Origin: Natrialba chahannaoensis JCM 10990 | GTDB taxonomy: Archaea; Halobacteriota; Halobacteria; Halobacteriales; Natrialbaceae | DNA length: 64,000 nucleotides | Reading direction: 5' to 3' | Assembly (NCBI RefSeq): GCF_000337135.1 | Contig: NZ_AOIN01000043.1 | Location: 1 to 64,000, forward strand | Part shown: piece after piece, positions 1-64,000 of the stretch | How the letters are laid out: every line of letters starts with the position of its first letter | Numbering within the stretch: position 1 is the first letter of the stretch | Notes under the pieces: model-generated | Databases searched by the model: none | What the model was told of the DNA's origin: nothing | What the model saw: only the letters and a program-made list of their open reading frames with translations | Position numbers and translations under genes: made by a program

Positions 1-1380
1 CCCGCTCGAGCCGGCCAGCTCTCGACCCTCTCGGGGCTCAGCCACGAACTGCTCGTCGACGACGATGTCGGTGCGTGGCTGGGCGAACTCGAGTCCGCCG
101 AGCTGACCGACGAGCAGTCCGCCGTCGTCCGCGAGCTTCGCCGCCAGTACGACCGCGCTGCCGACATACCGGCCGAACTGGTCGAACGCGTCGCGTCCCA
201 CCAGGTCGAAACCCAGCAGGTCTGGCAGGAGGCCAAAGCCGAGGACGACTTCGCGCACTTCGCGCCGAATCTCGAGGAACTGATCGATCTGCACCGCGAA
301 CGGGCGGCCGCCATCGAGCCCGACGCGAATCCCTATCGGGTGCTCTACGAGGACCGGCTTCCGTACCTGCCACTCGAGGCGGTCGAGGGAATCTTCGACG
401 AACTTCGCGAGGGGCTCGTCCCGCTAATCGAGGAGATCAAAACCGATGGCCGCGAGCTGCCGTCCGTGTTCAGGGGCCACACCTACGACGAGGACGATCA
501 GATGGCGCTCTCCCAGGAGGTCGTGAACCTGCTCGGCTACCCCGAGGAACACGGCCGGCTCGATACTGCGCCACACCCGTTCATGTCCGGCAACCAGTTC
601 GACGCCCGAATCACGACCCGCTTCCGGGAACACGATCCGACCGACGCGCTGATGGCGACGATTCACGAGTTCGGCCACGCGACCTACCAGCTCGGCCTGC
701 CGAAGGGAGAGTACGGCAATCCGCTGGGTGAGTCGCTCTCCTCGGGCGTTCACGAGTCACAGTCGCGCTTCTGGGAAAATCACGTCGGTCGCACGAAGCC
801 GTTCTGGGAGTTCTTCCTGCCGACGATGAAAGAGCATTTCCCGCACCTCGAAGACGTCACCGTCGACGAAGCCTACGCCGCGGTGAACCAGATCTATCCG
901 GAGAACCTGATCCGCGTCGAGGCGGACGAACTCACCTACCACCTCCACATCATCCTCCGGTGTGAGATCGACCGCGCGTTTGTCGAGGGCGACCTCGACG
1001 TTTCCGAGATCCCGCGCGTCTGGAACGAGAAGATGGACGACTACCTCGGCGTCGTCCCCGAGACCGATACCGACGGCTGCCTGCAGGATACGCACTGGTC
1101 CGCTAGCTTCGCGGCCTTCCAGGGCTACACCGTCGGCAGCGTGCTGGCAGCACAACTCGATGCCGCGATCCGGGACGATCTGGACGTGGACGCCCTGATC
1201 CGCGAGGGCGAGTTCGAGCCCCTCTGGGAGTGGATGACCGAGCACGTCCACCGCTACGGTCAGCGCTACCCGACGGAAGAACTAATCGAGGTCGCGACGG
1301 GCGAACCGCTCACCGCCGAGTACTTCCTCGAGTACGTCGAGTCGAAGTACGGCGAACTGTACGAGCTGGACGGCTACTAA
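1..1380 (+). CDS. M32 (Taq-type) metallocarboxypeptidase, 5' end outside the window
   Basis: The frame is open from the first base, so the start lies upstream; 459 residues are visible against about 500 for the family. The zinc-binding HEFGH motif lies at 664-678, in the context ATIHEFGHATYQ, and is followed by HESQSRFWEN, which carries the further glutamate typical of M32 enzymes. The upstream segment FDARITTRF also matches the family. M32 enzymes are cytoplasmic metal-dependent exopeptidases that remove C-terminal residues from peptides. There is no signal peptide in the visible part. The gene stands alone before a 180-base gap. The family call is secure; substrate preference cannot be read. 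Confidence 0.95.
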   Translation, partial: PARAGQLSTLSGLSHELLVDDDVGAWLGELESAELTDEQSAVVRELRRQYDRAADIPAELVERVASHQVETQQVWQEAKAEDDFAHFAPNLEELIDLHRERAAAIEPDANPYRVLYEDRLPYLPLEAVEGIFDELREGLVPLIEEIKTDGRELPSVFRGHTYDEDDQMALSQEVVNLLGYPEEHGRLDTAPHPFMSGNQFDARITTRFREHDPTDALMATIHEFGHATYQLGLPKGEYGNPLGESLSSGVHESQSRFWENHVGRTKPFWEFFLPTMKEHFPHLEDVTVDEAYAAVNQIYPENLIRVEADELTYHLHIILRCEIDRAFVEGDLDVSEIPRVWNEKMDDYLGVVPETDTDGCLQDTHWSASFAAFQGYTVGSVLAAQLDAAIRDDLDVDALIREGEFEPLWEWMTEHVHRYGQRYPTEELIEVATGEPLTAEYFLEYVESKYGELYELDGY

Positions 1381-1561
1381 TACGGATCGTTGTAGCGCCT
1401 TACTGGTGATCGACGGGTCGCCGGAGCAATCACCGGCACCGAACTACGACGGACCGAGGACTGTATGCGGCTGCTCTCTCTTCCGTCGTCTCGCCCGCTG
1501 GCGGTCCGTTCGCGTGCTGGCCGCACTCTTATTACCATTCTCTCCCTAGCAGCATGACTCG

Positions 1562-2167
1562 ATGATGGTGACGACACATGCGCTCGTCGGTCTCCTCGTC
1601 GCCCTTCCGCTGGCAGTGCTCGCTCCGGACCACGCCACGACAATACTCACGGCCGGTGTGATCGGCGGCATCGTACCCGACCTCGACGTGCTCGCGACAC
1701 ACCGGAAGACGTTCCACCTCCCGATCTACGGCACCGTCGCGGCTGGAATCGCCCTCATGTTCGCACTCGCTGTGCCAACGGCTGCAACGTTCGCCGTCCT
1801 CGCCTTCCTCCTCGCTGCCGCCCTTCACAACGCCGGCGACATCGTCTCCTGCGGACTCGGTGCCCGCCCCTGGCACAATCGCTCCGAACGCTCCGTCTAC
1901 AACCACTACCGCGATCGCTGGATTCCACCACGGCGCTGGATCAGGTACGACGGCGCACCCGAGGACCTCGCACTCGCCGTCGGCATCGCGGTGCCATCGT
2001 TGGTTGTACTCGAGTGGCGCTGGCAACTCCTGGCTACGTCCCTGCTTGGCGTCTCGGTCGTCTACGTGGGAACGAGAAAGCGACTCGAGCACGTTACACG
2101 GTGGGCTGTTCGATTCCTCCCAGTGTGGGCTCGTCAGTACGTGCCGGAGCGATACGTCACCCGGTGA
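1562..2167 (+). CDS. YdjM-type membrane-bound metal-dependent hydrolase
   Basis: The 201-residue protein begins MMVTTHALVG and has PDLD near residue 40 followed by THRKTFH, the histidine/aspartate arrangement of the YdjM/DUF457 membrane hydrolase family. A second cluster, LHNAGD, is near residue 89. Hydrophobic segments at about 7-38, 55-90 and 135-165 suggest a multi-pass membrane protein. The biochemical substrate of this family is generally unknown, so hydrolase is a family label rather than a demonstrated activity. The two consecutive ATG codons at 1562 and 1565 make the exact start uncertain by one residue. Confidence 0.8.
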   Translation: MMVTTHALVGLLVALPLAVLAPDHATTILTAGVIGGIVPDLDVLATHRKTFHLPIYGTVAAGIALMFALAVPTAATFAVLAFLLAAALHNAGDIVSCGLGARPWHNRSERSVYNHYRDRWIPPRRWIRYDGAPEDLALAVGIAVPSLVVLEWRWQLLATSLLGVSVVYVGTRKRLEHVTRWAVRFLPVWARQYVPERYVTR

Positions 2168-2298
2168 GTTGTGGATCCGCTCGCGACACTACTGTTCATG
2201 AGTCGTGCAAACACCAGACACGAGGGCTGTCTGCGGGAATGACGGAAAGCATATAGCGATACTCGTTCGACTACAGAGACAATCGAAGAGGCAGACAA

Positions 2299-2946
2299 AT
2301 GAGCAACATCGAACTCGTCAACAACCGCTGGGGTGACCGAAACGTCGAGGAGCAGGTAACGCGGCTGTTCGAGGACGATGGGACGATCTACCTCGTGACC
2401 GGCTTCTTCACGTACAACGCCTACCGAGCGATGCGTCCCGATATCGTTGCGTTTCTCGAACGGGAGCCGACGAACGAACTCGTGATCGTCGTCGGCGCGG
2501 CGGCGGATCAGTTCTCCGCGACGATCGCACGCGACCTGCGAGACCTCGACGAAAACGAGCAGGTCACCCTCTACAACTACCCAGACGGATTCTTGCACGC
2601 GAAGCTCTACCTCCGGGAGGGCGAGAACCCAGCCGTCATCGTCGGCTCAGCAAACCTGACGCAGGTCGCCTTCGAGCAGAACCTCGAGTTGAGCGCCTAC
2701 GTCGAGGGCGAGTCGATGACCGACGGCCGAATCGAGCCGTTCCGTGCGTGGATCGACGATCTGCTTGCAGTCTGTGATCCGATCCGTCGTCGTGACCTCT
2801 TCAAACCGGTAATGATGGCCAAGACGGCCGTCAACTGGTTCAACAAGGGTACGCTCTTGCCGACCCGCGCCGTGCTCGGCCACCGAACACCGTACGTCGT
2901 CGGAATGGTTATCCTCTGGCTGGTACTCTCAAACGCGTTTGCCTGA
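2299..2946 (+). CDS. Phospholipase D-like protein with one HKD motif and a C-terminal membrane segment
   Basis: The 215-residue protein has one HKD-type active site: H100-A-K102, then GSAN at 116-119. Single-HKD proteins of the Nuc/NgoFVII type usually act as dimers, with one motif from each subunit, on phosphodiester bonds in nucleic acid or lipid. The last 20 residues or so are hydrophobic and may anchor it to the membrane, which is unusual for a soluble nuclease. No restriction or defence genes flank it. The fold assignment is firm; whether the substrate is DNA, RNA or lipid is open. Confidence 0.8.
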   Translation: MSNIELVNNRWGDRNVEEQVTRLFEDDGTIYLVTGFFTYNAYRAMRPDIVAFLEREPTNELVIVVGAAADQFSATIARDLRDLDENEQVTLYNYPDGFLHAKLYLREGENPAVIVGSANLTQVAFEQNLELSAYVEGESMTDGRIEPFRAWIDDLLAVCDPIRRRDLFKPVMMAKTAVNWFNKGTLLPTRAVLGHRTPYVVGMVILWLVLSNAFA

Positions 2947-3002
2947 AAGCAGTTGATTGGCTGGACGCGAGTTACGGTTCGTGTGGCTGGCTGCTCGCAA
3001 GG

Positions 3003-3009
3003 GTATAAA
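3003..3009 (+). promoter_or_regulatory. TATA box upstream of the 3066 gene
   Basis: GGGTATAAAAGC is a near-ideal archaeal TATA element, about 57 bases before the ATG at 3066. Transcription should therefore start near 3035, giving a leader of roughly 30 bases. Confidence 0.6.
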
Positions 3010-3065
3010 AGCGGGCTGGCACTGCCAGGCCTACACTCACCCCGAACGAACCCCCACGGTCCGGT

Positions 3066-3776
3066 ATGCGACTCTCCATTCCGGGGCTCCCCGGCGTCTA
3101 CTACGACACCGACGCGGGGACCACGGCGATTGCAACGCTCATGTCCACTGCTGGCCGCCGCGCGCCGAAGCCGAAGGGATACGCCATCCAGGCGCTGCCG
3201 TACCTCTGGTCGTTCAACGTCGACCTCCACGAGGTCCCGAACGACCACCCGATCCAGTATCTCCACCCCGAGAGCGCGGTGAGTCTTGGCGAACTCTCGG
3301 CTGATCGTCACGCCCGCCAGGCCGGCACCGAACTCGAGTCCGTCCTCAGATTCGCGTGGTCGGTGAACCAGGAGGTCGAGTCCGCGACGAGTTCGCTGCT
3401 CGGTCAAACACAGACCCAAGACGGTGTTACGATCGACATTCGGGACGGGAGTATCGTCGCTGATGGAGAGGCACTCGAGACGAACGAGTTCGATGTCGAC
3501 GATAGAGTGGCTGATGACGGTGACGAGTTCGACACCGACGACCAGACGACTAATGCGGACTTCGAGACGGACGATTCGATCCTGGACACGGAGTTCGACG
3601 AGGACGGGGAGTTCGGAACGGACGATGGTGGGTCCGACAGCTTCGATGGCTCTGGCGCGTTTGACGATGTTGACGACTCTGACACGTTTGACGGCGTCGA
3701 CGACTCTGCTGAATTTGACGACGACGTCGACGACGAACCCGACACTGACAGGTACGATACCGGTAACGAACGCTGA
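3066..3776 (+). CDS. Unknown haloarchaeal protein with aspartate-rich tail
   Basis: I do not recognise a functional family. The first 118 residues or so look like a folded domain, starting MRLSIPGLPGVYYDTDAG and including a GRRAPKPKGYAIQ loop. The remaining 110 residues or so are a low-complexity tail built from Asp, Phe, Gly and Thr, with repeated FDD, DSDTFDG and DDVDD elements. There is no signal peptide or membrane segment. A strong TATA box precedes it, and the next gene starts about 130 bases downstream on the same strand. The tail is probably disordered and its length is likely to vary between strains. Confidence 0.75.
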   Translation: MRLSIPGLPGVYYDTDAGTTAIATLMSTAGRRAPKPKGYAIQALPYLWSFNVDLHEVPNDHPIQYLHPESAVSLGELSADRHARQAGTELESVLRFAWSVNQEVESATSSLLGQTQTQDGVTIDIRDGSIVADGEALETNEFDVDDRVADDGDEFDTDDQTTNADFETDDSILDTEFDEDGEFGTDDGGSDSFDGSGAFDDVDDSDTFDGVDDSAEFDDDVDDEPDTDRYDTGNER

Positions 3777-3873
3777 CTGCTGTCCGATTCCCTCTGTCCT
3801 CGAGAACAGAACACGGAACCCAGAACACGGAACTCGGGAACACAGACCGCTATCCTGCTCACCGAGGCCGCTG

Positions 3874-3880
3874 CTTTTAG
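3874..3880 (+). promoter_or_regulatory. Probable TATA box for the 3904 gene
   Basis: CTTTTAG lies about 27 bases before the ATG at 3904. That is the spacing expected for a leaderless archaeal transcript, and it supports this start over in-frame upstream alternatives. Confidence 0.45.
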
Positions 3881-3903
3881 TCACGCGCTGTGTACGACCA
3901 GCC

Positions 3904-4914
3904 ATGCAAATCGTCACGACGCTCCCCTCGGCGACCGAACTGGTCGTCGCGCTCGGACTCGAGCCCGTCGGCGTCTCTCACGAGTGCGACTGGCCGCCGC
4001 GGGTCGAGTCAACCCCATCGATCACTCGCTCGCGGATCGACACCGACGGCACCAGCAGCGAAATCGACCAGCAGGTGCTCGATGTGGTCAGCGACGATGG
4101 CGATGAGAGTGATACGGCCGGGGATAATAACGAGATCAGCGACACGCCCGGCGTCTACGATATCGACACTGACACGCTCGCCGCCCTCAACCCCGACCTC
4201 GTCATCACGCAGGGGATGTGCGATGTCTGTGCCGTTGACGATATCGCCATCGCGAACGCACTCGAGACGATTCCAGCTGACCCGGAACTGCTGACGACCG
4301 ATCCACACAGCATGGCAGATGTCCTCTCGGATCTCGAGCGCATCGGCCGCGCCACCGGTCGCGAGGAACGGGCCGCCGAGGTGCGCGCCGAACTCAAGTC
4401 CCGGGTCGATCGCGTTCGAGAGCGCACCCGGGACTGCACCCCGCAGGAACGCCCACGAGTCGCCATCTTCGACTGGACAGACCCCGTCATGATCGCCGGC
4501 CACTGGACCGCCGAACTCGTCGAATGGACCGGCGGCGAGTACGGCCTGGCCGCCGTCGGTGAGCGCTCCCGCCCGCGCGAGTGGGAGTCGGTACTCGAGT
4601 ACGACCCGGAGTGCATCGTCGTGGCACCCTGTGGCTTCGGACTCGAACAGACGGCAGCAAACATCGGGGAGCTTACCGAACGAGAGGGGTGGGACGAGCT
4701 GACCGCGGTTCAGAACGGCCGCGTCTGGGTGATGGACGGGAACCACTACCTGAACCGCCCCGGGCCGCGACTGGTCGACACACTCGAGGCGCTCGCACCG
4801 GTCATTCGGCCGGAGCTGTTCGGTGATTCGTCCGACCCAGAGCCAGCAGACGAGTTCGTCGTCCCGCTCGATGCACTCGAGACGGGTCGGGCAGCGGCGC
4901 AGGTGGAGTCGTGA
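3904..4914 (+). CDS. Cobalamin-binding protein of the BtuF/periplasmic-binding fold, no signal peptide
   Basis: The 336-residue protein begins MQIVTTLPSATELVVALGL, the usual first strand of BtuF/FecB-type binding proteins. It keeps the DLVITQGMCDVCAV and PCGFGLEQT segments common in archaeal cobalamin-binding homologues. The start lacks a lipobox or signal sequence, so the protein is probably cytoplasmic, unlike classical transport receptors. An acidic insertion of about 30 residues, rich in Asp, Glu, Ser and Asn, interrupts the domain near residue 60. The stop overlaps the GTG start of the JAMM gene by four bases (GTGA), so the pair is likely co-translated. No permease or ATPase partner is nearby. 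Confidence 0.8.
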   Translation: MQIVTTLPSATELVVALGLEPVGVSHECDWPPRVESTPSITRSRIDTDGTSSEIDQQVLDVVSDDGDESDTAGDNNEISDTPGVYDIDTDTLAALNPDLVITQGMCDVCAVDDIAIANALETIPADPELLTTDPHSMADVLSDLERIGRATGREERAAEVRAELKSRVDRVRERTRDCTPQERPRVAIFDWTDPVMIAGHWTAELVEWTGGEYGLAAVGERSRPREWESVLEYDPECIVVAPCGFGLEQTAANIGELTEREGWDELTAVQNGRVWVMDGNHYLNRPGPRLVDTLEALAPVIRPELFGDSSDPEPADEFVVPLDALETGRAAAQVES

Positions 4915-5405
4915 CTCGCGAATCGAACATCGACGATCTCTCTTCCGATGAGGAAGCAGCGGACAGAGAGGCCCCCACGCTCGCCCTCCCCGACAAAATC
5001 CGAGCGCAACTCTGCGACCACGCTCGAACCGGCACACCCGAGGAAATCTGTGGGATTCTGGGCGGCACGTTCGACCCAGACCAGAGTCGCGTCAGCACCG
5101 CCTACCCCGCAACCAATGTTGCCGACACCCCGCGGACGCGCTACCGGATCGATCCCGAGGAGCAACTCGAGTGTTTCGAGCGACTCGAGGCGGCGGGCGA
5201 GGAAATCGTCGGGTTCTATCACTCCCATCCGAAGGGGCCGGCGCGACCGAGCGAGACGGACGTCGAGGCGGCGACCTGGTCGGATCGATCGTACGTGATC
5301 GTTTCACTTGAGCCGGTTGCGGTGGGGTCGTGGCGGTGGCGGTCGAGTGATGCTGTGGACGGCGAGTCCGGCGGGCAGTTCGAACGCGAGCGAATCGTTT
5401 CCTGA
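4911..5405 (+). CDS. JAMM/MPN+ metalloprotease (desampylase-like)
   Basis: The 164-residue protein has the full JAMM signature: a catalytic glutamate in EEICGILGG (about 44-45), then H104-x-H106 and, ten residues later, D117 in PSETDV. Archaeal single-domain JAMM proteins such as the Haloferax desampylase remove ubiquitin-like SAMP proteins from targets, and others act in sulfur transfer. The start is GTG at 4911, forming a GTGA overlap with the preceding stop. An N-terminal acidic extension of about 25 residues is probably disordered. Zinc-dependent isopeptidase activity follows from family knowledge, not from anything specific here. Confidence 0.88.
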   Translation: MTRESNIDDLSSDEEAADREAPTLALPDKIRAQLCDHARTGTPEEICGILGGTFDPDQSRVSTAYPATNVADTPRTRYRIDPEEQLECFERLEAAGEEIVGFYHSHPKGPARPSETDVEAATWSDRSYVIVSLEPVAVGSWRWRSSDAVDGESGGQFERERIVS

Positions 5406-5430
5406 CGTACGGCTCGCTTCCAACACGCCG

Positions 5431-5571
5431 TTACAGATCCATGAATCGGAGGAACAGCCCGAGCAGCAGGACGCCGAAACCGATGATCGCCCCGACAAAC
5501 GGCGGGAGGACCGGAATCGGGATCACGACCAGGAGCAGCCCGACGATGAGCACTTTCGTGGAGAGACGCAT
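5431..5571 (-). CDS. Small membrane protein, 46 residues
   Basis: The protein starts MRLSTKVLIVG and is almost entirely two hydrophobic segments split by a proline-rich turn (VIPIPVLPPF). I recognise this as the kind of short membrane protein widely found in haloarchaea, with no assigned role. The frame stays open further upstream, but the sequence before this ATG is not membrane-like and lies in a repeat-bearing intergenic stretch, so the short start is preferred. It converges on the JAMM gene with a 25-base gap. Confidence 0.65.
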   Translation of the reverse strand: MRLSTKVLIVGLLLVVIPIPVLPPFVGAIIGFGVLLLGLFLRFMDL

Positions 5572-5730
5572 AGGTGCGCTTCGGTCGCCTCGCAGAAAAA
5601 GCTGTAGTTGGGGTGACACTGTAACGTCCAAAACGTCACACTGGGCGGTTGAGAGCGTCCAGGTCGACGAGCTCGATTCGCGAGTTCGAGTACAAGGTGG
5701 ATTGTAGTTTTGTTCTTGCTGTGTCAGCAC

Positions 5731-5807
5731 TACGCCGGTGCTATACCAACGCTATACCGACACTCCGTCAGCGCTACGCCGGCGCTACTCTGGAACGACT
5801 CCGATAC
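5731..5807. repeat. Degenerate 11-bp periodic repeat, about seven units
   Basis: Units of exactly 11 bases follow one another: TACGCCGGTGC, TATACCAACGC, TATACCGACAC, TCCGTCAGCGC, TACGCCGGCGC, TACTCTGGAAC, GACTCCGATAC. A rough consensus is TAYNCCNNCRC. The array sits between two minus-strand genes, ending near the stop of the 5810 gene and lying about 160 bases upstream of the 5571 start. Confidence 0.6.
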
Positions 5808-5809
5808 TA

Positions 5810-6217
5810 CTACGAATCCACACGCTCGCTTTCGTCTGCCGCCTGCTCTCTGAATTCCTCGGCTTGCTCGCTCAGCTTCTTGCCGACGAGATACTTGAAA
5901 TCGTCCGGCATCAGCCCCCGCTGGACGTCGATCGTCACCATCGTATCACAGCCCGCGACGATTTCCGGGGCCCACTTTCCCTGTGCCAGTTTCGACTCGT
6001 CGGTGACGACCGCCTCACCGTCTTCGACATCGATGAACGCCGTCACCGTGTTCCAGATGCCTGGATCGCTCGTCGTCGCCTCGTCGAACAGCCCCTCGAG
6101 CCGGGAGTCCTTGATCGGTTCGTCGCGCAGTTCTCTGATCAGGTTCTCGAGTGCAATCGCGAGTTCCTCGTACTCCTCGGCAGTCATGTCGTCGCCGTTG
6201 CCGGTGGCAGCCGTCAT
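5810..6217 (-). CDS. Conserved-looking haloarchaeal protein of unknown function
   Basis: I do not recognise a named family. The 135-residue acidic protein has no signal peptide or membrane segment. It begins with helical sequence (YEELAIALENLIREL), has a central stretch with beta character (WNTVTAFIDVEDGEAVV and VAGCDTMVTIDV), and ends in a charged helix (KKLSEQAEEFREQAADE). The ATG at 6217 gives a ten-residue Gly/Asn-rich start; a second ATG at residue 11 could be the true one. It is flanked by a repeat on one side and a sulfatase gene transcribed in the same direction on the other. Confidence 0.6.
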   Translation of the reverse strand: MTAATGNGDDMTAEEYEELAIALENLIRELRDEPIKDSRLEGLFDEATTSDPGIWNTVTAFIDVEDGEAVVTDESKLAQGKWAPEIVAGCDTMVTIDVQRGLMPDDFKYLVGKKLSEQAEEFREQAADESERVDS

Positions 6218-6382
6218 CGCATCACCCGTCGGTTTCTGGCTCCGGTTCTGATTTCAGTTCCGGTCCCAGTCGGGAATCGAACGTTCATACGAGCACATTG
6301 CCACGGTTGAAGTATAAACACCGTGTCCTGCGACTGCTGCTGATCCTGTCTAGGCTGGCCTGCGGTTCACAGCGTGGCCCCG

Positions 6383-7882
6383 TCACGACTCCTCGGCCGC
6401 CCGCAGCACGTCCGGCACCCACTGCCGATTCGGATCGTCGGTCTCCACCATCCAGTCGATCAGTTCCGTTCGGAGCTCGTGGCGAACGTCAGCGTAGGCA
6501 GGGTGGTTGATCACGTTCTGCAACTCCGCTGGGTCCGCCTCGAGGTCGTACAACTCGTCTACGTCCGGCGCGTTGTAGACGTACTTGTATCGGTCCGTTC
6601 GGACCATTCGCTGGGTGTAGAGCCCGAACTCGTCGCCGTGGTACTGCGCGAAGACTGAGTTCGGCCACATCGGCGACTCAGCCTCCTCTTCCCCGTCAGT
6701 AGCTTCGAGCAACGGCACGAGGCTCCGCGAATCAAAACTCTCGGGGATCGCCACGCCGCCCATCTCGAGGAACGTCGCCGCCAGATCGTGGAGGTGCACC
6801 GGCTCCTCACACACCGATCCCGGCTCCGTAACGCCCGGCCAGCGCACCTGCAGCGGGATGTGATACGTATCGTCGTACATCAGCGGCCCCTTGTTGAACT
6901 GACGGTGACCACCGGTGAAATCGCCGTGATCCGAGGCGTGGACGACCACCGTCTCGTCCGTGAGCCCGGTGGACTCGAGTACATCCAGAATCCGGCCGAA
7001 CTGGTCGTCGATCAGGGTGACGAAGCCCCAGTACTTTGCGATAGCTTCTTTCCAGATCTCTCGGTCGAAGTGTTCGACGCCGCGGTAGGAGCGGTAGTTC
7101 GCGTGGACTCGCGGTTTTCCGGCGTCGGTTTCGACGTAGCTCTCGGGGAGCTCGATGTTCTCGAGGTCGTACATCGAGGCGTAGGGCTCGGGCACGACGT
7201 AGGGGTGGTGTGGGCCGTAAAAGTCCGCCCGGTGGAAGAACGGTGCGTCGCGGTCGCCGCTCGTGTGTGCCTCGATCGCGTCGATGGTTCGCTCGGCCAG
7301 GAACCAGGCGCGCGTCTCCTCGATGTCGACCGATGTTGTGGCGGCGACGAACGTCCCGTTGCTGTCGTCTCGCGGATTGGTGCCGGTATAGATGACGTCT
7401 TCGAGGTCGGCCTCGCCAACGGGCGTCCCGCGTTCGGCGCGGTACTCGCGGAACGCGTCGTCGATATCGTCGTGGTGTGTGTCGCTGCCGCCGAGATAGG
7501 AGAAGCCGAAGTCCTCGGGGGTTTGATCGCGGCCGACGTGCCACTTCCCGGTGTAGGTCGGGTGGTAGCCGGCGTCGTCGAGTTTCTCCGAGAATGTCGG
7601 GATGTCAGATGGCAGATTCGGTAGGAGGGCGTCGTCTTCGTGGCAGTTGTTCAGCATTCCGTGGCCGTGGGGGAACTGGCCAGTCAGGAGCGACGCGCGG
7701 GCACTCGAGCAGATGCTAATCGGAGTGAACGCTCGCTCGAAGTGCGTGCCGGTCGCCGAAAGATGATCTATCGTCTCTGTCTCGACCGTTTCGGCGACCG
7801 GCCCGTCGAGGGCGCTACAGTCGTAGCGCTCCTGGTCTGTGAGTACGAGCAGGACGTTCGGCCGGGTGTCGGCGTCGACCAT
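6383..7882 (-). CDS. Type I sulfatase (alkaline phosphatase superfamily)
   Basis: The 499-residue protein opens RPNVLLVLTDQERYD, the metal-binding N-terminus of arylsulfatases. It has C58-S-S-A-R62, the site where cysteine is converted to formylglycine. Further superfamily signatures are TGKWHVG near 116-122, FYGPHHPY, and HASDHGDFTGGH with its metal-binding Asp-His. There is no signal sequence, so it is either cytoplasmic or exported by an unusual route. The +2 residue is Ser rather than the common Pro, as in some prokaryotic members. No formylglycine-generating enzyme gene lies in the window. The substrate could be a sulfate ester or a related phosphonate/phosphate ester. Confidence 0.9.
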   Translation of the reverse strand: MVDADTRPNVLLVLTDQERYDCSALDGPVAETVETETIDHLSATGTHFERAFTPISICSSARASLLTGQFPHGHGMLNNCHEDDALLPNLPSDIPTFSEKLDDAGYHPTYTGKWHVGRDQTPEDFGFSYLGGSDTHHDDIDDAFREYRAERGTPVGEADLEDVIYTGTNPRDDSNGTFVAATTSVDIEETRAWFLAERTIDAIEAHTSGDRDAPFFHRADFYGPHHPYVVPEPYASMYDLENIELPESYVETDAGKPRVHANYRSYRGVEHFDREIWKEAIAKYWGFVTLIDDQFGRILDVLESTGLTDETVVVHASDHGDFTGGHRQFNKGPLMYDDTYHIPLQVRWPGVTEPGSVCEEPVHLHDLAATFLEMGGVAIPESFDSRSLVPLLEATDGEEEAESPMWPNSVFAQYHGDEFGLYTQRMVRTDRYKYVYNAPDVDELYDLEADPAELQNVINHPAYADVRHELRTELIDWMVETDDPNRQWVPDVLRAAEES

Positions 7883-8027
7883 CGCGGGTGCTACATCGCT
7901 GGGGCAGTTAATGGTGGGACTTGCCGTTTGCTGGCATTCGCTGCCACTGACTGGTCGACCGGCCTCGCTTTAAACACACTGCGTATGAACCCGCACCCTC
8001 ATTAGAACGCAGTTCCAGTCCTCACTC

Positions 8028-8246
8028 GTGCCAACCGCATACTGTGGGGTGTGTGAGTGGACGCACACCGTCACGGCAGAGGAGACGACCGACCTCGATC
8101 TCGCGATGATCGACCATCACGTCGACACCGGCCACTCGCCGATCGAACGCGCCGATCTCGTCGAGCCAATTGCTGCCGAAACTGGCGACCAGCACCACGA
8201 GGACGACGCGACCGTGGATGCAACAGCGCGAACTGAACTCGAGTAA
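8028..8246 (+). CDS. Small C2H2-like zinc-finger protein
   Basis: The 72-residue protein starts at GTG. It has C6-x2-C9 near the N-terminus and H31-x4-H36 after a short helix (LDLAMIDHHVDTGH), a plausible C2H2 zinc site. The last 30 residues are acidic and probably disordered. Small zinc-finger proteins of this size are abundant in haloarchaea, and a few have been linked to regulation. No DNA-binding partner is known for this one. It lies alone, diverging from the sulfatase. Confidence 0.65.
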   Translation: MPTAYCGVCEWTHTVTAEETTDLDLAMIDHHVDTGHSPIERADLVEPIAAETGDQHHEDDATVDATARTELE

Positions 8247-8663
8247 CGCGACTGACAGTCGATCACCGGTCAGAACAACTCTCGGATGTTTTTTCGTGCG
8301 CGTGACATCTCCCGTGTTGTCGACTATTGGCTTGACGGAAGACAGAATGGTGCTTCCCCAGAGGTTTCCCTATGGTTTCGAAGGCCATTGACGAGTTATT
8401 CGCTGATCAAGTCGAGCCAGCTTTGGAACTCGTCCATGGTTTCTTCGCCAACGACGGGACGACACCGTAGGGGCGACTACCGTCCAGTCGGTATCTGGCC
8501 GTGCCGGCGACCGCCGCGCTGGGTTGCCAAAGTGACCACTGACGAGATTGACCACCAAGTAGAGTCGCTGTTTGGGGTGCTGGCGCGACTCGTGACCCGG
8601 TAAGAAAGTCCAGTTACAATATCACGGACCGAGGCAGGGCCAAACCTAGTTATCGATGCCCCG
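8247..8663. other. Gene-poor stretch with possible decayed coding sequence
   Basis: No complete gene is convincing here. Short frames on the plus strand read protein-like over 20-30 codons: one at about 8372-8470 beginning MVSKAIDELFADQVEPAL, and another ending EIDHQVESLFGVLARLVTR near 8603. They are in different frames and lack continuity, which suggests a degraded gene. Confidence 0.3.
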
Positions 8664-9581
8664 TCAGTCCGCCCCAGCGGTAGATTCGGACGTATACGAC
8701 CTGAAAATCTCCTGTAACGAGGCACGTTCAGTTTCGAAGTGACGAGGAGTTGCGCCGAGTTGATCGAGGTGGTTGAGAACCGTCAGTTGCGCGTCGCCGT
8801 CACACTGAATCTGAAGGTTCCGGCCGTCGATGCGGATGTCATCGACTGCATCGAGTTCCTGGAGGGAGTCAACGTCGCTGGGAACCCGATCAACGGACAC
8901 TCGTAGATAGGTGGTAGCACCCATAGTCGAGCGCAATGAGTCTATAGAGTCGGTCGCTAGGAGTGCTCCCTCGTGGAGGATCCCGACCCGATCACACACC
9001 GACTCGACCTGAGAGAGTTGATGGCTCGAGAAGAAGACGGTTGTCCCGCTCTCGACCGCTTCCCTGACGAGTTCCTGCATCACCGCCACACCGTTCGGAT
9101 CCAGTCCTGTTGACGGTTCGTCGAGGATGAGCAGGTCCGGATCACCAGCAGAGGCCATCGCGAGCAACAGCCGTTGTGTCATGCCGCGTGAGTAGCCGGT
9201 GGCCACCCGATCAGCATCTTCGAGCAGCCCGAACCGCTCGAGTTGGGCGTCCACGTCCGCTTCAACGCCCCGGGACTCAATCTCGAATTCGAGGTGGTCC
9301 CGCCCAGTCCAGCCTGACATCAGCTCACAGCCGTCAGGGACTACGCCGGTACGCTGGCGAATTGCCTTCCCGTCTTCTGCGGGATCCATCCCGAACACCG
9401 ACGCTGTACCCGAACTCGGGTATACGAAACCGAGAAGCGTATCGATCGTCGTCGACTTCCCCGAGCCGTTCGGCCCCAGGAAGCCGAAAACTTCACCCTC
9501 CCGAACCGAGAGGTCGAGCGAATCGACCGCGAGCGTCTGGCCGTACCGTTTCGTCAACGAATCGGTCTCGATGATGTTCAT
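8664..9581 (-). CDS. ABC transporter ATP-binding protein (ABC-2/drug-export type)
   Basis: The 305-residue ATPase has Walker A GPNGSGKST at 36-44, a signature YSRGMTQRL near 130 and Walker B LLILDEPSTGLDP near 150, followed by the switch histidine in FFSSHQLSQ. The signature replaces LSGGQ with YSRGM, as in CcmA/bacitracin-type exporters. The C-terminal 90 residues form the extra domain common in this group. It diverges from a Tat-exported protein and an ABC-2 permease at 10805, which is the likely membrane partner. A TATA-like element lies about 25 bases before the ATG. The transported substrate is unknown. Confidence 0.92.
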   Translation of the reverse strand: MNIIETDSLTKRYGQTLAVDSLDLSVREGEVFGFLGPNGSGKSTTIDTLLGFVYPSSGTASVFGMDPAEDGKAIRQRTGVVPDGCELMSGWTGRDHLEFEIESRGVEADVDAQLERFGLLEDADRVATGYSRGMTQRLLLAMASAGDPDLLILDEPSTGLDPNGVAVMQELVREAVESGTTVFFSSHQLSQVESVCDRVGILHEGALLATDSIDSLRSTMGATTYLRVSVDRVPSDVDSLQELDAVDDIRIDGRNLQIQCDGDAQLTVLNHLDQLGATPRHFETERASLQEIFRSYTSESTAGAD

Positions 9582-10027
9582 TGCTCGAGTTTTGTATCTT
9601 GAAATATATCACTCTTTGCACGTTCCGATAGGTTCCAATTCCGTTGAAGCGTTTACGTCACTACCTGGGTGGGCTACTGACGCCCGGCGTGATCTGACTG
9701 TCATTCCACCCGGTTGTCTACACGAGCGAGTTTTCGCCGTATCTCAGAGTATTCCAACTCCGCTGTCGTGTCTATCGGAACCAGAGAGAAGAACCACTCC
9801 CCAATTAGTTACGATTGTTGTACCATCAATGACTGAAAATCATTCAATATGATATGGAAATCTCACTATACTACTGCCATTCTGATATATTTCCCATAAC
9901 TACATATGTAATATTGCCTCCGCTTTTATAAAATTTCTATATACTTCAATCATAAATATTATAATCTAGGGGATTGATGGTAGGAAATGTGTCCGTGCGT
10001 AATGCGGACACGGTTTGAGGTACTACA
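9582..10027. other. AT-rich divergent intergenic region
   Basis: This region separates the ABC ATPase from the Tat-exported protein gene. It contains no credible gene. Bases 9840-9965 are strikingly AT-rich for this genome, with several overlapping TATA-like runs (for example TTTTATAAAA and ATAAATATTATAA) that could serve promoters facing right. Confidence 0.6.
9601..9610 (-). promoter_or_regulatory. TATA box for the ABC ATPase gene
   Basis: On the minus strand this reads GATATATTTC, about 25 bases before the ATG at 9581, consistent with a leaderless transcript. Confidence 0.5.
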
Positions 10028-10726
10028 ATGACAGACGAAACGCCATATTCCGGCGAGCAGCGATCGACGAACAGTAGACGAAGCGTTCTCCGACTCGGCG
10101 GCCTCGCCGCCGCCTCCCTGGTCGGGGCCTCGACGGCAGGTGCCGTCTCAGCACGAGACGATGACGGTCCCAACACGGACTTCGACCCCGACAACGACGA
10201 GGCGGCGCTCGAGTTTCTCCTTGAGATGTTTGAGAAGAGTGAGAATCAGACCTGTTCATGCAACGACGAGGTTTGGCATGATCTCACGAACGAACAGATA
10301 GATGCAGTGGGAGACACGTTCGAGGAGAACCTCAACTGGACGGTCAGTCGCGAACCAAATACCATGCAGCAGACCTCTTCGGATACCTGGCTTCCAGGGG
10401 ACGAAACAGTAGAAGCGGAGGCAGATGTTATGGGTTATGATGTCTACACTCACATCCAAGAGGTGGAATGGGACTACAATGGTGACGACTACAGAGCCGC
10501 CAGTCAGGAACACGACTACGAGTGTCACGGTCTTGCCTGTTCGTTCAACGGACTCACAACTGATGAACTAAATCGACGCACAACATACTTCGATGCGACG
10601 CTCGCAGGGGAGTACGCATTCGAGCCAGCCGGCATCGGTGTCGTAGAGGTCGAGTCCGTCATCGAGTCGAGAGCAAGAAGAGACGGAGACTTCCAGGTAC
10701 TAGAAAAGGAGGCACCGGGTACCTAA
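10028..10726 (+). CDS. Tat-exported cysteine-containing protein of unknown function
   Basis: The 232-residue protein has a clear Tat signal: R17-R18 in NSRRSVLRLGG, a short hydrophobic stretch and an AVSA site near residue 42. The mature part is acidic and holds four cysteines in two close pairs, C76-x-C78 and C166-x4-C171, which could bind metal or form disulfides. I do not recognise the mature domain. It is preceded by a very AT-rich promoter region and followed 78 bases later by an ABC-2 permease, with the matching ATPase divergent upstream. The layout recalls secreted-peptide export loci, but there is no sequence match to a known halocin that I can see. Confidence 0.7.
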   Translation: MTDETPYSGEQRSTNSRRSVLRLGGLAAASLVGASTAGAVSARDDDGPNTDFDPDNDEAALEFLLEMFEKSENQTCSCNDEVWHDLTNEQIDAVGDTFEENLNWTVSREPNTMQQTSSDTWLPGDETVEAEADVMGYDVYTHIQEVEWDYNGDDYRAASQEHDYECHGLACSFNGLTTDELNRRTTYFDATLAGEYAFEPAGIGVVEVESVIESRARRDGDFQVLEKEAPGT

Positions 10727-10804
10727 CCAGGTTGGTTCGAAGTCATTACCGCTTCTGTCGGACAACAGAGGCCGAGATACCATCCAATACTACTACCATT
10801 TTAA

Positions 10805-12676
10805 ATGAATTTAAGGCCCTATATGAAAGTAAAAAACAGTCGTTACTGGGTGTATTGTCTCTTGCTCTTCGTGCTCGGAATAACTGCAACTGCTGGTGGC
10901 CCAATTAGTCCACATCGATTGTACCCCCCGGGCGAGTTCGAGCGTGGCGAGTTTGTCGTGCTCGCGACGTTCCAGTGGTTTGTCGCGGTTATTGGCGCTT
11001 TTGCTGCTGTGCTCGCCGGGTATGCGACGGTGGTCGGCGACCGGACTAGTGGACGGATTCGGTTGTTACTGAAGTTGCCGTACACTCGCCGGGAGTATCT
11101 CGTTAGGAGATTTCTCGGCGAAGCTTTCGCACTCGTGTTGTTCACTACCCTTGCCATTGTCGCTGGCGTAACCATCTCGACGGCTCTCTATGGCCGGCCG
11201 CCCCTGTTTCCGGTCGCGGTGTTTCTCGTGCTCTCGGCCGGGTACCTTCTCGTCTGGTTTTCTTTTGCGACCGCCGTTTCCATGGTCGTTCGGACCGGAC
11301 GTCAAGCGATCACCGTCGTCGTTCCAGCCGTATTAGTAGCGATTTCCTGGTCAAGTTTGGTGAACGGGCTCTTCCGACTAGTTCCTGTTACGGAATCACC
11401 GTTGCTCTACTTCTTTGCCCATCGATTGTCTCCTCACGACGCATACTACACCGTGACGAACTGGGCAATGGGGCTGCCAAACGCGCATAACACTGCCGGA
11501 TCCGTAATACGCTACTTTGAGTCGGACGCTATCGTTCTCCTCAGTTCGATGCATATCGTTCCAGAGGTAATCGAAGGGTCGATTCCGTGGTACCTCTCAG
11601 AGTGGGTCTCGCTGCTGGTGTTGGTCCTGTGGGGCGTCCTACCCGTGGGGATCGCCTACTGGCGGTTCTCAAGGTCAGACCTTGATCCCGGCCCGTCCAC
11701 AGGCGTTCGTCGACTCCTCGGTCGGAGCGATCGATCCAACCACGGACGAACCCTGACACGACGCTTGCTTGCGGGCAGCAGTCTTTCCGGTCGTGCAACG
11801 CCCCTTCTTTTGTTTGTGATCCGCCATGGGCTAGTGAAAATTCGCAGGCCGGCCTACTGGGCGTACGGTCTGGTGGTCGTGTTATTCAGCCTCGAGCTCC
11901 TCATCGGGCCTGTGTCCGGCATTCCAGCGAATCCGCCGCCGGAATACGCACTGATGATTCTCCAATCGGTGATAGCGTACCTCGGCGGAATTGCTGCCGT
12001 CTTCGCTGGCTACGCCCTGGTCACCGGCGACCGAGCGAGCGGCCGGACTCGACTGCTGCTCAAACATCCCCGAGAGCGATGGGAGTACGTTCTCAGCAAG
12101 CTCTTTGGTGAGGCGGTCACGCTCGTGGTGGTTACCACGCTGGCTTTACTCCCGGTCATCCTCGTCTCAACAGCGCTGTACGGCCCACCACCGGTGATTC
12201 GGACGATCACGGTTCTGGTGGTCTCTGGAGTGTATCTCCTCATGTGGGTATCTATCGCTACCGCTATCTCTGCCATCGCCAAGACCGGCCGTCGGGCGAT
12301 CACGATGGCGTTATCGGTGTTTATGGTCCTGCCGTTTTTCTGGGACGATCTCTACGCGGCACTGGTGTCGACGATCACCGAGAACCCGAATCCAGGACCG
12401 TATTTCTTTACGGAACGGCTTATTCCGCAGTATTCGTACCAGGCGGCGACAAACTGGATTGCAGGACTGCCCAATTCCAACGACGCCGGCAGCAGCGTGC
12501 TTGAGAAACTAACCACTGACGACCCCATGCCAACCGTGACACTCCTTTCAGATGTGTTCGACGGCGGCGTCCCGTGGTACCTCTCGGAGTGGCTTTCGGT
12601 ACCTATACTGGTCCTATGGGGGACCGTGCCGATCGTGATCGCCTGTTGGCGGTTCGAACGAATCGATCTCACATGA
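10805..12676 (+). CDS. ABC-2 type permease with tandem internal duplication
   Basis: The 623-residue membrane protein is two copies of one permease domain. GYATVVGDRTSGRIRLLLK in the first half aligns with GYALVTGDRASGRTRLLLK in the second, STALYGRPP with STALYGPPP, and IPWYLSEWVS with VPWYLSEWLS. Each half is about 290-300 residues and is a complete six-segment-type unit, joined by a short charged linker near 300-325. ABC-2 permeases normally are single domains that dimerise, so this chain could form the whole channel alone. The likely ATPase partner is at 8664. The Tat protein just upstream may share its transcript. Confidence 0.88.
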   Translation: MNLRPYMKVKNSRYWVYCLLLFVLGITATAGGPISPHRLYPPGEFERGEFVVLATFQWFVAVIGAFAAVLAGYATVVGDRTSGRIRLLLKLPYTRREYLVRRFLGEAFALVLFTTLAIVAGVTISTALYGRPPLFPVAVFLVLSAGYLLVWFSFATAVSMVVRTGRQAITVVVPAVLVAISWSSLVNGLFRLVPVTESPLLYFFAHRLSPHDAYYTVTNWAMGLPNAHNTAGSVIRYFESDAIVLLSSMHIVPEVIEGSIPWYLSEWVSLLVLVLWGVLPVGIAYWRFSRSDLDPGPSTGVRRLLGRSDRSNHGRTLTRRLLAGSSLSGRATPLLLFVIRHGLVKIRRPAYWAYGLVVVLFSLELLIGPVSGIPANPPPEYALMILQSVIAYLGGIAAVFAGYALVTGDRASGRTRLLLKHPRERWEYVLSKLFGEAVTLVVVTTLALLPVILVSTALYGPPPVIRTITVLVVSGVYLLMWVSIATAISAIAKTGRRAITMALSVFMVLPFFWDDLYAALVSTITENPNPGPYFFTERLIPQYSYQAATNWIAGLPNSNDAGSSVLEKLTTDDPMPTVTLLSDVFDGGVPWYLSEWLSVPILVLWGTVPIVIACWRFERIDLT

Positions 12677-12753
12677 CGTCTGATTATGCAAAATACTCTC
12701 TTCAGTAATCCGTCTCCGACTGGGTGCTGGTGATGGGTGTTTAACCGACCGTC

Positions 12754-14241
12754 TCAGTACTTGTGCTCGCCCGGCGGAATCCCGAGATCGTCGTAAAACG
12801 CCTGATCGATCCGGTCCCGTTCTGCAAGCCACGTGTCGAACGTCGACGGGTCCGCCGGATAGGCCTCGTACTGCTGTTCGTACCTGGCGACGTGATTTCG
12901 GGTCTTCCTGACAGTGCGGATGGACTCGAGTAGGTCTCGTTTGCTGACGCCGAGGGTTTCGAAGGAGTCCTTGCGATACTCGGAGACGAAATTCTTCAGG
13001 ACCCCGGTGCCGACGAGGAGCTTGCTTTTGAGGCTGTCAACCTCTGTGGAGGTACCGACAATCTCTCTGATTTCTGCTTCGGGGAGGAGTGCAGCGACGG
13101 CCCGAAGGATGTCTACGTCGAGGGTGCTCGCGGCGACGTTGTACGCGTCCCACGAGGCGAGTTTTGCGGCCTCGCCGTGCTCGCGGTAGAGCCAGCGGTT
13201 GTGTTCCCAGAGCCCGGCTTCCGAGGTGTCACCGTCCTCGATGGCCTGGGTGGCAGCACGGCCGGCGGAGTAGCCGGAGTAGGCTGCTCCGCGGATGCCC
13301 TTGCCCGTGATCGGGTGGGTCGTTCCCGCTGCACCGCCTGTGGCCAGGTAGCCGGGGGCGACCATCGAGTCGAGCGGTCGGCGGAGGGCAATCGCCGCGC
13401 CGAGCTTGTTCGTGTTCCCGAATCGCTCTGCGACGGTTGCGCCCTGGTACTCGTGACGGTGCTCGATGTCGCGGCGCAGGCGGTCGGCAAGCGGGATCGG
13501 TTCCTTGTTCATCTGGAACCCCAGGCCGACGTTGATCTGGGTCGGCGTCCGCGGGAAGTACCAGATGTAGCCCATCTCCTCTAAGGGTTTGCCGACGATG
13601 GCGTTGTGATACTCGACCGGCTGTTCGGTCTCGATGATCTCGCGGTAGGCCGATCCGAAGTGAGTGTAGTGGGGCACCTCGAACGTCGGTTCGCTGGGGG
13701 TGTCCAGGTCCTCGAAGCTGACCATGTCCTGCAGGATCGACTGTGCGCCTGCGGCGTCGATCAGTACGTCACACTCGTACGTGACAGGGTCGCCGTTTCG
13801 AACCGCTTTGACGCCGGTGACCTGCCCGTTCTGGGTCACCTCGTTGACCACCGTGTCGTAGTGTTGCTCGACGCCGCAGTCGGCTGCCTGCTCGAGCAGG
13901 CGCTGGCCGAATTCGTAGCGGTCGACGACGTTGCTGCTGTCCTTGTAGGGCAAGACCTTCCGTACGTCGAGTTCTTCGTCCCAGTACTCGATCTGGTCGA
14001 TGTTGTTGTCGATGAGGACCGCCTCGTCGTCGGCGATCGCGTCCATATCGATCGGCCCGGGGTAATTCTGCGGATCGCGAGGGCTCTTGATCGCATCGCC
14101 ACAGGCGATGAATCCGCCCTGCTCGCGGGGTTTGCGCTCTAACTGGACCACGTCGACCCCCTCCACGGCTGCAGTTGCCGCCGCGAAACAGCCCGCGATC
14201 CCGCCCCCGACAACGATCACGTCGTACTGGTTGCGCACCAT
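12754..14241 (-). CDS. Geranylgeranyl reductase family FAD-dependent oxidoreductase
   Basis: The 495-residue flavoprotein starts MVRNQYDVIVVGGGIAG, with the FAD-binding GGGIAG at 12-17, and has the family's later FAD segment ATGGAAGTTHPITGKGI near 310. The C-terminal 150 residues are helical and not part of the minimal fold. Members reduce the isoprenoid double bonds of archaeal ether lipids or related prenyl substrates. The frame extends 37 codons further upstream, but the MVRN start gives the normal Rossmann beginning. It follows hisS on the same strand with about 140 bases between. A second family member lies at 36965. Confidence 0.85.
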   Translation of the reverse strand: MVRNQYDVIVVGGGIAGCFAAATAAVEGVDVVQLERKPREQGGFIACGDAIKSPRDPQNYPGPIDMDAIADDEAVLIDNNIDQIEYWDEELDVRKVLPYKDSSNVVDRYEFGQRLLEQAADCGVEQHYDTVVNEVTQNGQVTGVKAVRNGDPVTYECDVLIDAAGAQSILQDMVSFEDLDTPSEPTFEVPHYTHFGSAYREIIETEQPVEYHNAIVGKPLEEMGYIWYFPRTPTQINVGLGFQMNKEPIPLADRLRRDIEHRHEYQGATVAERFGNTNKLGAAIALRRPLDSMVAPGYLATGGAAGTTHPITGKGIRGAAYSGYSAGRAATQAIEDGDTSEAGLWEHNRWLYREHGEAAKLASWDAYNVAASTLDVDILRAVAALLPEAEIREIVGTSTEVDSLKSKLLVGTGVLKNFVSEYRKDSFETLGVSKRDLLESIRTVRKTRNHVARYEQQYEAYPADPSTFDTWLAERDRIDQAFYDDLGIPPGEHKY

Positions 14242-14384
14242 TGGGTACTGTTCCTGCCTTCGGAAATTGGGTACGTAACTCTTGCTTTTGCGGTGGTGTA
14301 GCAGGTGAATCGACAGTGATCGGTTGACTGGTCGCCAGTCAAGCCGCTGCAAACTGAAACTCGTCTGCGCCGCTACTGGGCTCC

Positions 14385-15683
14385 CTATTCGAAGTCCGCG
14401 AGCGTCGGCCGCTCGTGCTCGCCAGGGAACGACTCGAACGGAACCTGCAACTGGTCACCCGACGCCATATCCTTGATCGTCACCTCGTCGTTTGCGAGAT
14501 CCTGCTCGCCCGCGATGACGACCGTTTCGGCGTTGATCGAGTCCGCGTAGTTCAGCTGGGAGCCGAACGAGCGGCCGGCGACGTCCGTCTCGACGACGTG
14601 GCCACGTTCGCGCAGGTCGCGTGCGATTCGGGCCGCCTCCGTCCGGGTGTCGCCGATCTGGAGCACGTAGTAGTCCGTCGTGACCGCTTCTTCGGGCCAG
14701 ACGCCGGCACGCTGGAGGAGCAACGGCAGCGTTGCGTGTCCCGGTGCGACGCCGACCGCCGGCGTCGGCTGGCCACCGAAAGACTCGATCAGATCGTCGT
14801 AGCGCCCGCCGCCGAAGATCGACCGGGAGACCTCGCCCGCAGAGTCGAAGCACTCGAAGACGACACCCGTGTAGTAGTCCAGTCCCCGGGCCGTCTCGAG
14901 TGAGATCGTACAGAACTCACGCGCCCCGAAGTCGTCGGCTGCCGCGAGGACGTTCTGGAGGTTATCGACCGCGGCGTCGACGCGCTCGGTGTTTGCGAAC
15001 TCTCGGACTTCCTCCAAGTCGCCGCCGGCGATGAGGTCGTCGAACTCGACGGCCTGGTCGGCTGTCAGGCCCGCGCCGATCAGCAGATCGTGGTACTCCG
15101 CGGTCGAGAGTTTGTCCGACTTGTCGACTGCCCGAATCGCGTCCTCGGTGTCGACCTCGGCGTCGTAGCTTTCCAGAACGCCGCCCAGAATATCGCGGTG
15201 GGAGATGCGGAACTCGAAGTGTTCGCCGGTGAGCCCGAGGCTCGTCATCGCATCTGCGGCCCAGGCGAGAATTTCGGCGTCGGCTTCGGGTTCCGAAGAG
15301 CCGAAGATGTCGACGTTGGTCTGATAGAACTCACGCTGGCGGCCCTGCTGGACCTGCTCGTAGCGCCAGAAGGGACGCGTCGAGAACCACTTGATGGGTT
15401 TCGAGAGCTCCTGTTGCTTGGCGACGACCATCCGTGCGACGGTCGGCGTGAGCTCGGGGGTCAGAGTGACGTGGCGTCCGCCCTGGTCCTCGAAGGCGTA
15501 GAGTTCGTCGACGATATCGTCGCCGCTCTTGTCGGTCCACATCTCGGCGCGCTCGAGTGCGGGCGTGTCGATCTCGCGGAAGCCGTAGCCGCGGGCGGTG
15601 TCTTCCAGTGTGTCGATGGTCGCCCGTCTGGCGGCCATCTCGCCGGGATAGAAGTCACGAAAGCCCTTGATCCGGTCGTACAT
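14385..15683 (-). CDS. hisS: Histidyl-tRNA synthetase
   Basis: The 432-residue class II synthetase begins MYDRIKGFRDFYPGE, a typical archaeal HisRS start. It contains the histidine-binding segment ARGLDYYTGVVFE and the nearby GGGRYDDLI motif, with an anticodon-binding domain in the last 100 residues. It charges tRNA-His in the cytoplasm. It sits in a run of minus-strand genes led by ribosomal protein S19e, suggesting co-expression with translation genes. Length and motifs fit the family well. Confidence 0.97.
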   Translation of the reverse strand: MYDRIKGFRDFYPGEMAARRATIDTLEDTARGYGFREIDTPALERAEMWTDKSGDDIVDELYAFEDQGGRHVTLTPELTPTVARMVVAKQQELSKPIKWFSTRPFWRYEQVQQGRQREFYQTNVDIFGSSEPEADAEILAWAADAMTSLGLTGEHFEFRISHRDILGGVLESYDAEVDTEDAIRAVDKSDKLSTAEYHDLLIGAGLTADQAVEFDDLIAGGDLEEVREFANTERVDAAVDNLQNVLAAADDFGAREFCTISLETARGLDYYTGVVFECFDSAGEVSRSIFGGGRYDDLIESFGGQPTPAVGVAPGHATLPLLLQRAGVWPEEAVTTDYYVLQIGDTRTEAARIARDLRERGHVVETDVAGRSFGSQLNYADSINAETVVIAGEQDLANDEVTIKDMASGDQLQVPFESFPGEHERPTLADFE

Positions 15684-15824
15684 GACTGGTGGTTCGCCGA
15701 GGGCGGACTTCTATCCTTTCGTTTCTGGACGGTTCTGCGCTCGCTGTCGGTACTCGAGAGCGGTACGAGCTGTGGTCGTTCCCTCGCTCTTCAACTGCTA
15801 TTCTCTCCCCTCGTACTCCGCACC

Positions 15825-16007
15825 TCACCCGCTCACACGCTGTTTCGCGAGATCGAGAGCGAGCACGATGAGGGCGACCAGAACAGACACCCACAGAATG
15901 TAGCCGATGTCGATCGTGCCGCGGTAATACTGAAACGCTAGCAGGACGAGTCCGACGACGAGCGCCTGCACGACTCGATCACGGAGGGTCCGATTTGCGA
16001 GTTCCAT
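15825..16007 (-). CDS. Small two-segment membrane protein, 60 residues
   Basis: The protein begins MELANRTLRDRVVQA and has two hydrophobic stretches, at about 12-26 and 33-50, ending in a charged KQRVSG tail. No family function is known to me. The next gene upstream (16033) ends 25 bases before this start on the same strand, so it probably belongs to the S19e-led transcript. Confidence 0.65.
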   Translation of the reverse strand: MELANRTLRDRVVQALVVGLVLLAFQYYRGTIDIGYILWVSVLVALIVLALDLAKQRVSG

Positions 16008-16032
16008 TGTGGCGGGTGTACTCGAGTACGGG

Positions 16033-16623
16033 CTACCGCAAATCAGTCACGTACGTCTGCTCGTGATCCGGAAACACGTCCGCAACCGCCGCCGGGCCGT
16101 CCTCCTCGGCGATAATTTCCCGAAGCTCTGCCTCGTAGTCGGCGCGGTCGATCTCCTCACTCGGACCCACCGTCACGTCGAGACGTGCCTCCACCAGTCG
16201 GTCGACGGCCGTCCGGCCGAAGCCCGACAGCGGCGCGATGTAATCGACGCCGTGGCGATCCTCGAGGCTCTGGGCCTGTGCGCGCGAGACAGTGGGAACG
16301 CGGTCGTCCCGGCGCGTCCCGTCCGCGATCACATCGAACCGTCCTGCGGCGAGCGTCTCGAGTGCGTGCTGGTGGACGTGCTGGATGCCGTTGCGCGGGA
16401 AGCCGTCCTCCCGAATCCGGTCGACTGCCTCGCGCGCGACGTCGGGGTCGAGTTCGAGGCGCTCGAACTCGAAGCCGGTGGCGCGGGCGGTTTCGCGGGC
16501 GTGTTTCCAGTCGTCGCTGATACCAAAGTGTGCCGTGGTGAGGGTGACATCGTAGAACTCGTCGAGGAGAAGCGCGGCGAGCGTTGAGTCTTTCCCTCCG
16601 CTGTAAAGCAGTCCGAGATCCAT
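16033..16623 (-). CDS. PP-loop ATPase (adenine-nucleotide alpha-hydrolase fold)
   Basis: The 196-residue protein carries the PP-loop SGGKDS at 8-13 near its N-terminus, after the strand MDLGLLY. That motif defines N-type ATP pyrophosphatases, which activate substrates by adenylation, as in tRNA thiolation, diphthamide formation or NAD synthesis. The internal segment ADGTRRDDRVPTVSRAQ and the SGFGRTAV turn match archaeal proteins of unknown specificity. No zinc-binding cysteines are present, which argues against the usual tRNA 2-thiolation group. It lies 13 bases after the PDCD5 gene, so a translation or RNA-modification role is a reasonable guess only. Confidence 0.75.
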   Translation of the reverse strand: MDLGLLYSGGKDSTLAALLLDEFYDVTLTTAHFGISDDWKHARETARATGFEFERLELDPDVAREAVDRIREDGFPRNGIQHVHQHALETLAAGRFDVIADGTRRDDRVPTVSRAQAQSLEDRHGVDYIAPLSGFGRTAVDRLVEARLDVTVGPSEEIDRADYEAELREIIAEEDGPAAVADVFPDHEQTYVTDLR

Positions 16624-16636
16624 TCCAGGTCGACAG

Positions 16637-16987
16637 TTAGCGGCGCTGGATGTCGAAACTCTTCGAATCGGGCTTGAGTTCCTGCAGGAGTTGTTTCATC
16701 TTCTGGTCGTCGATCTTGCCCTGAATGCGGCCGCTGCGGGCAAGACTGATGACCTGGCGTTCGACCTGTTCACCGAACTGCGGCTTGCTCATCTTGACCG
16801 TGTTGAGCCGCTTGCGGGCGTCGTCGGTCAGATGCTGTCGCAGGACCGCCTTTTTCTGAGCTTCTGCCTGCTGGCGGGCGGCTTCCTGCTCTTCGCCCCC
16901 CTGCTGGGAGTCGGCGCGGTCCTGGAGCTGTTCCATCTTCTTCTGGCGAAGCTCCTCGAGTTTCTCCTCGTCTGGTGAGCCGCTCAT
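16637..16987 (-). CDS. PDCD5 family DNA-binding protein
   Basis: The 116-residue protein has a long charged N-terminal helix ([16 protein letters not shown]) followed by the PDCD5 core. The core includes [15 protein letters not shown] and [18 protein letters not shown]. Archaeal homologues are small basic/acidic helical-bundle proteins reported to bind DNA; the eukaryotic relatives take part in apoptosis and chaperonin regulation. It lies just downstream of ribosomal protein S19e on the same strand, a pairing often kept in archaea. Confidence 0.93.
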
Positions 16988-17188
16988 AGCTATACGAACA
17001 TCTTGTCCTGCGAGGTGGAAAATGATTTCGGACGCGGCCGCTGGCGCGGCGTTTGCGTAGGTTGGTGCAGATAGGTGGATCGCCGTCCCCTCTGCTCGCG
17101 CCTAGAGGAACGCAACAGCCTCGATTCGGAAGCTGCGGCTTTCGCTCACAAACTGGGCTCTAAAAATCTTGATCAGCGCAAACCGTAC

Positions 17189-17644
17189 TTACGCGTAGCG
17201 CTCGAGTTCCGGACGGTCGAGGTCTTCGAGAACGGTACCGGCAGTGTCGTCGAGCAGGCTACGCCCCTCGGCGGTGATTCGGCGACCTTCGCCTTCTGCG
17301 GTCTCGACGAGGTCTTTCTCTTCTAACTGCTGGAGAATCGTTCGGATCAGGTTGCGCGAGCCGTCAGCGCGCTTGTCCGGTGCGACCTGGTAGCGGTTCG
17401 AGCCGTTCTTGCCGCCGCCGTACTCCGTCGAGAGTCGCTCGACACCGACAGGGCCGCGGTCTGCGACCTTGCGCAGGAGACTTGCAGCGCGGGTTGCCCA
17501 GAAGTCTTCCTGCTCTGGTGGAAGCTCTCGGTCGACGCCGCTCTTTGCAAACTCTCCCCAGTCCGGTTCGTCGAGTCGGTCCGCGAGGTCCTCGGCGAGC
17601 GCCTCGATGAGGTCGTCCGCCGGAACGTCATACATCGTAGCCAT
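17189..17644 (-). CDS. rps19e: 30S ribosomal protein S19e
   Basis: The 151-residue protein begins MATMYDVPADDLIEALAEDL and contains DFWATRAASLLRKVADRGPVG, GGGKNGSNRYQ and LEEKDLVETAEGEGRRIT, all typical of archaeal S19e. It binds the small-subunit head and is needed for 18S-type rRNA maturation in eukaryotes. The open frame runs 12 codons further up, but MATMYDVP is the conserved beginning; MYDVP two residues later is the alternative. It diverges from thiL with about 100 bases between, and PDCD5, the PP-loop gene and hisS follow downstream. Confidence 0.96.
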   Translation of the reverse strand: MATMYDVPADDLIEALAEDLADRLDEPDWGEFAKSGVDRELPPEQEDFWATRAASLLRKVADRGPVGVERLSTEYGGGKNGSNRYQVAPDKRADGSRNLIRTILQQLEEKDLVETAEGEGRRITAEGRSLLDDTAGTVLEDLDRPELERYA

Positions 17645-17746
17645 TGCCGTTTGGTTCCCTGTCGCGGCATTTAAGACCATCGTATCCGATCCGGGCGTGG
17701 GCCCGAAACCCGGACGGTTTTTCGCATTCGAGTCGAAACGAGGCGT

Positions 17747-18670
17747 ATGGACGAACGCGCCGCTCTGGCGCTACTCGCGGACGAGCTCGAGTACGCCGGC
17801 GATGATGCTGCCGTGGTCGACGACCTCGTGGTGACGACGGACATGCTCCACGAGACGACGGACTTTCCGGCGGGGACGACCCGCTACACGGCTGGCTGGC
17901 GCGCTGTCGGAGCCTCACTCTCGGACGTGGCCGCAATGGGCGCTGAGGCGGTTGCTGCGGTCGCCGCCTACGCTGCCCCCGAGTTCGACGGCGAGGAACT
18001 CCTCGCTTTCGTTCGCGGCGCGCGCGACGTTTGTGACCTCGTTGGTGCCGAGTACGTCGGCGGCGACCTTGATGGCCACGACGAGTTTACGGTGACGACG
18101 ACCGCGATCGGCCGGTTTGAAGAGCAGCCAGTCCCACGAAGCGGCGCGACACCGGGCGACCGCCTCTGTGTCACCGGCACACTCGGTCGTAGCGCCGCCG
18201 CACTCGAGTACTTTGCTCTCGCCCAAGATGGCGACGAAAAAGAAGGCAAAGACGGGAACAACACCGAGCGCGCGAACGAACTGTTCCAGTTCGAACCGCG
18301 AATCGACGCCGGGCGCGCGCTGGCACCCCACGCCACAGCGATGATGGACTCGAGTGACGGGCTCGCGCGCTCGCTACACCAGCTGGGTGAGGCGAGCGGT
18401 TGCGGATTCGAAGTCGACGCGTCCTGCGTTCCGATCGCGGAGTCACTGCGAGAGGCCACCGAAACCGACGACGAAGCGCTGGAGCGGGCGACCACGTTCG
18501 GTGAGGACTTCGAACTCGTTGCGACGATTCCAGAGGGGATGGTAGAGGTGGTTCGCGAGGCGGTGCCGGTACCGATTTCGGTGCTTGGGTCGGTGGTTCC
18601 GCGCGAGGACGGAATCACGATGGACGGAGAGGAGATGCCGGATCGGGGCTTTACGCACGGCTCCGGCTAG
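17747..18670 (+). CDS. thiL: Thiamine-monophosphate kinase
   Basis: The 307-residue protein shows the AIR-synthase-type fold of ThiL. DDAAVVDDLVVTTDMLHE near the N-terminus carries the metal-binding aspartates. It is followed by GWRAVGASLSDVAAMGA and later AMMDSSDGLARSLHQL. ThiL phosphorylates thiamine monophosphate to the active diphosphate cofactor. A lysine/asparagine-rich insertion (near DEKEGKDGNNTE) sits in a surface loop. It diverges from the S19e gene. No other thiamine genes are adjacent. Confidence 0.94.
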   Translation: MDERAALALLADELEYAGDDAAVVDDLVVTTDMLHETTDFPAGTTRYTAGWRAVGASLSDVAAMGAEAVAAVAAYAAPEFDGEELLAFVRGARDVCDLVGAEYVGGDLDGHDEFTVTTTAIGRFEEQPVPRSGATPGDRLCVTGTLGRSAAALEYFALAQDGDEKEGKDGNNTERANELFQFEPRIDAGRALAPHATAMMDSSDGLARSLHQLGEASGCGFEVDASCVPIAESLREATETDDEALERATTFGEDFELVATIPEGMVEVVREAVPVPISVLGSVVPREDGITMDGEEMPDRGFTHGSG

Positions 18671-18731
18671 TTCTGGAGTAGATAATAGAACACTGCGTTT
18701 CTACTGCCACACAGTGCCCACAGCAGCCGCC

Positions 18732-19910
18732 TCACTCGATGATCTCGATCGGCACCGGCATGAAACAGAGCACACCGAGGACGAACGTGATGAGGCCGAG
18801 GAGGAACCGGCCGGTTCCGAGCGACTCGTCACGCACGGGATGGGCCGGGCCGACGGAGGCGAGCACCGCCGTAAACAGTCCCCAGACGGCCCAAATGAGC
18901 ACCGAGTTCCCGCTGTAGCCGCTGACGTAGTAGAGGTACGCCGCGAGGCCGAACAGGACCCCCGGAACCAGCGCTGCGATCGTCTCTTGAAACTGTCCGG
19001 TCATCGCGCGGAGGATGTGTCCACCGTCGAGCTGGCCCACCGGAATCAGATTGAGGAACGTCACGAACATACCCACCCAGCCGCCGATAACCACCGGGTT
19101 CACCGCCATTGCCGGGTCGTCACGATACAACGGCTGGTCGAAGGCAGCGGCGAGTAACTCGAGTAGCGGCGGGTAGCCGAGCTGGATCTGGATCGCGTTG
19201 GGGTCTTGGACGACGCTGTTGGAGGCGACCGTCGGCGGGAGGTGGAGGCCGACGATGGTGACGGCGATGGTGGCGATCAGGCCGGCGAGCGGGCCGGCAA
19301 CACCGATGTCGAACAGCGCCTTGCGGTCGGGCATCCGGCCTTTCATCTTGATGACCGCGCCCATGGTCCCGATGAGTGTCGGGACGGGGATGAAGTAGGG
19401 TAGCGAGGCGTCGACCTGGTGGTAGCGGCTCATCACGTAGTGGCCCATCTCGTGGACACCGAGGACGCCCAGAATCGCGACGGTGAACGGCCAGGCGCGC
19501 CACATCTCTGTGGGATTCGAGATGGGGTCGATATGGTACCACATCGAGCCGGCGAACAGGGTGGAAACGATGGTTGCGAGCAATAACAGGATGTTCGTCC
19601 ACGGGATGCCGTCGATGCCGACGCTCGTCGGCTTGGCGACGAGCACGTACTCGCCGTAGCGCGTCGAAAAACGTGGCTCGTAGCCGTGTGAGCGGAAGAC
19701 GGGCCACAGCTCCTGCAGCAGCTCTTCAGGCGGTTTACGAGGGTCGCCGTAGTAGACCAGTTGCTCGCCGTCGACGTGAACGTCGTAGACCGCGAAGGCG
19801 GAGTCGATCCGCTCGATCGGAGGACCGTCGACAGTCTGCTCGGTGGCGGTGGTCGCCTGGCGCGTTGGGTCAGGGCCAGAGTTTGGTTCGGACGAAGCAC
19901 GGTCGTCCAT
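18732..19910 (-). CDS. Site-2 protease family intramembrane metalloprotease (M50)
   Basis: The 392-residue protein has HEMGHYVMSRYH near residue 155, the zinc-binding HExxH of M50 proteases. NLIPVGQLDGGH, the second conserved site with its aspartate ligand, comes later. At least six hydrophobic segments surround them. A soluble N-terminal domain of about 100 residues precedes the membrane part. There is no PDZ domain, unlike the gene at 24558. An ATG at 19910 is preferred over the GTG one codon before. Such enzymes cleave membrane-bound regulators, but no candidate substrate is adjacent. Confidence 0.92.
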   Translation of the reverse strand: MDDRASSEPNSGPDPTRQATTATEQTVDGPPIERIDSAFAVYDVHVDGEQLVYYGDPRKPPEELLQELWPVFRSHGYEPRFSTRYGEYVLVAKPTSVGIDGIPWTNILLLLATIVSTLFAGSMWYHIDPISNPTEMWRAWPFTVAILGVLGVHEMGHYVMSRYHQVDASLPYFIPVPTLIGTMGAVIKMKGRMPDRKALFDIGVAGPLAGLIATIAVTIVGLHLPPTVASNSVVQDPNAIQIQLGYPPLLELLAAAFDQPLYRDDPAMAVNPVVIGGWVGMFVTFLNLIPVGQLDGGHILRAMTGQFQETIAALVPGVLFGLAAYLYYVSGYSGNSVLIWAVWGLFTAVLASVGPAHPVRDESLGTGRFLLGLITFVLGVLCFMPVPIEIIE

Positions 19911-20385
19911 CACCAGTGATTCATCACGGGTTCGTATAAATCGACTGCAGTTGGTCAGTTCCTGTTACCCGTGTCCCATCTTCGACGGTGAACGTGTGTT
20001 GGTGTTGACGTGACGTGGTTGATGGAGCTGCCGTTGGCGCTGGTGCTCTTTGGAAAGTGATCGCTGTACTCGTATTCGGTTACGGACTGCACGCGCGATA
20101 ATATTGTGACGCGAGCCCGGACCTGGGTCGTCGGACCCGATCTGGCTCACGTCTGGGGTGTGTCTGTTGGGGTGGCACGCAACGGATTGATTGTGTATCT
20201 GTGGAGTGTCTGCTAGCCCAAACGGGTGTGGCTGCCCGATCTGGCTATCCAATGCCGGAATCGAGCCGTGAGAGTCACGGTGGACGGGTGTGAAGCGGGG
20301 GGATACGTCGGAGGCGGGGACCGAACTCCGAGCGAAACCCGTCTCGAACCGGCACGGATGGCCGCTGTGTCGACGGGGGATCGAG
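19911..20385. other. Intergenic stretch, no recognised gene
   Basis: About 475 bases between the site-2 protease start and the next minus-strand stop. I find no protein-like frame with a sensible start and no recognised structural RNA. The part at 20220-20385 is rich in short direct matches but has no clear repeat unit. Confidence 0.5.
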
Positions 20386-20631
20386 TTAGGCAGGTTCGAC
20401 GCGCCACGTGGTCGCGCTCGTGTAGGACCACTTCTCAATTTCGAGGTCGTTCGCCGAGTCCGAGAGTTTGACCATGAGCGCGCCGATCTCCTTCGGGGAC
20501 ATGCCGACGTCGTCGGCGATGAACTTCCCCTTGAAGTAGAGCTCGCCGTCTTCGGCGCGCTTACGAAGATATCGCTTCAGGCGGTGTTCTTTGCTTTCCG
20601 TGGAGGGTTGTGCTGTCGTGCTCATCGACAT
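20386..20631 (-). CDS. Small haloarchaeal winged-helix-like protein (DUF7123-type)
   Basis: The 81-residue protein starts MSMSTTAQPSTESKEHRLK and has the compact core RYLRKRAEDGELYFKGKFIA, then DDVGMSPKEIGALMVKLSD. That pattern reads as a small winged-helix. I recognise it as a very conserved haloarchaeal family; the DUF7123 label is from memory. An earlier in-frame TTG exists, but a TATA element 25-30 bases upstream fits the ATG at 20631 as a leaderless start. Its function is unknown; DNA binding is plausible. Confidence 0.82.
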   Translation of the reverse strand: MSMSTTAQPSTESKEHRLKRYLRKRAEDGELYFKGKFIADDVGMSPKEIGALMVKLSDSANDLEIEKWSYTSATTWRVEPA

Positions 20632-20654
20632 CAACCACTATCTCCGGGAACATG

Positions 20655-20663
20655 TTATAAAGG
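20655..20663 (-). promoter_or_regulatory. TATA box for the 20631 gene
   Basis: On the minus strand this reads CCTTTATAA, centred about 28 bases before the ATG at 20631. That spacing supports leaderless transcription from that codon. Confidence 0.6.
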
Positions 20664-20919
20664 AAGGATGGTTAGCGAAATTTCGGTTGCGTTCAACAGA
20701 CATCCCCCACTGTAACGTTTCACCGCGGTTTATCGAGTCGTGAAAGGCGACCTTAGAGGCCTTTAGACGTTTTACAATGCCCTCTAACGTGTTATCTGTT
20801 TTCAGCCACTGTCGCCGGAACCATGCTCGATGCTGACAGTTTAGGACGGTATTCTACCACTGACTGAACTCGATTCACCGCCAATCTATGTGTAGTGTGT
20901 TGACAAAGGTATTGGTGTT

Positions 20920-21801
20920 TCACGACTGATCGTGCACCCAAAACTCGTCTTCAAGCGTCACCTCCTTCTTGAACAGCGGCACTTCGTCCTTCAGTCGATT
21001 GATCCCGTCTTCCACCGTTCTGAACGCTTCCTCGCGGTGGCCCGCGAGCACAACGACGAACACGATATCCTCACCGTCCTCAACGATACCCGTTCGGTGG
21101 TACAATTCGACCGCAAACACCCCCTCGCGCGCCTCAAGTTCCGACTTGAGTGCAGCCATTCGTTCGTCCGCCACCCCCTCGTACTTCTCGAACTCGAGGT
21201 ACTCCGTCGGGGTGTCATCTTCGGCGTCCTTCTGGCGCACCCGGCCGGTGAACGTCGCGACTGCGCCGGCGCGAGGCGCTTGGGGTGAGTGCTTTACTTC
21301 GGTGACGAGGGACTCGAGTGTCCGGTGTGGTTCGGTGGACTCGAGTGCGGTGGTGAGCTCGAGTTGGTCGAGGTCGGTGGGGGAGTCGATGGTTGCGAGC
21401 GTGTTTTGGGTGTGGTCGTGGATGGGATTGGGGTCGGGCTCGTGCGATTCATCTTTGCTGCCGTCTCTGCCACTCTTGCTGTCGACGACGAGTGTTGGAT
21501 ACCGTCGCTGGAGCGACGGGACGCCCACGACGACGCCGTAGTCGCAGTTGGTCGCAAGTTGGTCGATGGCGTCCTGCACGGAGAGCCCGGTGCCGGTTGC
21601 GGTCCAGTCGCCGTCCGCGCCGAGACCGTAGGTAACGTCTCCGCCAATGGTGAGTGCGTCGTGGGTACCGTCTGCGATCGTTGCGTCGTAGCGGACGACG
21701 CCGACGCGACCGGCCTGTGAGAGTTCGTCGACGGCTCGATCGACGACGCCGTCGAGCGTCGTTTCGTCGACGCCGCGACCGAGAATCCCGAGTACGTGCA
21801 T
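20920..21801 (-). CDS. moaE: Molybdopterin synthase catalytic subunit with N-terminal MobB-like domain
   Basis: The 293-residue protein has a C-terminal MoaE domain of about 140 residues: GAVATFTGRVRQKD, then LEFEKYEGVADERMAALK, VELYHRTGIVEDGEDIVFVVV and the lysine-rich end PLFKKEVTLEDEFWV. MoaE receives sulfur from the MoaD-type carrier to form the dithiolene of molybdopterin. The first 105 residues or so resemble a MobB-type nucleotide-binding module but lack a convincing P-loop. An acidic, Asp/Asn-rich linker joins them. The frame continues upstream, yet MHVLGILGRG gives a natural strand start at 21801. Confidence 0.88.
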   Translation of the reverse strand: MHVLGILGRGVDETTLDGVVDRAVDELSQAGRVGVVRYDATIADGTHDALTIGGDVTYGLGADGDWTATGTGLSVQDAIDQLATNCDYGVVVGVPSLQRRYPTLVVDSKSGRDGSKDESHEPDPNPIHDHTQNTLATIDSPTDLDQLELTTALESTEPHRTLESLVTEVKHSPQAPRAGAVATFTGRVRQKDAEDDTPTEYLEFEKYEGVADERMAALKSELEAREGVFAVELYHRTGIVEDGEDIVFVVVLAGHREEAFRTVEDGINRLKDEVPLFKKEVTLEDEFWVHDQS

Positions 21802-21987
21802 GGTCGATATATAGTCCGGTCTGACTTTGTAGCTGTCGCCGTGGCATCTTTCAGGCAGAGTCGGAGTGCAGTCAGCACTGGTGGGTGTGGAACCGTCGGA
21901 ATACCGACGCGTTCGCGGTGCTGGCACCTCACAGTCGCCACGGAGTTGGCAACCCTTAAGATAGCAACCCGGTTACACCGGGTTAGC

Positions 21988-22716
21988 ATGAAAGTGGTCG
22001 TTTCTATTGGCGGCAGCGTGCTCGTCCCGGAACTCGGGACCGATCGGGTGTCCGAACACGCGGCCGTCGTCGAAGACCTCGTCGCGGACGGCTGTCGCGT
22101 CGGGACCGTCGTCGGGGGCGGCGGTGTCGCACGCGAGTACATCGGTGCCGCTCGCGGACTTGGGGCAAACGAAATCGAACTGGATCAACTCGGCATCGAC
22201 GTGACGCGGCTCAACGCGCGCCTGCTCATTGCCGCGCTCGGTGAGGACGCCGTTACCGCGCCCGCAGAAGATTACGACGAGGCCGGTGAGGCACTCCGTC
22301 GTGGCGATGTCTCGGTCATGGGTGGTGTCGCACCGGCACAGACGACCGACGCCGTCGGTGCCGCGCTCGCGGAGTACATCGACGCAGACCTGCTCGTCTA
22401 CGCGACCAGCGTCCCCGGTGTCTATAGCGACGATCCGAACGAGGACGACGACGCGACGAAGTACGACGACCTTCGCGCGGACGAACTCGTCGACGTCATC
22501 GCCGGACTCGAGATGAACGCTGGCGCATCGGCACCGGTCGACCTGCTCGCGGCGAAGATCATCGAGCGCTCGGGAATGCGCACGATCGTTCTCGATGGCA
22601 CGGATCCAGACCGGATCGCGAAGGCAGTTCGCTACGGCGAGCACGACGGAACGGACGTGGTTCCGGAGAGTGCAGGCGAGGAACCGACGTACTGGGCACA
22701 GGACAACGATGAGTGA
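21988..22716 (+). CDS. pyrH: UMP kinase
   Basis: The 242-residue amino-acid-kinase-fold protein begins MKVVVSIGGSVLVPEL and has GTVVGGGGVAREYI, ELDQLGIDVTRLNA and NAGASAPVDLLAAKIIER, all characteristic of archaeal PyrH. It converts UMP to UDP for RNA, DNA and sugar-nucleotide synthesis. The ATG at 21988 lies about 29 bases after the TATA-like CTTAAGATA, so the transcript is probably leaderless. Its stop overlaps the start of the class I lysyl-tRNA synthetase gene by eight bases, so the two are likely translated together. Confidence 0.95.
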   Translation: MKVVVSIGGSVLVPELGTDRVSEHAAVVEDLVADGCRVGTVVGGGGVAREYIGAARGLGANEIELDQLGIDVTRLNARLLIAALGEDAVTAPAEDYDEAGEALRRGDVSVMGGVAPAQTTDAVGAALAEYIDADLLVYATSVPGVYSDDPNEDDDATKYDDLRADELVDVIAGLEMNAGASAPVDLLAAKIIERSGMRTIVLDGTDPDRIAKAVRYGEHDGTDVVPESAGEEPTYWAQDNDE

Positions 22717-24418
22717 GGACAAGCACGAGCACGACGGCCGAAGCCCCTACACACTCCAACAGGACGACGACGAAACGCGTCACGCCTTCTGGGCCGACAC
22801 CGTCGCCGATCAGGTTGAAGCGCACGTTGCCGACCAGCACCCGGACGAGGATGACCCAGAAATCGTCATCAAGGGTGGCATCTCCCCTTCCGGTGTTCCC
22901 CACCTCGGCAATGTCAACGAGATTCTCCGGGGCTACTTCGTCGCCGCGGTTTTGCGTGACCGGGGTCACGAGATCCGGCAGGTCTTCACCGCCGACGACC
23001 GCGACCCGCTCCGGAAGCTCCCGCGCACGCTCTGTGATCTGGACGGCAACCTCGTCGACCTCGGTGACGTCGATGCGGGCGCGCTCGGGCGAAACCTCGG
23101 TCACCCATACACCGACATTCCGGACCCTTTCGGCTGCTGTGACTCCTACGGCGACCACTTCTCGACGATCATCCAGGACAGCGCCGACGCCGTCGACGTG
23201 CCGATCGACATGGTCTCGACGACCGATCTCTACACGGACGGCGCGTTCGACGACGTAACTCGCCATGCACTGGCAAATCGCGACCGCGCATGGGAGGTCC
23301 TCGCCGAGTACCAGGACAAGGTCGACGAGGACTACATCCCGTTCAATCCGATCTGCGAGGAGTGTGGCAAGGTTACGGAGACGGTGACGGGGGTCGATCT
23401 CGACCCCGAGGAGGGCGACCTCCCCACCGTCGACTACCGCTGTACCGACATGGACGCCGGCGACCAAACCATCAACGGCTGCGGCCACGAGGGCACCGCT
23501 ACCATCCGTGAGGGCAAGATGCCCTGGCGCTTCGAGTGGCCCGGCCAGTGGGGCGTCCTCGGCGTCGACTTCGAACCCTTCGGCAAGGACCACGCCGAAG
23601 GCTCCTGGCCGAGCGGCGACGACGTCGCTCGCAACGTCCTCGACATCGAGCCGCCCGTCCCGATGGTCTACGAGTGGTTCACCTTAGACGGCGAGCCGTT
23701 CTCCTCCTCCGAAGGGAACGTGATCCTCGTCTCGGACGTCCTCGAACTGCTTGAGCCGGAGGTCCTCCGCTACTTCTTCGCGAAGGACCCATCGCGAGCG
23801 CGGGACTTCAGCATCGAACGCCTCGACCAGCTGGTCGACGAGTTCGACCGCTTCGAGGCGACCTACTTCGGCGAAGTTGAGGAGGCGACTGAGGACGAAC
23901 AGGCCTTCGCTGACCGTGTCTACCCGCTCGTCGTAGAGGAGGCTCGCGAGGAGCGCATCCGTCTCCCCTACACCTTCGCTGCGGTGCTCGGTATGACGGA
24001 CGATCCAGACCTGCGCGAGGAAATCGCCCGCCGTGAGGGACACATTCCGGCCGACGCACCCGAGTGGGCCGTCGAACAGGCACTCGCGCGGGTCGAGCGC
24101 GCTCGCAACTGGGCACGCCGAACCGAGAACGAGTTCGACTACGAACTCAAGCGCACAGAGATTCCAGCGCACGAGTTCGACGCCGACACTGACGACGCCC
24201 TCGCCGAACTCGCGGACTTCATCGAGGCAGGTCACGGCCCAGAAGAGATTCAGGGCGAAATCTACGAGACGGCAAAGCGCAACGACATCGACACCGGAGA
24301 GTTCTTCGGCGCGGGCTACCGGTTGTTTTTCGACGAAGAGCAGGGACCGAAGCTCGGCCCCTTCCTGGCGAAGGTCGATCAGGAGTTCGTCGTCGCGCGA
24401 CTTCGTCGGGAGCGCTAG
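22709..24418 (+). CDS. lysS: Class I lysyl-tRNA synthetase
   Basis: The 569-residue class I LysRS has the ATP-binding GISPSGVPHLGN (HIGH-type) near residue 65 and the KMSKS-equivalent GEPFSSSEGNVIL near 335. Between them lies a zinc-ribbon-like insertion with CEECGK and later cysteines. Archaea commonly use this class I form instead of the class II enzyme. It starts at 22709, overlapping pyrH by eight bases. The long frame upstream of this ATG is only pyrH read in another phase. Codon use and acidity match neighbouring core genes. Confidence 0.96.
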   Translation: MSEDKHEHDGRSPYTLQQDDDETRHAFWADTVADQVEAHVADQHPDEDDPEIVIKGGISPSGVPHLGNVNEILRGYFVAAVLRDRGHEIRQVFTADDRDPLRKLPRTLCDLDGNLVDLGDVDAGALGRNLGHPYTDIPDPFGCCDSYGDHFSTIIQDSADAVDVPIDMVSTTDLYTDGAFDDVTRHALANRDRAWEVLAEYQDKVDEDYIPFNPICEECGKVTETVTGVDLDPEEGDLPTVDYRCTDMDAGDQTINGCGHEGTATIREGKMPWRFEWPGQWGVLGVDFEPFGKDHAEGSWPSGDDVARNVLDIEPPVPMVYEWFTLDGEPFSSSEGNVILVSDVLELLEPEVLRYFFAKDPSRARDFSIERLDQLVDEFDRFEATYFGEVEEATEDEQAFADRVYPLVVEEAREERIRLPYTFAAVLGMTDDPDLREEIARREGHIPADAPEWAVEQALARVERARNWARRTENEFDYELKRTEIPAHEFDADTDDALAELADFIEAGHGPEEIQGEIYETAKRNDIDTGEFFGAGYRLFFDEEQGPKLGPFLAKVDQEFVVARLRRER

Positions 24419-24557
24419 ACGGCGTTCGACGGCGTTCGAGTGCGAACCAGCCCCATTCTGATAGCTCGATTCTTCACAAACGCAGTGAAAACTATCAGAT
24501 TACGTGAGGTGATTCCAGACAAAAGCCCTTTGAGAACACCGCGCTGAATTACTGTCG

Positions 24558-26396
24558 ATGGATTACGGCACGCCAGCTGTCGTCTCGGTTCCCGAGCTCT
24601 TCGGGTCGGAGCTGCTCACGTGGGTCGTCGTGGGGCTCCTGCTCTACTGGGCTGGGATTATCGCACTTCGGAAGCTGGACCTCCTTCCCGAATTTGTCGG
24701 GGCTCAGGGTCCGATTCTCACCTTCCATACGAAACGCGGTCGCGACTTTCTCGACTGGCTCTCCGGGCCGAAACGGTTCTGGCGGGCGTGGGCGAATATC
24801 GGTATCGGAATCGCCGTCGTCGTCATGGCGACGATGTTCGTCTTCCTGTTGCTTGCGGCGATCGCCGCGCTGACGACGCCACAGCCCACCGGCGGTATCC
24901 AACAGCCACGGAACGTCCTCGTTATTCCGGGCGTCAACGACTTCCTGCCGCTCTCTGCGACGCCAGGGATCGTCGTCGGCCTTCTCGTCGGTCTCGTCGT
25001 CCACGAGGGTGGCCACGGATTGCTCTGTCGCGTCGAGGGTATCGACATCAACTCCATGGGGATCGCAATGCTCGCGATCATCCCCTTCGGCGCGTTCGTC
25101 GAACCCGACCAGGAGAGCAGCAAGGACGCCTCTCGCGGCGGCCAGACGCGGATGTTCGCGGCTGGTGTGACGAACAACTTCGCCGTCACAATCATCGCCT
25201 TCGCACTTCTCTTTGGTCCGATTGCGGGCGCGATTGCCGTCGCCCCCGGTGCCGCAGTCGGCGGCGTTGCACCTGGCTCACCCGCCGAAGACGCGGGTAT
25301 CGAACCGAACGACCGAATCACCGCCATCGACGGCGAACCGGTCGAAGACAACGACGATCTCATGGCGCAACTCGAGTCCAGCGGCGACGAGGTTTCCGTC
25401 GAACTCGACGGTGAACGGACGGCGACCGTCGATCGCTCACTGCTCGTCACTGCCGCAATCGACGGCGGCCCGGTCGATCTCTCGACTGGCGACCGGATCG
25501 TCGCCGTCGACGGCACTGATGTCGGCACGGAACAGGGCTTCATCGACGCCGTCGGTGACGATCACACCGCAACCCTCACCGTCCACCCGGCGGGCGACAG
25601 CGAGCAAACCGACACCGAGGTACCGATCGGTGCAGCCGTCGAGGTCGTCCACGATGAAGCGCTCGACGTCGCAACTGGACAGGCTGGCAACGTCATCATC
25701 ATCACCGCCATTGGCGACGAGCGCGTCCACGACTACGCCGCACTCGAGTCCCAGCTCGCAGATGCCGATCCCGGTGACGAACTGTCCGTGGTGAGCTACG
25801 CCGACGGCGACCGCGATGAGGCGGAAGTCACCCTCGGCGAGCACCCACAACAGCCCGGCAGCGCGTTCCTGGGAATCCAGGGTGCGCCGGGAACGTCGGG
25901 ACTCGAGTTGAACGATCTCGGCGTCCAACTCTACCCTGCTGAGGAGTACCTCGCTGTCCTCGGCGGGGGCGGCGAGAGCAGCTACGGCGCGGTAACCGAC
26001 ACGTTCCTCGGGAAGATCGGTCTCGCGCTCCTGTTGCCGTTGATCGGTGTCCTCGGGATTCTCCCGTTCAACTTCGCCGGCTTCACCGGCGGTGTACAGA
26101 ACTTCTACGAGGTGCAGGGGTCGCTCGCTGCGCTGGGTGACGGGACGATCTTCGTCCTCGCGAACCTGCTGTTCTGGACCGGCTGGATCAATGTTCAGCT
26201 CGGGTTCTTCAACTGCATTCCGGCGTTCCCGCTCGACGGCGGGCACATCCTTCGGACGAGCACGGAGGCGATCGTTTCCCGGCTGCCGATCGAGGCGAAC
26301 CGCGGGATGGTTCGCATCGTGACGACCTCAGTAGGGCTGACGATGTTGATCAGCTTCCTTGCGATGTTGTTCGCGCAGGGTTGGTTGGCGAGCTGA
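24558..26396 (+). CDS. PDZ-containing site-2 protease family protein (M50)
   Basis: The 612-residue protein has HEGGHG at about 149-154, the zinc-binding motif, and CIPAFPLDGGHILR near the C-terminus as the second active-site element. Membrane segments flank both. Between them a soluble region of about 200 residues holds two PDZ-like modules: one has PGSPAEDAGIEPNDRITAI and the other begins VDLSTGDRIVAVDG. PDZ domains in S2P enzymes gate access of partly cleaved substrates. It is larger than the M50 protein at 18732 and not a close copy. Its target is unknown. Confidence 0.93.
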   Translation: MDYGTPAVVSVPELFGSELLTWVVVGLLLYWAGIIALRKLDLLPEFVGAQGPILTFHTKRGRDFLDWLSGPKRFWRAWANIGIGIAVVVMATMFVFLLLAAIAALTTPQPTGGIQQPRNVLVIPGVNDFLPLSATPGIVVGLLVGLVVHEGGHGLLCRVEGIDINSMGIAMLAIIPFGAFVEPDQESSKDASRGGQTRMFAAGVTNNFAVTIIAFALLFGPIAGAIAVAPGAAVGGVAPGSPAEDAGIEPNDRITAIDGEPVEDNDDLMAQLESSGDEVSVELDGERTATVDRSLLVTAAIDGGPVDLSTGDRIVAVDGTDVGTEQGFIDAVGDDHTATLTVHPAGDSEQTDTEVPIGAAVEVVHDEALDVATGQAGNVIIITAIGDERVHDYAALESQLADADPGDELSVVSYADGDRDEAEVTLGEHPQQPGSAFLGIQGAPGTSGLELNDLGVQLYPAEEYLAVLGGGGESSYGAVTDTFLGKIGLALLLPLIGVLGILPFNFAGFTGGVQNFYEVQGSLAALGDGTIFVLANLLFWTGWINVQLGFFNCIPAFPLDGGHILRTSTEAIVSRLPIEANRGMVRIVTTSVGLTMLISFLAMLFAQGWLAS

Positions 26397-26564
26397 GCGT
26401 CACTCCTTGTGTTCGTGTTCCTGCCCGCGCTTGCGTTCCTGCCCGTGCCCGTGTTCGTGCATCTTCGAGTTTGACCGACACCAACACCGTCTCCAGCAAC
26501 AGTCTCGACCGACAGCCGTCCTGCCCACTCCGCTCGCTCTCCGCCGTTCGCTCTTCGTCGTCCG

Positions 26565-27092
26565 CTACTCGTCGTCCATCTCGATCCCGTGGCGCTCGTA
26601 GAACTCCTCGGGTGTCACCTCGATGCGCTCGAAATCCGTCTCGAAGTAGTGCTCGTGATGGCGAACTACCTGCTCGACGACCCACCGGCTGAAGTCCTCG
26701 TTGAACTGCCACTCGCCCTCGATATCGGGAATCTCGAAGCGCTCGTCCGTCGCAAACGCCGCGTAGACGTGGAAGAAGCCAAGGATGACGTCCGCGAAAT
26801 CGCGTGCCTTCTCCGTGCTGCTTTCGCGTCGCTCCTCGAGTTCCTCATAGCCCGACTCGGTGAGTTCGAAGTACTTGCGGTCGGGTTCGTCCTCGCGCTC
26901 GATGCGCTCGGCCCACCCCTTCTCTTCGAACTTGTAGAGGATGGGGTAGACGGAGCCATACGATGGTTCCCAGTGACCGCCGCTGATGTCTCGGATTTCT
27001 TTGAGAATTTCGTACCCGTAGCGGGGTTTCTCCTCGAGTAACTCGAGGACGAGGTAGGCGATGAGTCCCTTCGGCGGTCCACTTTTCCGCAT
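26565..27092 (-). CDS. PadR family transcriptional regulator
   Basis: The 175-residue protein opens GPPKGLIAYLVLELLEEKPR and continues RYGYEILKEIRD, then EPSYGSVYPILYKFEEKGWA, the winged-helix core of PadR repressors. A helical C-terminal region of about 90 residues probably forms the dimer or effector-binding part. It is divergent from the PitA-type gene at 27294, with about 200 bases between, making that gene a possible target. Small-molecule or stress ligands are typical of the family; the ligand here is unknown. Confidence 0.92.
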   Translation of the reverse strand: MRKSGPPKGLIAYLVLELLEEKPRYGYEILKEIRDISGGHWEPSYGSVYPILYKFEEKGWAERIEREDEPDRKYFELTESGYEELEERRESSTEKARDFADVILGFFHVYAAFATDERFEIPDIEGEWQFNEDFSRWVVEQVVRHHEHYFETDFERIEVTPEEFYERHGIEMDDE

Positions 27093-27293
27093 ATGACGCG
27101 AGATTTAAACGGATGTACGTAAAGGGTTTCGGTCGCCAGGTTGGGTCGCCGGTTTCGGGGCCGGTTCTGTCTCAGATCGCCAGTTGCTTCCGTTCCCGCA
27201 CTCGCACCCGAACCCACACCCACACCTGCAGCCACCCCCACTCGCGAGAGCGAAACCCGTTCCTTCTTGGCCTCGCCGCCCCAACTCGCGCGT

Positions 27294-28853
27294 ATGGAAC
27301 GACGCCAACCGCCACAGACCGACGAAGGCTGGTACGTCCTGCACGATTTCCGTTCGATCGACTGGGGCGCCTGGCGCGACGCTCCCGAGCGCCACCGCTC
27401 CCGAGCACTCGAGGAGGGCATTGACTACCTCTCGGCCGCAAGCGATGTCGCTGACGCCGACGCGGGCGACTCCGCGGTGTTCTCCGTGCTCGGCCACAAG
27501 GCCGATCTGTTGATCCTGCACCTCCGTCCAACGCTTGCAGCCCTAGACACACTCGAGCGCCGGTTCGAACAGACCGCGCTCGCCGAGTTCACCGAGCGCG
27601 CGGATTCTTACCTCTCTGTGACCGAGGTCTCGGGCTACATGTCCCAGGAGTACTTCGAGGAGGACGGCGAGATCGAGGACACCGGCACGAAGCGCTACAT
27701 CGAGTCCCGCCTGAAGCCGACGATTCCAGACAGCGAGTTCGTCAGCTTCTACCCGATGGACAAGCGTCGCGGACCAGAGCACAACTGGTACGACCTGCCG
27801 TTCGACGAGCGCGCGGAGCACCTCTCGAGTCACGGCGACATCGGCCGGGACTACGCCGGGCGCGTGACCCAGATCATCTCGGGCAGCGTCGGCCTGGACG
27901 ACTTCGAGTGGGGAGTGACCCTCTTCGCGGACGACCCGACGGACGTGAAGGAACTGCTCACCGAGATGCGCTTCGATCCCTCGAGTTCGGCGTTCGCCGA
28001 GTTCGGTCGGTTCCTCTCGGCGCGACGGTTCCCGCCGGGGAACCTGGGTGCGTTCCTCGCAGGAGAGGATGTCCCACAGGAACCAGAGTCTGGGCACGGC
28101 CATCATCACGGTGCGGGTGGGCATGGCCACGGCCACGGCAGCGACTCGAGTAGCCACCATGGACACGGCCACGGGGATAGTGACGGTAGCCACGGTCACG
28201 GCCACGACCACGGTTCTGACGGACCACACGGCGACGGCGACGAGAGCGAGGACGACGAAAGCGTCCGCAGCGAACTCGAGGAACTCGGCGTCTACGCGGG
28301 CCAGCCACACGGCGAGGACGTCCACGCGGTCGTGCTCTACTCCGCGGCCGACGCTGACGAACTCTTCGAGGAGGTCGAGGGACTACGGACGAACTTCGAC
28401 CACTACGATACCCACGTGAAGACGGCCGTCTACGAGTCCCAAGCTGACGACTCTGACGCGGAAACTGCAGTCGTCAGCCTCTGGGAGACGGACCGTGCGG
28501 CGAACACGGCCGCCGGCTTCCTCGCCGACCTGCCGGATATTGTCCGCCAGGCTGGCGACGACGAGGACGACTCCTGGGGGACGATGGGGATGTTCTACAC
28601 GGTCAAGCCCGAGCACCGCGGCGACTTCGTCGGCGTCTTCGACGACGCGGCATCGATCCTCGCGGAGATGGATGGTCACCGCAAGACCGATCTGCTTGCG
28701 AACCGCGAGGACGAGAACGACATGTTCATCGCCAGCCGCTGGGATTCCCGCGAGGATGCTATGCAGTTCTTCCGTAGTGAGGAGTTCTCGGAGGCCGTCG
28801 AGTTCGGTCGCGACGTGCTCGCGGACCGGCCGCGACACGTCTTCCTGGCCTGA
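27294..28853 (+). CDS. pitA: HemQ/chlorite-dismutase-like protein fused to an antibiotic-monooxygenase domain (PitA type)
   Basis: The 519-residue protein has a HemQ-like N-terminal domain with the catalytic tyrosine in FYPMDKRRG (Y153). LSSHGDIGRDYAGRV supplies the proximal histidine (H180), followed by SGSVGLDDFEWGV. HemQ-type enzymes decarboxylate coproheme to heme. Residues 268-312 are a linker dominated by His and Gly, and the C-terminal 190 residues form a ferredoxin-like Abm domain. The same fusion is known from Haloferax volcanii as PitA. The presence of Y153 favours coproheme decarboxylation over chlorite breakdown, an inference from family residues. The ATG at 27294 is preferred over a far-upstream in-frame start. 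Confidence 0.9.
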   Translation: MERRQPPQTDEGWYVLHDFRSIDWGAWRDAPERHRSRALEEGIDYLSAASDVADADAGDSAVFSVLGHKADLLILHLRPTLAALDTLERRFEQTALAEFTERADSYLSVTEVSGYMSQEYFEEDGEIEDTGTKRYIESRLKPTIPDSEFVSFYPMDKRRGPEHNWYDLPFDERAEHLSSHGDIGRDYAGRVTQIISGSVGLDDFEWGVTLFADDPTDVKELLTEMRFDPSSSAFAEFGRFLSARRFPPGNLGAFLAGEDVPQEPESGHGHHHGAGGHGHGHGSDSSSHHGHGHGDSDGSHGHGHDHGSDGPHGDGDESEDDESVRSELEELGVYAGQPHGEDVHAVVLYSAADADELFEEVEGLRTNFDHYDTHVKTAVYESQADDSDAETAVVSLWETDRAANTAAGFLADLPDIVRQAGDDEDDSWGTMGMFYTVKPEHRGDFVGVFDDAASILAEMDGHRKTDLLANREDENDMFIASRWDSREDAMQFFRSEEFSEAVEFGRDVLADRPRHVFLA

Positions 28854-29110
28854 GCGACGCGGCCTTTTCTCGACCGACGTTTCAGTGTGCTCACGCCCGT
28901 CACACTCGTCAGATCCGTTCGCCTGTCATAGGTGACGGTTAGTCTCTCCGGAACCGCCACCGGTTGATAAGTGCCGTTCCAAGCGGGGGCGATGACTGAG
29001 ACGTCGCAGTCGCAGACTCACTCACTGGCGCGCCGTTCGTGGCGTCGGTATCGTTCCGTGCCGATTATCTACGGGAAATCTCGGGTCTTGAGCCCGAGGC
29101 AGTTCACTAG

Positions 29111-29293
29111 CTAGATCGAGCCGTCAATCTCGTCGTAGAAGAAGTAGCCGGCGAGTCCCGCTAACCCGAGGGCGAGCGTAATGTACGGCCAGTTTCCAGC
29201 CGGTTGGCCCGTTAGTCGAGCGTGTGCGGTAACGAAGACTGCGAAGCCGGCGTGTGCGATCGCGGTCGCGAGGAGAAACGCAGCGATGTCCAT
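29111..29293 (-). CDS. Small membrane protein, 60 residues
   Basis: The protein begins MDIAAFLLATAIAHAGFAVF and has two hydrophobic segments separated by a polar loop (HARLTGQPAGNWPY). It ends in an acidic tail, FYDEIDGSI. The open frame extends 40 codons further up into sequence that is Arg-rich and unlike a haloarchaeal protein, so the internal ATG is preferred. No function is known. It lies between unrelated genes with gaps of about 220-260 bases on both sides. Confidence 0.65.
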   Translation of the reverse strand: MDIAAFLLATAIAHAGFAVFVTAHARLTGQPAGNWPYITLALGLAGLAGYFFYDEIDGSI

Positions 29294-29515
29294 TACCTGT
29301 TGCTTCGACGTGATCCAAATAGCGATTTCGAACCTCGTTTCTCGTTTCCTGTTTCTCGTCTCTCGTCTCTCAACTCCCGGTCCTCTCCTCGCAGTTGGGA
29401 ACAGCCGGCGCAACTGCTACTCTATTCGAGACGGACTGGACAGAAGTGTGCGTTTCATCGCAGGCGTCCCACGTCCCACGTATTCGTCGGAACGACCGCC
29501 CGTCAGAAACGGCTG

Positions 29516-29899
29516 TTAGAAGTCGTGATCCGGATCGTCTTCGACCGAACGCTTCAGCGAATCGCGACGAGCCTTGGCGTCACGGCCGGTCGCCTCGAGC
29601 AGGAAGTCGTTCTTCGCGTCGACGGCCTCGGCGGCGGCCTCGAGTTCGTCCGGATCGAGTTCGGTTGGATCGCGCTCGTGGAACTCGACGGCGAGTTTGT
29701 CCTTCTTCCCGGAGTATTCGACGGTACCGGCGACGATCTTCTCGAAGACAGGGTTGTCGGGCTCGCCGATGACGAAGAGGTCGCTGCCCTTGAACTCCTG
29801 CGTTTCGGTAATCGGACCGAAGTAGTCCACGACGGTCGACTCCATGTCGGGGATTCGCTCCTCGAGATATTCACCGCGGCGCATCTTGTACTCCTTCAT
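29516..29899 (-). CDS. DUF5611-type haloarchaeal protein
   Basis: The 127-residue protein starts MKEYKMRRGEYLEERIPDM and continues with ESTVVDYFGPITE and KGSDLFVIGEPDNPVFEKIV. I recognise this as a highly conserved haloarchaeal family (DUF5611, named from memory) of unknown function. It is soluble, with a mixed alpha/beta core and a charged helical C-terminus. The start at 29899 is chosen because the upstream in-frame extension is not conserved-looking. About 185 bases separate it from the next upstream gene. Confidence 0.8.
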   Translation of the reverse strand: MKEYKMRRGEYLEERIPDMESTVVDYFGPITETQEFKGSDLFVIGEPDNPVFEKIVAGTVEYSGKKDKLAVEFHERDPTELDPDELEAAAEAVDAKNDFLLEATGRDAKARRDSLKRSVEDDPDHDF

Positions 29900-30084
29900 G
29901 GCTTGGAGATACACGGCGGAGTGTTTACCTCTTTTCATAGCCGACGGTATGGGCACCCAACAGGTCCGCCACACCGCAGAGCGAACGGCCTCGTAATCGT
30001 CTGCGGCAGAACAGAACGCGCGGAGAGAACCGACAGAGCTGGATCCGAAAACACGTTCTTTGACTACTGGCTACGGACTACTGA

Positions 30085-31245
30085 CTACTGTCGGGCTCGT
30101 TCTCCCAAATACCCCTTCCGACAGTCGGGGCAGATATCCCCGGCCCGGAGCGAGCCCCGGTCACTGGTCGCAACGAACTCACAGCGCGGACAGTAGAACT
30201 CGCTCGGCACATCATCGCCCGGATGGTCGGCGTCACCCGGGACCGGCGCATCGCCGACGCGTTCGATACCGCTCCCAGCCCCTGCCGTCTCCGATTCGGG
30301 GGCCGTGTCGGCTCCCGCCTCGACACTGCTACTCGAGTCCCCACTGGCCTCGGAGCCGGATGCCCAACTCGCAGTCGACTCGCCAGCAGCCGCTGCAGGG
30401 TGTTCGTCGTCTGCTTCTGCCATTCCCTCGAACTGGGTGTGTTCGGTCGAATCGACGGTTGCCGTTCTGGCGTCGACCGCCGACTCGTCCTCGTACGCTG
30501 TCGAGTCGTGCTCGAGGACGACTGCGTCGTCGTCGACCTGTTCGCCAGTGTCGGGCCACTCGCTGTGTTCGGCCTCCGCGTCGTCTACTGGTGGACCGAC
30601 ATCGTCCGAGTCAGGCCACTCGCCGTGCTCGCGGTCGCTCTCGCGGTCGGCGTGGGCGTCTGCCGGCTCGTCCTCGAGTATCTCGCCGTCGTCGGTGACG
30701 GGGTTGCCGTCCTCGTCGGTTGGGATGTCGAATTCGTCGCTGTGATCACGGTGGTCACGGTGTTCACCATGCTTACCGTACTCTCCATCAGTATCACCGT
30801 CATCGCCGACCACATCGGCGTCACCACGTTCCGGCTGGGGCCCGGATTCGACGGTCTCCGCGTCTGGCTCGTCGTCGATAATCAGGCCATCGTCGGTGAC
30901 GCCATCCGCCTCGTCGATCTCGGTTGTACTCGAGTCGGCTGTGGCGTGGGTCGGTGAGTCGTCGGAGGGTATCGATACGTCGTCGGACAGATCGGGGTCT
31001 GGTGTCGAAGTCGTCTCGGAGTCTGGTGCGGCTGTCTCTGTGGTTCCCGGCTCAGTCTCGGTTGCCGGTGCGGCCGAGAGACTCGTCACCTCGGTGTTTT
31101 CACTGATGACGTGTCTGTCACCACAGCGGACACACTCTTCGTATTCTTGAACGGTAACGACGACCTCGCTGCCCCGTTCTTCGCGCTCGCGTTCGACCTC
31201 GGATTCCCCGTAGTCGTGACCGAGCAGCGAACATCGCAGGACCAT
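30085..31245 (-). CDS. Two-zinc-ribbon protein with a long acidic middle (DUF7093-like)
   Basis: The 386-residue protein has cysteine-based motifs at both ends: MVLRCSLLGHDYG and YEECVRCGDRHV near the start, and FYCPRCEF with ICPDCRKGYL at the end. The 250 residues between are Asp/Glu/Ser/Thr-rich and probably disordered. I recognise the terminal arrangement as typical of a haloarchaeal unknown family, possibly DUF7093. The middle region's length and repeats (GEHGEHRDHRDHSDEF-like) would vary among strains. Nucleic-acid or protein binding is plausible. Confidence 0.75.
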   Translation of the reverse strand: MVLRCSLLGHDYGESEVEREREERGSEVVVTVQEYEECVRCGDRHVISENTEVTSLSAAPATETEPGTTETAAPDSETTSTPDPDLSDDVSIPSDDSPTHATADSSTTEIDEADGVTDDGLIIDDEPDAETVESGPQPERGDADVVGDDGDTDGEYGKHGEHRDHRDHSDEFDIPTDEDGNPVTDDGEILEDEPADAHADRESDREHGEWPDSDDVGPPVDDAEAEHSEWPDTGEQVDDDAVVLEHDSTAYEDESAVDARTATVDSTEHTQFEGMAEADDEHPAAAAGESTASWASGSEASGDSSSSVEAGADTAPESETAGAGSGIERVGDAPVPGDADHPGDDVPSEFYCPRCEFVATSDRGSLRAGDICPDCRKGYLGERARQ

Positions 31246-31487
31246 TGTCCCATCGTACCGAGCCTGGCCATAAAAAACGTACCGCCTGGACTGTTCCGGA
31301 TCGTGTCATGTGTTCTGGCGTACGTTTTCGCGGATGGGTTTCGAACGTAGATGCTCACCAACACGTGACGGTCACTTTCAGGCCAGTCTAGAGCGTCGTC
31401 GAGACGGCAGACAACTGTCTCGCCAGCTACTAGCCCCGGTTCGGGAACGGCAAACGTCAAATCCCGGGTCGTCGAAGAGACATACCG

Positions 31488-31787
31488 ATGAAAGCAAAGC
31501 CGGAGTATCGGAACCGGGAACGGACCCAGGTGGCGGTCCTCGACGAACTCGTCGACCGCGCCGACGACGGGATGTCCGTCCTCGAGCTCCGGGCCGCAGT
31601 CGAAGCCGAGATCGATGATCTCGAGGAGGCCCTCTCGACGCTGAAAGAGGATCGGCTCATCGTCGTCGAGACGGACGGCAGCGAGACGTTGATCAAACCC
31701 GACGAGCGCGTGATTCCGGACGATCCAACCGAGGAAGACAACGAGCAATCTATCGGCGAGTGGCTCCGTGACCGATTCCCCTTCTGA
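31488..31787 (+). CDS. Small winged-helix-type protein (DUF6432-like)
   Basis: The 99-residue protein begins MKAKPEYRNRERTQVAVLDE and has a helix-turn-helix-like core, ISLEL-style: GMSVLELRAAVEAEIDDLEE followed by LSTLKEDRLIVVETD. It ends with a conserved-looking EWLRDRFPF. I recall it as DUF6432 in haloarchaea. The next gene on the same strand starts 80 bases later and encodes a YgfZ-like protein. A role in transcription is suggested by fold only. Confidence 0.75.
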   Translation: MKAKPEYRNRERTQVAVLDELVDRADDGMSVLELRAAVEAEIDDLEEALSTLKEDRLIVVETDGSETLIKPDERVIPDDPTEEDNEQSIGEWLRDRFPF

Positions 31788-31866
31788 CTCCCGACGTTGC
31801 GCACCCATCGAATCACCGACTCATCGAATCGAAACGCCTGTGGGTCCCTGGCCCCTTCACAGCGTC

Positions 31867-33015
31867 ATGAGCGTTATTTCGTCCATTCACGAGGACCACG
31901 GTGCAACGTTCGGCGAGCACGGCGGCCGAACCATCGTCGAGCACTACGGTCGCCCCGAGCGCACCCACCGCGCGGTCCGCAACGGCGTCGGACTCATCGA
32001 ACTGGCCTACGGCGTGATCACTGTCACGGGTGAGGACCGACGGGACTACGTCGACAACGTCGTCTCGAATCACGTCCCCGAAGCCGATGGACAGGGCTGT
32101 TACGCGCTGGTACTCGGTCCCCAGGGCCGTATCGAAGTCGAGCTCTACATCTACAACGCAGGCGAGCGAATCCTGCTGTTCACGCCGCCGGGCGAGGCCA
32201 AGGAACTGGCAGCCGACTGGTCCGAGAAGGTGTTCATTCAGGACGTCGATATCAACGTTGCAACCGACGAGTTCGCCATCTTCGGTATCCACGGCCCGCA
32301 GGCCACGGAGAAAATCGCATCCGTGCTCAATGGTGCGGCGTCGCCCGGCGAGCGCTACAGCTTCGTCCGCGGGACGATGGGCGACGCGGGCGTCTCCGTC
32401 ATTCGGACCGACGCGCTGACCGGCGAAGAGACGTACGAGGTCATTTGCGGAATCGACGACGCCAAAGCGGTGTACGATGTCCTCCTCAACCAGGGACTCA
32501 ACGCCGCGCCCTTCGGCTACCAGACGCGCGACAGCCTCGCACTCGAGTCCGGGTCGGCGCTGTTCGAGACCGAACTCGAGGGAACGGTGCCGAACGTGCT
32601 CGGCCTCACAACGGCGCTCGATTTCGAAAAGGGCTGTTACGTCGGCCAGGAGGTCGTTTCGCGAGTCGAGAACCGGGGGCAGCCGAGTCGGCGGCTGGTT
32701 GGGTTGACGATCGACATGGACGCTGCGTCTGAGGCCGAGACCAAATCTGACACCGAGACAGAGACAAACGCTGCCGACCTCGTCCCCGACCCCGGCGCAG
32801 CCGTCTTCGACGGCGACGCCTCCGTCGGCGAAATCTCTCGCGCCGGACTGAGCCCACTGCTCGAGACGCCCATCGCGCTAGCGCTACTCGAGTACGACCA
32901 CGAAGGGGAGTCGTTCACGGTTCGAGTCGACGGCGAGGAGGTACCGGCGACGCGGACCGAGTTGCCGTTCGTCGAGGGCTCTGACGTGTCGGATCGGCTG
33001 CCGAACTACTCGTAG
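31867..33015 (+). CDS. YgfZ/GcvT-like folate-binding protein
   Basis: The 382-residue protein is related to glycine-cleavage aminomethyltransferase (T-protein). It has KGCYVGQE at 255-262, the signature of the YgfZ/IBA57 branch, in which the cysteine is important for iron-sulfur protein maturation or repair. The N-terminal half includes LIELAYGVITVTGEDRRDYV. An acidic, threonine-rich insertion interrupts the C-terminal domain near 285-310. The ATG at 31867 is preferred because upstream in-frame codons give non-homologous sequence. No other glycine-cleavage genes are adjacent, which favours the YgfZ role. Confidence 0.88.
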   Translation: MSVISSIHEDHGATFGEHGGRTIVEHYGRPERTHRAVRNGVGLIELAYGVITVTGEDRRDYVDNVVSNHVPEADGQGCYALVLGPQGRIEVELYIYNAGERILLFTPPGEAKELAADWSEKVFIQDVDINVATDEFAIFGIHGPQATEKIASVLNGAASPGERYSFVRGTMGDAGVSVIRTDALTGEETYEVICGIDDAKAVYDVLLNQGLNAAPFGYQTRDSLALESGSALFETELEGTVPNVLGLTTALDFEKGCYVGQEVVSRVENRGQPSRRLVGLTIDMDAASEAETKSDTETETNAADLVPDPGAAVFDGDASVGEISRAGLSPLLETPIALALLEYDHEGESFTVRVDGEEVPATRTELPFVEGSDVSDRLPNYS

Positions 33016-33142
33016 TTTCGGTTCTGGTTCCTGTATTTCGGTGTCGAGAATTACACGAAGACACAACACCGTTCTGTAACTCGGATCTCGAGGAAACCGG
33101 TTAACCTGCCCCACCGATCAGTAGCTTTTCTACTGTGATTGC

Positions 33143-34075
33143 TTATCCGACTGTTTCTCTCACCTCCGAAAGTGTCTCGTAGACACGTGTCCGCATCCAG
33201 TCGCCCATCTCTTCGCGCTTGTCTGGGTCGACGTTCTGTTGGAGATAGAGTGACTCGAGGAACGCAACCCAGTTGAGCAGTCTGTATCGTTGGCGTCGCT
33301 CCTCGAAGCCACCGGGAAGCGGTCGGACAGACTCGTATCCGTCCTGGAATGCCTGCATAACAGTTTCGTCAACGGCATCGGACGCTTCGAAGTACGGCAT
33401 CACTGTTCGCCAGTAGTCGTACTCCGGCGGTGCAACGAGTGCGTGTTCGAAATCGATCGCGATGCACTCGCCCCCACTCGTTCGGCTGAGGTGTTCAGGA
33501 TGAATATCGTCATGACAGAGCACCGGCTTACCAACAGCATCGAAAACGTGGGGATGTTCTCGGAAGAACGCTTCAACAGCGTCGGCAGCGTCTGCGTACC
33601 CCTTCGTCGCGAGATACTTGCGATGGTGGCTAATGCGTTCGATGACAGCGTCAGCCCACGTGTCGTGGGCTGCAAGTGAAAGGCCCGTGCCATCGTTTCG
33701 GAGTTGACCGAATCCATCGAACACACCGGCAGTGTCATCGTGGAGTGTGGCCATCCAGACACCTGCAGCGTGTGCCCAGTCAGACCCTATCTGTGTTGCT
33801 GCGTGTGCAATCTCCTCTCGCCAGACTGTAATATAGTGGTCAGCACCAACAGCGAGCACCTCGGGAACGGACGCTGTTGTCTCCGTTGCGACGTACTCGT
33901 GAACACGGCCTTCGTCGGCTGCGTGGCCCCGTCGGTGATCGTCGACTTTCACCACTGCACGCCGAGTATCAAGCTCGACTTCGTAGACTCGATATGGCGG
34001 AATGTCGTGTAGTTCTCGGATGACGCTACTTGCAGTACTACACTGTGCTACTATCTTCTCGATCTGGTCGTTCAT
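33143..34075 (-). CDS. Aminoglycoside phosphotransferase-like kinase
   Basis: The 310-residue protein has the APH/choline-kinase catalytic loop LCHDDIHPEHL at 186-196 and the metal-binding IDFEHA with D208. An N-terminal lobe carries YRVYEVELDTRRAVVKV. Such enzymes phosphorylate hydroxyl groups on small molecules; aminoglycosides are not assumed as the natural substrate in an archaeon. GC content and codon use look slightly lower than its neighbours, and it is isolated, with 130-250 bases on each side, so recent acquisition is possible. Confidence 0.85.
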   Translation of the reverse strand: MNDQIEKIVAQCSTASSVIRELHDIPPYRVYEVELDTRRAVVKVDDHRRGHAADEGRVHEYVATETTASVPEVLAVGADHYITVWREEIAHAATQIGSDWAHAAGVWMATLHDDTAGVFDGFGQLRNDGTGLSLAAHDTWADAVIERISHHRKYLATKGYADAADAVEAFFREHPHVFDAVGKPVLCHDDIHPEHLSRTSGGECIAIDFEHALVAPPEYDYWRTVMPYFEASDAVDETVMQAFQDGYESVRPLPGGFEERRQRYRLLNWVAFLESLYLQQNVDPDKREEMGDWMRTRVYETLSEVRETVG

Positions 34076-34321
34076 ATCTGGAAACCGCTAGCGGGCGGCG
34101 ACCGGCTGGAGTCACAGTCCTGCCGCTCCAGCCACGAGAAGACAGCTGCTACTTCCGACGGCTACTACTTGAATAGGTCGATCCGCCTACTAATAATAGC
34201 CAGCCAGAGACGGTTTGAGCCAGTGCTTGTCTGTCCTTGCTGAGCAGAAGCAGGTAGTCTATTCTCGCGACCAGAACTGGCCGGGCACACGCTTACGGAA
34301 CGCGTCGCTGGAGCCACGCAC

Positions 34322-34699
34322 ATGTCCTTCGACAGCACCGACTTCGGCGACCTCGCAGACCACGTTCGCACCCAGTCCGCCGACGCCCCCGGCTCCGACA
34401 CCGAGCGCGTGACGATCCGGTCACTCGAGTCCCTCGACACTGACGCGCTGGCCGACCTCCTCGAGATGGCCGAGACCGAGCACGACCGGCCAGCCGACCT
34501 CGTGTTCGTCCTGCCACAGCCGCCAGCAGATCTCGCGGCGGACGCGTCACCGGAGGCACTCGAGGACGCCCTCGGTCGAACGGTACGGGTGGACTCGTCG
34601 GCCGGGACTCCGACGCATGACGCAGAGACAGATACGACTCACGACGGCCGGTACCGCCGACTCACTGCCTTCCAGCGCCCGCGCCTGAACAGTGCGTAG
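34322..34699 (+). CDS. Acidic haloarchaeal protein of unknown function, 3' end overlapping the MATE gene
   Basis: The 125-residue protein starts MSFDSTDFGDLADHVRTQSA and is rich in Asp, Glu and Ala, with predicted helices around RSLESLDTDALADLLEMAE and a strand at LVFVLPQ. I do not recognise it. Its last 61 bases overlap the end of the convergent MATE exporter gene, which is unusual and weakens confidence in the 3' part. The first 90 codons have a normal haloarchaeal composition. Confidence 0.55.
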   Translation: MSFDSTDFGDLADHVRTQSADAPGSDTERVTIRSLESLDTDALADLLEMAETEHDRPADLVFVLPQPPADLAADASPEALEDALGRTVRVDSSAGTPTHDAETDTTHDGRYRRLTAFQRPRLNSA

Positions 34700-36057
34700 T
34701 TGATTCCGCCCGGAACGAACGTCTCGAGTAACAGCGCGAGGTAGAGCGCGACGACGCCGAGTGGAGTGGCGACGCCGAGCAGTGCCACTGGTAGCGCGAA
34801 GACGTAGCGGCCGACCAGCGAGGCGACGAACGGCAGACGAGTGTCGCCTGCACCGAGCAGCACGCCCGCCGCCGCGCCGTCGATGCCGAAACCGATCGAA
34901 CTCACTGCACCGACGGCGACAAACACTGCTGCAGCCTCGATTGCACCCGTATCCTCGACGAACAGGCTCGCGATTGGTTCCGCAAACGCGACAACAACTA
35001 TCGCAATCGTGACGTAGAGCACAGCAGAGAGCCGAATGATCGACGCCCCGTAGGCACCAGCCTCGTCTTCGTCCCCCGAACCGAGGTGCTGGCCGACGAG
35101 CGAACTTGCCGCAAGGGAGAGCCCCCAGTTCACGCTGTTGATCAGGGTTCGGACGCGGCGGCCGACCTCGAGTGCAGTGACGATGACGGGGCCGAAGGTG
35201 CCGGCGATCCAGAGGAGTGGGAAGACGACCGCGCCGCCGGCGAGTCGACGGCCGATCTCGGGCGTCGAGATTTCGATCAGTTCACGGACGACGCTGCGGT
35301 CGAACCACGGTCCACGAAGGGTGATCGGAACCGGACTCGGCTCCATACCGAGTCGGCCGTACGAGTGGCCGGTCATTCCCCAGGCGAGCACGAGCGTCAC
35401 GAACCCGGTCGAGAGGCTGGTCCCAATCGCCGCGCCCGCGACACCGAGACCGAACCCGAAGATCAACAGGCCACTCAGGAGGATGTTGAGGACCGCGCCG
35501 CCGGCGCGGGCGACCATCTCGGTGAAGGTGTCGCCGACGCCGGTGTAGGTTCGGCTGGCGATCAGGTTACAGAGTTCGAACAGGACGGCGGGCGCGACGA
35601 AGACGAGGTAGGTGCTGCCGTGCTCGATAGCCTCCGGGTTCGAGCCGAGTAGCCCGATTAGGGGCGCGGCGGCGAGGAGAAAGATGGCCATGATCGGCAG
35701 CGCGAAGACGACGGTGAGCAGGAGACTCTGCGTGACGACGAGCGAGGCGCGCTCGGTTTCTTCACCGCCGTAGTTCTGGGAGACGAGCGAAACGGTGCCG
35801 CCCGCGAGTCCGAGCCCGAGCATCGTCACGAGTTCCCAGTAGGCGAGCGCGTAGGCCATCCCCGCGGTACCGGTGACGCCGACGGCCAGCCCGACCATCG
35901 CCAGGTCGGCCGTCTGCTTCGACATGATCGCGAAGCCGGTGACGATACGGGGCCACGCGAGGTCCATCGTCGGGCGAAAGCGCTCGGCGCTAATGATTCC
36001 GAGGCGTTCGAGCACGCTCGCGACGAGCGCGACAACGCCGGCGTATCGCCCTGCCAT
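34639..36057 (-). CDS. MATE family multidrug/organic cation exporter
   Basis: The 472-residue membrane protein has about twelve hydrophobic segments in two related halves, as in NorM-type MATE exporters. The first half includes GLAGGTVSLVSQNYGGEE and the second SLAASSLVGQHLGSGDEDEA, the paired glutamine/glycine motifs of the family. These carriers export drugs or metabolites using Na+ or H+ gradients. The 3' end overlaps the convergent gene at 34322 by 61 bases. The specific substrate is unknown. Confidence 0.92.
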   Translation of the reverse strand: MAGRYAGVVALVASVLERLGIISAERFRPTMDLAWPRIVTGFAIMSKQTADLAMVGLAVGVTGTAGMAYALAYWELVTMLGLGLAGGTVSLVSQNYGGEETERASLVVTQSLLLTVVFALPIMAIFLLAAAPLIGLLGSNPEAIEHGSTYLVFVAPAVLFELCNLIASRTYTGVGDTFTEMVARAGGAVLNILLSGLLIFGFGLGVAGAAIGTSLSTGFVTLVLAWGMTGHSYGRLGMEPSPVPITLRGPWFDRSVVRELIEISTPEIGRRLAGGAVVFPLLWIAGTFGPVIVTALEVGRRVRTLINSVNWGLSLAASSLVGQHLGSGDEDEAGAYGASIIRLSAVLYVTIAIVVVAFAEPIASLFVEDTGAIEAAAVFVAVGAVSSIGFGIDGAAAGVLLGAGDTRLPFVASLVGRYVFALPVALLGVATPLGVVALYLALLLETFVPGGINYALFRRGRWKAVSRRYRPS

Positions 36058-36208
36058 CGACTGGTCGTTTTGGGACTGCTCCCTTCGGTCTGTCGTTTGC
36101 CGTCTCAGTCGCCACTCGAATTCGCTCTGTGTGCGGGCCGGCTCAGCGGTCCAAACTCAACGCGGAAGGACGAACTGCAACTGCTCGAACGTGCCAACGA
36201 AACAGATA

Positions 36209-36215
36209 TTTAATA
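36209..36215 (+). promoter_or_regulatory. TATA box for the 36239 gene
   Basis: TTTAATA lies about 27 bases (centre) before the ATG at 36239, consistent with a leaderless transcript and supporting that start. Confidence 0.6.
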
Positions 36216-36238
36216 CCGTTCGGTCGCACTGCCGCAGT

Positions 36239-36862
36239 ATGCAGTCGCCCTCCTTGCGTCTCGCGGCCGGTGTTGCAGTCGCTGTCGTCGCCATCACCGG
36301 TGCAGTCGCCGCCACGACATCGACTCTCGCACAGCAGGGACCGGACGCCGCACAGGTCGGCGCAGAGACCGTCTTCTCCTCGCTCTTCTCTACGGACAGT
36401 CGGCCCGCGCTCGTGACGCTACTCGTCGGCGGCGGGCTGGTCACGTTTGCGCCCGACGCAACTCAATCGCTGACCGGCCTCGCACTCGCACGACCGGGCT
36501 TTGCGTTCTTCCACGGCCTGCTCAGTATCGTCCTCGCCGTTGCAATCGTCTACGCGGCCGCGTTGCCGCTCATTGGCTGGGCGTCGATGCCACTCCTCGC
36601 GCTCTACGTCATCGCCGTAGTCGTGGGGAGCGCGCTGGGATTCCTCGCGCTCGGTCGCCTCGTGGCCGACGCCTTGCCGGTCGCTCTCGCGTTCGCGGTC
36701 GTCGCTGCAGCGGGCACCTCGTTCATCCCTACAGTCGGGCCGGCGATCGCGTTCGTCGTGGCTCACGTTGGGATCGGTGTTATTGCGATGGATCTGGTCG
36801 GTATCGGAACACCGGAAGCGCCCGCTCCCCGAGAGAAGCAGGCTTCGACAGAGTCGTCCTGA
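36239..36862 (+). CDS. Multi-pass membrane protein of unknown function
   Basis: The 207-residue protein begins MQSPSLRLAAGVAVAVVAIT, a hydrophobic N-terminus that could be a signal or first membrane segment. It is followed by a polar loop (TSTLAQQGPDAAQVGAE) and four or five further membrane segments. It ends in a short charged tail. I do not recognise a family. A TATA box fixes the ATG at 36239, well inside a longer open frame. It converges on the geranylgeranyl reductase gene at 36965. Confidence 0.7.
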   Translation: MQSPSLRLAAGVAVAVVAITGAVAATTSTLAQQGPDAAQVGAETVFSSLFSTDSRPALVTLLVGGGLVTFAPDATQSLTGLALARPGFAFFHGLLSIVLAVAIVYAAALPLIGWASMPLLALYVIAVVVGSALGFLALGRLVADALPVALAFAVVAAAGTSFIPTVGPAIAFVVAHVGIGVIAMDLVGIGTPEAPAPREKQASTESS

Positions 36863-36964
36863 CTGGAACGGTTCAGAGCGCACAAACTACGAGTTGAGCA
36901 AGGGAAACGGAAAACACGATCTCTGATCCGCAACCGACGGGCCGATCGACGCCGGAACGCTGGC

Positions 36965-38050
36965 TCAGCGCCAGGAGAAGACCGTCTTGAGATGCTTTGC
37001 CGACACCAGCGACGTTGGCCGGTCCATGTGGACGCCGATTTCGCCCGAGAGCGCGCCAAGGCCGAGGTGCTGGATCGGCTCGGGAAGTGAGTATGCTCGC
37101 CGAAGCCAGTGACCGAGTTCCTGATCGCGCTCGATATCGTTGCGCCAGGCGCGTTCGTATGCGGCGAGCGTCGTCGGCCGGTCGGGATCGATCTCGCGGG
37201 CCGCGTGATCGGCGCTCGTCATGCCGTAGAGGATGCCGCCGCCGGTGAAGGGCTTGGTCTGGGCGGCCGCGTCGCCGAGGAGGAAGCCACGGCGACTCGT
37301 CACCCGTTCCGGCGGACCGATCGGAATCGCACCCGAGCAGCGGTGTGAGACGTCGATCTCGTAGCCGTCGATCAGTTCCTCGAAGTGCTTCGTGACCTGC
37401 ACACCCGGCGGCGCGGCGAGCCCGTACTCGACGCCAGCGTCACCCCGCGGGATGCGCCACGCGAAGAACGTCGGCGCGGTGAGATGGACATCGACGAAGT
37501 CCTGGTCGTCCGCCTCATCAGAAAACGCGAGCACCCCGTGGAGCAACTCCTCGGGCTCCGGCAATCCAAGTTCGCCGCGGACGCGAGAGCGCGGGCCGTC
37601 GCAGCCGGCGACCATCTTCGCCTCGAACGTAACGGGGCCGTCGGGGCCGCTCACGTCGACCTCGACGCGGTCGTGGTGCTCGCGGACATCTGTGACGGTG
37701 TGCTCTTCGCGAACGTCTGCACCAGCCTCTCGTGCAAGGTCGGCGAGGTGGCGATCCAGGCCGACGCGGTCGATGACGTTCGAGGCCACCTCACGCTTGT
37801 AGAAAGGATACTCGTCGCTGTTCGGCCCGCCGACGTGGAACCGCGCACCGTAAATCTCGTTCTGGAAGAGATTCTCGCGTGCACCCGGTCCGGTAAACTC
37901 CCAGATGTCGGTGCTGACGTGTCCCGAACAGGCCAGGGGCGTGCCGACGGTGCCCTTCTCGAGTGCGAGCACGTCGAACCCTTTCTCGGCCGCCCGTCGT
38001 GCGAAGCGCGCGCCGGCGGGACCGACACCCACCACGACGAAATCGTACAT
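36965..38050 (-). CDS. Geranylgeranyl reductase / digeranylgeranylglycerophospholipid reductase-like flavoprotein
   Basis: The 361-residue protein begins MYDFVVVGVGPAG, the FAD-binding Rossmann start. It has VAGCDGPRSRVRGELGL, the middle segment of the family, and GFLLGDAAAQTKPFTGGGILYG, which carries the second FAD contact. This is the length expected for archaeal enzymes that saturate the geranylgeranyl chains of membrane lipids. It is shorter than the paralogue at 12754 and fits the lipid-reductase branch better. The upstream MNVTD start five codons earlier is possible but not needed. A 539-base gap with a palindrome lies upstream. Confidence 0.87.
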   Translation of the reverse strand: MYDFVVVGVGPAGARFARRAAEKGFDVLALEKGTVGTPLACSGHVSTDIWEFTGPGARENLFQNEIYGARFHVGGPNSDEYPFYKREVASNVIDRVGLDRHLADLAREAGADVREEHTVTDVREHHDRVEVDVSGPDGPVTFEAKMVAGCDGPRSRVRGELGLPEPEELLHGVLAFSDEADDQDFVDVHLTAPTFFAWRIPRGDAGVEYGLAAPPGVQVTKHFEELIDGYEIDVSHRCSGAIPIGPPERVTSRRGFLLGDAAAQTKPFTGGGILYGMTSADHAAREIDPDRPTTLAAYERAWRNDIERDQELGHWLRRAYSLPEPIQHLGLGALSGEIGVHMDRPTSLVSAKHLKTVFSWR

Positions 38051-38396
38051 GTCCGTCACGTTCACGGCGGTCGGTAAATATCCTGTCGAACGTCTCGATT
38101 TGGTCAGCCGGAAAACATTCTCCGTCGCTGTTGCAAACTTTGCCAGACAGCCACATCTGCTACTGGTATTTCGACCAGTCGAGTCGCACGGTTTTCACTC
38201 AGAACGAAGGCGTTACTCTCCGGCGATTTCGCTCATTGAGGGCTCATATCTGTGCATTTTAGCATTTTCCAAGAAATAGTTATGAATATTTCAATTACCG
38301 ACATCGAACTATGTCGTCTTCGTCGTCGGTCGATCTAGGACACTGCGTCGCAGGTGCGACTCTTGCTAGACCATTCGTTTGACCCACACGATACAG

Positions 38397-38414
38397 TTTT
38401 AGGTGTGCCTAAAA
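38397..38414. promoter_or_regulatory. DtxR/IdeR-like palindromic operator
   Basis: The sequence is TTTTAGG, a 4-base spacer TGTG, then CCTAAAA, a perfect inverted repeat with 7-base arms. DtxR-family metal-responsive repressors use TTAGG/CCTAA half-sites. The TATA-like AAAATATATT overlaps its right arm, so a bound repressor would block promoter access. The regulated gene is probably the rightward one at 38590. Confidence 0.55.
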
Positions 38415-38420
38415 TATATT
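38411..38420 (+). promoter_or_regulatory. TATA-like element overlapping the palindrome
   Basis: AAAATATATT, overlapping the right arm of the palindrome. It would place transcription start near 38445, giving a leader of about 145 bases for the 38590 gene. Confidence 0.45.
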
Positions 38421-38512
38421 GGTTGTGGGCCGTGAGAGCCCGAGTAGAAACAACATCCTATACACCAACATCATAACAACAGGAAATAATTATTCTGGAG
38501 CATAATTAGAAA

Positions 38513-38593
38513 ATGGCGTTCAGGAACAGGTTACGGCCAGTAATAACGAGTATCGGAACGAAACGGATCTGGAGTCAAACTACCGACACATGA
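38513..38593 (+). CDS. Possible 26-residue leader peptide overlapping the methyltransferase start
   Basis: A frame from ATG 38513 encodes 26 basic residues beginning MAFRNRLRPVITSIGTKR and ends at a TGA that shares bases with the ATG at 38590 (ATGA). A GGAG sequence lies 13-17 bases before its ATG. The composition is basic rather than acidic, so it may be chance; the overlap is what makes it notable. Confidence 0.3.
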   Translation: MAFRNRLRPVITSIGTKRIWSQTTDT

Positions 38594-39681
38594 CCGATCC
38601 ATCACGAGCAAGCGACCGAACCGAGACGACAATCACAACGAGCTACACGGCCCCAGGAGCACCCACAGCGGTTTTCGAAACGACGATCGAGGAACTCGAG
38701 ACAAGCCTTCACCGCCGTGATTTTCGATTCGAACCAGGTCCGGACGGACGGATCATCGAGGACGGATTCGATGTCGGTCGGGTCACCGTCTGGGAGCCCG
38801 GCGAGTTAATCGTCCTCGAGTGGCGCGGTGCCTCTTGGGAGCCCGATGAGGTGACGGAACTCGCCCTCACATTCGACCCATTTGAGGACGGGACGCAGGT
38901 GACGGTCGAACACCGTGGCTGGGGCCGGCTGATCGATGATCCAACCGACCTCGTCGGCTGGTGTGCCGGCGAACTCGTCGCGCCGCTATTCGAATCGACG
39001 GCACCCAAGACGTTTGGCGACTGGCTGACAGACCGCCAGGCGCGCACTCCTGCTGGCGAACACGCCCGCGAAACTTACAGTGAGCCCCTGTATCACTACC
39101 CGGCTTTTCACCTGTTGCTCGACGAACTCGAGCTTTCGCCCGACGACCACCTGCTTGAGATCGGTTGCGGCGGCGGCGCATTCCTTGAACGAGCCCTCGA
39201 TCACGGTTGTCATGCGGCCGCGATCGATCACAGCCGCGAGATGGTGGAGGTCGCCCGCCGAACAAACCGTAAGGCAGTCGACGAGGGTCAGCTTCGGGTA
39301 CAGGAAGCTGACGCTGCGGCGCTCCCGTTCGACGATGACACCTTCACCTGTGCGATGATGACGAAGGTGCTAGGCCTCCTCCCTGATCCGGTTGCCGCCC
39401 TCGAAGAGCTTCACCGTGTGCTGGAGCCCGGCGGCCGGATCGTTATCGAGGGAAGTGACCCCGAACTACGGGGGACCGTCGCCGCACCCGAACCTCTTGC
39501 ATCGCGCTTGGCGTTCTACGAGAGTGAAGACCTCGAGAAGATCGCTCGAGACGCCGGCTTCGAGGAGGTTGCGGTCGTCCGCCGGACACTCGAGCCGTAC
39601 GCCGAAACGGTCGGCGTTCTCGAGGCGCACCGCTCGCTCTTCGAGTACCGCGCTCGAGTGCTACAGGCACGAAAAGCGTGA
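38590..39681 (+). CDS. Bet v1-like (SRPBCC/AHSA1) domain fused to a class I SAM methyltransferase
   Basis: The 363-residue protein has two parts. Residues 15-150 look like an AHSA1/SRPBCC ligand-binding fold, with FDVGRVTVWEPGELIVLEW and ALTFDPFEDGTQVTVEHRGWG. Residues 165-363 are a class I methyltransferase with motif I LLEIGCGGGAFLE near 188-200, then AIDHSREMVEVARR and AALPFDDDTFTCAMMTKVLG. A Bet v1-like pocket could bind the small-molecule acceptor. The substrate is unknown. A DtxR-like palindrome about 185 bases upstream suggests metal-linked control, which is inference. Confidence 0.82.
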   Translation: MTDPSRASDRTETTITTSYTAPGAPTAVFETTIEELETSLHRRDFRFEPGPDGRIIEDGFDVGRVTVWEPGELIVLEWRGASWEPDEVTELALTFDPFEDGTQVTVEHRGWGRLIDDPTDLVGWCAGELVAPLFESTAPKTFGDWLTDRQARTPAGEHARETYSEPLYHYPAFHLLLDELELSPDDHLLEIGCGGGAFLERALDHGCHAAAIDHSREMVEVARRTNRKAVDEGQLRVQEADAAALPFDDDTFTCAMMTKVLGLLPDPVAALEELHRVLEPGGRIVIEGSDPELRGTVAAPEPLASRLAFYESEDLEKIARDAGFEEVAVVRRTLEPYAETVGVLEAHRSLFEYRARVLQARKA

Positions 39682-40079
39682 GGGTATGGAGGCTCGACTC
39701 GGCCTCACAAAGCGAAACACTTCGCGAGCGGGCTCGGCCCCTATCTCGTTCCCGCTGAGAATATCGACGTTCTCGAGGCTCCGATGACTACCCGCGTCAA
39801 TGGCGAGGTCTGGGTAGAGGGCACCGTCGACGAAATGTGCCACTCGTTCACCGCTATCATCGAACACGTCTCCCAGCCCGAGACGCTCTCCCCTGGTGAT
39901 GTTCATCGGCAGCGCCACCGTCGGCGAGGGTTGTGGGCTCAAACGCCGCCAGTAGCTCGCGGATGGCGAGACGGTGGCACTCGAGATTGTGGGTATCGAA
40001 GTACTCGAGTACTCGTCGTCGACTCGGGATAGGCAGTTCGCTCGCCGCTATGCGCCGCCGCGAAAACAGGCTGATTCTC
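39682..40079 (-). pseudogene. Possible degraded HTH-type gene
   Basis: On the minus strand, near 40060-39960, the frame reads SELPIPSRRRVLEYFDTHNL and then AIRELLAAFEPTTLADGG. That recalls the winged-helix core of haloarchaeal DUF7344-type regulators. Coding sense then appears to shift into another frame (MNITRGERLGLGDVFDDSG onward). No single intact gene spans it. A relic of a regulator with a frameshift is the best reading; chance similarity cannot be excluded. Confidence 0.25.
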
Positions 40080-40691
40080 TTAGTCGAGTAACAGTAGCTC
40101 CCAGAGCCGCTCGACATCGCCGTCGAAGCGCTCGAGTAACTCGCGCATCTCAGCGCGGTGCTCGCTCGTCACGCGCACGTGGACCATCCCCTCGTCGGGC
40201 TGGCCATAGACGACGCTTGCACCCTCGGGTGCGGCGGCGATTGCGGGGACAGCAACCAGATCTTCCTCGCCGTCGACCAACACCGTCGCCGGCTCCTCGT
40301 CGTCGAGCCCCTCGCGGAGCGCGCGGATCACGTCGCCGGAGAGCTCGGCCGGCGGGTTGACGGCCTCGTGGGTTGGCTCTGTTGTGACAGTGTCGCGGAT
40401 CTCCTCGTCGACAGCGTCGCGCTTGGTTCGCTCGTCGACGAACGCCACGTCGGGGATGCGGCCGGCCTGCAGCAGGTGATATGTGACGACATCGCCGACA
40501 GCGATGAGCGGGCCGTTGACGGACTCGAGTAGCTGTTGGGCGTCCGTTTCAATTGGGCCCATCGGCTCCTTGAGCTCGTGGCGGAGGTCGTCAGGTAAAA
40601 CCAGTAGCTGGTCATAGTCGCGGTTGTGAGCGTCGTCGCTCTGGGCGCGGTTGCGGTCCGCGTTGCCCGTACTGGTGTCGTCAGCTGTCAC
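40080..40691 (-). CDS. GTP-dependent dephospho-CoA kinase (DUF359 family)
   Basis: The 203-residue protein contains GPLIAVGDVVTYHLLQAG and PDVAFVDERTKRDAV, then NPPAELSGDVIRALREGL and VLVDGEEDLVAVPAI. These are the conserved blocks of archaeal DUF359 proteins, shown in Thermococcus to phosphorylate dephospho-CoA using GTP. The last step of CoA synthesis in archaea depends on this enzyme. A GTG at 40691 is taken as the start; it lies 13 bases after the Spt4 stop on the same strand. Its place in the Rpo7-Spt4 operon is conserved in archaea. Confidence 0.9.
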   Translation of the reverse strand: MTADDTSTGNADRNRAQSDDAHNRDYDQLLVLPDDLRHELKEPMGPIETDAQQLLESVNGPLIAVGDVVTYHLLQAGRIPDVAFVDERTKRDAVDEEIRDTVTTEPTHEAVNPPAELSGDVIRALREGLDDEEPATVLVDGEEDLVAVPAIAAAPEGASVVYGQPDEGMVHVRVTSEHRAEMRELLERFDGDVERLWELLLLD

Positions 40692-40704
40692 AGCGATCGA
40701 TCGA

Positions 40705-40902
40705 TTACCGGACCTTGAGGGCGTACGCGCCTGGTTCGGTGACCTGCATCTCGCTTGCAATCTCGCTGTCTTCGGGGTGGGCGATGACGACGTAGCCCGC
40801 CCAGTCCTCCGTCAGTGACGAGGAGTTACAGGCGTCACAGGTTTCGCTATCCGGGTCGTTGACCCGGTGACACTCACGACAGACGAGACGGTCGGCTGCC
40901 AT
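40705..40902 (-). CDS. spt4: Transcription elongation factor Spt4 (RpoE'')
   Basis: The 65-residue protein has the four-cysteine zinc site C8-x2-C11 and C22-x2-C25 and the typical SSSLTEDWAGYVVIAHPEDS segment. Spt4 binds Spt5 and the polymerase clamp to aid processive transcription. It starts two bases after the Rpo7 stop and is followed by the dephospho-CoA kinase gene. This is a standard archaeal arrangement. Confidence 0.95.
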   Translation of the reverse strand: MAADRLVCRECHRVNDPDSETCDACNSSSLTEDWAGYVVIAHPEDSEIASEMQVTEPGAYALKVR

Positions 40903-40904
40903 CG

Positions 40905-41474
40905 TTATTCACCTGCGGTTGCTTCTTGGTGCTCGTGTTCGTTCTTGAGCCAGTCGTGCTTGCCAAGTCCGGGCTGTTTCGCCGTGAGACCGATCTTCGA
41001 GTCACGTGGATTGCGCTCGTCAATGCTCTTGGTGACGATGCGGGCGCGGATCGGATCGCCAACACCCAGCGTGCGGTTGGACTCGTTCGAAGCAAGCTGT
41101 TGGTTCTCGGCGTCGAACGCCAGATATTCGTCGCTGATCTGGGAGACGTGGAGCAGTCCGTCGACGGGGCCGATGCCGACGAACGCGCCGAACTCGACGA
41201 CCTCGACGACAGTCCCGTCGACGACCTCCTGCATCTGTGGGTCGAACGTGACGGCGTCGAAGTCGGCCTCGTAGTAGACGCCCGGTCGGTTCGGCAACAC
41301 CGTTCCATCACCGATATCACGCACTTCGGTGACGGAGACGATACTTCCGACGTCTTCGTCCATTCGTCCCTCGAGCTTGTCCTGTAGCAGTCGCTTGACG
41401 AGCGTCGGCGACACGTCGCCGAGCTCCTCCGGCGGTACCTCCACCGTATCCTTCAATCTAACCCGTTTGTACAT
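40905..41474 (-). CDS. rpo7: DNA-directed RNA polymerase subunit Rpo7 (RpoE')
   Basis: The 189-residue protein begins MYKRVRLKDTVEVPPEELG and has an S1-type RNA-binding domain in its second half: TVVEVVEFGAFVGIGPVDGL, then LHVSQISDEYLAFD. Rpo7 forms the polymerase stalk with Rpo4 and binds emerging RNA. Its ATG is directly after the stop of the PIN-domain gene, and Spt4 follows two bases later, so they are surely co-transcribed. The C-terminal tail is a charged extension ending HEHQEATAGE. Confidence 0.96.
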   Translation of the reverse strand: MYKRVRLKDTVEVPPEELGDVSPTLVKRLLQDKLEGRMDEDVGSIVSVTEVRDIGDGTVLPNRPGVYYEADFDAVTFDPQMQEVVDGTVVEVVEFGAFVGIGPVDGLLHVSQISDEYLAFDAENQQLASNESNRTLGVGDPIRARIVTKSIDERNPRDSKIGLTAKQPGLGKHDWLKNEHEHQEATAGE

Positions 41475-41861
41475 CTATGGTTGAGTGATCGCTAACTTGT
41501 TTCTCCCGCGTAATGCAATTACCGGTCTGTTCGCCTCGAGTACCCGGTCGCGCAGCGGCCGGTCGTTGGTGACGACGTAGTCGACGATGCCCTCGCGGGC
41601 GAGTTCGACGAGTGCGTCGTCGGCGTATGAGGCCTCGGTGTCGACGACGAGGCAGCGTTCGGTTGCCAGATCGTGGCCGACGTTCGCGGCGGTGCCTTCT
41701 CGCCCGCCCTTTTCGGAGAGCCGGCGCAGTTCTTCGATGACCGCCTGTGGTGCTGTGGGTTCGAACGAGTCGAGTAGTCGCTCAAGTTCGTCGAACAGTC
41801 GTACGTCGAGTTCGACTGGCATCATCAGCGCACTCGTATCGAGGGCGACCCGGGTGCTCAT
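41475..41861 (-). CDS. PIN-domain ribonuclease-like protein
   Basis: The 128-residue protein has the PIN acid residues: D8 in RVALDTSALMMP, a central glutamate in AVIEELRRLSEKG, and DDALVELAREGIVDYVVTND at the end. Its position between aIF2-gamma and Rpo7 is conserved in archaea, where relatives resemble the Fcf1/Utp24 rRNA-processing nucleases. It is not paired with an antitoxin gene, so a VapC toxin is unlikely. The ATG at 41861 is preferred over the upstream frame. Function in rRNA or mRNA processing is inferred from context. Confidence 0.85.
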   Translation of the reverse strand: MSTRVALDTSALMMPVELDVRLFDELERLLDSFEPTAPQAVIEELRRLSEKGGREGTAANVGHDLATERCLVVDTEASYADDALVELAREGIVDYVVTNDRPLRDRVLEANRPVIALRGRNKLAITQP

Positions 41862-41880
41862 CGTGTCTCTCGTATCAGTG

Positions 41881-43110
41881 CTACTCCTGTAGCGTTCCAA
41901 GACCGATCAGCCGCCAGCGAGCGCCAATGCGACGGTTGATCGCGATTTTTGCGCCCGGTTCGGCGGTGACAGGTCGCTTGAGGTTAACCTCGCACTCGCC
42001 CTCACGGGCGCTCGTCACTGCGCCGACGGTGGTGGCCGTGCCGACGGTCATCATCAGCGGTTCGCCGGTGCTGATATCGTCGACCTCGCCGCCGTCGGTG
42101 CCGACGACGCGCTCTAGCAGATCGACATCCATGGTGAACTGCTGCCAGGTCGGGGGCAGCGATCCCGGTGGACCTGCGATGCGTCCGGCGAGGGCGTCAC
42201 CCTTCGTCAGTGCTGGGTCGAGCCCGGTTCCGACGCCGAGGAGCCCGCCTGGCGTGACGGTGTCTGCAGTTTCGCCACCTGCCTGTAGCGAGCGGATCGT
42301 CGTCTCGATGGGGACGTACTCGGTCTGGCCGCCCTCTTCGACCTCTCGGCCTGGTTTGATCTCGATCTCGTCACCGGACTCCAGTTCTCCCTCGACGAGA
42401 CTGCCGCCGAGGACACCGCCGGTGAGATCAGCGGCGCTGGTCCCCGGCTTGTTGATGTCGAAACTGCGGGCGACGTGCATCCGAGCGTCGGCGTCAGGAT
42501 CGCGGTCGGGCGTCGGGATTTCTTCTTCGATCGCCTGAATCAGCAGGTCCATGTTGACCTCCTGGCCGGCCGAGACGGGGACGACGGGTGCGTCTTCGGC
42601 GACGGTGCCCTCAACGAATTCCTGGATCTCCTGGTAGTTGTTCTGGGCCTGCTCGGTACTGACGAGGTCGACCTTGTTCTGGGCGATGACGATGTTGTCG
42701 ATCCCGATGATGTCGAGCGCCATCAGGTGCTCTTCGGTCTGGGGCTGTGGGACGGGCTCGTTCGCGCTGACGACCAGCACGGCACCGTCCATCAGCGACG
42801 CGCCGGAGAGCATCGTCGCCATCAGCGTCTCGTGACCCGGTGCGTCGACGAACGAGACGGTCCGCAGCGGCTCGCTCTCTGAGCCGTCTTCACACTCCGC
42901 TTTGACCGTGTAGCGCTCGGGTTCTTCCAGATCGGGACACTCGCGGAACGTCGCATCCGCGTAGCCCAGCCGAATGGAGATTCCGCGCTTCATCTCCTCC
43001 GAGTGCTGGTCCGTCCACGAACCGCTTAGCGCCTGCACCAGCGTCGTCTTGCCGTGGTCGACGTGGCCGACGAGTCCGATGTTCACCTCCGGTTGTTGAG
43101 TTCCTGCCAT
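41881..43110 (-). CDS. eif2g: Translation initiation factor aIF2 subunit gamma
   Basis: The 409-residue GTPase has G1 GHVDHGKTT at 15-23, then [17 protein letters not shown] (G3) and QNKVDLVS (G4), and the three-domain layout of eIF2-gamma. DSGxxx-style cysteine knuckles are reduced to a short [16 protein letters not shown]-like segment. It delivers initiator Met-tRNA to the small ribosomal subunit. It is the first gene of the minus-strand operon with PIN, Rpo7, Spt4 and dephospho-CoA kinase. A 292-base divergent region separates it from the gene at 43403. Confidence 0.97.
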
Positions 43111-43402
43111 AAGACGATGAGTAATCTTAGGTAGGCCTTCCCTCGTGCGATTGATAAACCTACTGTTCTGCCGGCGTCCATGCTGTGGCGACCGTTCCGT
43201 CCATCTGGCAGTCTCCGCGTTCGATTGGTCCGCTGGTAGCGATGCCGAAATCGATCACTGTGACACCTTATAGGACCCTTCGTCCAACCGTTTCCCGGGG
43301 AGTGCGAACGTCTGGACGGTCGACAGACAGAGAAAGGGTGCGGATCCTTACAAAAGATGGTTTGAGCGAACCACTTTGATCCCTGCTCGCGTACACCGCA
43401 CC

Positions 43403-44377
43403 ATGAGCGAGTCAAACAGCGTGATCGACCATGACCGGAATCTGGATCACGATCACGAGCCCGATCACAATCGCGACCACGATCACGGAACCAATCACCA
43501 CACCCAGGGGATACTCGAGTGCACCGACTGTCTGGACCCCGCCGAGGCGTTCGCGCTGGTCGGCAACGAGGTTCGCCTCTCGATTCTCGAGGCGTTGTGG
43601 GCTGCCGAGGAATCACCGGTTTCGTTCTCGGAACTGCGCCGTGAAGTCGGCATGCGCGATTCGGCGCAGTTCAACTATCATCTCCAGAAGCTAACGGGAC
43701 ATTTTGTCACCCAACAGGAGGAGGGCTACGCGTTCAAACACGCCGGTGAGAAGATCGTTCGGTCGGTGATCGCGGGCTCGTTCAACGAACATCCGTCGAT
43801 CGACCCGTTCACAGTCGAGGGTACGTGTTTCGCCTGTGACGGGGCGCTGGAGGCGATATACGAGGACGAACGACTCGCTATCGACTGCCGAGCCTGCGGT
43901 CAGGGTCACGGCGAGTACGCGTTTCCACCTGGTGGCCTGGCCGACCGGACGCGAGCCGAAATCGCCGATGCGTTCGACCAGCGGGTGCGTCACCTACACT
44001 GTCTGGCCGCCGACGGCGTCTGTCCGGAGTGTAGCGGTCGGATGGAAACCCGAATCGTCGAAGAGGACGACTGCTGTCTCGGTGTCAGTCTTCGCGTCGA
44101 CCACGAGTGTCGTCAGTGTGCTCACACGCTCTGCTCGGCCGCCGGCCTGCGCCTGCTCGATCACTCCGAGGTCGTCACGTTCCATCGCGAACGCGGCGTC
44201 TCGCTCGACAATCGACCCTACTGGACGCTGCCATGGTGTGTCTCCGACGAGTTCACGCGCGTCGTCGACCGTGACCCCTACCGGTTCGAAGTCCGGCTCC
44301 CGCTCGCAGGTGACGAACTTCGGGTGGCGATGGATGACGAGCTCACGGTACTCGAGACCAGAGCCGTCAGCGACTGA
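43403..44377 (+). CDS. Winged-helix protein with zinc ribbons and His/Asp-rich N-terminus
   Basis: The 324-residue protein has a His/Asp/Asn-rich first 35 residues, then an ArsR-like winged helix: FALVGNEVRLSILEALWAAE and DSAQFNYHLQKLTGHFV. After it come zinc-binding pairs, CFACDG, DCRACGQ, CPECSG and CRQCAH, in a domain seen in haloarchaeal regulators (DUF7351-like). The N-terminal His stretch may also bind metal. The ATG at 43403 is chosen over one nine codons earlier. The domain layout suggests a metal- or redox-sensing transcription regulator. Confidence 0.8.
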   Translation: MSESNSVIDHDRNLDHDHEPDHNRDHDHGTNHHTQGILECTDCLDPAEAFALVGNEVRLSILEALWAAEESPVSFSELRREVGMRDSAQFNYHLQKLTGHFVTQQEEGYAFKHAGEKIVRSVIAGSFNEHPSIDPFTVEGTCFACDGALEAIYEDERLAIDCRACGQGHGEYAFPPGGLADRTRAEIADAFDQRVRHLHCLAADGVCPECSGRMETRIVEEDDCCLGVSLRVDHECRQCAHTLCSAAGLRLLDHSEVVTFHRERGVSLDNRPYWTLPWCVSDEFTRVVDRDPYRFEVRLPLAGDELRVAMDDELTVLETRAVSD

Positions 44378-44485
44378 AACGAACTCCATTGCCATCCTTC
44401 GCCCTAAAGGGTGAGGCTTTCTCCTTGACTCTCCGTAACACCCGCGAATCCGACCGCTTTTCTCGGTCGCGCGCCTTGTTCGACT

Positions 44486-45532
44486 GTGTCGGAGTTCGCG
44501 TTTGAACTCGCGCTCTGTGCGCATCTCGAGCAGTCCCGCAAGCCGCCGGTAGCGGGCGCTGACCAACTCACCGCCCGCCAGCTCGGCGGAAGCGTCGCTG
44601 ATCCTGGCGGCCGAATTCTGGACATCGTCTGCATCGAACCTGGTCCCGAGTTCGACGAGCGCGCCGCGATTACGGACGCGGAGATTCCGGACGCTGCCAT
44701 CGAATCCGCCGTCGGCACCGGACGATCGCGCTACTGGAAAGATGCCTTCGACTGTCATCCGAACCACGCACGCCGAGCGATGGAGCGGGCCTGTGAGATT
44801 GGCTTCTTCGAATCCAAGCGGCGCAACGGCCGCGAGTACGTGCGGCAGGTCGCGCGGTACCCCGATTGGTACGACCGCATCGTCGCCATCGAGAACAAAC
44901 CTGACCTCGGCCGGCCCGGTGACCTCAAGATGCAACTCCGAACCGACGTGAGCTTGGCGCTGGTCGACCAAGTGATTCTGGCAACGGAGAGCTACGTCAC
45001 GCGAGCACACCTGCATCGCCTCCCTGATCCGGTCGGCGTCTGGCGGGTGCATCGGGACCGTGAGAGCGACGCCCCCTCGGCACTGGAACGTGGGGACGAG
45101 GCCGCGATTGGAGTCGGAGTCGAGATCGACGTCGTCCGTGAGCCGACACCGTTACCCACCGCCGAGCCGGGAATCGAACCGCTCGCGTTCGAACCGGGCC
45201 GGACTGAGATTGAGCCCGTTTCAGCCGCTGCAAAGGAACGAGCGCGGCGTCGACTCGCCGAACGAGCCTACGGCAAGGGCTGGCGGACGTACGACTTCCC
45301 GGACTGTGCGTCCTGTGTCCTGACCGACGAGGCGGGTGCGACGTTGCCCTATTGCGCGTGGGCGGACGCTCTCGTCGATGCGAACGCAGACTGTGGTCCT
45401 GGCTGCCCGGGCTACGAACCGGCAGTCGCTCCCGAGGTCGATCTCGACGCAGAACGTGATCGACAAACAGCCTGGCGCGCGTCACCCAGTGGACATCGTC
45501 GCCACCAGTCTGGGCTGGATCAGTTCCGGTGA
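44486..45532 (+). CDS. DUF5787-type haloarchaeal protein with nuclease-like core
   Basis: The 348-residue protein starts at GTG with MSEFAFELALCAHLEQSRKP. It contains an IAIENKPDLGRPGDLKMQ segment whose acidic/lysine pattern recalls PD-(D/E)xK nucleases. A cysteine-rich region near the end (DCASCVLTDEAG, then PYCAW and CGPGCPGY) may hold zinc or an iron-sulfur cluster. I recall this as DUF5787. Nuclease activity is an inference from a short motif. It is followed by a convergent HNH-like gene, 69 bases away. Confidence 0.72.
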   Translation: MSEFAFELALCAHLEQSRKPPVAGADQLTARQLGGSVADPGGRILDIVCIEPGPEFDERAAITDAEIPDAAIESAVGTGRSRYWKDAFDCHPNHARRAMERACEIGFFESKRRNGREYVRQVARYPDWYDRIVAIENKPDLGRPGDLKMQLRTDVSLALVDQVILATESYVTRAHLHRLPDPVGVWRVHRDRESDAPSALERGDEAAIGVGVEIDVVREPTPLPTAEPGIEPLAFEPGRTEIEPVSAAAKERARRRLAERAYGKGWRTYDFPDCASCVLTDEAGATLPYCAWADALVDANADCGPGCPGYEPAVAPEVDLDAERDRQTAWRASPSGHRRHQSGLDQFR

Positions 45533-45601
45533 GTTACTGCACGAGAACAAGTCAGACCGCCACTGCTACCCACGGGACCTACTGCTCGCGGTCGCAGGAG
45601 T

Positions 45602-45901
45602 TCAGGACTCCTCTTCGACGCGCCCGTACCGGTCCTCGACTGTCGCGAGGTACCTCGCCAGAAACGCGTCAGTCTCTTCCTCGCCGGCGTGGAGTTCGAC
45701 GAGGATGTCCTCGAGTTCGTCGCGCGGCTGGTGACAGAGCTCGTTGTGACAGGTCGGACAGAGGTGTTCGAACTCCTTGTCGCGGCGGTCCCACTGGTTG
45801 CCGTACTTGTCGTACTCTCTGGCAGCAGACCGTGGGATGCCGTCACCGCAGGCGAGACACGTGACCGTCGCCGACGGGGATCGGGAGGACCATGGCCACA
45901 T
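45602..45901 (-). CDS. Small HNH-like zinc protein
   Basis: The 99-residue protein has two CxxC pairs, VTCLACGDG and LCPTCHNELCHQP, with the second resembling an HNH nuclease centre in which histidine and asparagine follow the cysteines. A helical acidic tail ends at VEEES. The start at 45901 gives a Trp/Ser-rich first ten residues; no better start is visible. It converges on the DUF5787-type gene. Function could be nuclease or simple zinc-binding adaptor. Confidence 0.68.
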   Translation of the reverse strand: MWPWSSRSPSATVTCLACGDGIPRSAAREYDKYGNQWDRRDKEFEHLCPTCHNELCHQPRDELEDILVELHAGEEETDAFLARYLATVEDRYGRVEEES

Positions 45902-45990
45902 AGGTATCCCAACACCATGTGGTTACTTAGCAATTGTCACACGTTCGTTTTAGCGGGAGTATCTGCGTAGAGAATCGGTTGGCGAACGAA

Positions 45991-46623
45991 CTAGTCGCCG
46001 TTCAAATTGGTCGCTCGAGCGGCCTGTCCGGTCCGATAGTACCGCACCCAGAGCCACTGCAGCGGCGCGATCAGTAGCGGGACGAAGAACGCGACCCAGA
46101 GTTCGACGAGCGCGACGCCGATCGAGAACACGAAGACTGCGGGGGCGATCAGCCCGCGGATCGTTACCAGTCTCGCCGTCCACTCGTCGATATCGTCCGC
46201 AATAAAACCCGACCGCGCGGCGTAGCTCCAGACGAGCGTCAGCAGCGTTCCGACCAGAATAATGTTGGTCGCATACATCGCCCAGGCGAACTGCGTCCCG
46301 TACAGCCCCATGATCTCCGTCGGATACGGCAGAAACGAAATCGAGAGCAAGAACAAGAGGTTCAGCCACAGCAACGTCCGGTCGTGGTCAACGATATTCC
46401 GAAAGAGGTTGTGGTGTACAATCCAGTAGACTCCGACCACCAAGTAACTCAGCAGGTAACTGAACAACAGTGTCTCCTGATCCGCAAGCGCTCCCGGTAA
46501 CTCTCCCGCGGAGACATCCGGCACCTCAAACTGCAACACCAGCAACGTCAACACGATCGCAAACAACCCGTCGCTCAACCCTTCCATTCGGTCCGTCCCC
46601 TCACCGCCGAGCGAGTCGATCAT
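45991..46623 (-). CDS. TMEM175-like (DUF1211) potassium channel family protein
   Basis: The 210-residue membrane protein has RMEGLSDGLFAIVLTLLVL at 12-30, matching the RxxxFSD selectivity-filter motif of TMEM175 proteins with Leu in place of Phe. Five or six membrane segments follow, including SYLLSYLVVGVYWIVHHN. Bacterial and archaeal TMEM175 proteins have one such repeat per subunit and form tetrameric potassium channels. Potassium handling is central to a salt-in halophile. It is transcribed in the same direction as the phosphoesterase gene, with about 155 bases between. Confidence 0.85.
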   Translation of the reverse strand: MIDSLGGEGTDRMEGLSDGLFAIVLTLLVLQFEVPDVSAGELPGALADQETLLFSYLLSYLVVGVYWIVHHNLFRNIVDHDRTLLWLNLLFLLSISFLPYPTEIMGLYGTQFAWAMYATNIILVGTLLTLVWSYAARSGFIADDIDEWTARLVTIRGLIAPAVFVFSIGVALVELWVAFFVPLLIAPLQWLWVRYYRTGQAARATNLNGD

Positions 46624-46716
46624 AGCTGCCGTACACCAGGCGAGACAATGACTGTACGTGACCGACCCGGCTCACTCCCGTACATCGCTGTGTCGATACC
46701 TGCTCTCACAGGGTTA

Positions 46717-46780
46717 CGAACTCACGAATTCACGAACTCACGAATTCACGAACTCACGAACTCACGAGATCATGAGATTA
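46717..46780. repeat. Octamer tandem repeat, eight units
   Basis: Consecutive 8-base units: CGAACTCA, CGAATTCA, CGAACTCA, CGAATTCA, CGAACTCA, CGAACTCA, CGAGATCA, TGAGATTA. The last three bases overlap the stop codon (TAA on the minus strand) of the phosphoesterase gene. The alternating C/T at one position and the decay at one end are typical of a slippage-grown array. Confidence 0.85.
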
Positions 46781-48142
46781 CGAGGACTCAGAACCACTCC
46801 GCTCGTCTTCGGGTATCTCGAGTGTACCCGTTGGATCGATCACCGTTCGGTCCGGAATGGGTTCTTCGGCCGATGGATGGCGGGCGACCAATCGCTGAAA
46901 GCGCGTCAGGTCAGGTGACTTGTCGGTCTCGATCTCCTCGTACTCGACGACGATCCGGTCACCCTCGGCGAAGATCCGGTAGTAGTTCAGTCGAAATGAG
47001 GGATAGTAGACACCCGGAAGTCTTGAGAACCGGGTTTCGACGTGCTGGAGTTTCTTCAGCCAGGTGCCGGTGTTGACGACGACCCGATCACCCCACCGGG
47101 TGAGCGACGCGCGGTGCGTGTGGCCGTAGACGAAGACGGCGACGTCGGGGTGAGTTTCGAACACGTTCCTGGCGGCCCGGAGAAACGGTTCGTCGCCCTG
47201 GCCGACGCGAACGCCGGAGAGCACAACGCCGAAGCGTTCGAGCGTGTGCTTGAGATCGCGTCTGAACAGCCAAAACGGAATCGCGAGTAAGAGCAAGACG
47301 ACGATGATCACGACGTTGATCGTGATGATGAGTTCGAGAACGATGTCGCCGACACCGAGTGCGTGGACCACCGGATTGTCGGTAAACACCGACGACGGGA
47401 TGATCCCGGCGGCCTCGAGTGCCGTTCCGGCCAGGTAGAGGAGCGTGATGTTGAAGAAGAGCAACAGCGGGACGACCACTGCCCGCAGGAACGGGCTCAT
47501 CTCTCGGTAGAAGTAGTTCGAGAGGAGCCAGCGGGGAATCTCCTCCATCGGTGCGACCGACTGGATATCGCGCAACCAGTCGCCTCTGGCCCGGTCGGAG
47601 TACCGGCCAGCGGCGGCGACGATTCGCTGGACGACGAAGTAGCCGACAGGGAGCGCGTCGGGGTTCCCCCAGTCGGGCATTCGGTTGTTCGCATCGTGTT
47701 GCTGGCCGTGCTCGATCCAGATTTGCGGATGTCCATCGCTGTGATTGCCGCCGCTGTCGACGGCGACTTCCCGTGTAATCGCAATCTCCGGTTCGAGCGT
47801 CAGGTTATACTCCGCGAGCCGGTCGACCGCCGACGGATAACAGGCGAGGTCGTAGTCGTGGTTCCCCGGAATGAGCGTGATATCGATCACCTCACCGGTC
47901 GCGCGGAACTGTTCGAACACGCGCGGATGATCCTCGATCACCTGCTCGAGCTTCGCCGGCCCCGTCACCTCGGCGTACTCCCACAACCCGAAGGTGTCGC
48001 CGTTGATGATTAGTTCGACATCGCCGCCGCGCTTCTCGAGTGTCTCGAGAAACGAGAGCAGTTCGTCCTCGAAGTCGAGCGCCGAGAGTTCCTCGTCGCC
48101 GCCCATGTGGAGGTCGCTGATGAAGACGTATTCGCTGGCCAT
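46778..48142 (-). CDS. Membrane-associated metallophosphoesterase
   Basis: The 454-residue protein begins YVFISDLHMGGDEE, then IINGDTFGLW, IPGNHDYDLACYPSA and, after a long insertion, YGHTHRAS: the full set of calcineurin-like metal-binding motifs. The insertion of about 120 residues carries two hydrophobic segments (VVVPLLLFFNITLLYLAG and LIITINVVIIVVLLLLAIP), so the catalytic domain is probably membrane-tethered. UDP-diacylglucosamine hydrolase (LpxH-like) homology is distant; the substrate is unknown. Its stop lies directly against the octamer array. Confidence 0.88.
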   Translation of the reverse strand: MASEYVFISDLHMGGDEELSALDFEDELLSFLETLEKRGGDVELIINGDTFGLWEYAEVTGPAKLEQVIEDHPRVFEQFRATGEVIDITLIPGNHDYDLACYPSAVDRLAEYNLTLEPEIAITREVAVDSGGNHSDGHPQIWIEHGQQHDANNRMPDWGNPDALPVGYFVVQRIVAAAGRYSDRARGDWLRDIQSVAPMEEIPRWLLSNYFYREMSPFLRAVVVPLLLFFNITLLYLAGTALEAAGIIPSSVFTDNPVVHALGVGDIVLELIITINVVIIVVLLLLAIPFWLFRRDLKHTLERFGVVLSGVRVGQGDEPFLRAARNVFETHPDVAVFVYGHTHRASLTRWGDRVVVNTGTWLKKLQHVETRFSRLPGVYYPSFRLNYYRIFAEGDRIVVEYEEIETDKSPDLTRFQRLVARHPSAEEPIPDRTVIDPTGTLEIPEDERSGSESS

Positions 48143-48260
48143 CGGCCGTAGTCTGATTCCCTACCAGCCACAGTGCGATAGTGGTTCCCCCGGTGGCTGG
48201 CCTCTCACTCTCGGCCGCCCTTTTGCCCCGTCTACGACCTAGCCCGCGCCAAATCTATTC

Positions 48261-48268
48261 TATTAAAT
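48261..48268 (+). promoter_or_regulatory. TATA box for the 48291 gene
   Basis: TATTAAAT lies about 27 bases (centre) before the ATG at 48291, supporting that start as leaderless over the in-frame ATG eight codons earlier. Confidence 0.55.
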
Positions 48269-48290
48269 GGGTTGGCACGGTAGCACGGGT

Positions 48291-48770
48291 ATGGAAGTTA
48301 AATCTCGCCACCACCTTCGCAGCGACGATGTCTCGTCACTCGAGTCCGATCTCTCTGAGAAGCTTGGTGTGACACCGGACGGTGACACGTACGAACGTGT
48401 CGAATTCGAAGACGCGGACCGCGAGGTCATTCTCATCGACGGCGAGCCACAGGTTGCGTTCTTCGACGAGGTGCCGTTTTTGACGGTTCGCGGTGCGAAC
48501 GCCTACGAGCCTGAACGGCGGTTGGTGACGGTCGACGCCGGTGCGATTTCGTTCGTCAGCGACGGGGCGGACGTGATGCGGCCGGGGATTACGGAGGCAA
48601 CTGAGGACATTTCACCGGACGATCTGGTTGTCATCGCGGAGGAGTCCCACGGCAAGGTGCTGGCTATCGGTCGTGCTCGCGTTGAGGGGGTGGAGATGGC
48701 CGGTGACGAGGGGAAGGTCGTTGATTCGCTCCACCACGTTGGTGACGAGTTGTACGAATTCACGGCGTAA
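48291..48770 (+). CDS. PUA-domain RNA-binding protein
   Basis: The 159-residue protein begins MEVKSRHHLRSDDVSSLES and ends in a PUA domain: VTVDAGAISFVSDGADVMRP, then DDLVVIAEESHGKVLAIGRA. PUA proteins of this size in archaea resemble MCT-1/Tma20 and bind tRNA or ribosomal RNA, often in translation re-initiation or RNA modification. A TATA box about 27 bases upstream supports the ATG at 48291 over an in-frame upstream ATG. It stands alone. Confidence 0.88.
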   Translation: MEVKSRHHLRSDDVSSLESDLSEKLGVTPDGDTYERVEFEDADREVILIDGEPQVAFFDEVPFLTVRGANAYEPERRLVTVDAGAISFVSDGADVMRPGITEATEDISPDDLVVIAEESHGKVLAIGRARVEGVEMAGDEGKVVDSLHHVGDELYEFTA

Positions 48771-48978
48771 CGTAGCTAACACGCTCTTAGCTGGACTTGT
48801 TGAGATCCTCAAACGGTAATCAATTTAGGATCATACTGAATGCAGCACACGAATGTGGCATTCGTTAGGAGTCAATAACCGAAGAGTGACGATTTCTCAG
48901 CATGGGAGAGAGAAGGTGCTCCAAATGGAATTTTACTGCATATCTCACCTCCATCGTTCAGTAGTTGAAATCAATCAT

Positions 48979-49530
48979 CTATGAGGGTGAGTCGGTGAGC
49001 GCTTCGGAATCTTCCGATTTCAGGTGGACTTCAAGAATACCGTTCTTGAACCACGCTTCCTTCATTTCGGGCGCAGCCAGCGGAAGATCAACTCGTCCAA
49101 CGACAGTTCCAGTCTTCTTGATGATGAGTTCGTTTGTTCTTGGGGTCATCCCAACCGTGATGTCGTCTAAACTGGCACCAAGCATGTCCGCAGTGACGAT
49201 GAACGTGTCGTCGCTGACGCGAGTGTCGAGTAAGCACTCGTCAGACTTCGATTCGCGCGTCCGTTTCTTCCGCTTGTGTTTCCCGGTGTCTGCACGCTGA
49301 TTCTGCTTTGTTTGCTTTCTATCAGCAGCGGGATGTGGCTGTGAGGGTGTTCTGGAGGGCGCTGTGCCACTTGTGTCCCCTTCAACTGCGTTCCGCAATC
49401 CATCGGCCAGTGATCGCAACCCGGCTTGAAGAGAGGTCTCAAGCGCGGCTCCAAGAGAGTTCTCCTCGCGTGGACTATCAGATTTCGATGATTCGCTGAC
49501 TTCCCGGTCATTTTTGTCTCCATCGACCAT
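48979..49530 (-). CDS. GvpH-like/Hsp20-related protein outside a gas-vesicle cluster
   Basis: The 183-residue protein has a polar, basic-rich first half, with QTKQNQRADTGKHKRKKRT in its middle. The C-terminal 75 residues resemble the alpha-crystallin fold of GvpH: DTFIVTADMLGASLDDITVG, then VGRVDLPLAAPEMKEAWFKN and LEVHLK. GvpH acts with other Gvp proteins in gas-vesicle formation and resembles small heat-shock proteins. No gvpA, gvpC or other gas-vesicle gene is in the window, so it may be a divergent chaperone. The ATG at 49530 is preferred over one 20 codons earlier. Confidence 0.72.
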   Translation of the reverse strand: MVDGDKNDREVSESSKSDSPREENSLGAALETSLQAGLRSLADGLRNAVEGDTSGTAPSRTPSQPHPAADRKQTKQNQRADTGKHKRKKRTRESKSDECLLDTRVSDDTFIVTADMLGASLDDITVGMTPRTNELIIKKTGTVVGRVDLPLAAPEMKEAWFKNGILEVHLKSEDSEALTDSPS

Positions 49531-49862
49531 GAATGTCCACCACTTGTATGGTTCTATCTGTCTCACACCGGGATAAGATGCTGGATTCACAACTTATTGT
49601 GATTTATCAGTACCCTTACCTATTGCCAGGAAGCCACACGATATATTCGCAGGTTCTCTTTCGGCTAGTTCTATGGTAGTCGGATGAAATACAGTCGGCC
49701 GGCGACCTCGACGATGGCACCGATACTGAACGAGAGTAGGACGATTCCTAGAACTGTCTGCTTTTTCGAGGCAGTCGCGAGTGTATCGGGTTCATGCCAA
49801 ACTCTTCTTCTTTTCTGAAATATGAGTGCTTTCGATTACTGGCGTCTCTGTTCGTCTACCAC
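49531..49862. other. Intergenic region with a start-less coding-like frame
   Basis: Between the GvpH-like gene and the DUF1028 gene. The only structured content is the minus-strand frame at 49671-49835 described separately; the part at 49531-49670 shows no gene. Confidence 0.5.
49671..49835 (-). pseudogene. Membrane-protein-like frame without a start codon
   Basis: On the minus strand an open frame of 54 codons reads SKALIFQKRRRVWHEPDTLA, then ASKKQTVLGIVLLSFSIGAI and VEVAGRLYFIRLP, a plausible short membrane protein ending at a TAG. No ATG or GTG begins it, and a TAA lies immediately before. It may be a small gene that lost its start, or one whose start was removed by rearrangement. Confidence 0.35.
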
Positions 49863-50624
49863 TCAGCTTTCCGCTGCTTCGTCGAGCGAATCTTGTTCGT
49901 ACGCCTCCGCGTAGCGCTCGAGTGTGGCTTCGTATCCATCCACCGCGAGCTCGTAGGTTTCCTGCAGGTCCGCGACTGGCGTCTCGGTCGCGTCCACGCG
50001 CAAATCGTTGTATAGCTTCGTCACATCGTGGGACTCCGTCGACTCGACGACCACAGCCGCGCTCTGGACCGTCAGCTCCTCGCGCTTGTCGCCGCCCTGC
50101 TCGTGACCCGCCGCCAGCGCGTTGATGAGCCGCTTTGCGAGCGGGGCAGAGCCGTCACCCTCGCGCGGACTCCCGTCCGTCTGGTCCTCCGTTTCGTGCA
50201 CCGCTGCATCCGCGTAGGCCGCTGCCGTCTCCTCGATCACCGCTTCGCCGGTGAGCAGATTCCCGGCAACCGTGAAGTGTTCGCCCTCCTGGTAACCGAA
50301 CCAGTCACCACACTCCGCACCCGAAAAGGCGAACGTCTCCTCGGCGTCGACGCCGTGGAGTTGTCGCTGGGGTGCACCGTCATCTGTGTTGAGGAGGGAC
50401 TCGAGTGCGTCGCCAACGCTGAGGCCGTCGTCGATGTACTCGATGCCGGTGCGGCCGAGGTCGATGTTGACGAGGCTCTGGGTGGCGACGGCCCCGTTTT
50501 CGCTGACGAAGGGACAGAGAGTGCCGACGCCGGGAAGGCGGGTTGTGACGGCGACGCCGAAGCGCTCGTGTTCTTTGCTGTCAGGAGTGGTATAGGATTC
50601 GTGGACGCAGATGCTGAAGGTCAT
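49863..50624 (-). CDS. DUF1028 family Ntn-hydrolase-like protein
   Basis: The 253-residue protein starts MTFSICVHESYTTPDSKEHE and has PGVGTLCPFVSENGAVATQS and VAGNLLTGEAVIEETAAAYA, the conserved blocks of DUF1028. This family resembles Ntn hydrolases and is often found with peptide or amino-acid metabolism, but activity is unproven. Acidic insertions lie near 145-170. The start at 50624 fits the family; nine more in-frame codons upstream do not. The gene diverges from sepF. Confidence 0.88.
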   Translation of the reverse strand: MTFSICVHESYTTPDSKEHERFGVAVTTRLPGVGTLCPFVSENGAVATQSLVNIDLGRTGIEYIDDGLSVGDALESLLNTDDGAPQRQLHGVDAEETFAFSGAECGDWFGYQEGEHFTVAGNLLTGEAVIEETAAAYADAAVHETEDQTDGSPREGDGSAPLAKRLINALAAGHEQGGDKREELTVQSAAVVVESTESHDVTKLYNDLRVDATETPVADLQETYELAVDGYEATLERYAEAYEQDSLDEAAES

Positions 50625-50878
50625 CGGCTGGGGTGACGGACTGAGAGTCAAAAAGCGTAGAGGTGGCGGCTAGTCCGTGGGTGACTGCACGTGAGTTGTT
50701 CGACGTTGGTTGCGGGGCGTGGGGCGTTGGTGCTTGCTGTATGTGCTCACCGGTGGTCGTTCGACGGAGACGACGCAGTGTGGTAGCGTGTCGGACGAGA
50801 CAGACAGCCAACATAATTGGGATGCTGAGTGTCTGTCTGACGTAAGAACTATACTGGCGGCCCCGGTGGGTAACGGCA

Positions 50879-51244
50879 ATGGGACTGATGAGTAAGATTC
50901 TCGGTGGCAACCAGTCGCGGACTGCCGAGGACTACGTCGAACTGGACCTCGACGACGTCTCGGCGAGTTCGGCCGACGCGGCGGCGATGCAGGTACATAT
51001 CGCGGAAGTCGGCAGCCAGGCGGATGCAATCGATATCAAGGACGCCGTCTACGACGGCGACATCGTTATCGCGGACATCACTCGACTGCGAACCGAGGAC
51101 AGCACCGTTGAACACATCGTTGACGAACTGCGCCAGGTCGCCCAGGAGGTCGACGGCGACATCGTCCGCAAGGGCGAGGATCAGATGATCATCACGCCGA
51201 CTGGTGTCCACATCAGTCGGGAGAAACTCGGGCAGCAGTTGTAG
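50879..51244 (+). CDS. sepF: SepF-like cell division protein
   Basis: The 121-residue protein begins MGLMSKILGGNQSRTAEDYV, an amphipathic membrane-targeting helix, then has AMQVHIAEVGSQADAIDIKD and TVEHIVDELRQVAQEVDGDI, the SepF core. Archaeal SepF anchors FtsZ to the membrane and is essential for division in haloarchaea. The ATG at 50879 follows a CGGCA leader. A copy of the 86-base hairpin element starts 100 bases downstream. Confidence 0.9.
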   Translation: MGLMSKILGGNQSRTAEDYVELDLDDVSASSADAAAMQVHIAEVGSQADAIDIKDAVYDGDIVIADITRLRTEDSTVEHIVDELRQVAQEVDGDIVRKGEDQMIITPTGVHISREKLGQQL

Positions 51245-51249
51245 GTTTC

Positions 51250-51344
51250 TCAGGGAGTCTCGCTGGCGCTTTTGATCTCGGTCTTGATTTCATCCAGGAG
51301 CGACTGCTTCGTGTTGCGGGTGCACTCACGCTCCATCAACGTGT
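51250..51344 (-). pseudogene. Short C-terminal-like frame abutting the hairpin element
   Basis: A minus-strand frame ending at TGA 51250-51252 reads MERECTRNTKQSLLDEIKTE and then IKSASETP. In frame it continues backwards into the hairpin element and meets a stop there. It looks like the tail of a gene whose upstream part was lost or replaced by the element, but at 28 codons this is weak. Confidence 0.25.
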
Positions 51345-51430
51345 CTATAGTACCAACTGCAACTAGTTACACACTGATCGCACAGTTGCCGTACGATCAG
51401 GTGTGCAGTGACTTGCAGTGGCTACTATAG
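51345..51430. mobile_element. Hairpin repeat element, short copy (86 bp)
   Basis: Bounded by CTATAGTA on the left and TACTATAG on the right, with about 39-base imperfect inverted arms ending in TGATCGCAC and its complement. The outer 36-39 bases match the copy at 56759-56884 almost perfectly, but the centre is only about 9 bases. No coding capacity, so it would need a helper enzyme to move, if it is mobile at all. Confidence 0.75.
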
Positions 51431-51553
51431 TTATACTGTCTACTCGCCGACATATCGGGACATACTGTCTATGAACTGTGTGTTAGAACTGTCCACCGAA
51501 ACGAGACGGTGAATTCGTCTGTCGAAGTAATATACCGCACCCGTTGGCCGAAA

Positions 51554-51673
51554 TCACACGACGAACGTGAGGACGAACGCGCCGACCATCACGATACCGA
51601 GCCAGAGGGCGAAGATAATTGCTGCGTGCGATCCAGTTAATGCCTCTCCATCGAGGAATTCACTGACTTCCAT
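51554..51673 (-). CDS. 39-residue membrane microprotein
   Basis: The frame starts MEVSEFLDGEALTGSHAAII at ATG 51673 and ends in a hydrophobic run, FALWLGIVMVGAFVLTFVV, with a clean TGA. A short acidic head plus one membrane helix is a common pattern for haloarchaeal microproteins. The composition is typical of the genome and the length exact. No function can be assigned. It lies between the short hairpin element and a glyoxalase-fold gene. Confidence 0.6.
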   Translation of the reverse strand: MEVSEFLDGEALTGSHAAIIFALWLGIVMVGAFVLTFVV

Positions 51674-51898
51674 TGGTCGGGTATCAGGTGGCTACTCTCG
51701 TAAGCCGCAGGCTGATTCCCTTGCTGTGGGAACGTCCGACACAATCCTAAATGACCGAACAGGTTTGAACGTGTGGCTCGCATCGATACTGTCTTCGAGA
51801 AACGGGCCGCAGGAATTGCTGTCTCGATACATCGACACGCTCGCGGCAGTCTTCGCTCACGCCGGAATTGACTTACAACAGTTCGTCTCACAAGAGGT

Positions 51899-52276
51899 AT
51901 GGATGTCATTCACACGGCACTCTGGGTATCGAACCTCGAGCAGACACGGTCCTTTTACGTCGACGCGCTGGGGCTGACGGAAAATTGGTCGTTCGAAACG
52001 GACGACGGCGTCGAAAACGTCTACATAGGGGGTGAAAACGCGGAGTTCCAGTTCAAGCACGATCCTGCTGGCGGCCCTGAAATCGATTCCGGAACGATGG
52101 CTCACGTCGCCGTCGGCGTTGAGCGTACCGATGATGTTTTCGACCGACTGATTGCCCAGGTCGATCCACCCGTCGAGATGGAACCGACGACGATGGCAGA
52201 GATTGGCTGTCGAGTTGCGTTCGTTGAAGATCCTGACGGCTACGTCGTCGAACTTGTCGAACGGATAGACACCTGA
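51899..52276 (+). CDS. VOC/glyoxalase superfamily protein
   Basis: The 125-residue protein starts MDVIHTALWVSNLEQTRSFY, with the first-repeat histidine, then has ENVYIGGENAEFQFKHDPAG and AHVAVGVERTDDVFDRL, and ends FVEDPDGYVVELVERID. These are the two-repeat metal-binding pattern of VOC proteins (glyoxalase I, bleomycin resistance, dioxygenases). Histidine and two glutamates are in place. The substrate is unknown; methylglyoxal removal is one option. It is a single gene with the citrate synthase gene 120 bases downstream. Confidence 0.88.
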   Translation: MDVIHTALWVSNLEQTRSFYVDALGLTENWSFETDDGVENVYIGGENAEFQFKHDPAGGPEIDSGTMAHVAVGVERTDDVFDRLIAQVDPPVEMEPTTMAEIGCRVAFVEDPDGYVVELVERIDT

Positions 52277-52397
52277 TCATGCTTTATGAGTTGGAACCGA
52301 CTGCGGAAATCTGTGACCAGGAAGCGCCTCGCGTCTGTTGACAGATTACGGCGAGAAAACGACAATACTTTTCCATCGGCGACTGAAATTCCACGGT

Positions 52398-53546
52398 ATG
52401 GCAGACGACCTTAAAAAAGGGCTTGAGGGCGTCCTGGTCGCAGAGTCAGACCTCAGCTCGATCGATGGTGACGCGGGACGGTTGATCTACCGTGGCTACG
52501 CGATCGAGGACCTCGCCCGTGGCGCAAGCTACGAAGAAGTCCTCTACCTCCTCTGGAACGGCCACCTCCCCTCCGAGGACGAGCTCGCGTCGTTTACCGA
52601 GGCGCTTACCGAGGAACGCACCGTCAGCGACGACGTGCTCGCAACGATGGAGCGTCTCGCCGACGCCGGCGAGCGGCCTATGGCTGCCCTCCGGACCGCT
52701 GTCTCGATGTTTTCGGCAACCGAACCCGAAACCGACGCTGATCCCGAAAACCTGGATGCGACGCTTCGCAAGGGTCGGCGAATCACCGCCAAGATTCCGA
52801 CCGCGCTCGCCGCTTTCGAACGCTACCGACTCGGCGAGGAGCCGGTCGATCCCGACCCCAATCTGGGACTCGCCGCGAACTTCCTCTACATGCTCACCGG
52901 CGAGCAACCCGACGACATCGCTGCCGAAACCTTCGACCAGGCGCTCATCCTCCACGCCGACCACGGCCTGAACGCCTCTACGTTCACCTCGATGGTCATC
53001 GGCTCTACGATGGCAGACATCTACAGCGCCGTCACTGGCGGCATCAGCGCGCTCTCCGGCCCGCTCCACGGCGGTGCCAATCAGGACGTCATGGAAGTCC
53101 TGATCGAAATCGACGAGAGCGATCTCGACCACCGCGAGTGGGTCGAACAGGCCACCGACGAAGGCCGACGCATCCCCGGCTTCGGCCACCGCGTCTACAA
53201 CGTCAAAGATCCCCGCGCGAAGATCCTCGAAGAACGGAGCAAGGAACTCGCCGCAAACGGCGACGACAAGTGGTACAACTACACCACGACCATCGAGCAG
53301 TACCTCTCCGAGGAGAAGGGCTTAGTCGAGAAGGGCATCGCACCGAACGTCGACTTCTACTCCGGCTCGGTCTACTACCAGCTTGGCATCCCGATCGACA
53401 TGTACACCCCGATCTTCGCCATGAGTCGCACCGGCGGTTGGATCGCACACGTACTCGAGTACCAGGACGATAATCGCCTGATCCGACCGCGCGCCCGGTA
53501 TACGGGTCCGGAGGACCAGGAGTTCGTGCCGATCACGGAGCGGTAA
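52398..53546 (+). CDS. citZ: Citrate synthase
   Basis: The 382-residue protein begins MADDLKKGLEGVLVAESDLS and contains LHADHGLNASTFTSM, SGPLHGGANQDVMEVL and IPGFGHRVYNVKDPR, the histidine and aspartate centres of citrate synthase. It condenses acetyl-CoA and oxaloacetate at the entry to the TCA cycle. 2-Methylcitrate synthase shares these motifs, so the alternative cannot be fully excluded. The ATG at 52398 fits the family; the upstream in-frame start would add unrelated residues. T-rich sequence at 53570-53615 may terminate the transcript. Confidence 0.95.
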   Translation: MADDLKKGLEGVLVAESDLSSIDGDAGRLIYRGYAIEDLARGASYEEVLYLLWNGHLPSEDELASFTEALTEERTVSDDVLATMERLADAGERPMAALRTAVSMFSATEPETDADPENLDATLRKGRRITAKIPTALAAFERYRLGEEPVDPDPNLGLAANFLYMLTGEQPDDIAAETFDQALILHADHGLNASTFTSMVIGSTMADIYSAVTGGISALSGPLHGGANQDVMEVLIEIDESDLDHREWVEQATDEGRRIPGFGHRVYNVKDPRAKILEERSKELAANGDDKWYNYTTTIEQYLSEEKGLVEKGIAPNVDFYSGSVYYQLGIPIDMYTPIFAMSRTGGWIAHVLEYQDDNRLIRPRARYTGPEDQEFVPITER

Positions 53547-53699
53547 CGGTACGCCGTAGAGCGGTTCGTTTTCTTGTTCTGACCGTGCTCGTTTTGTCTT
53601 GTCTGATCGTGTTTGTCACCACCGTGATCGCTCGTCGCGGAGTCATCTCGAGCGCGTCGCAACCAAAAAGTAGCCGCCCCGAGATGGTTCGCCCGTCCT

Positions 53700-54335
53700 G
53701 TGTGTGCTCATGCCCTCACTTTCGTCTTCGTCTATGGAACGCTGACTGACCGCGAACAGGCCAGCGCCGTCCTCGGTACCGAGTGGCCAGATACCGAAAT
53801 CGTCGGCGACGCGGTCCTCGAGGGCTGTCGTCAGGTCGACGGCCAGTACCCGACGCTCGCGCCGGCTGGCTCGGCGACGGATGACTCGGTGATGGATAAC
53901 GCAGCAATGGAGGTCGAGACGACGGACGGCGAGACAACCGGTAGCGAAACGACAGCTGGCGAGACAACCGGAACACTACTCACCGTCACCGATTCGGGGC
54001 TCGAACGACTCGATCGGTACGAAGGCGTCGAGCATGGTCTCTACGTTCGCGTTCAGGTTCCGTGGCTCACGAGTATGGATGCGGATGCGGATGTGGACCC
54101 GGACGTGGCTGCGGATATGGACCTGGGGACAGGCGCGAACGCGGACGGCCGTCCGGTGGACGAGGACGGGCAGCCCCCGGTCTGGACCTACGTCGGCAAC
54201 CCCGATCGGCTCGGCACCGAGTCAGTACTCGAGTGGCCCCGAGCCCCAACCTTCGAGGACGGTGTTCGCGACTACATTGAGACACACGATGTCGGTGTTC
54301 GACTGGCGAAAGACAGCCGTCCGCCGGACGTCTGA
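53700..54335 (+). CDS. Gamma-glutamylcyclotransferase/AIG2-like protein with acidic insertions
   Basis: The 211-residue protein begins at a GTG (MCAHALTFVFVYGTLTDREQ) with the YGTL motif of the GGCT/AIG2 fold, and has LERLDRYEGVEHGLYVRVQV later. Two low-complexity stretches interrupt it: a Thr/Glu-rich one (TTDGETTGSETTAGETTG) and an Asp/Ala-rich one around DADADVDPDVAADMDLG. Members cleave gamma-glutamyl or related amide bonds. The insertions look like slippage-grown linkers and lie outside the core. No ATG start is available in frame. Confidence 0.75.
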   Translation: MCAHALTFVFVYGTLTDREQASAVLGTEWPDTEIVGDAVLEGCRQVDGQYPTLAPAGSATDDSVMDNAAMEVETTDGETTGSETTAGETTGTLLTVTDSGLERLDRYEGVEHGLYVRVQVPWLTSMDADADVDPDVAADMDLGTGANADGRPVDEDGQPPVWTYVGNPDRLGTESVLEWPRAPTFEDGVRDYIETHDVGVRLAKDSRPPDV

Positions 54336-54566
54336 CGCCGCTTCGATCCCGGTGCCTGCTTGCGATTTCACTTTCACTCTGGAGGGGTGGGTTTTATGGT
54401 GTCTGCGTGCCCGTCTATACTCGCACGTCACACGCCGTGCATTCCCTGTATCCCTGTCGTGTTGCCGCTGGCAGCACGTTCCTGTTCCTGTCGGGGTAGT
54501 GGGGGTGGGGTCCGCCCGCTCGATCGTCCCCGACAGTCTTACAATATATGACGAATAGGCACGCAT

Positions 54567-55778
54567 ATGATCGAACTCGCTGACGTTCTCGAAGCTCAGG
54601 ACCGGGTACGTGAAACATCCAGACACACCCCACTCGAATATTCACACACCTATTCGTCGATGACTGACGCCGATGTCCACTTCAAACTCGAGACCTTCCA
54701 GCGGACGGGGTCGTTCAAGATCCGCGGTGCGACGAACCGCGTCGCGACGCTCTCTGAAGCGGAAAAAGACGCAGGAGTCGTCACCGCAAGCGCGGGGAAC
54801 CACGCCCAGGGTGTCGCCCTCGCGGCCACGCGCTCCGGCGTCGACTCGACCATCGTCATGCCCGAACACGCGCCCATCTCGAAGGTCAAAGCGACCCGCA
54901 ACTACGGCGCGAAGGTCGTCCTCGACGGGACGGACTACAACGAGGCCGCCCAGCGCGCCCACGAACTCGAAGAGAAAGAAGACCGCACGTACGTCCACGC
55001 CTTCGACGACGAGTACGTGATGGCCGGTCAGGGAACGATCGGCCTCGAAATCCTTGAGGACTGCCCTGACGTCGACACCGTCGTCGTCCCCATCGGCGGC
55101 GGCGGCCTCATTAGCGGCGTTGCCGCGGCGATCAAGGAGAAACGACCCGAGACGCGCGTGATCGGTGTCCAGGCCGAGGGCGCATCGAGTGCGGCGACCT
55201 CACTCGAGAAGGGCGAGCGAATTTCGCTCGACGGCGTCGACACCATCGCGGACGGGATCGCGACGCGAAGCGTCGGCGAGAAGCCGTTCCGCCATATTGA
55301 GGAGCACGTTGACGAGGTCGTCACGGTCTCGGACTCCGAAATCGCGGTCGCGATCGTTTACCTGCTCGAGCGCTCGAAGACGTTGGTCGAGGGTGCTGGC
55401 GCGGTGCCACTTGCCGCACTCTTGTTCGAGCATTTCGAGTACGACGCGGGCGAGACCATCGTGCCGATTCTCTCGGGCGGCAACGTCGACCTCAACACGC
55501 TCACCAACATCATTGTCCGTGGCCTCGTCGAGACTGGCCGCTATCTGAAGATCAGAACCGTGCTCAAGGATCGACCGGGGGCACTCGAGAAACTGCTCGA
55601 GATTTTCACCGAGTATCAGGTCAACATCTACGCGATTTACCACGACCGCACCTCGCGCGAGGTCGAGATGAGCGATACGGAAGTCGAGATCGAACTCGAG
55701 ATGCGCGGCCCTGACCACGTCGATGCGTTTCTGGAGTCACTCCGAGAGGAGGGGTACGTGGTCGATATTCTGGCCTGA
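54567..55778 (+). CDS. ilvA: Threonine ammonia-lyase with C-terminal ACT domain
   Basis: The 403-residue PLP enzyme has QRTGSFKIRGATNR with the PLP lysine K51, SAGNHAQGVALAA, and the PLP-phosphate loop VVVPIGGGGLISGVAAAI. The last 75 residues or so, from LKIRTVLKDRPGALEKLLEI, form an ACT domain, so activity may respond to an amino acid. It converts threonine to 2-oxobutanoate through an enamine. RidA follows 91 bases downstream on the same strand, in line with its job of clearing the reactive enamine/imine. Confidence 0.94.
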   Translation: MIELADVLEAQDRVRETSRHTPLEYSHTYSSMTDADVHFKLETFQRTGSFKIRGATNRVATLSEAEKDAGVVTASAGNHAQGVALAATRSGVDSTIVMPEHAPISKVKATRNYGAKVVLDGTDYNEAAQRAHELEEKEDRTYVHAFDDEYVMAGQGTIGLEILEDCPDVDTVVVPIGGGGLISGVAAAIKEKRPETRVIGVQAEGASSAATSLEKGERISLDGVDTIADGIATRSVGEKPFRHIEEHVDEVVTVSDSEIAVAIVYLLERSKTLVEGAGAVPLAALLFEHFEYDAGETIVPILSGGNVDLNTLTNIIVRGLVETGRYLKIRTVLKDRPGALEKLLEIFTEYQVNIYAIYHDRTSREVEMSDTEVEIELEMRGPDHVDAFLESLREEGYVVDILA

Positions 55779-55868
55779 TCGGCCCGCGACGTACGCTCGT
55801 CTCTTTGCTTCTCGACAATCGATCGTGTTTCGCCTGCATTTAAGACCAATCGGGAAGCAGTAGCGGGT

Positions 55869-56249
55869 ATGAAGCGAATCATCGATACCGACGAGGCACC
55901 ATCCGCAGTCGGCGCGTACAGTCAGGCGGCAACCAACGACGACCTGCTGTTTACCGCCGGCCAGATTCCCCTGACGCCCGACGGCGATCTCCTCGACGAC
56001 GAACCGATCGACGTGCAGGCCGAGCAGTCCCTCGATAACCTCGTCGCCGTCCTCGACGAAGCTGGCGCGACTCCCGCAGACATCCTCAAGGTCACCGTCT
56101 TCCTCGACGACATCGAGGATTTCGACGCGATGAACGACACCTACGCCAGCTACTTCGACGACGAGCCGCCGGCCCGCAGTGCTATCGAGGTCGCCGCGCT
56201 CCCAAAGGGCGTCGGCATCGAGATCGAAGCGATCGCGTCACTCGAGTAA
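55869..56249 (+). CDS. ridA: RidA family enamine/imine deaminase
   Basis: The 126-residue protein has SAVGAYSQAATNDDLLFTAG, then QIPLTPDGDL, and PARSAIEVAALPKGVGIEIE with the catalytic arginine R103. RidA hydrolyses the reactive 2-aminoacrylate and 2-aminocrotonate released by PLP enzymes such as threonine ammonia-lyase. Its location right after ilvA supports that role. It is full length and the start is unambiguous. Confidence 0.95.
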   Translation: MKRIIDTDEAPSAVGAYSQAATNDDLLFTAGQIPLTPDGDLLDDEPIDVQAEQSLDNLVAVLDEAGATPADILKVTVFLDDIEDFDAMNDTYASYFDDEPPARSAIEVAALPKGVGIEIEAIASLE

Positions 56250-56282
56250 TCGCCGTTTTGCACTCCACTGAGTGAACGACGA

Positions 56283-56510
56283 ATGAACCCACGGACAAAA
56301 TCTGCCCTGTTGTGGGGCGCAGTCGGCTTCATGGCGTTTCTGGTCCTCGTCCAGGGCTACGCGCTGGTCGTCGAGCCGCTGGTCTCGATCGGACAGGGAT
56401 TCGTCGTCGCAGTCCTCGTCGGTGTGGGGACTGCTGTGAGCGCGTACGTACTCGAGTACCGGGTGGCGGCCTGGTCGGCGAAGCGGGCGGCGGAGCGGAC
56501 GCAGGACTGA
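56283..56510 (+). CDS. Small two-segment membrane protein (DUF7534-like)
   Basis: The 75-residue protein begins MNPRTKSALLWGAVGFMAFL and has two hydrophobic segments, about 9-28 and 38-58, followed by a basic tail (KRAAERTQD). It lies 33 bases after ridA and just before tRNA-Ser. I recall it as a conserved haloarchaeal membrane family, possibly DUF7534, of unknown role. Confidence 0.68.
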   Translation: MNPRTKSALLWGAVGFMAFLVLVQGYALVVEPLVSIGQGFVVAVLVGVGTAVSAYVLEYRVAAWSAKRAAERTQD

Positions 56511-56630
56511 TTTCGCACGTGGTCGGTCGATGCTGATGGGACACCGTTCATCGCACTGGACTGACGACGGCTGACACTGACGACGACTAAAAGTAAGAGT
56601 TAAACGAGGGACGTGGTTACGATAAGGTGA

Positions 56631-56711
56631 GCCAGGATGGCCGAACGGTAAGGCGCACGCCTGGAAAGCGTGTTCCCTTTGGGATTCTGGGTTCAAATCC
56701 CAGTCCTGGCG
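56631..56711 (+). tRNA. tRNA-Ser (anticodon GGA)
   Basis: A class II cloverleaf folds cleanly: acceptor GCCAGGA with TCCTGGC, anticodon stem CACGC with GCGTG around loop CTGGAAA (anticodon GGA, reading UCC/UCU), a long variable arm TTCCCTTTGGGATT, and T stem CTGGG with loop TTCAAAT. The discriminator is G, as expected for serine. CCA is not encoded. Confidence 0.97.
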
Positions 56712-57042
56712 TTTCTTGAATTTCACACGACGAACAATGTCCTCGAGAGGATCTGCTCCTATAGTACCAACTGCAACTAGTTACACACTGATCGCACGTT
56801 CGCGGTTCTCGCTCAGTTCACTCGCTCCGAACCGCGCTGCCGCCGTGCGATCAGGTGTGCAGTGACTTGCAGTGGCTACTATAGTGGGCCGACACACCTT
56901 GTCCGAGATGCGTCGAGTCTGCAGGCTCACGTATTGAGAGAATACGGTGAGTTCAGTCGATCCTACCTGTATGGGCTACCCTCGAGTAGCACCCGTATCC
57001 GTGGCTTGTAGACGGACACAGCCGACTGGAAGCGCAGCACTC
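56712..57042. other. Downstream of tRNA-Ser, mostly the long hairpin element
   Basis: Holds the 126-bp hairpin element (56759-56884). The rest (56885-57042) shows no gene. No integrase or duplicated tRNA 3' end marks an integration site. Confidence 0.5.
56759..56884. mobile_element. Hairpin repeat element, long copy (126 bp)
   Basis: Outer ends CTATAGTA and TACTATAG, with imperfect inverted arms of about 40 bases. Inside these, CGCGGTTC at 56801-56808 pairs with GAACCGCG at 56829-56836, so almost the whole element can fold into one long hairpin. It starts 47 bases after tRNA-Ser. The outer arms are nearly identical to the 86-bp copy at 51345-51430. Confidence 0.8.
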
Positions 57043-57168
57043 TCACCGCTCGAGCTCGATCGGGGAATCCGTTGCAATCCAGCAGTTTGCTTTCTCGCGG
57101 TCTCGAATCTCGAGCTTCCCGTCCTGACACACGATCATTTCGTAGCGGTCTGACCCGGTTGTCGTCAT
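57043..57168 (-). CDS. 41-residue cytosolic microprotein
   Basis: The frame begins MTTTGSDRYEMIVCQDGKLE, followed by IRDREKANCWIATDSPIELE and a final R. It recalls a haloarchaeal short-protein family with pattern CxDGxxxIxDRExxxxWIxSD (possibly DUF7331, from memory). Two cysteines, at 14 and 29, could bind metal. It was not obvious from length alone but has a natural ATG, a TGA stop and a family-like pattern. Confidence 0.62.
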   Translation of the reverse strand: MTTTGSDRYEMIVCQDGKLEIRDREKANCWIATDSPIELER

Positions 57169-57407
57169 TGGTGGCCCAGACCATAGTCCGAAGAGAACCG
57201 CTATCGTAACGATGGGCCTACGTCCGACTGCCGAGCCAGTACGCAGCGCGTACCAACGAGTAGTTGCCTACTACGCATGCGGCTGTCGTTTCGCGTGCCG
57301 CAACGACCGCTGTCGTCGCTCCCAATCACCGCTCACTACTTGCCAGTCTCGGACCTGCCGATCATCGAGCGAACAACGCTTTACCCGCGCCGAGCGAGGG
57401 TGACAGT

Positions 57408-58202
57408 ATGTGCGGCCGCTACACACTCATGCTCGCGCAGGACGAGCTCGAAGACCGGTTCGGTGCGCGGTTTGCATCGGATGGCGAGCAGTTCTCCCCG
57501 CGATACAACATGGCTCCCAGCCAGGACCTCCCAGTGATCACTGATGAGACGCCGACGACGATCCGGGAACTCGAGTGGGGACTGGTGCCGACGTGGGCCG
57601 ACGATGCGAGTGGAGGGATCATCAACGCGCGTGCGGAGACGGTCAACGAGAAGCCGAGTTTTCGGGACGCATATCGGCAGGCGACGGTTGCGGATGCAGA
57701 GAGTGCAGCGATGGAGCAGGACGCGAACGACCGCGAGACGCCCGCGGCCGGGCGCTGTCTCGTCCCTGCCGATGGCTTCTACGAGTGGGTCGAGACGGAC
57801 GACGGCAAACACCCCTACCGGGTCGCCTTCGAGGACGACCGGCCATTTGCGCTGGCGGGACTCTGGGTGCGCCGCGAGCGGCCGCAGGACGAGACGACCC
57901 AGACTGGCCTCGACGCGTTCGGCGGTGGGGCCGCTGAAAGTGATACTGATGGTGCTGACCCGGGGCCACTCGAAACGTTTACGATCATCACGACGGAGCC
58001 GAACGACCTCGTGGTGGACCTCCACCATCGAATGGCGGTGATTCTCGACCCTGCCGACGAGCAGCAGTGGCTCTCTGGCGGCGATCCGGCGGATCTGCTC
58101 GCCCCCCATCCTGCCGCGGAGATGCGTGCGTATCCGGTTTCGACCGCGGTCAACGATCCGAGTGTCGACTCGCCCTCGCTAGTCGAACCACTGTCGCCGT
58201 GA
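57408..58202 (+). CDS. SRAP/HMCES (YedK) family protein
   Basis: The 264-residue protein has MCGRYTLM, giving the catalytic Cys2 after Met removal, N73 in IINARAET, E126 in ADGFYEWVE and the histidine pair in HHRM (H206-H207). This is the complete active site of SRAP proteins, which form a covalent, protective link with abasic sites in single-stranded DNA. Two short acidic insertions are present. The ATG at 57408 is required for the N-terminal Cys. It stands alone between an unannotated stretch and the thermosome gene. Confidence 0.93.
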   Translation: MCGRYTLMLAQDELEDRFGARFASDGEQFSPRYNMAPSQDLPVITDETPTTIRELEWGLVPTWADDASGGIINARAETVNEKPSFRDAYRQATVADAESAAMEQDANDRETPAAGRCLVPADGFYEWVETDDGKHPYRVAFEDDRPFALAGLWVRRERPQDETTQTGLDAFGGGAAESDTDGADPGPLETFTIITTEPNDLVVDLHHRMAVILDPADEQQWLSGGDPADLLAPHPAAEMRAYPVSTAVNDPSVDSPSLVEPLSP

Positions 58203-58401
58203 TCGGGGATTTATACTTAAAGATGGTGGGCTGTCGCGTCCTGTGATGGCGTCTCGTGAATGCGACGGAGCGCGCCCGTTCTGAGTATATCGGCGTGCAC
58301 TACGGTGGTTTTCTCGCGTTTTCGGTGGTGGTCCGTTTCTCCCGTTGATATCTCTGTATCGGTGCTTTTATGTAGAATCACAATCAATGATTCGGCTGAC
58401 T

Positions 58402-60066
58402 ATGAGCCAGCGAATGCAGCAGGGACAGCCGATGATCGTGATGAGCGAGGACTCCCAGCGCGTCAAGGACAAGGACGCGCAGGACTACAACATCAGCGCC
58501 GCTCGCGCGGTCGCTGAGTCCGTCAAGTCCACACTCGGCCCGAAAGGGATGGACAAGATGCTCGTCGACTCGATGGGATCGGTAACGATCACCAACGACG
58601 GCGTCACCATCCTTCAGGAGATGGATATCGACAACCCGACGGCCGAAATGATCATCGAGGTCGCCGAGACCCAGGAGGACGAGGCTGGTGACGGCACCAC
58701 GACGGCCGTCTCCATCGCCGGTGAGCTCCTCAAGAACGCCGAGGACCTCCTCGAGCAGGACATCCACCCGACGGCGATCATCAAGGGCTTCCACATGGCG
58801 AGCGAGCAGGCTCGCGAAGAGATCAACGACATCGCCGTCGACGTCGACACCGAGGACGAAGACCTCCTGCGCTCGGTCGCCGAAACCTCGATGACCGGCA
58901 AGGGCACCGAGGTCAACAAGGAACACCTCGCCGAGCTCATCGTCGAGGCCGTCCGCCAGGTCACCGTCGAGGACGCCGAGGGCAACAACGTCGTCGACCT
59001 CGAGTTCCTCAACATCGAGACCCAGACCGGCCGCGGCGTTTCCGAGTCCGACCTTCTCGAGGGCGGCATTATCGACAAGGACCCGGTCCACGACAACATG
59101 CCAACCTCGGCCGAGGACGCCGACATTCTGCTGCTGAACGAGCCGATTGAGGTTGAGGAGACCGACATCGACACCGAGGTTTCCGTCACGGACCCAGATC
59201 AGCTTCAGCAGTTCCTCGACCGCGAGGAAGAGCAGCTCAAGGAGAAGGTCCAGCAGATCGCTGACCTCGACGCTGACGTCGTCTTCTGCCAGAAGGGCAT
59301 CGACGACCTCGCACAGCACTACCTCGCCAAGGAGGGCATCCTCGCCGTCCGCCGCGCGAAGAAGTCCGACCTCGAGTTCCTCTCGGAGGTCGTCAACGCG
59401 GCCATCGTCTCCGACCTCGGCAGCGCGTCCGCCGCGGACCTCGGCCACGGTGACGTTCTCCGCGACGAGGAGGACGAATTGTTCTACGTCGAGGGCGAGG
59501 ACGCCCACGGCGTCACCCTCCTGCTCCGTGGCTCCACCGACCACGTCGTCGACGAACTCGAGCGCGGCGTCAACGATGCACTCGACGTCGTCGCCCAGAC
59601 CGTCTCCGACGGTCGCGCCCTTGCCGGCGGCGGTGCCATCGAGGTCGAACTCGCCTCGCGCCTGCGTGACTACGCCGACTCCGTCTCGGGCCGCGAACAG
59701 CTCGCCGTCGAGGCCTTCGCCGACTCGCTCGAGCTCGTCCCACGCGTGCTCGCCGAGAACGCTGGACTCGACTCCATCGACACGCTCGTCGACCTCCGTG
59801 CTGCACACGACGACGGCGACGTCGAGGCCGGCCTGAACGTCTTCACGGGCGACATCGAGGACACCTACGACGCCGGTGTCGTCGAACCAGCCCACGCCAA
59901 GGAGCAGGCCGTGACCTCCGCTGCTGAGGCCGCGAACCTCGTACTCAAGATTGACGACATCATCTCTGCCGGTGACCTCTCCACCGACAAGGGCGACGAC
60001 GAAGGCGGTGCCCCAGGTGCCGGCGGCATGGGCGGTATGGGCGGCGGCATGGGCGGCATGATGTAA
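58402..60066 (+). CDS. thsA: Thermosome subunit (group II chaperonin)
   Basis: The 554-residue subunit begins [12 protein letters not shown], as in haloarchaeal CCT proteins. It contains [20 protein letters not shown], the nucleotide-binding GDGTT at 96-100, and [19 protein letters not shown] in the apical region. The C-terminus is a Gly/Met tail ([14 protein letters not shown]) typical of group II chaperonins. An upstream in-frame ATG at 58387 is possible, but the MSQRM start is conserved. It assembles into a double-ring ATP-driven folding machine. Confidence 0.96.
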
Positions 60067-60344
60067 CTCGGCTCAGGTTACACCCCCCATCCAACCGCGC
60101 TCCCGCATAGCGTAGACGTACTCTCGTAGGTCTGTACACCCGTACACTGCACACGTACAACCCGTACAGCCCCACCGAATCGACCACTCACCATTGGACT
60201 CGAGTACAGAGTGGACTCGAGTCTGACCGGTTATTTTATCGGCACCGGCACGGCGCTGGCGCTAGTGATACGCTGCCACAGCTCTCGCTGTGGCTGTGTC
60301 TCGGCAGGCTGGTAAACTATGGGTCCCGTGGGCGTCGAGTCCGT

Positions 60345-60485
60345 ATGACGTATCAAACGACAATCGGCTGGTCGCTGTTCTCTTCGGGTGTCGTCACGCT
60401 CATCCTGAAAGTGCTTCCCGGCGACTCGCTCTGGTGGGGGCTACTCCTGCTTGCACTGGGGCTCTTCGTCCTGTATATTCGTTGA
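60345..60485 (+). CDS. 46-residue membrane microprotein
   Basis: The frame starts MTYQTTIGWSLFSSGVVTLI at ATG 60345 and has two hydrophobic stretches separated by a KVLPGD turn, ending LLLLALGLFVLYIR and a TGA. Length, composition and clean ends suggest a genuine small membrane protein, similar in type to the one at 5431. It lies in the gap between the thermosome and HTH/substrate-binding fusion genes. No function is known. Confidence 0.58.
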   Translation: MTYQTTIGWSLFSSGVVTLILKVLPGDSLWWGLLLLALGLFVLYIR

Positions 60486-60571
60486 GCGAGCGACCCCCTG
60501 TCTCCATGTGACAGAGATCGGCAGCTTCGACTTTATGCGCCTCGCGGTGGTAGCTTGGTCCGCATCACGCC

Positions 60572-62020
60572 ATGGACAGGCGAACGTTCCCGGTGCTCAC
60601 GGACGCGGACGAGCCGCTCATCACACGGCTCGCGGCAGGTCTCGGCGAGGACGCCGGCCGTGTCCTCGCGTACCTGCTGTGTCGGATTCGAGAGGCCGAC
60701 CTCGACCGCACGGCGACGCTGACCGCGATTCACATCGGGACAAGTCTGAGCCAGAACGCCGCCCGGACGAGTCTCGATCGACTCGAGAAGCGCGGGTTCG
60801 TCGAGCGCACGACCGTCCAAACTTCGTCGCCGGGGCGGCCGCCGAACGCATGGTACGCAGTGGATGCACTCGCGACTACTGCGCGAGGCGTCGCGGATGA
60901 GCACGCCGGCCGTCTGCTCCGGCAGGCAGCACAGTTCGACGACAACGAGAACGGGACGCCGATCAGTTCGGACTCGAGTGGGGACCGATCCCAGCTAGCA
61001 ATCCTTTCTGATCCTGCCACTCGTTCCGACCACGACCGTCGGGACGAAACCGAACAGCCGATTCGTGTCGCACTCAACTGGCATCCGAACGGCTTCCACG
61101 GGGCGTTGTTCGGACCGATTGCGGCTGCTACTGACGACGAGCCCGGTACAACTGATCGTCCGATTGAATCCGAACCCGAACCCGAACCCAAGCTTGAGCC
61201 CGAGACTAAGTCCGAACTCGAGTTCGAGTACCACGCCTGCGCCGGCTCAAGTGCAGCCGTCCAAACAGTCGTCGACGACGAGGAAACAGACCTCGCCGTC
61301 GCGGGCGCGGCGACCGTTCTCTGCGAGCGCGCCGCTGGCCGTGATGTCGTGCCAGTTGCAGTCCTCCTCCCGCGCTCGCCCGTCGTCCTCTACACGACGC
61401 AGTCCGCATTCGGCGAGCCGTTTGAGCGCCTCGACCAGCTTCGTGGCCGTCGACTCGGCATGCCGCCAGCGTCCGAAACCGGCCTTCTCGGCCAGCTCTT
61501 GCTCTCCCAGGCCGGTATCCGTGACGCAGTCGACATCATCGAACTGGACGGTGAGGAACGCACTGCACTCGAGTCCGGAGAGGTTGACGCGGTCACGGGT
61601 GTTGCGGCGGATGCGACGCGACTCGAGCGCGATGGTGCGACCGTCGACGTGATTTCGATCGCAGAACAGTATCCGGTCTACGGTCCGGCGCTGGTCGCCA
61701 GCCGTGAGGGGCTCACTGATCCAGAGACACGAGCACGGATTTGGGCGTTTCTCGTGGCGATGACGGCCAGTTGGGGGTTGGTACAGTGCTCGCCGTCGTC
61801 GGTTGCGACGGTGATTGCTGACCGGGCAATGAGTGGAGAGGCCGTTGATGAGGTACAGTCTCGTGACCGAATCGAACGAACGCTTCGACTCGCGACTGCT
61901 CAGTTCGCCCGGAGCGACGGCGTCCGGAAACACGGCTGGGGGTGGCACACACCCGACGACTGGCAGCGACTCTGCGCGGCGCTCGTCCAGGGTGGCGTGC
62001 TCGATAGCCGGTGTGCCTGA
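60572..62020 (+). CDS. HTH domain fused to a periplasmic-binding-type (NMT1/SsuA-like) domain
   Basis: The 482-residue protein starts with a winged-helix region, LSQNAARTSLDRLEKRGFVE, then an acidic Ser/Asp/Glu/Pro linker (with EPEPEPKLEPETKSELEFE). It ends in a substrate-binding domain: RVALNWHPNGFHGALFGPIA, VLCERAAGRDVVPVAVLL and DRAMSGEAVDEVQSRDR. The binding half resembles NMT1/THI5-like and SsuA families that bind thiamine precursors or sulfonates. There is no signal peptide, so it is cytoplasmic and could be a ligand-sensing regulator rather than a transport receptor. The ligand is unknown. Confidence 0.82.
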   Translation: MDRRTFPVLTDADEPLITRLAAGLGEDAGRVLAYLLCRIREADLDRTATLTAIHIGTSLSQNAARTSLDRLEKRGFVERTTVQTSSPGRPPNAWYAVDALATTARGVADEHAGRLLRQAAQFDDNENGTPISSDSSGDRSQLAILSDPATRSDHDRRDETEQPIRVALNWHPNGFHGALFGPIAAATDDEPGTTDRPIESEPEPEPKLEPETKSELEFEYHACAGSSAAVQTVVDDEETDLAVAGAATVLCERAAGRDVVPVAVLLPRSPVVLYTTQSAFGEPFERLDQLRGRRLGMPPASETGLLGQLLLSQAGIRDAVDIIELDGEERTALESGEVDAVTGVAADATRLERDGATVDVISIAEQYPVYGPALVASREGLTDPETRARIWAFLVAMTASWGLVQCSPSSVATVIADRAMSGEAVDEVQSRDRIERTLRLATAQFARSDGVRKHGWGWHTPDDWQRLCAALVQGGVLDSRCA

Positions 62021-62037
62021 TCTCCTTCGCTCCTGAC

Positions 62038-62346
62038 TCACCGGACCGACAGTCCCGAGCCGCCGCCGTCGGTCGCCTCGCTGAACTCGAGTTCGATCTC
62101 GAGTTCGCGCTCGCGCTGTTTCGTGAACTCGATCTCTACCTCGATCGGTTCGCGGTACTCGAAGGGGATTTCCCACTCTGAGCCGGCGACGGTGACGTTC
62201 GTGTCGGCTTCGAGCTGATCTGCGAGGTCTCGGAGGAAGGTGGCGGTTTCCTGGCGGGAGAGGTAGACCTCGCGTTCGAAGAAGCCGTCCGTGATCGTTC
62301 GCTGTGTGCGGTCGCGGTCGTCCGGTACGTTGACCCGGTCACTCAT
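62038..62346 (-). CDS. Amphi-Trp domain protein
   Basis: The 102-residue protein has FEREVYLSRQETATFLRDLA and TVAGSEWEIPFEYREPIEVE, then IEFTKQRERELEIELEFSE, the beta-rich repeat pattern of the amphi-Trp domain found mostly in haloarchaea. It is soluble and acidic. Its start is 17 bases away from the stop of the convergent HTH/substrate-binding gene (stop at 62020). Function is unknown. Confidence 0.85.
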   Translation of the reverse strand: MSDRVNVPDDRDRTQRTITDGFFEREVYLSRQETATFLRDLADQLEADTNVTVAGSEWEIPFEYREPIEVEIEFTKQRERELEIELEFSEATDGGGSGLSVR

Positions 62347-62473
62347 GCCCTCGAACTACGACGAGGATGGCCATAAACCTGGACCTGATTCTGAGCCAAC
62401 AGTCTCGAAATCTGGTACGTCTGGTGTTTGTACCTACACAACGCTTCTGTGTACGGCCATCGACGACTGTCAT

Positions 62474-62767
62474 ATGTCTCTCATCGAGGCGTTGGGGAAC
62501 GGGACCAGACTCGAGATTCTGCGCGAACTGTCGCGCGAGCCGAAGTACGTCTCGGAGCTGACGGAGGATGTCGGAATGGACGGTAAGACGGCGGTCCACC
62601 ACCTCTCGACGCTCGAGGAGGCCGGCCTGGTCGACTGGTACATGCGCGGGAATCGGAAGTACTACCGGTTGACGGCGGCCGTGGAGTTACGTCTCGCGCC
62701 ACCGCCAGAGCGGACGTTCGTGTTGCAGGCGGACCAGACCGAGACGGAACTTTCGGAGACCGACTGA
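62474..62767 (+). CDS. ArsR-type winged-helix regulator
   Basis: The 97-residue protein begins MSLIEALGNGTRLEILRELS and has REPKYVSELTEDVGMDGKTA followed by HHLSTLEEAGLVDWYMRGNR, the winged helix of ArsR-type regulators. A short beta/C-terminal part follows. An earlier in-frame ATG would add 61 residues of non-family sequence, so the ATG at 62474 is preferred. No metal-binding cysteine pair is present. It is divergent from the amphi-Trp gene and next to an ABC ATPase gene. Confidence 0.85.
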   Translation: MSLIEALGNGTRLEILRELSREPKYVSELTEDVGMDGKTAVHHLSTLEEAGLVDWYMRGNRKYYRLTAAVELRLAPPPERTFVLQADQTETELSETD

Positions 62768-62828
62768 GACACTCTGGCCCGGCTCCCGATAGCCCGTCCC
62801 ACCATGTCAACGTCCACATCCGCAGCTC

Positions 62829-64000
62829 CTACAGCGGAAATGCCGGCACCGCATGACTCGCCGTAATCGACACCGACACCGGCGTTCCGACCTCGTACCA
62901 CGTCTCGTGTGAGCAGCGACACTCGAGTACCGGCGCGCTATCTACGATATTCTCGTCACGCTGGCCGACTGACTGTGTGTTTTCCAGCCCGCTTGAGGAC
63001 TCGAGTACTACCCGGTAGCGGACCGTCGAACCGGTGAACTGGCGGTGGACGATTCGGCCGTCGGCGGTGTCGGGTGCGCTGTTGGTGATAGAGATGTCGT
63101 CGGGGCGGAGGAGGAGATCGAGGTTGTGGGTGCTGTTGTTGTTGTCATTGTTGTTGTTGGTGGCGTCGACGTCAGCACTGGCGTCATTGTCGCTACTGCT
63201 GCCACCGTCGTTGTACTCCTGTGCCTGCTCCCGATCCGCAGATGCGAACCGTTCAGCGCTGGACTGCAGTGTTATCCGATCCCCGTCGAGCGAGCCAATC
63301 GGCGTTTCGACAGTCTCAGTGCCGTTCTGGCGTCCGGGGAGGTAGCTCGCCTGCCCCAGAAAGTCCGCGACCGCCCGCGATTCGGGGCGCATAAACAGCG
63401 CCCGCGGGGAATCGGCCTGGGCAATCTCTCCGTCGATCATCACGGCAGTCCGATCACCGACCGAGAGCGCCTCGGTCTGGTCGTGGGTCACCCAGACCGC
63501 CGTCACGTCGACCCGGTCGAGTATCTCCGAAACGGTTTCGCGCATCTGAACGCGAAGGCCGGCGTCGAGGTTCGACAGCGGCTCATCGAGTAACAATACG
63601 TCCGGTTCCGGAGCCAGCGACCGCGCGAGTGCGATACGCTGTTTCTGGCCGCCAGAGAGTTCGTCCGGGAACCGATCGCGGTAGTCGCTGAGCCCGACTA
63701 ACTCGAGGAGGTCGTCGACGAGTTCGTCGGCAGGCTGTCCATCCTTTCCAGCACCATCACGATCACCGAGGCCGAAAGCGACGTTCTCCGCGACCGTCTT
63801 GTGGGGGAAGAGCGCGAAATCCTGGAAGACGATACCGACGTCGCGGTTCTCGGATGGGACGAACGTCTCGTCGGCGGTGTCTGCCACAGAGTCGTCACGG
63901 ATCCGGATGCTGCCGCTGTCGGGTCGCACGAGTCCTGCAATCAGACGCAACGTCGTCGTCTTCCCGCAGCCGGAAGGGCCGAGTAACGTGAGCAGTTCGC
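62829..64000 (-). CDS. ABC transporter ATP-binding protein with TOBE domain, 5' end outside the window
   Basis: The frame is open to the right edge: Walker A GPSGCGKTTT lies in the first 20 visible residues, then FQDFALFPHKTVAEN, the signature ELSGGQKQR and Walker B LLLDEPLSNLDAGLR. The C-terminal third is a TOBE-like domain, so this is a PotA/FbpC/MalK-type import ATPase for polyamine, iron, sulfate or sugar. An Asn-rich insertion (63134-63159) is coded by a trinucleotide run. Its permease and binding-protein genes would lie beyond the edge. Confidence 0.9.
   Translation of the reverse strand, partial: ELLTLLGPSGCGKTTTLRLIAGLVRPDSGSIRIRDDSVADTADETFVPSENRDVGIVFQDFALFPHKTVAENVAFGLGDRDGAGKDGQPADELVDDLLELVGLSDYRDRFPDELSGGQKQRIALARSLAPEPDVLLLDEPLSNLDAGLRVQMRETVSEILDRVDVTAVWVTHDQTEALSVGDRTAVMIDGEIAQADSPRALFMRPESRAVADFLGQASYLPGRQNGTETVETPIGSLDGDRITLQSSAERFASADREQAQEYNDGGSSSDNDASADVDATNNNNDNNNSTHNLDLLLRPDDISITNSAPDTADGRIVHRQFTGSTVRYRVVLESSSGLENTQSVGQRDENIVDSAPVLECRCSHETWYEVGTPVSVSITASHAVPAFPL

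Follow-up and report, generated by a model that had tools for sequence, protein, structure and literature searches.

Both hairpin sequences found in the window, by which we mean the whole 64,000-nucleotide stretch of Natrialba chahannaoensis DNA analysed here, are very probably copies of a non-coding MITE of the IS630/Tc1 type, with an IS630 transposase acting in trans as the likely agent of its movement. Established for the family are its many dispersed copies, insertion at TA (preferably within CTAG) with duplication of the TA, long and slightly unequal terminal inverted repeats ending in TAGTA/TACTA, and empty sites in congeners. The small element is placed in the IS630/Tc1 type because a 1,059-bp group of haloarchaeal IS630 elements likewise ends in TAGTA, duplicates TA and prefers CTAG. 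It fits the definition of a MITE, from which PATEs, SMRs and REP units are set apart by target duplication, and we therefore regard it as an abundant new member of the MITEs, a widespread but ordinary sort of genomic parasite. In the open-access literature, to which this negative is limited, no paper describing the family was found.

Structure of the two window copies

The two copies lie where they were originally described, at 51345-51430 (86 bp) and 56759-56884 (126 bp), and the near identity of their outer arms held as well, with 39 identical bases on the left and 97.7% identity over 43 bases on the right. The limits had to be corrected: the C and G at the extreme ends are part of the target site, and next to them comes the duplicated TA. 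The small element itself therefore spans 51348-51427 (80 bp) and 56762-56881 (120 bp). In copy 1, the short form, the plus-strand core TAGTACCAAC...GGCTACTA consists of an A arm, the left terminal inverted repeat (51348-51383, plus strand), and a B arm, the right one (51391-51427, minus strand). It is flanked by TA at 51346-51347 and, as read in the sequence, at 51428-51429, within a CTAG target whose C is at 51345 and whose G is at 51430; that this TA is a duplication follows from the empty sites of other copies. Copy 2, the long form, likewise has its core on the plus strand, with the A arm at 56762-56797 (plus strand), the B arm at 56845-56881 (minus strand) and TA duplications at 56760-56761 and 56882-56883, both recognised from a single-TA empty site in the congener G004. 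The left arm common to both copies is 36 bases long and the right one 37 bases, the difference between the copies lying in the centre, where the long form carries the nested palindrome described originally CGCGGTTC...GAACCGCG (56801-56836), which recurs in the same place in other 120-bp copies. Furthermore, the arms are unequal, A reading TAGTAACAACTGMAAC... and B TAGTAGCCACTGMAAGTCA..., an asymmetry retained across genera; the end sequence of the small element is TAGTARCMACTGMAA, and it has no coding content.

The neighbours of the copies were also correctly named, as an ORF with a SepF domain (50879-51244; PF04472, E 6e-17) ends exactly 100 bases before copy 1 and tRNA-Ser(GGA) (56631-56711) ends 47 bases before copy 2. 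Elsewhere in this part of the window there are a citrate synthase (52338-53546), a PALP enzyme (54567-55778) and, downstream of copy 2, an ORF with an SRAP domain (PF02586; 57264-58202).

Family size, target sites and mobility

The proposed genome search for the ends was clear in its outcome. Allowing for at most one mismatch, the 17-base end pattern had 87 forward and 81 reverse matches in the 106 contigs (4.3 Mb) of the host genome, and the reversed control pattern had 0 and 0 in the same genome; copy 1 used as query gave at least 46 matches, with 40 of the 102 candidates scored. Scaffold joins double some of the matches, and we therefore put the copy number in this genome at about 70-85, a fair estimate. 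A family of only two copies, or sequence conserved in place across species, had been named as outcomes that would speak against the original prediction; neither was seen, given this copy number and the congeners, which lack the window copies and in which the spacer after sepF has diverged and contains no element. At E <= 1, 61 of 100 related genomes gave a match, weak matches included, the strong multi-copy matches coming mainly from the same family, most genomes of which have copies, together with two genomes from other families of the order. Copies are also present on plasmids of Natrialba magadii, Natrinema, Natronorubrum, Haloarcula hispanica, Halomicrobium and others, and both N. magadii records NC_013923 and NC_013924 contain them. 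The small element is thus a high-copy repeat of Natrialba, Natrinema, Natronorubrum, Haloarcula and other haloarchaea. Spread by viruses was considered and rejected, the 40 exact 17-base end matches among 2.9 million viral contigs being about what a rough estimate of chance predicts, and the phage genomes searched for the ends gave zero matches.

Counted with both TAs, the lengths are discrete, namely 84 bp, 124 bp and a single 376-bp form with internal repeats. The last of these (L157 761-1136, G000:C78) has CCGCGGTTCTCACTCACTTCGTTCGCTC repeats in its centre and a single N inside, which makes its exact length uncertain. Copy 2 and the 124-bp copies at loci L167 and L168, which lie at three different sites, are identical. 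The small element disturbs short-read assemblies, which break at the hairpins and yield false tandem or 188-204-bp copies with single-N joins inside or beside them; the apparent tandems L004/L005, L013, L016, L160-L164, L166, L173, L177 and L179 were rejected as such scaffold joins with a repeated overlap. In L028 the tandem is genuine and a TA is shared between the copies, showing that copies insert into one another's terminal TA.

Reading 135 sites, we found constant ends TATAGTA...TACTATA with a variable outer base. The oriented targets were CTAG at 80 sites, CTAC at 13 and CTAT at 11, followed by rarer ones; among the 1,394 TA dinucleotides of the window only 36 (2.6%) lie in CTAG. The flanking duplication that had been looked for is TA, as shown by empty sites in congeners. 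Copy 2 lies in ctgctcc-TA-[element]-TA-gtgggcc, to which ctgcttc-TA-atgggtc corresponds in G004, the empty site being CTAA and not CTAG; a second filled/empty pair was obtained between G001 and G004. Moreover, at least one gene has been broken by the small element: the copy at L012 (1502-1585; G000:C96:49338-49423) splits a gene that three congeners carry intact, and after removal of 82 bp (the element and one TA) the DNA matches the congener genes without gaps, with 98-99% identity over 80 aa. The scan of joined ORFs for interrupted genes returned mostly spurious frames in this GC-rich DNA, and L012 was its one confirmed case. Dispersal, the congener empty sites, the gene broken at L012 and the identical long copies all point to transposition of the family.

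The probable IS630 partner

The search for a transposase with matching inverted ends led to IS630-type loci (PF13358) in the host genome, one element of which has identical TATAGTA/TACTATA ends. The haloarchaeal IS630 group in question is 1,059 bp long including both TAs and has two ORFs, of which orfA scores above the NCBIfam cut-off for IS630, and it is present in many of the genomes carrying the small element. In a wide sample of 80 IS630 loci with organism names, 59 were complete copies with TATAGTA/TACTATA ends, 36 of them at CTAG. At one locus in Natrialba magadii (L064, about 1388-2505; G003:C3) a 1,059-bp two-ORF IS630 has been inserted in the internal AACTAGTT (CTAG) of a small-element copy, and the junctions read AAC-TA-[IS]-TA-GTT; thus the IS630 itself duplicates TA and uses CTAG. 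The small element and this group have all five terminal bases in common, duplicate TA alike and both prefer CTAG, and together these features argue strongly from sequence comparison for assigning the small element to the IS630 type.

The identity of the exact partner transposase is uncertain. The small element and the IS630 elements match in TAGTA, TA and CTAG, and further inward the match is partial: compared with window DNA as background, the B arm has 13 of 22 positions in common with the 3' consensus of the IS (P about 5e-4), while for the A arm and the 5' consensus the figure is 12 of 22 (P about 0.002). It is possible, with a chance we would put well short of even, that the small element is a MITE that belongs with some other TA-duplicating transposon, now lost or so far undetected, from a further IS630 group or from an unrelated family, and that it has only its terminal bases in common with the 1,059-bp group. 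The modest likeness of the inner ends would suit such a partner, as would a different IS630 group whose score against a variant A arm is just as high (13 of 22) but which lacks the TAGTA end, and the 7 of 27 element-carrying genomes compared, some of them element-rich, in which DDE_3 had no match at E <= 1e-5. It sits less easily with the match of the 1,059-bp group in all five terminal bases, TA duplication and CTAG preference, and with one Natrinema gari IS630 end that shares 16 of 22 positions with the B arm. No autonomous element or IS630 with CTGMAA, the inner motif of the small element, turned up among the IS630 ends compared. Further haloarchaeal IS630-type groups (L093-L108), whose exact boundaries were read from paired copies, have other ends (TACTCACGGA, TAGTGTCTAG, TAGTACCGTT, TAGTGCGGCT and TAATGA).

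With the 1,059-bp group as the source, mobilisation could proceed as follows. The two-ORF IS630 transposase would be supplied in trans, recognise the arms and cut at TAGTA, and the small element would be joined to a new CTAG. The long form may owe its origin to the gain of a short palindrome in the loop, and may then have spread independently as a second length class.

The hairpin and comparison with known elements

Measured against dinucleotide shuffles, the folding energies are lower by 5.0 to 7.6 sd, and either strand gives a very stable RNA fold, in agreement with the RNA hairpin suggested originally; the suggested terminator received no support, as no such site at either copy, no enrichment in convergent spacers and many copies in divergent spacers were found. 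In an intrinsic terminator the hairpin stands at a gene end and a T-run comes after it. That the hairpin is a transcript terminator or an RNA element for stabilisation or processing, selected downstream of genes such as sepF and tRNA-Ser, appears very improbable: while the stable fold on either strand, the covariation of the arms described below and the location of both window copies downstream of a gene are what it would lead one to expect, the position is not conserved among congeners, the scan of both window copies detected no terminator-like site and the Rfam search of the hairpins gave no match. In addition, placement is mostly intergenic and convergent spacers are not preferred according to our home-made coding model and gene calls, by which the host's own copies lie in 23 codirectional, 14 divergent and 11 convergent spacers, compared with 35, 12 and 13 such spacers in the window. 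Fold, Rfam, terminator scan and gene context thus gave a terminator or regulatory RNA no support beyond stability, and there is no evidence of a host function for the small element.

In 98 distinct short copies the arms covary, deep inside the element too (C-G/A-T at 15-70, T-A/C-G at 31-55, G-C/A-T at 32-54 and A-T/C-G at 38-48), and double-change cells number 75 against a maximum of 37 in 1,000 shuffles, a comparison that ignores kinship among the copies. Because the arms change together more than in the shuffles, the hairpin itself may be maintained, and we tentatively raise, as a rather doubtful proposal, that the whole of it, beyond the terminal repeats, could be under selection or active correction. 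Selection, if true, would fit a hairpin or cruciform required for mobility, or an RNA function in the host; template-switch correction of quasi-palindromes can create the same covariation of arms.

The resemblance to REP/BIME units, also proposed at the outset, fails, since the small element duplicates its target and has long inverted repeats at its ends. REP/BIME units, which are associated with RAYT, have no target duplication and their partner is a Y1 transposase. PATEs of Haloquadratum have IS605-derived ends and neither terminal inverted repeats nor target duplication, and SMRs lack target duplication and have ends unlike any transposon (PMC3119063). Spread as a REP/BIME by a RAYT (IS200-like) transposase, or as IS605-derived PATEs or SMRs, would account for short, palindromic, mostly extragenic sequences in many copies, but the TA duplication with its empty sites and the long terminal inverted repeats leave this a negligible chance; REP/BIME and PATE were excluded on both of these features, and SMR on the TA duplication and the ends matching IS630. 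The MITE reading agrees with what was found, namely short non-coding units (cores of 80 and 120 bp) with terminal inverted repeats of 36-37 bases, multiple dispersed copies, target duplication and empty sites. The IS630/Tc1 type agrees with the TA duplication, seen in the empty sites and in the IS630 inside an element with TA duplicated, and with TAGTA at both ends of the small element and of the IS630. The MITE-like unit originally suspected can thus be specified as one of the IS630/Tc1 type with TA duplication and CTAG preference, and the original interpretation as a whole was partly supported.

Among haloarchaea, the MITEs, PATEs and SMRs of Haloquadratum walsbyi are likewise free of transposase and more numerous than transposons, and what the MITEs have in common with their transposon is limited to a few terminal bases (PMC3119063); they differ in that the main text of that paper makes no mention of IS630 and that PATEs and SMRs lack target duplication. 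An archaeal IS630-type MITE of similar length, by its description, is that of Methanosarcina mazei, with 89 bp and the partner ISMma9 (PMC3852290), but it has 5 copies in one methanogen, whereas the small element has about 70-85 copies and is found in many haloarchaeal genera. Closest in behaviour are the RUP and Correia elements. RUP of pneumococcus is non-coding, about 100 bp long, present in about 100 intergenic copies, targeted to TA and thought to be moved by the IS630-Spn1 transposase (PMC2229807), and it resembles the small element in size, copy number, lack of coding content, TA target and the link to IS630; the host domain and sequence are different, the ends of RUP are closer to those of its IS, and the small element is one hairpin throughout and prefers CTAG. 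Correia/NEMIS elements of Neisseria have TA termini, target duplication, long terminal inverted repeats, a stable RNA hairpin and two length classes of about 107 and 155 bp set apart by an internal insert, and promoter, IHF and RNase III roles have been reported for them (PMC2229807). Although unrelated in sequence, they share with the small element the TA ends, duplication, long repeats, hairpin and two length classes with an insert. The small element might thus serve as an archaeal counterpart to RUP and Correia elements and as a system for studying IS630 mobilisation and a possible role of the hairpin.
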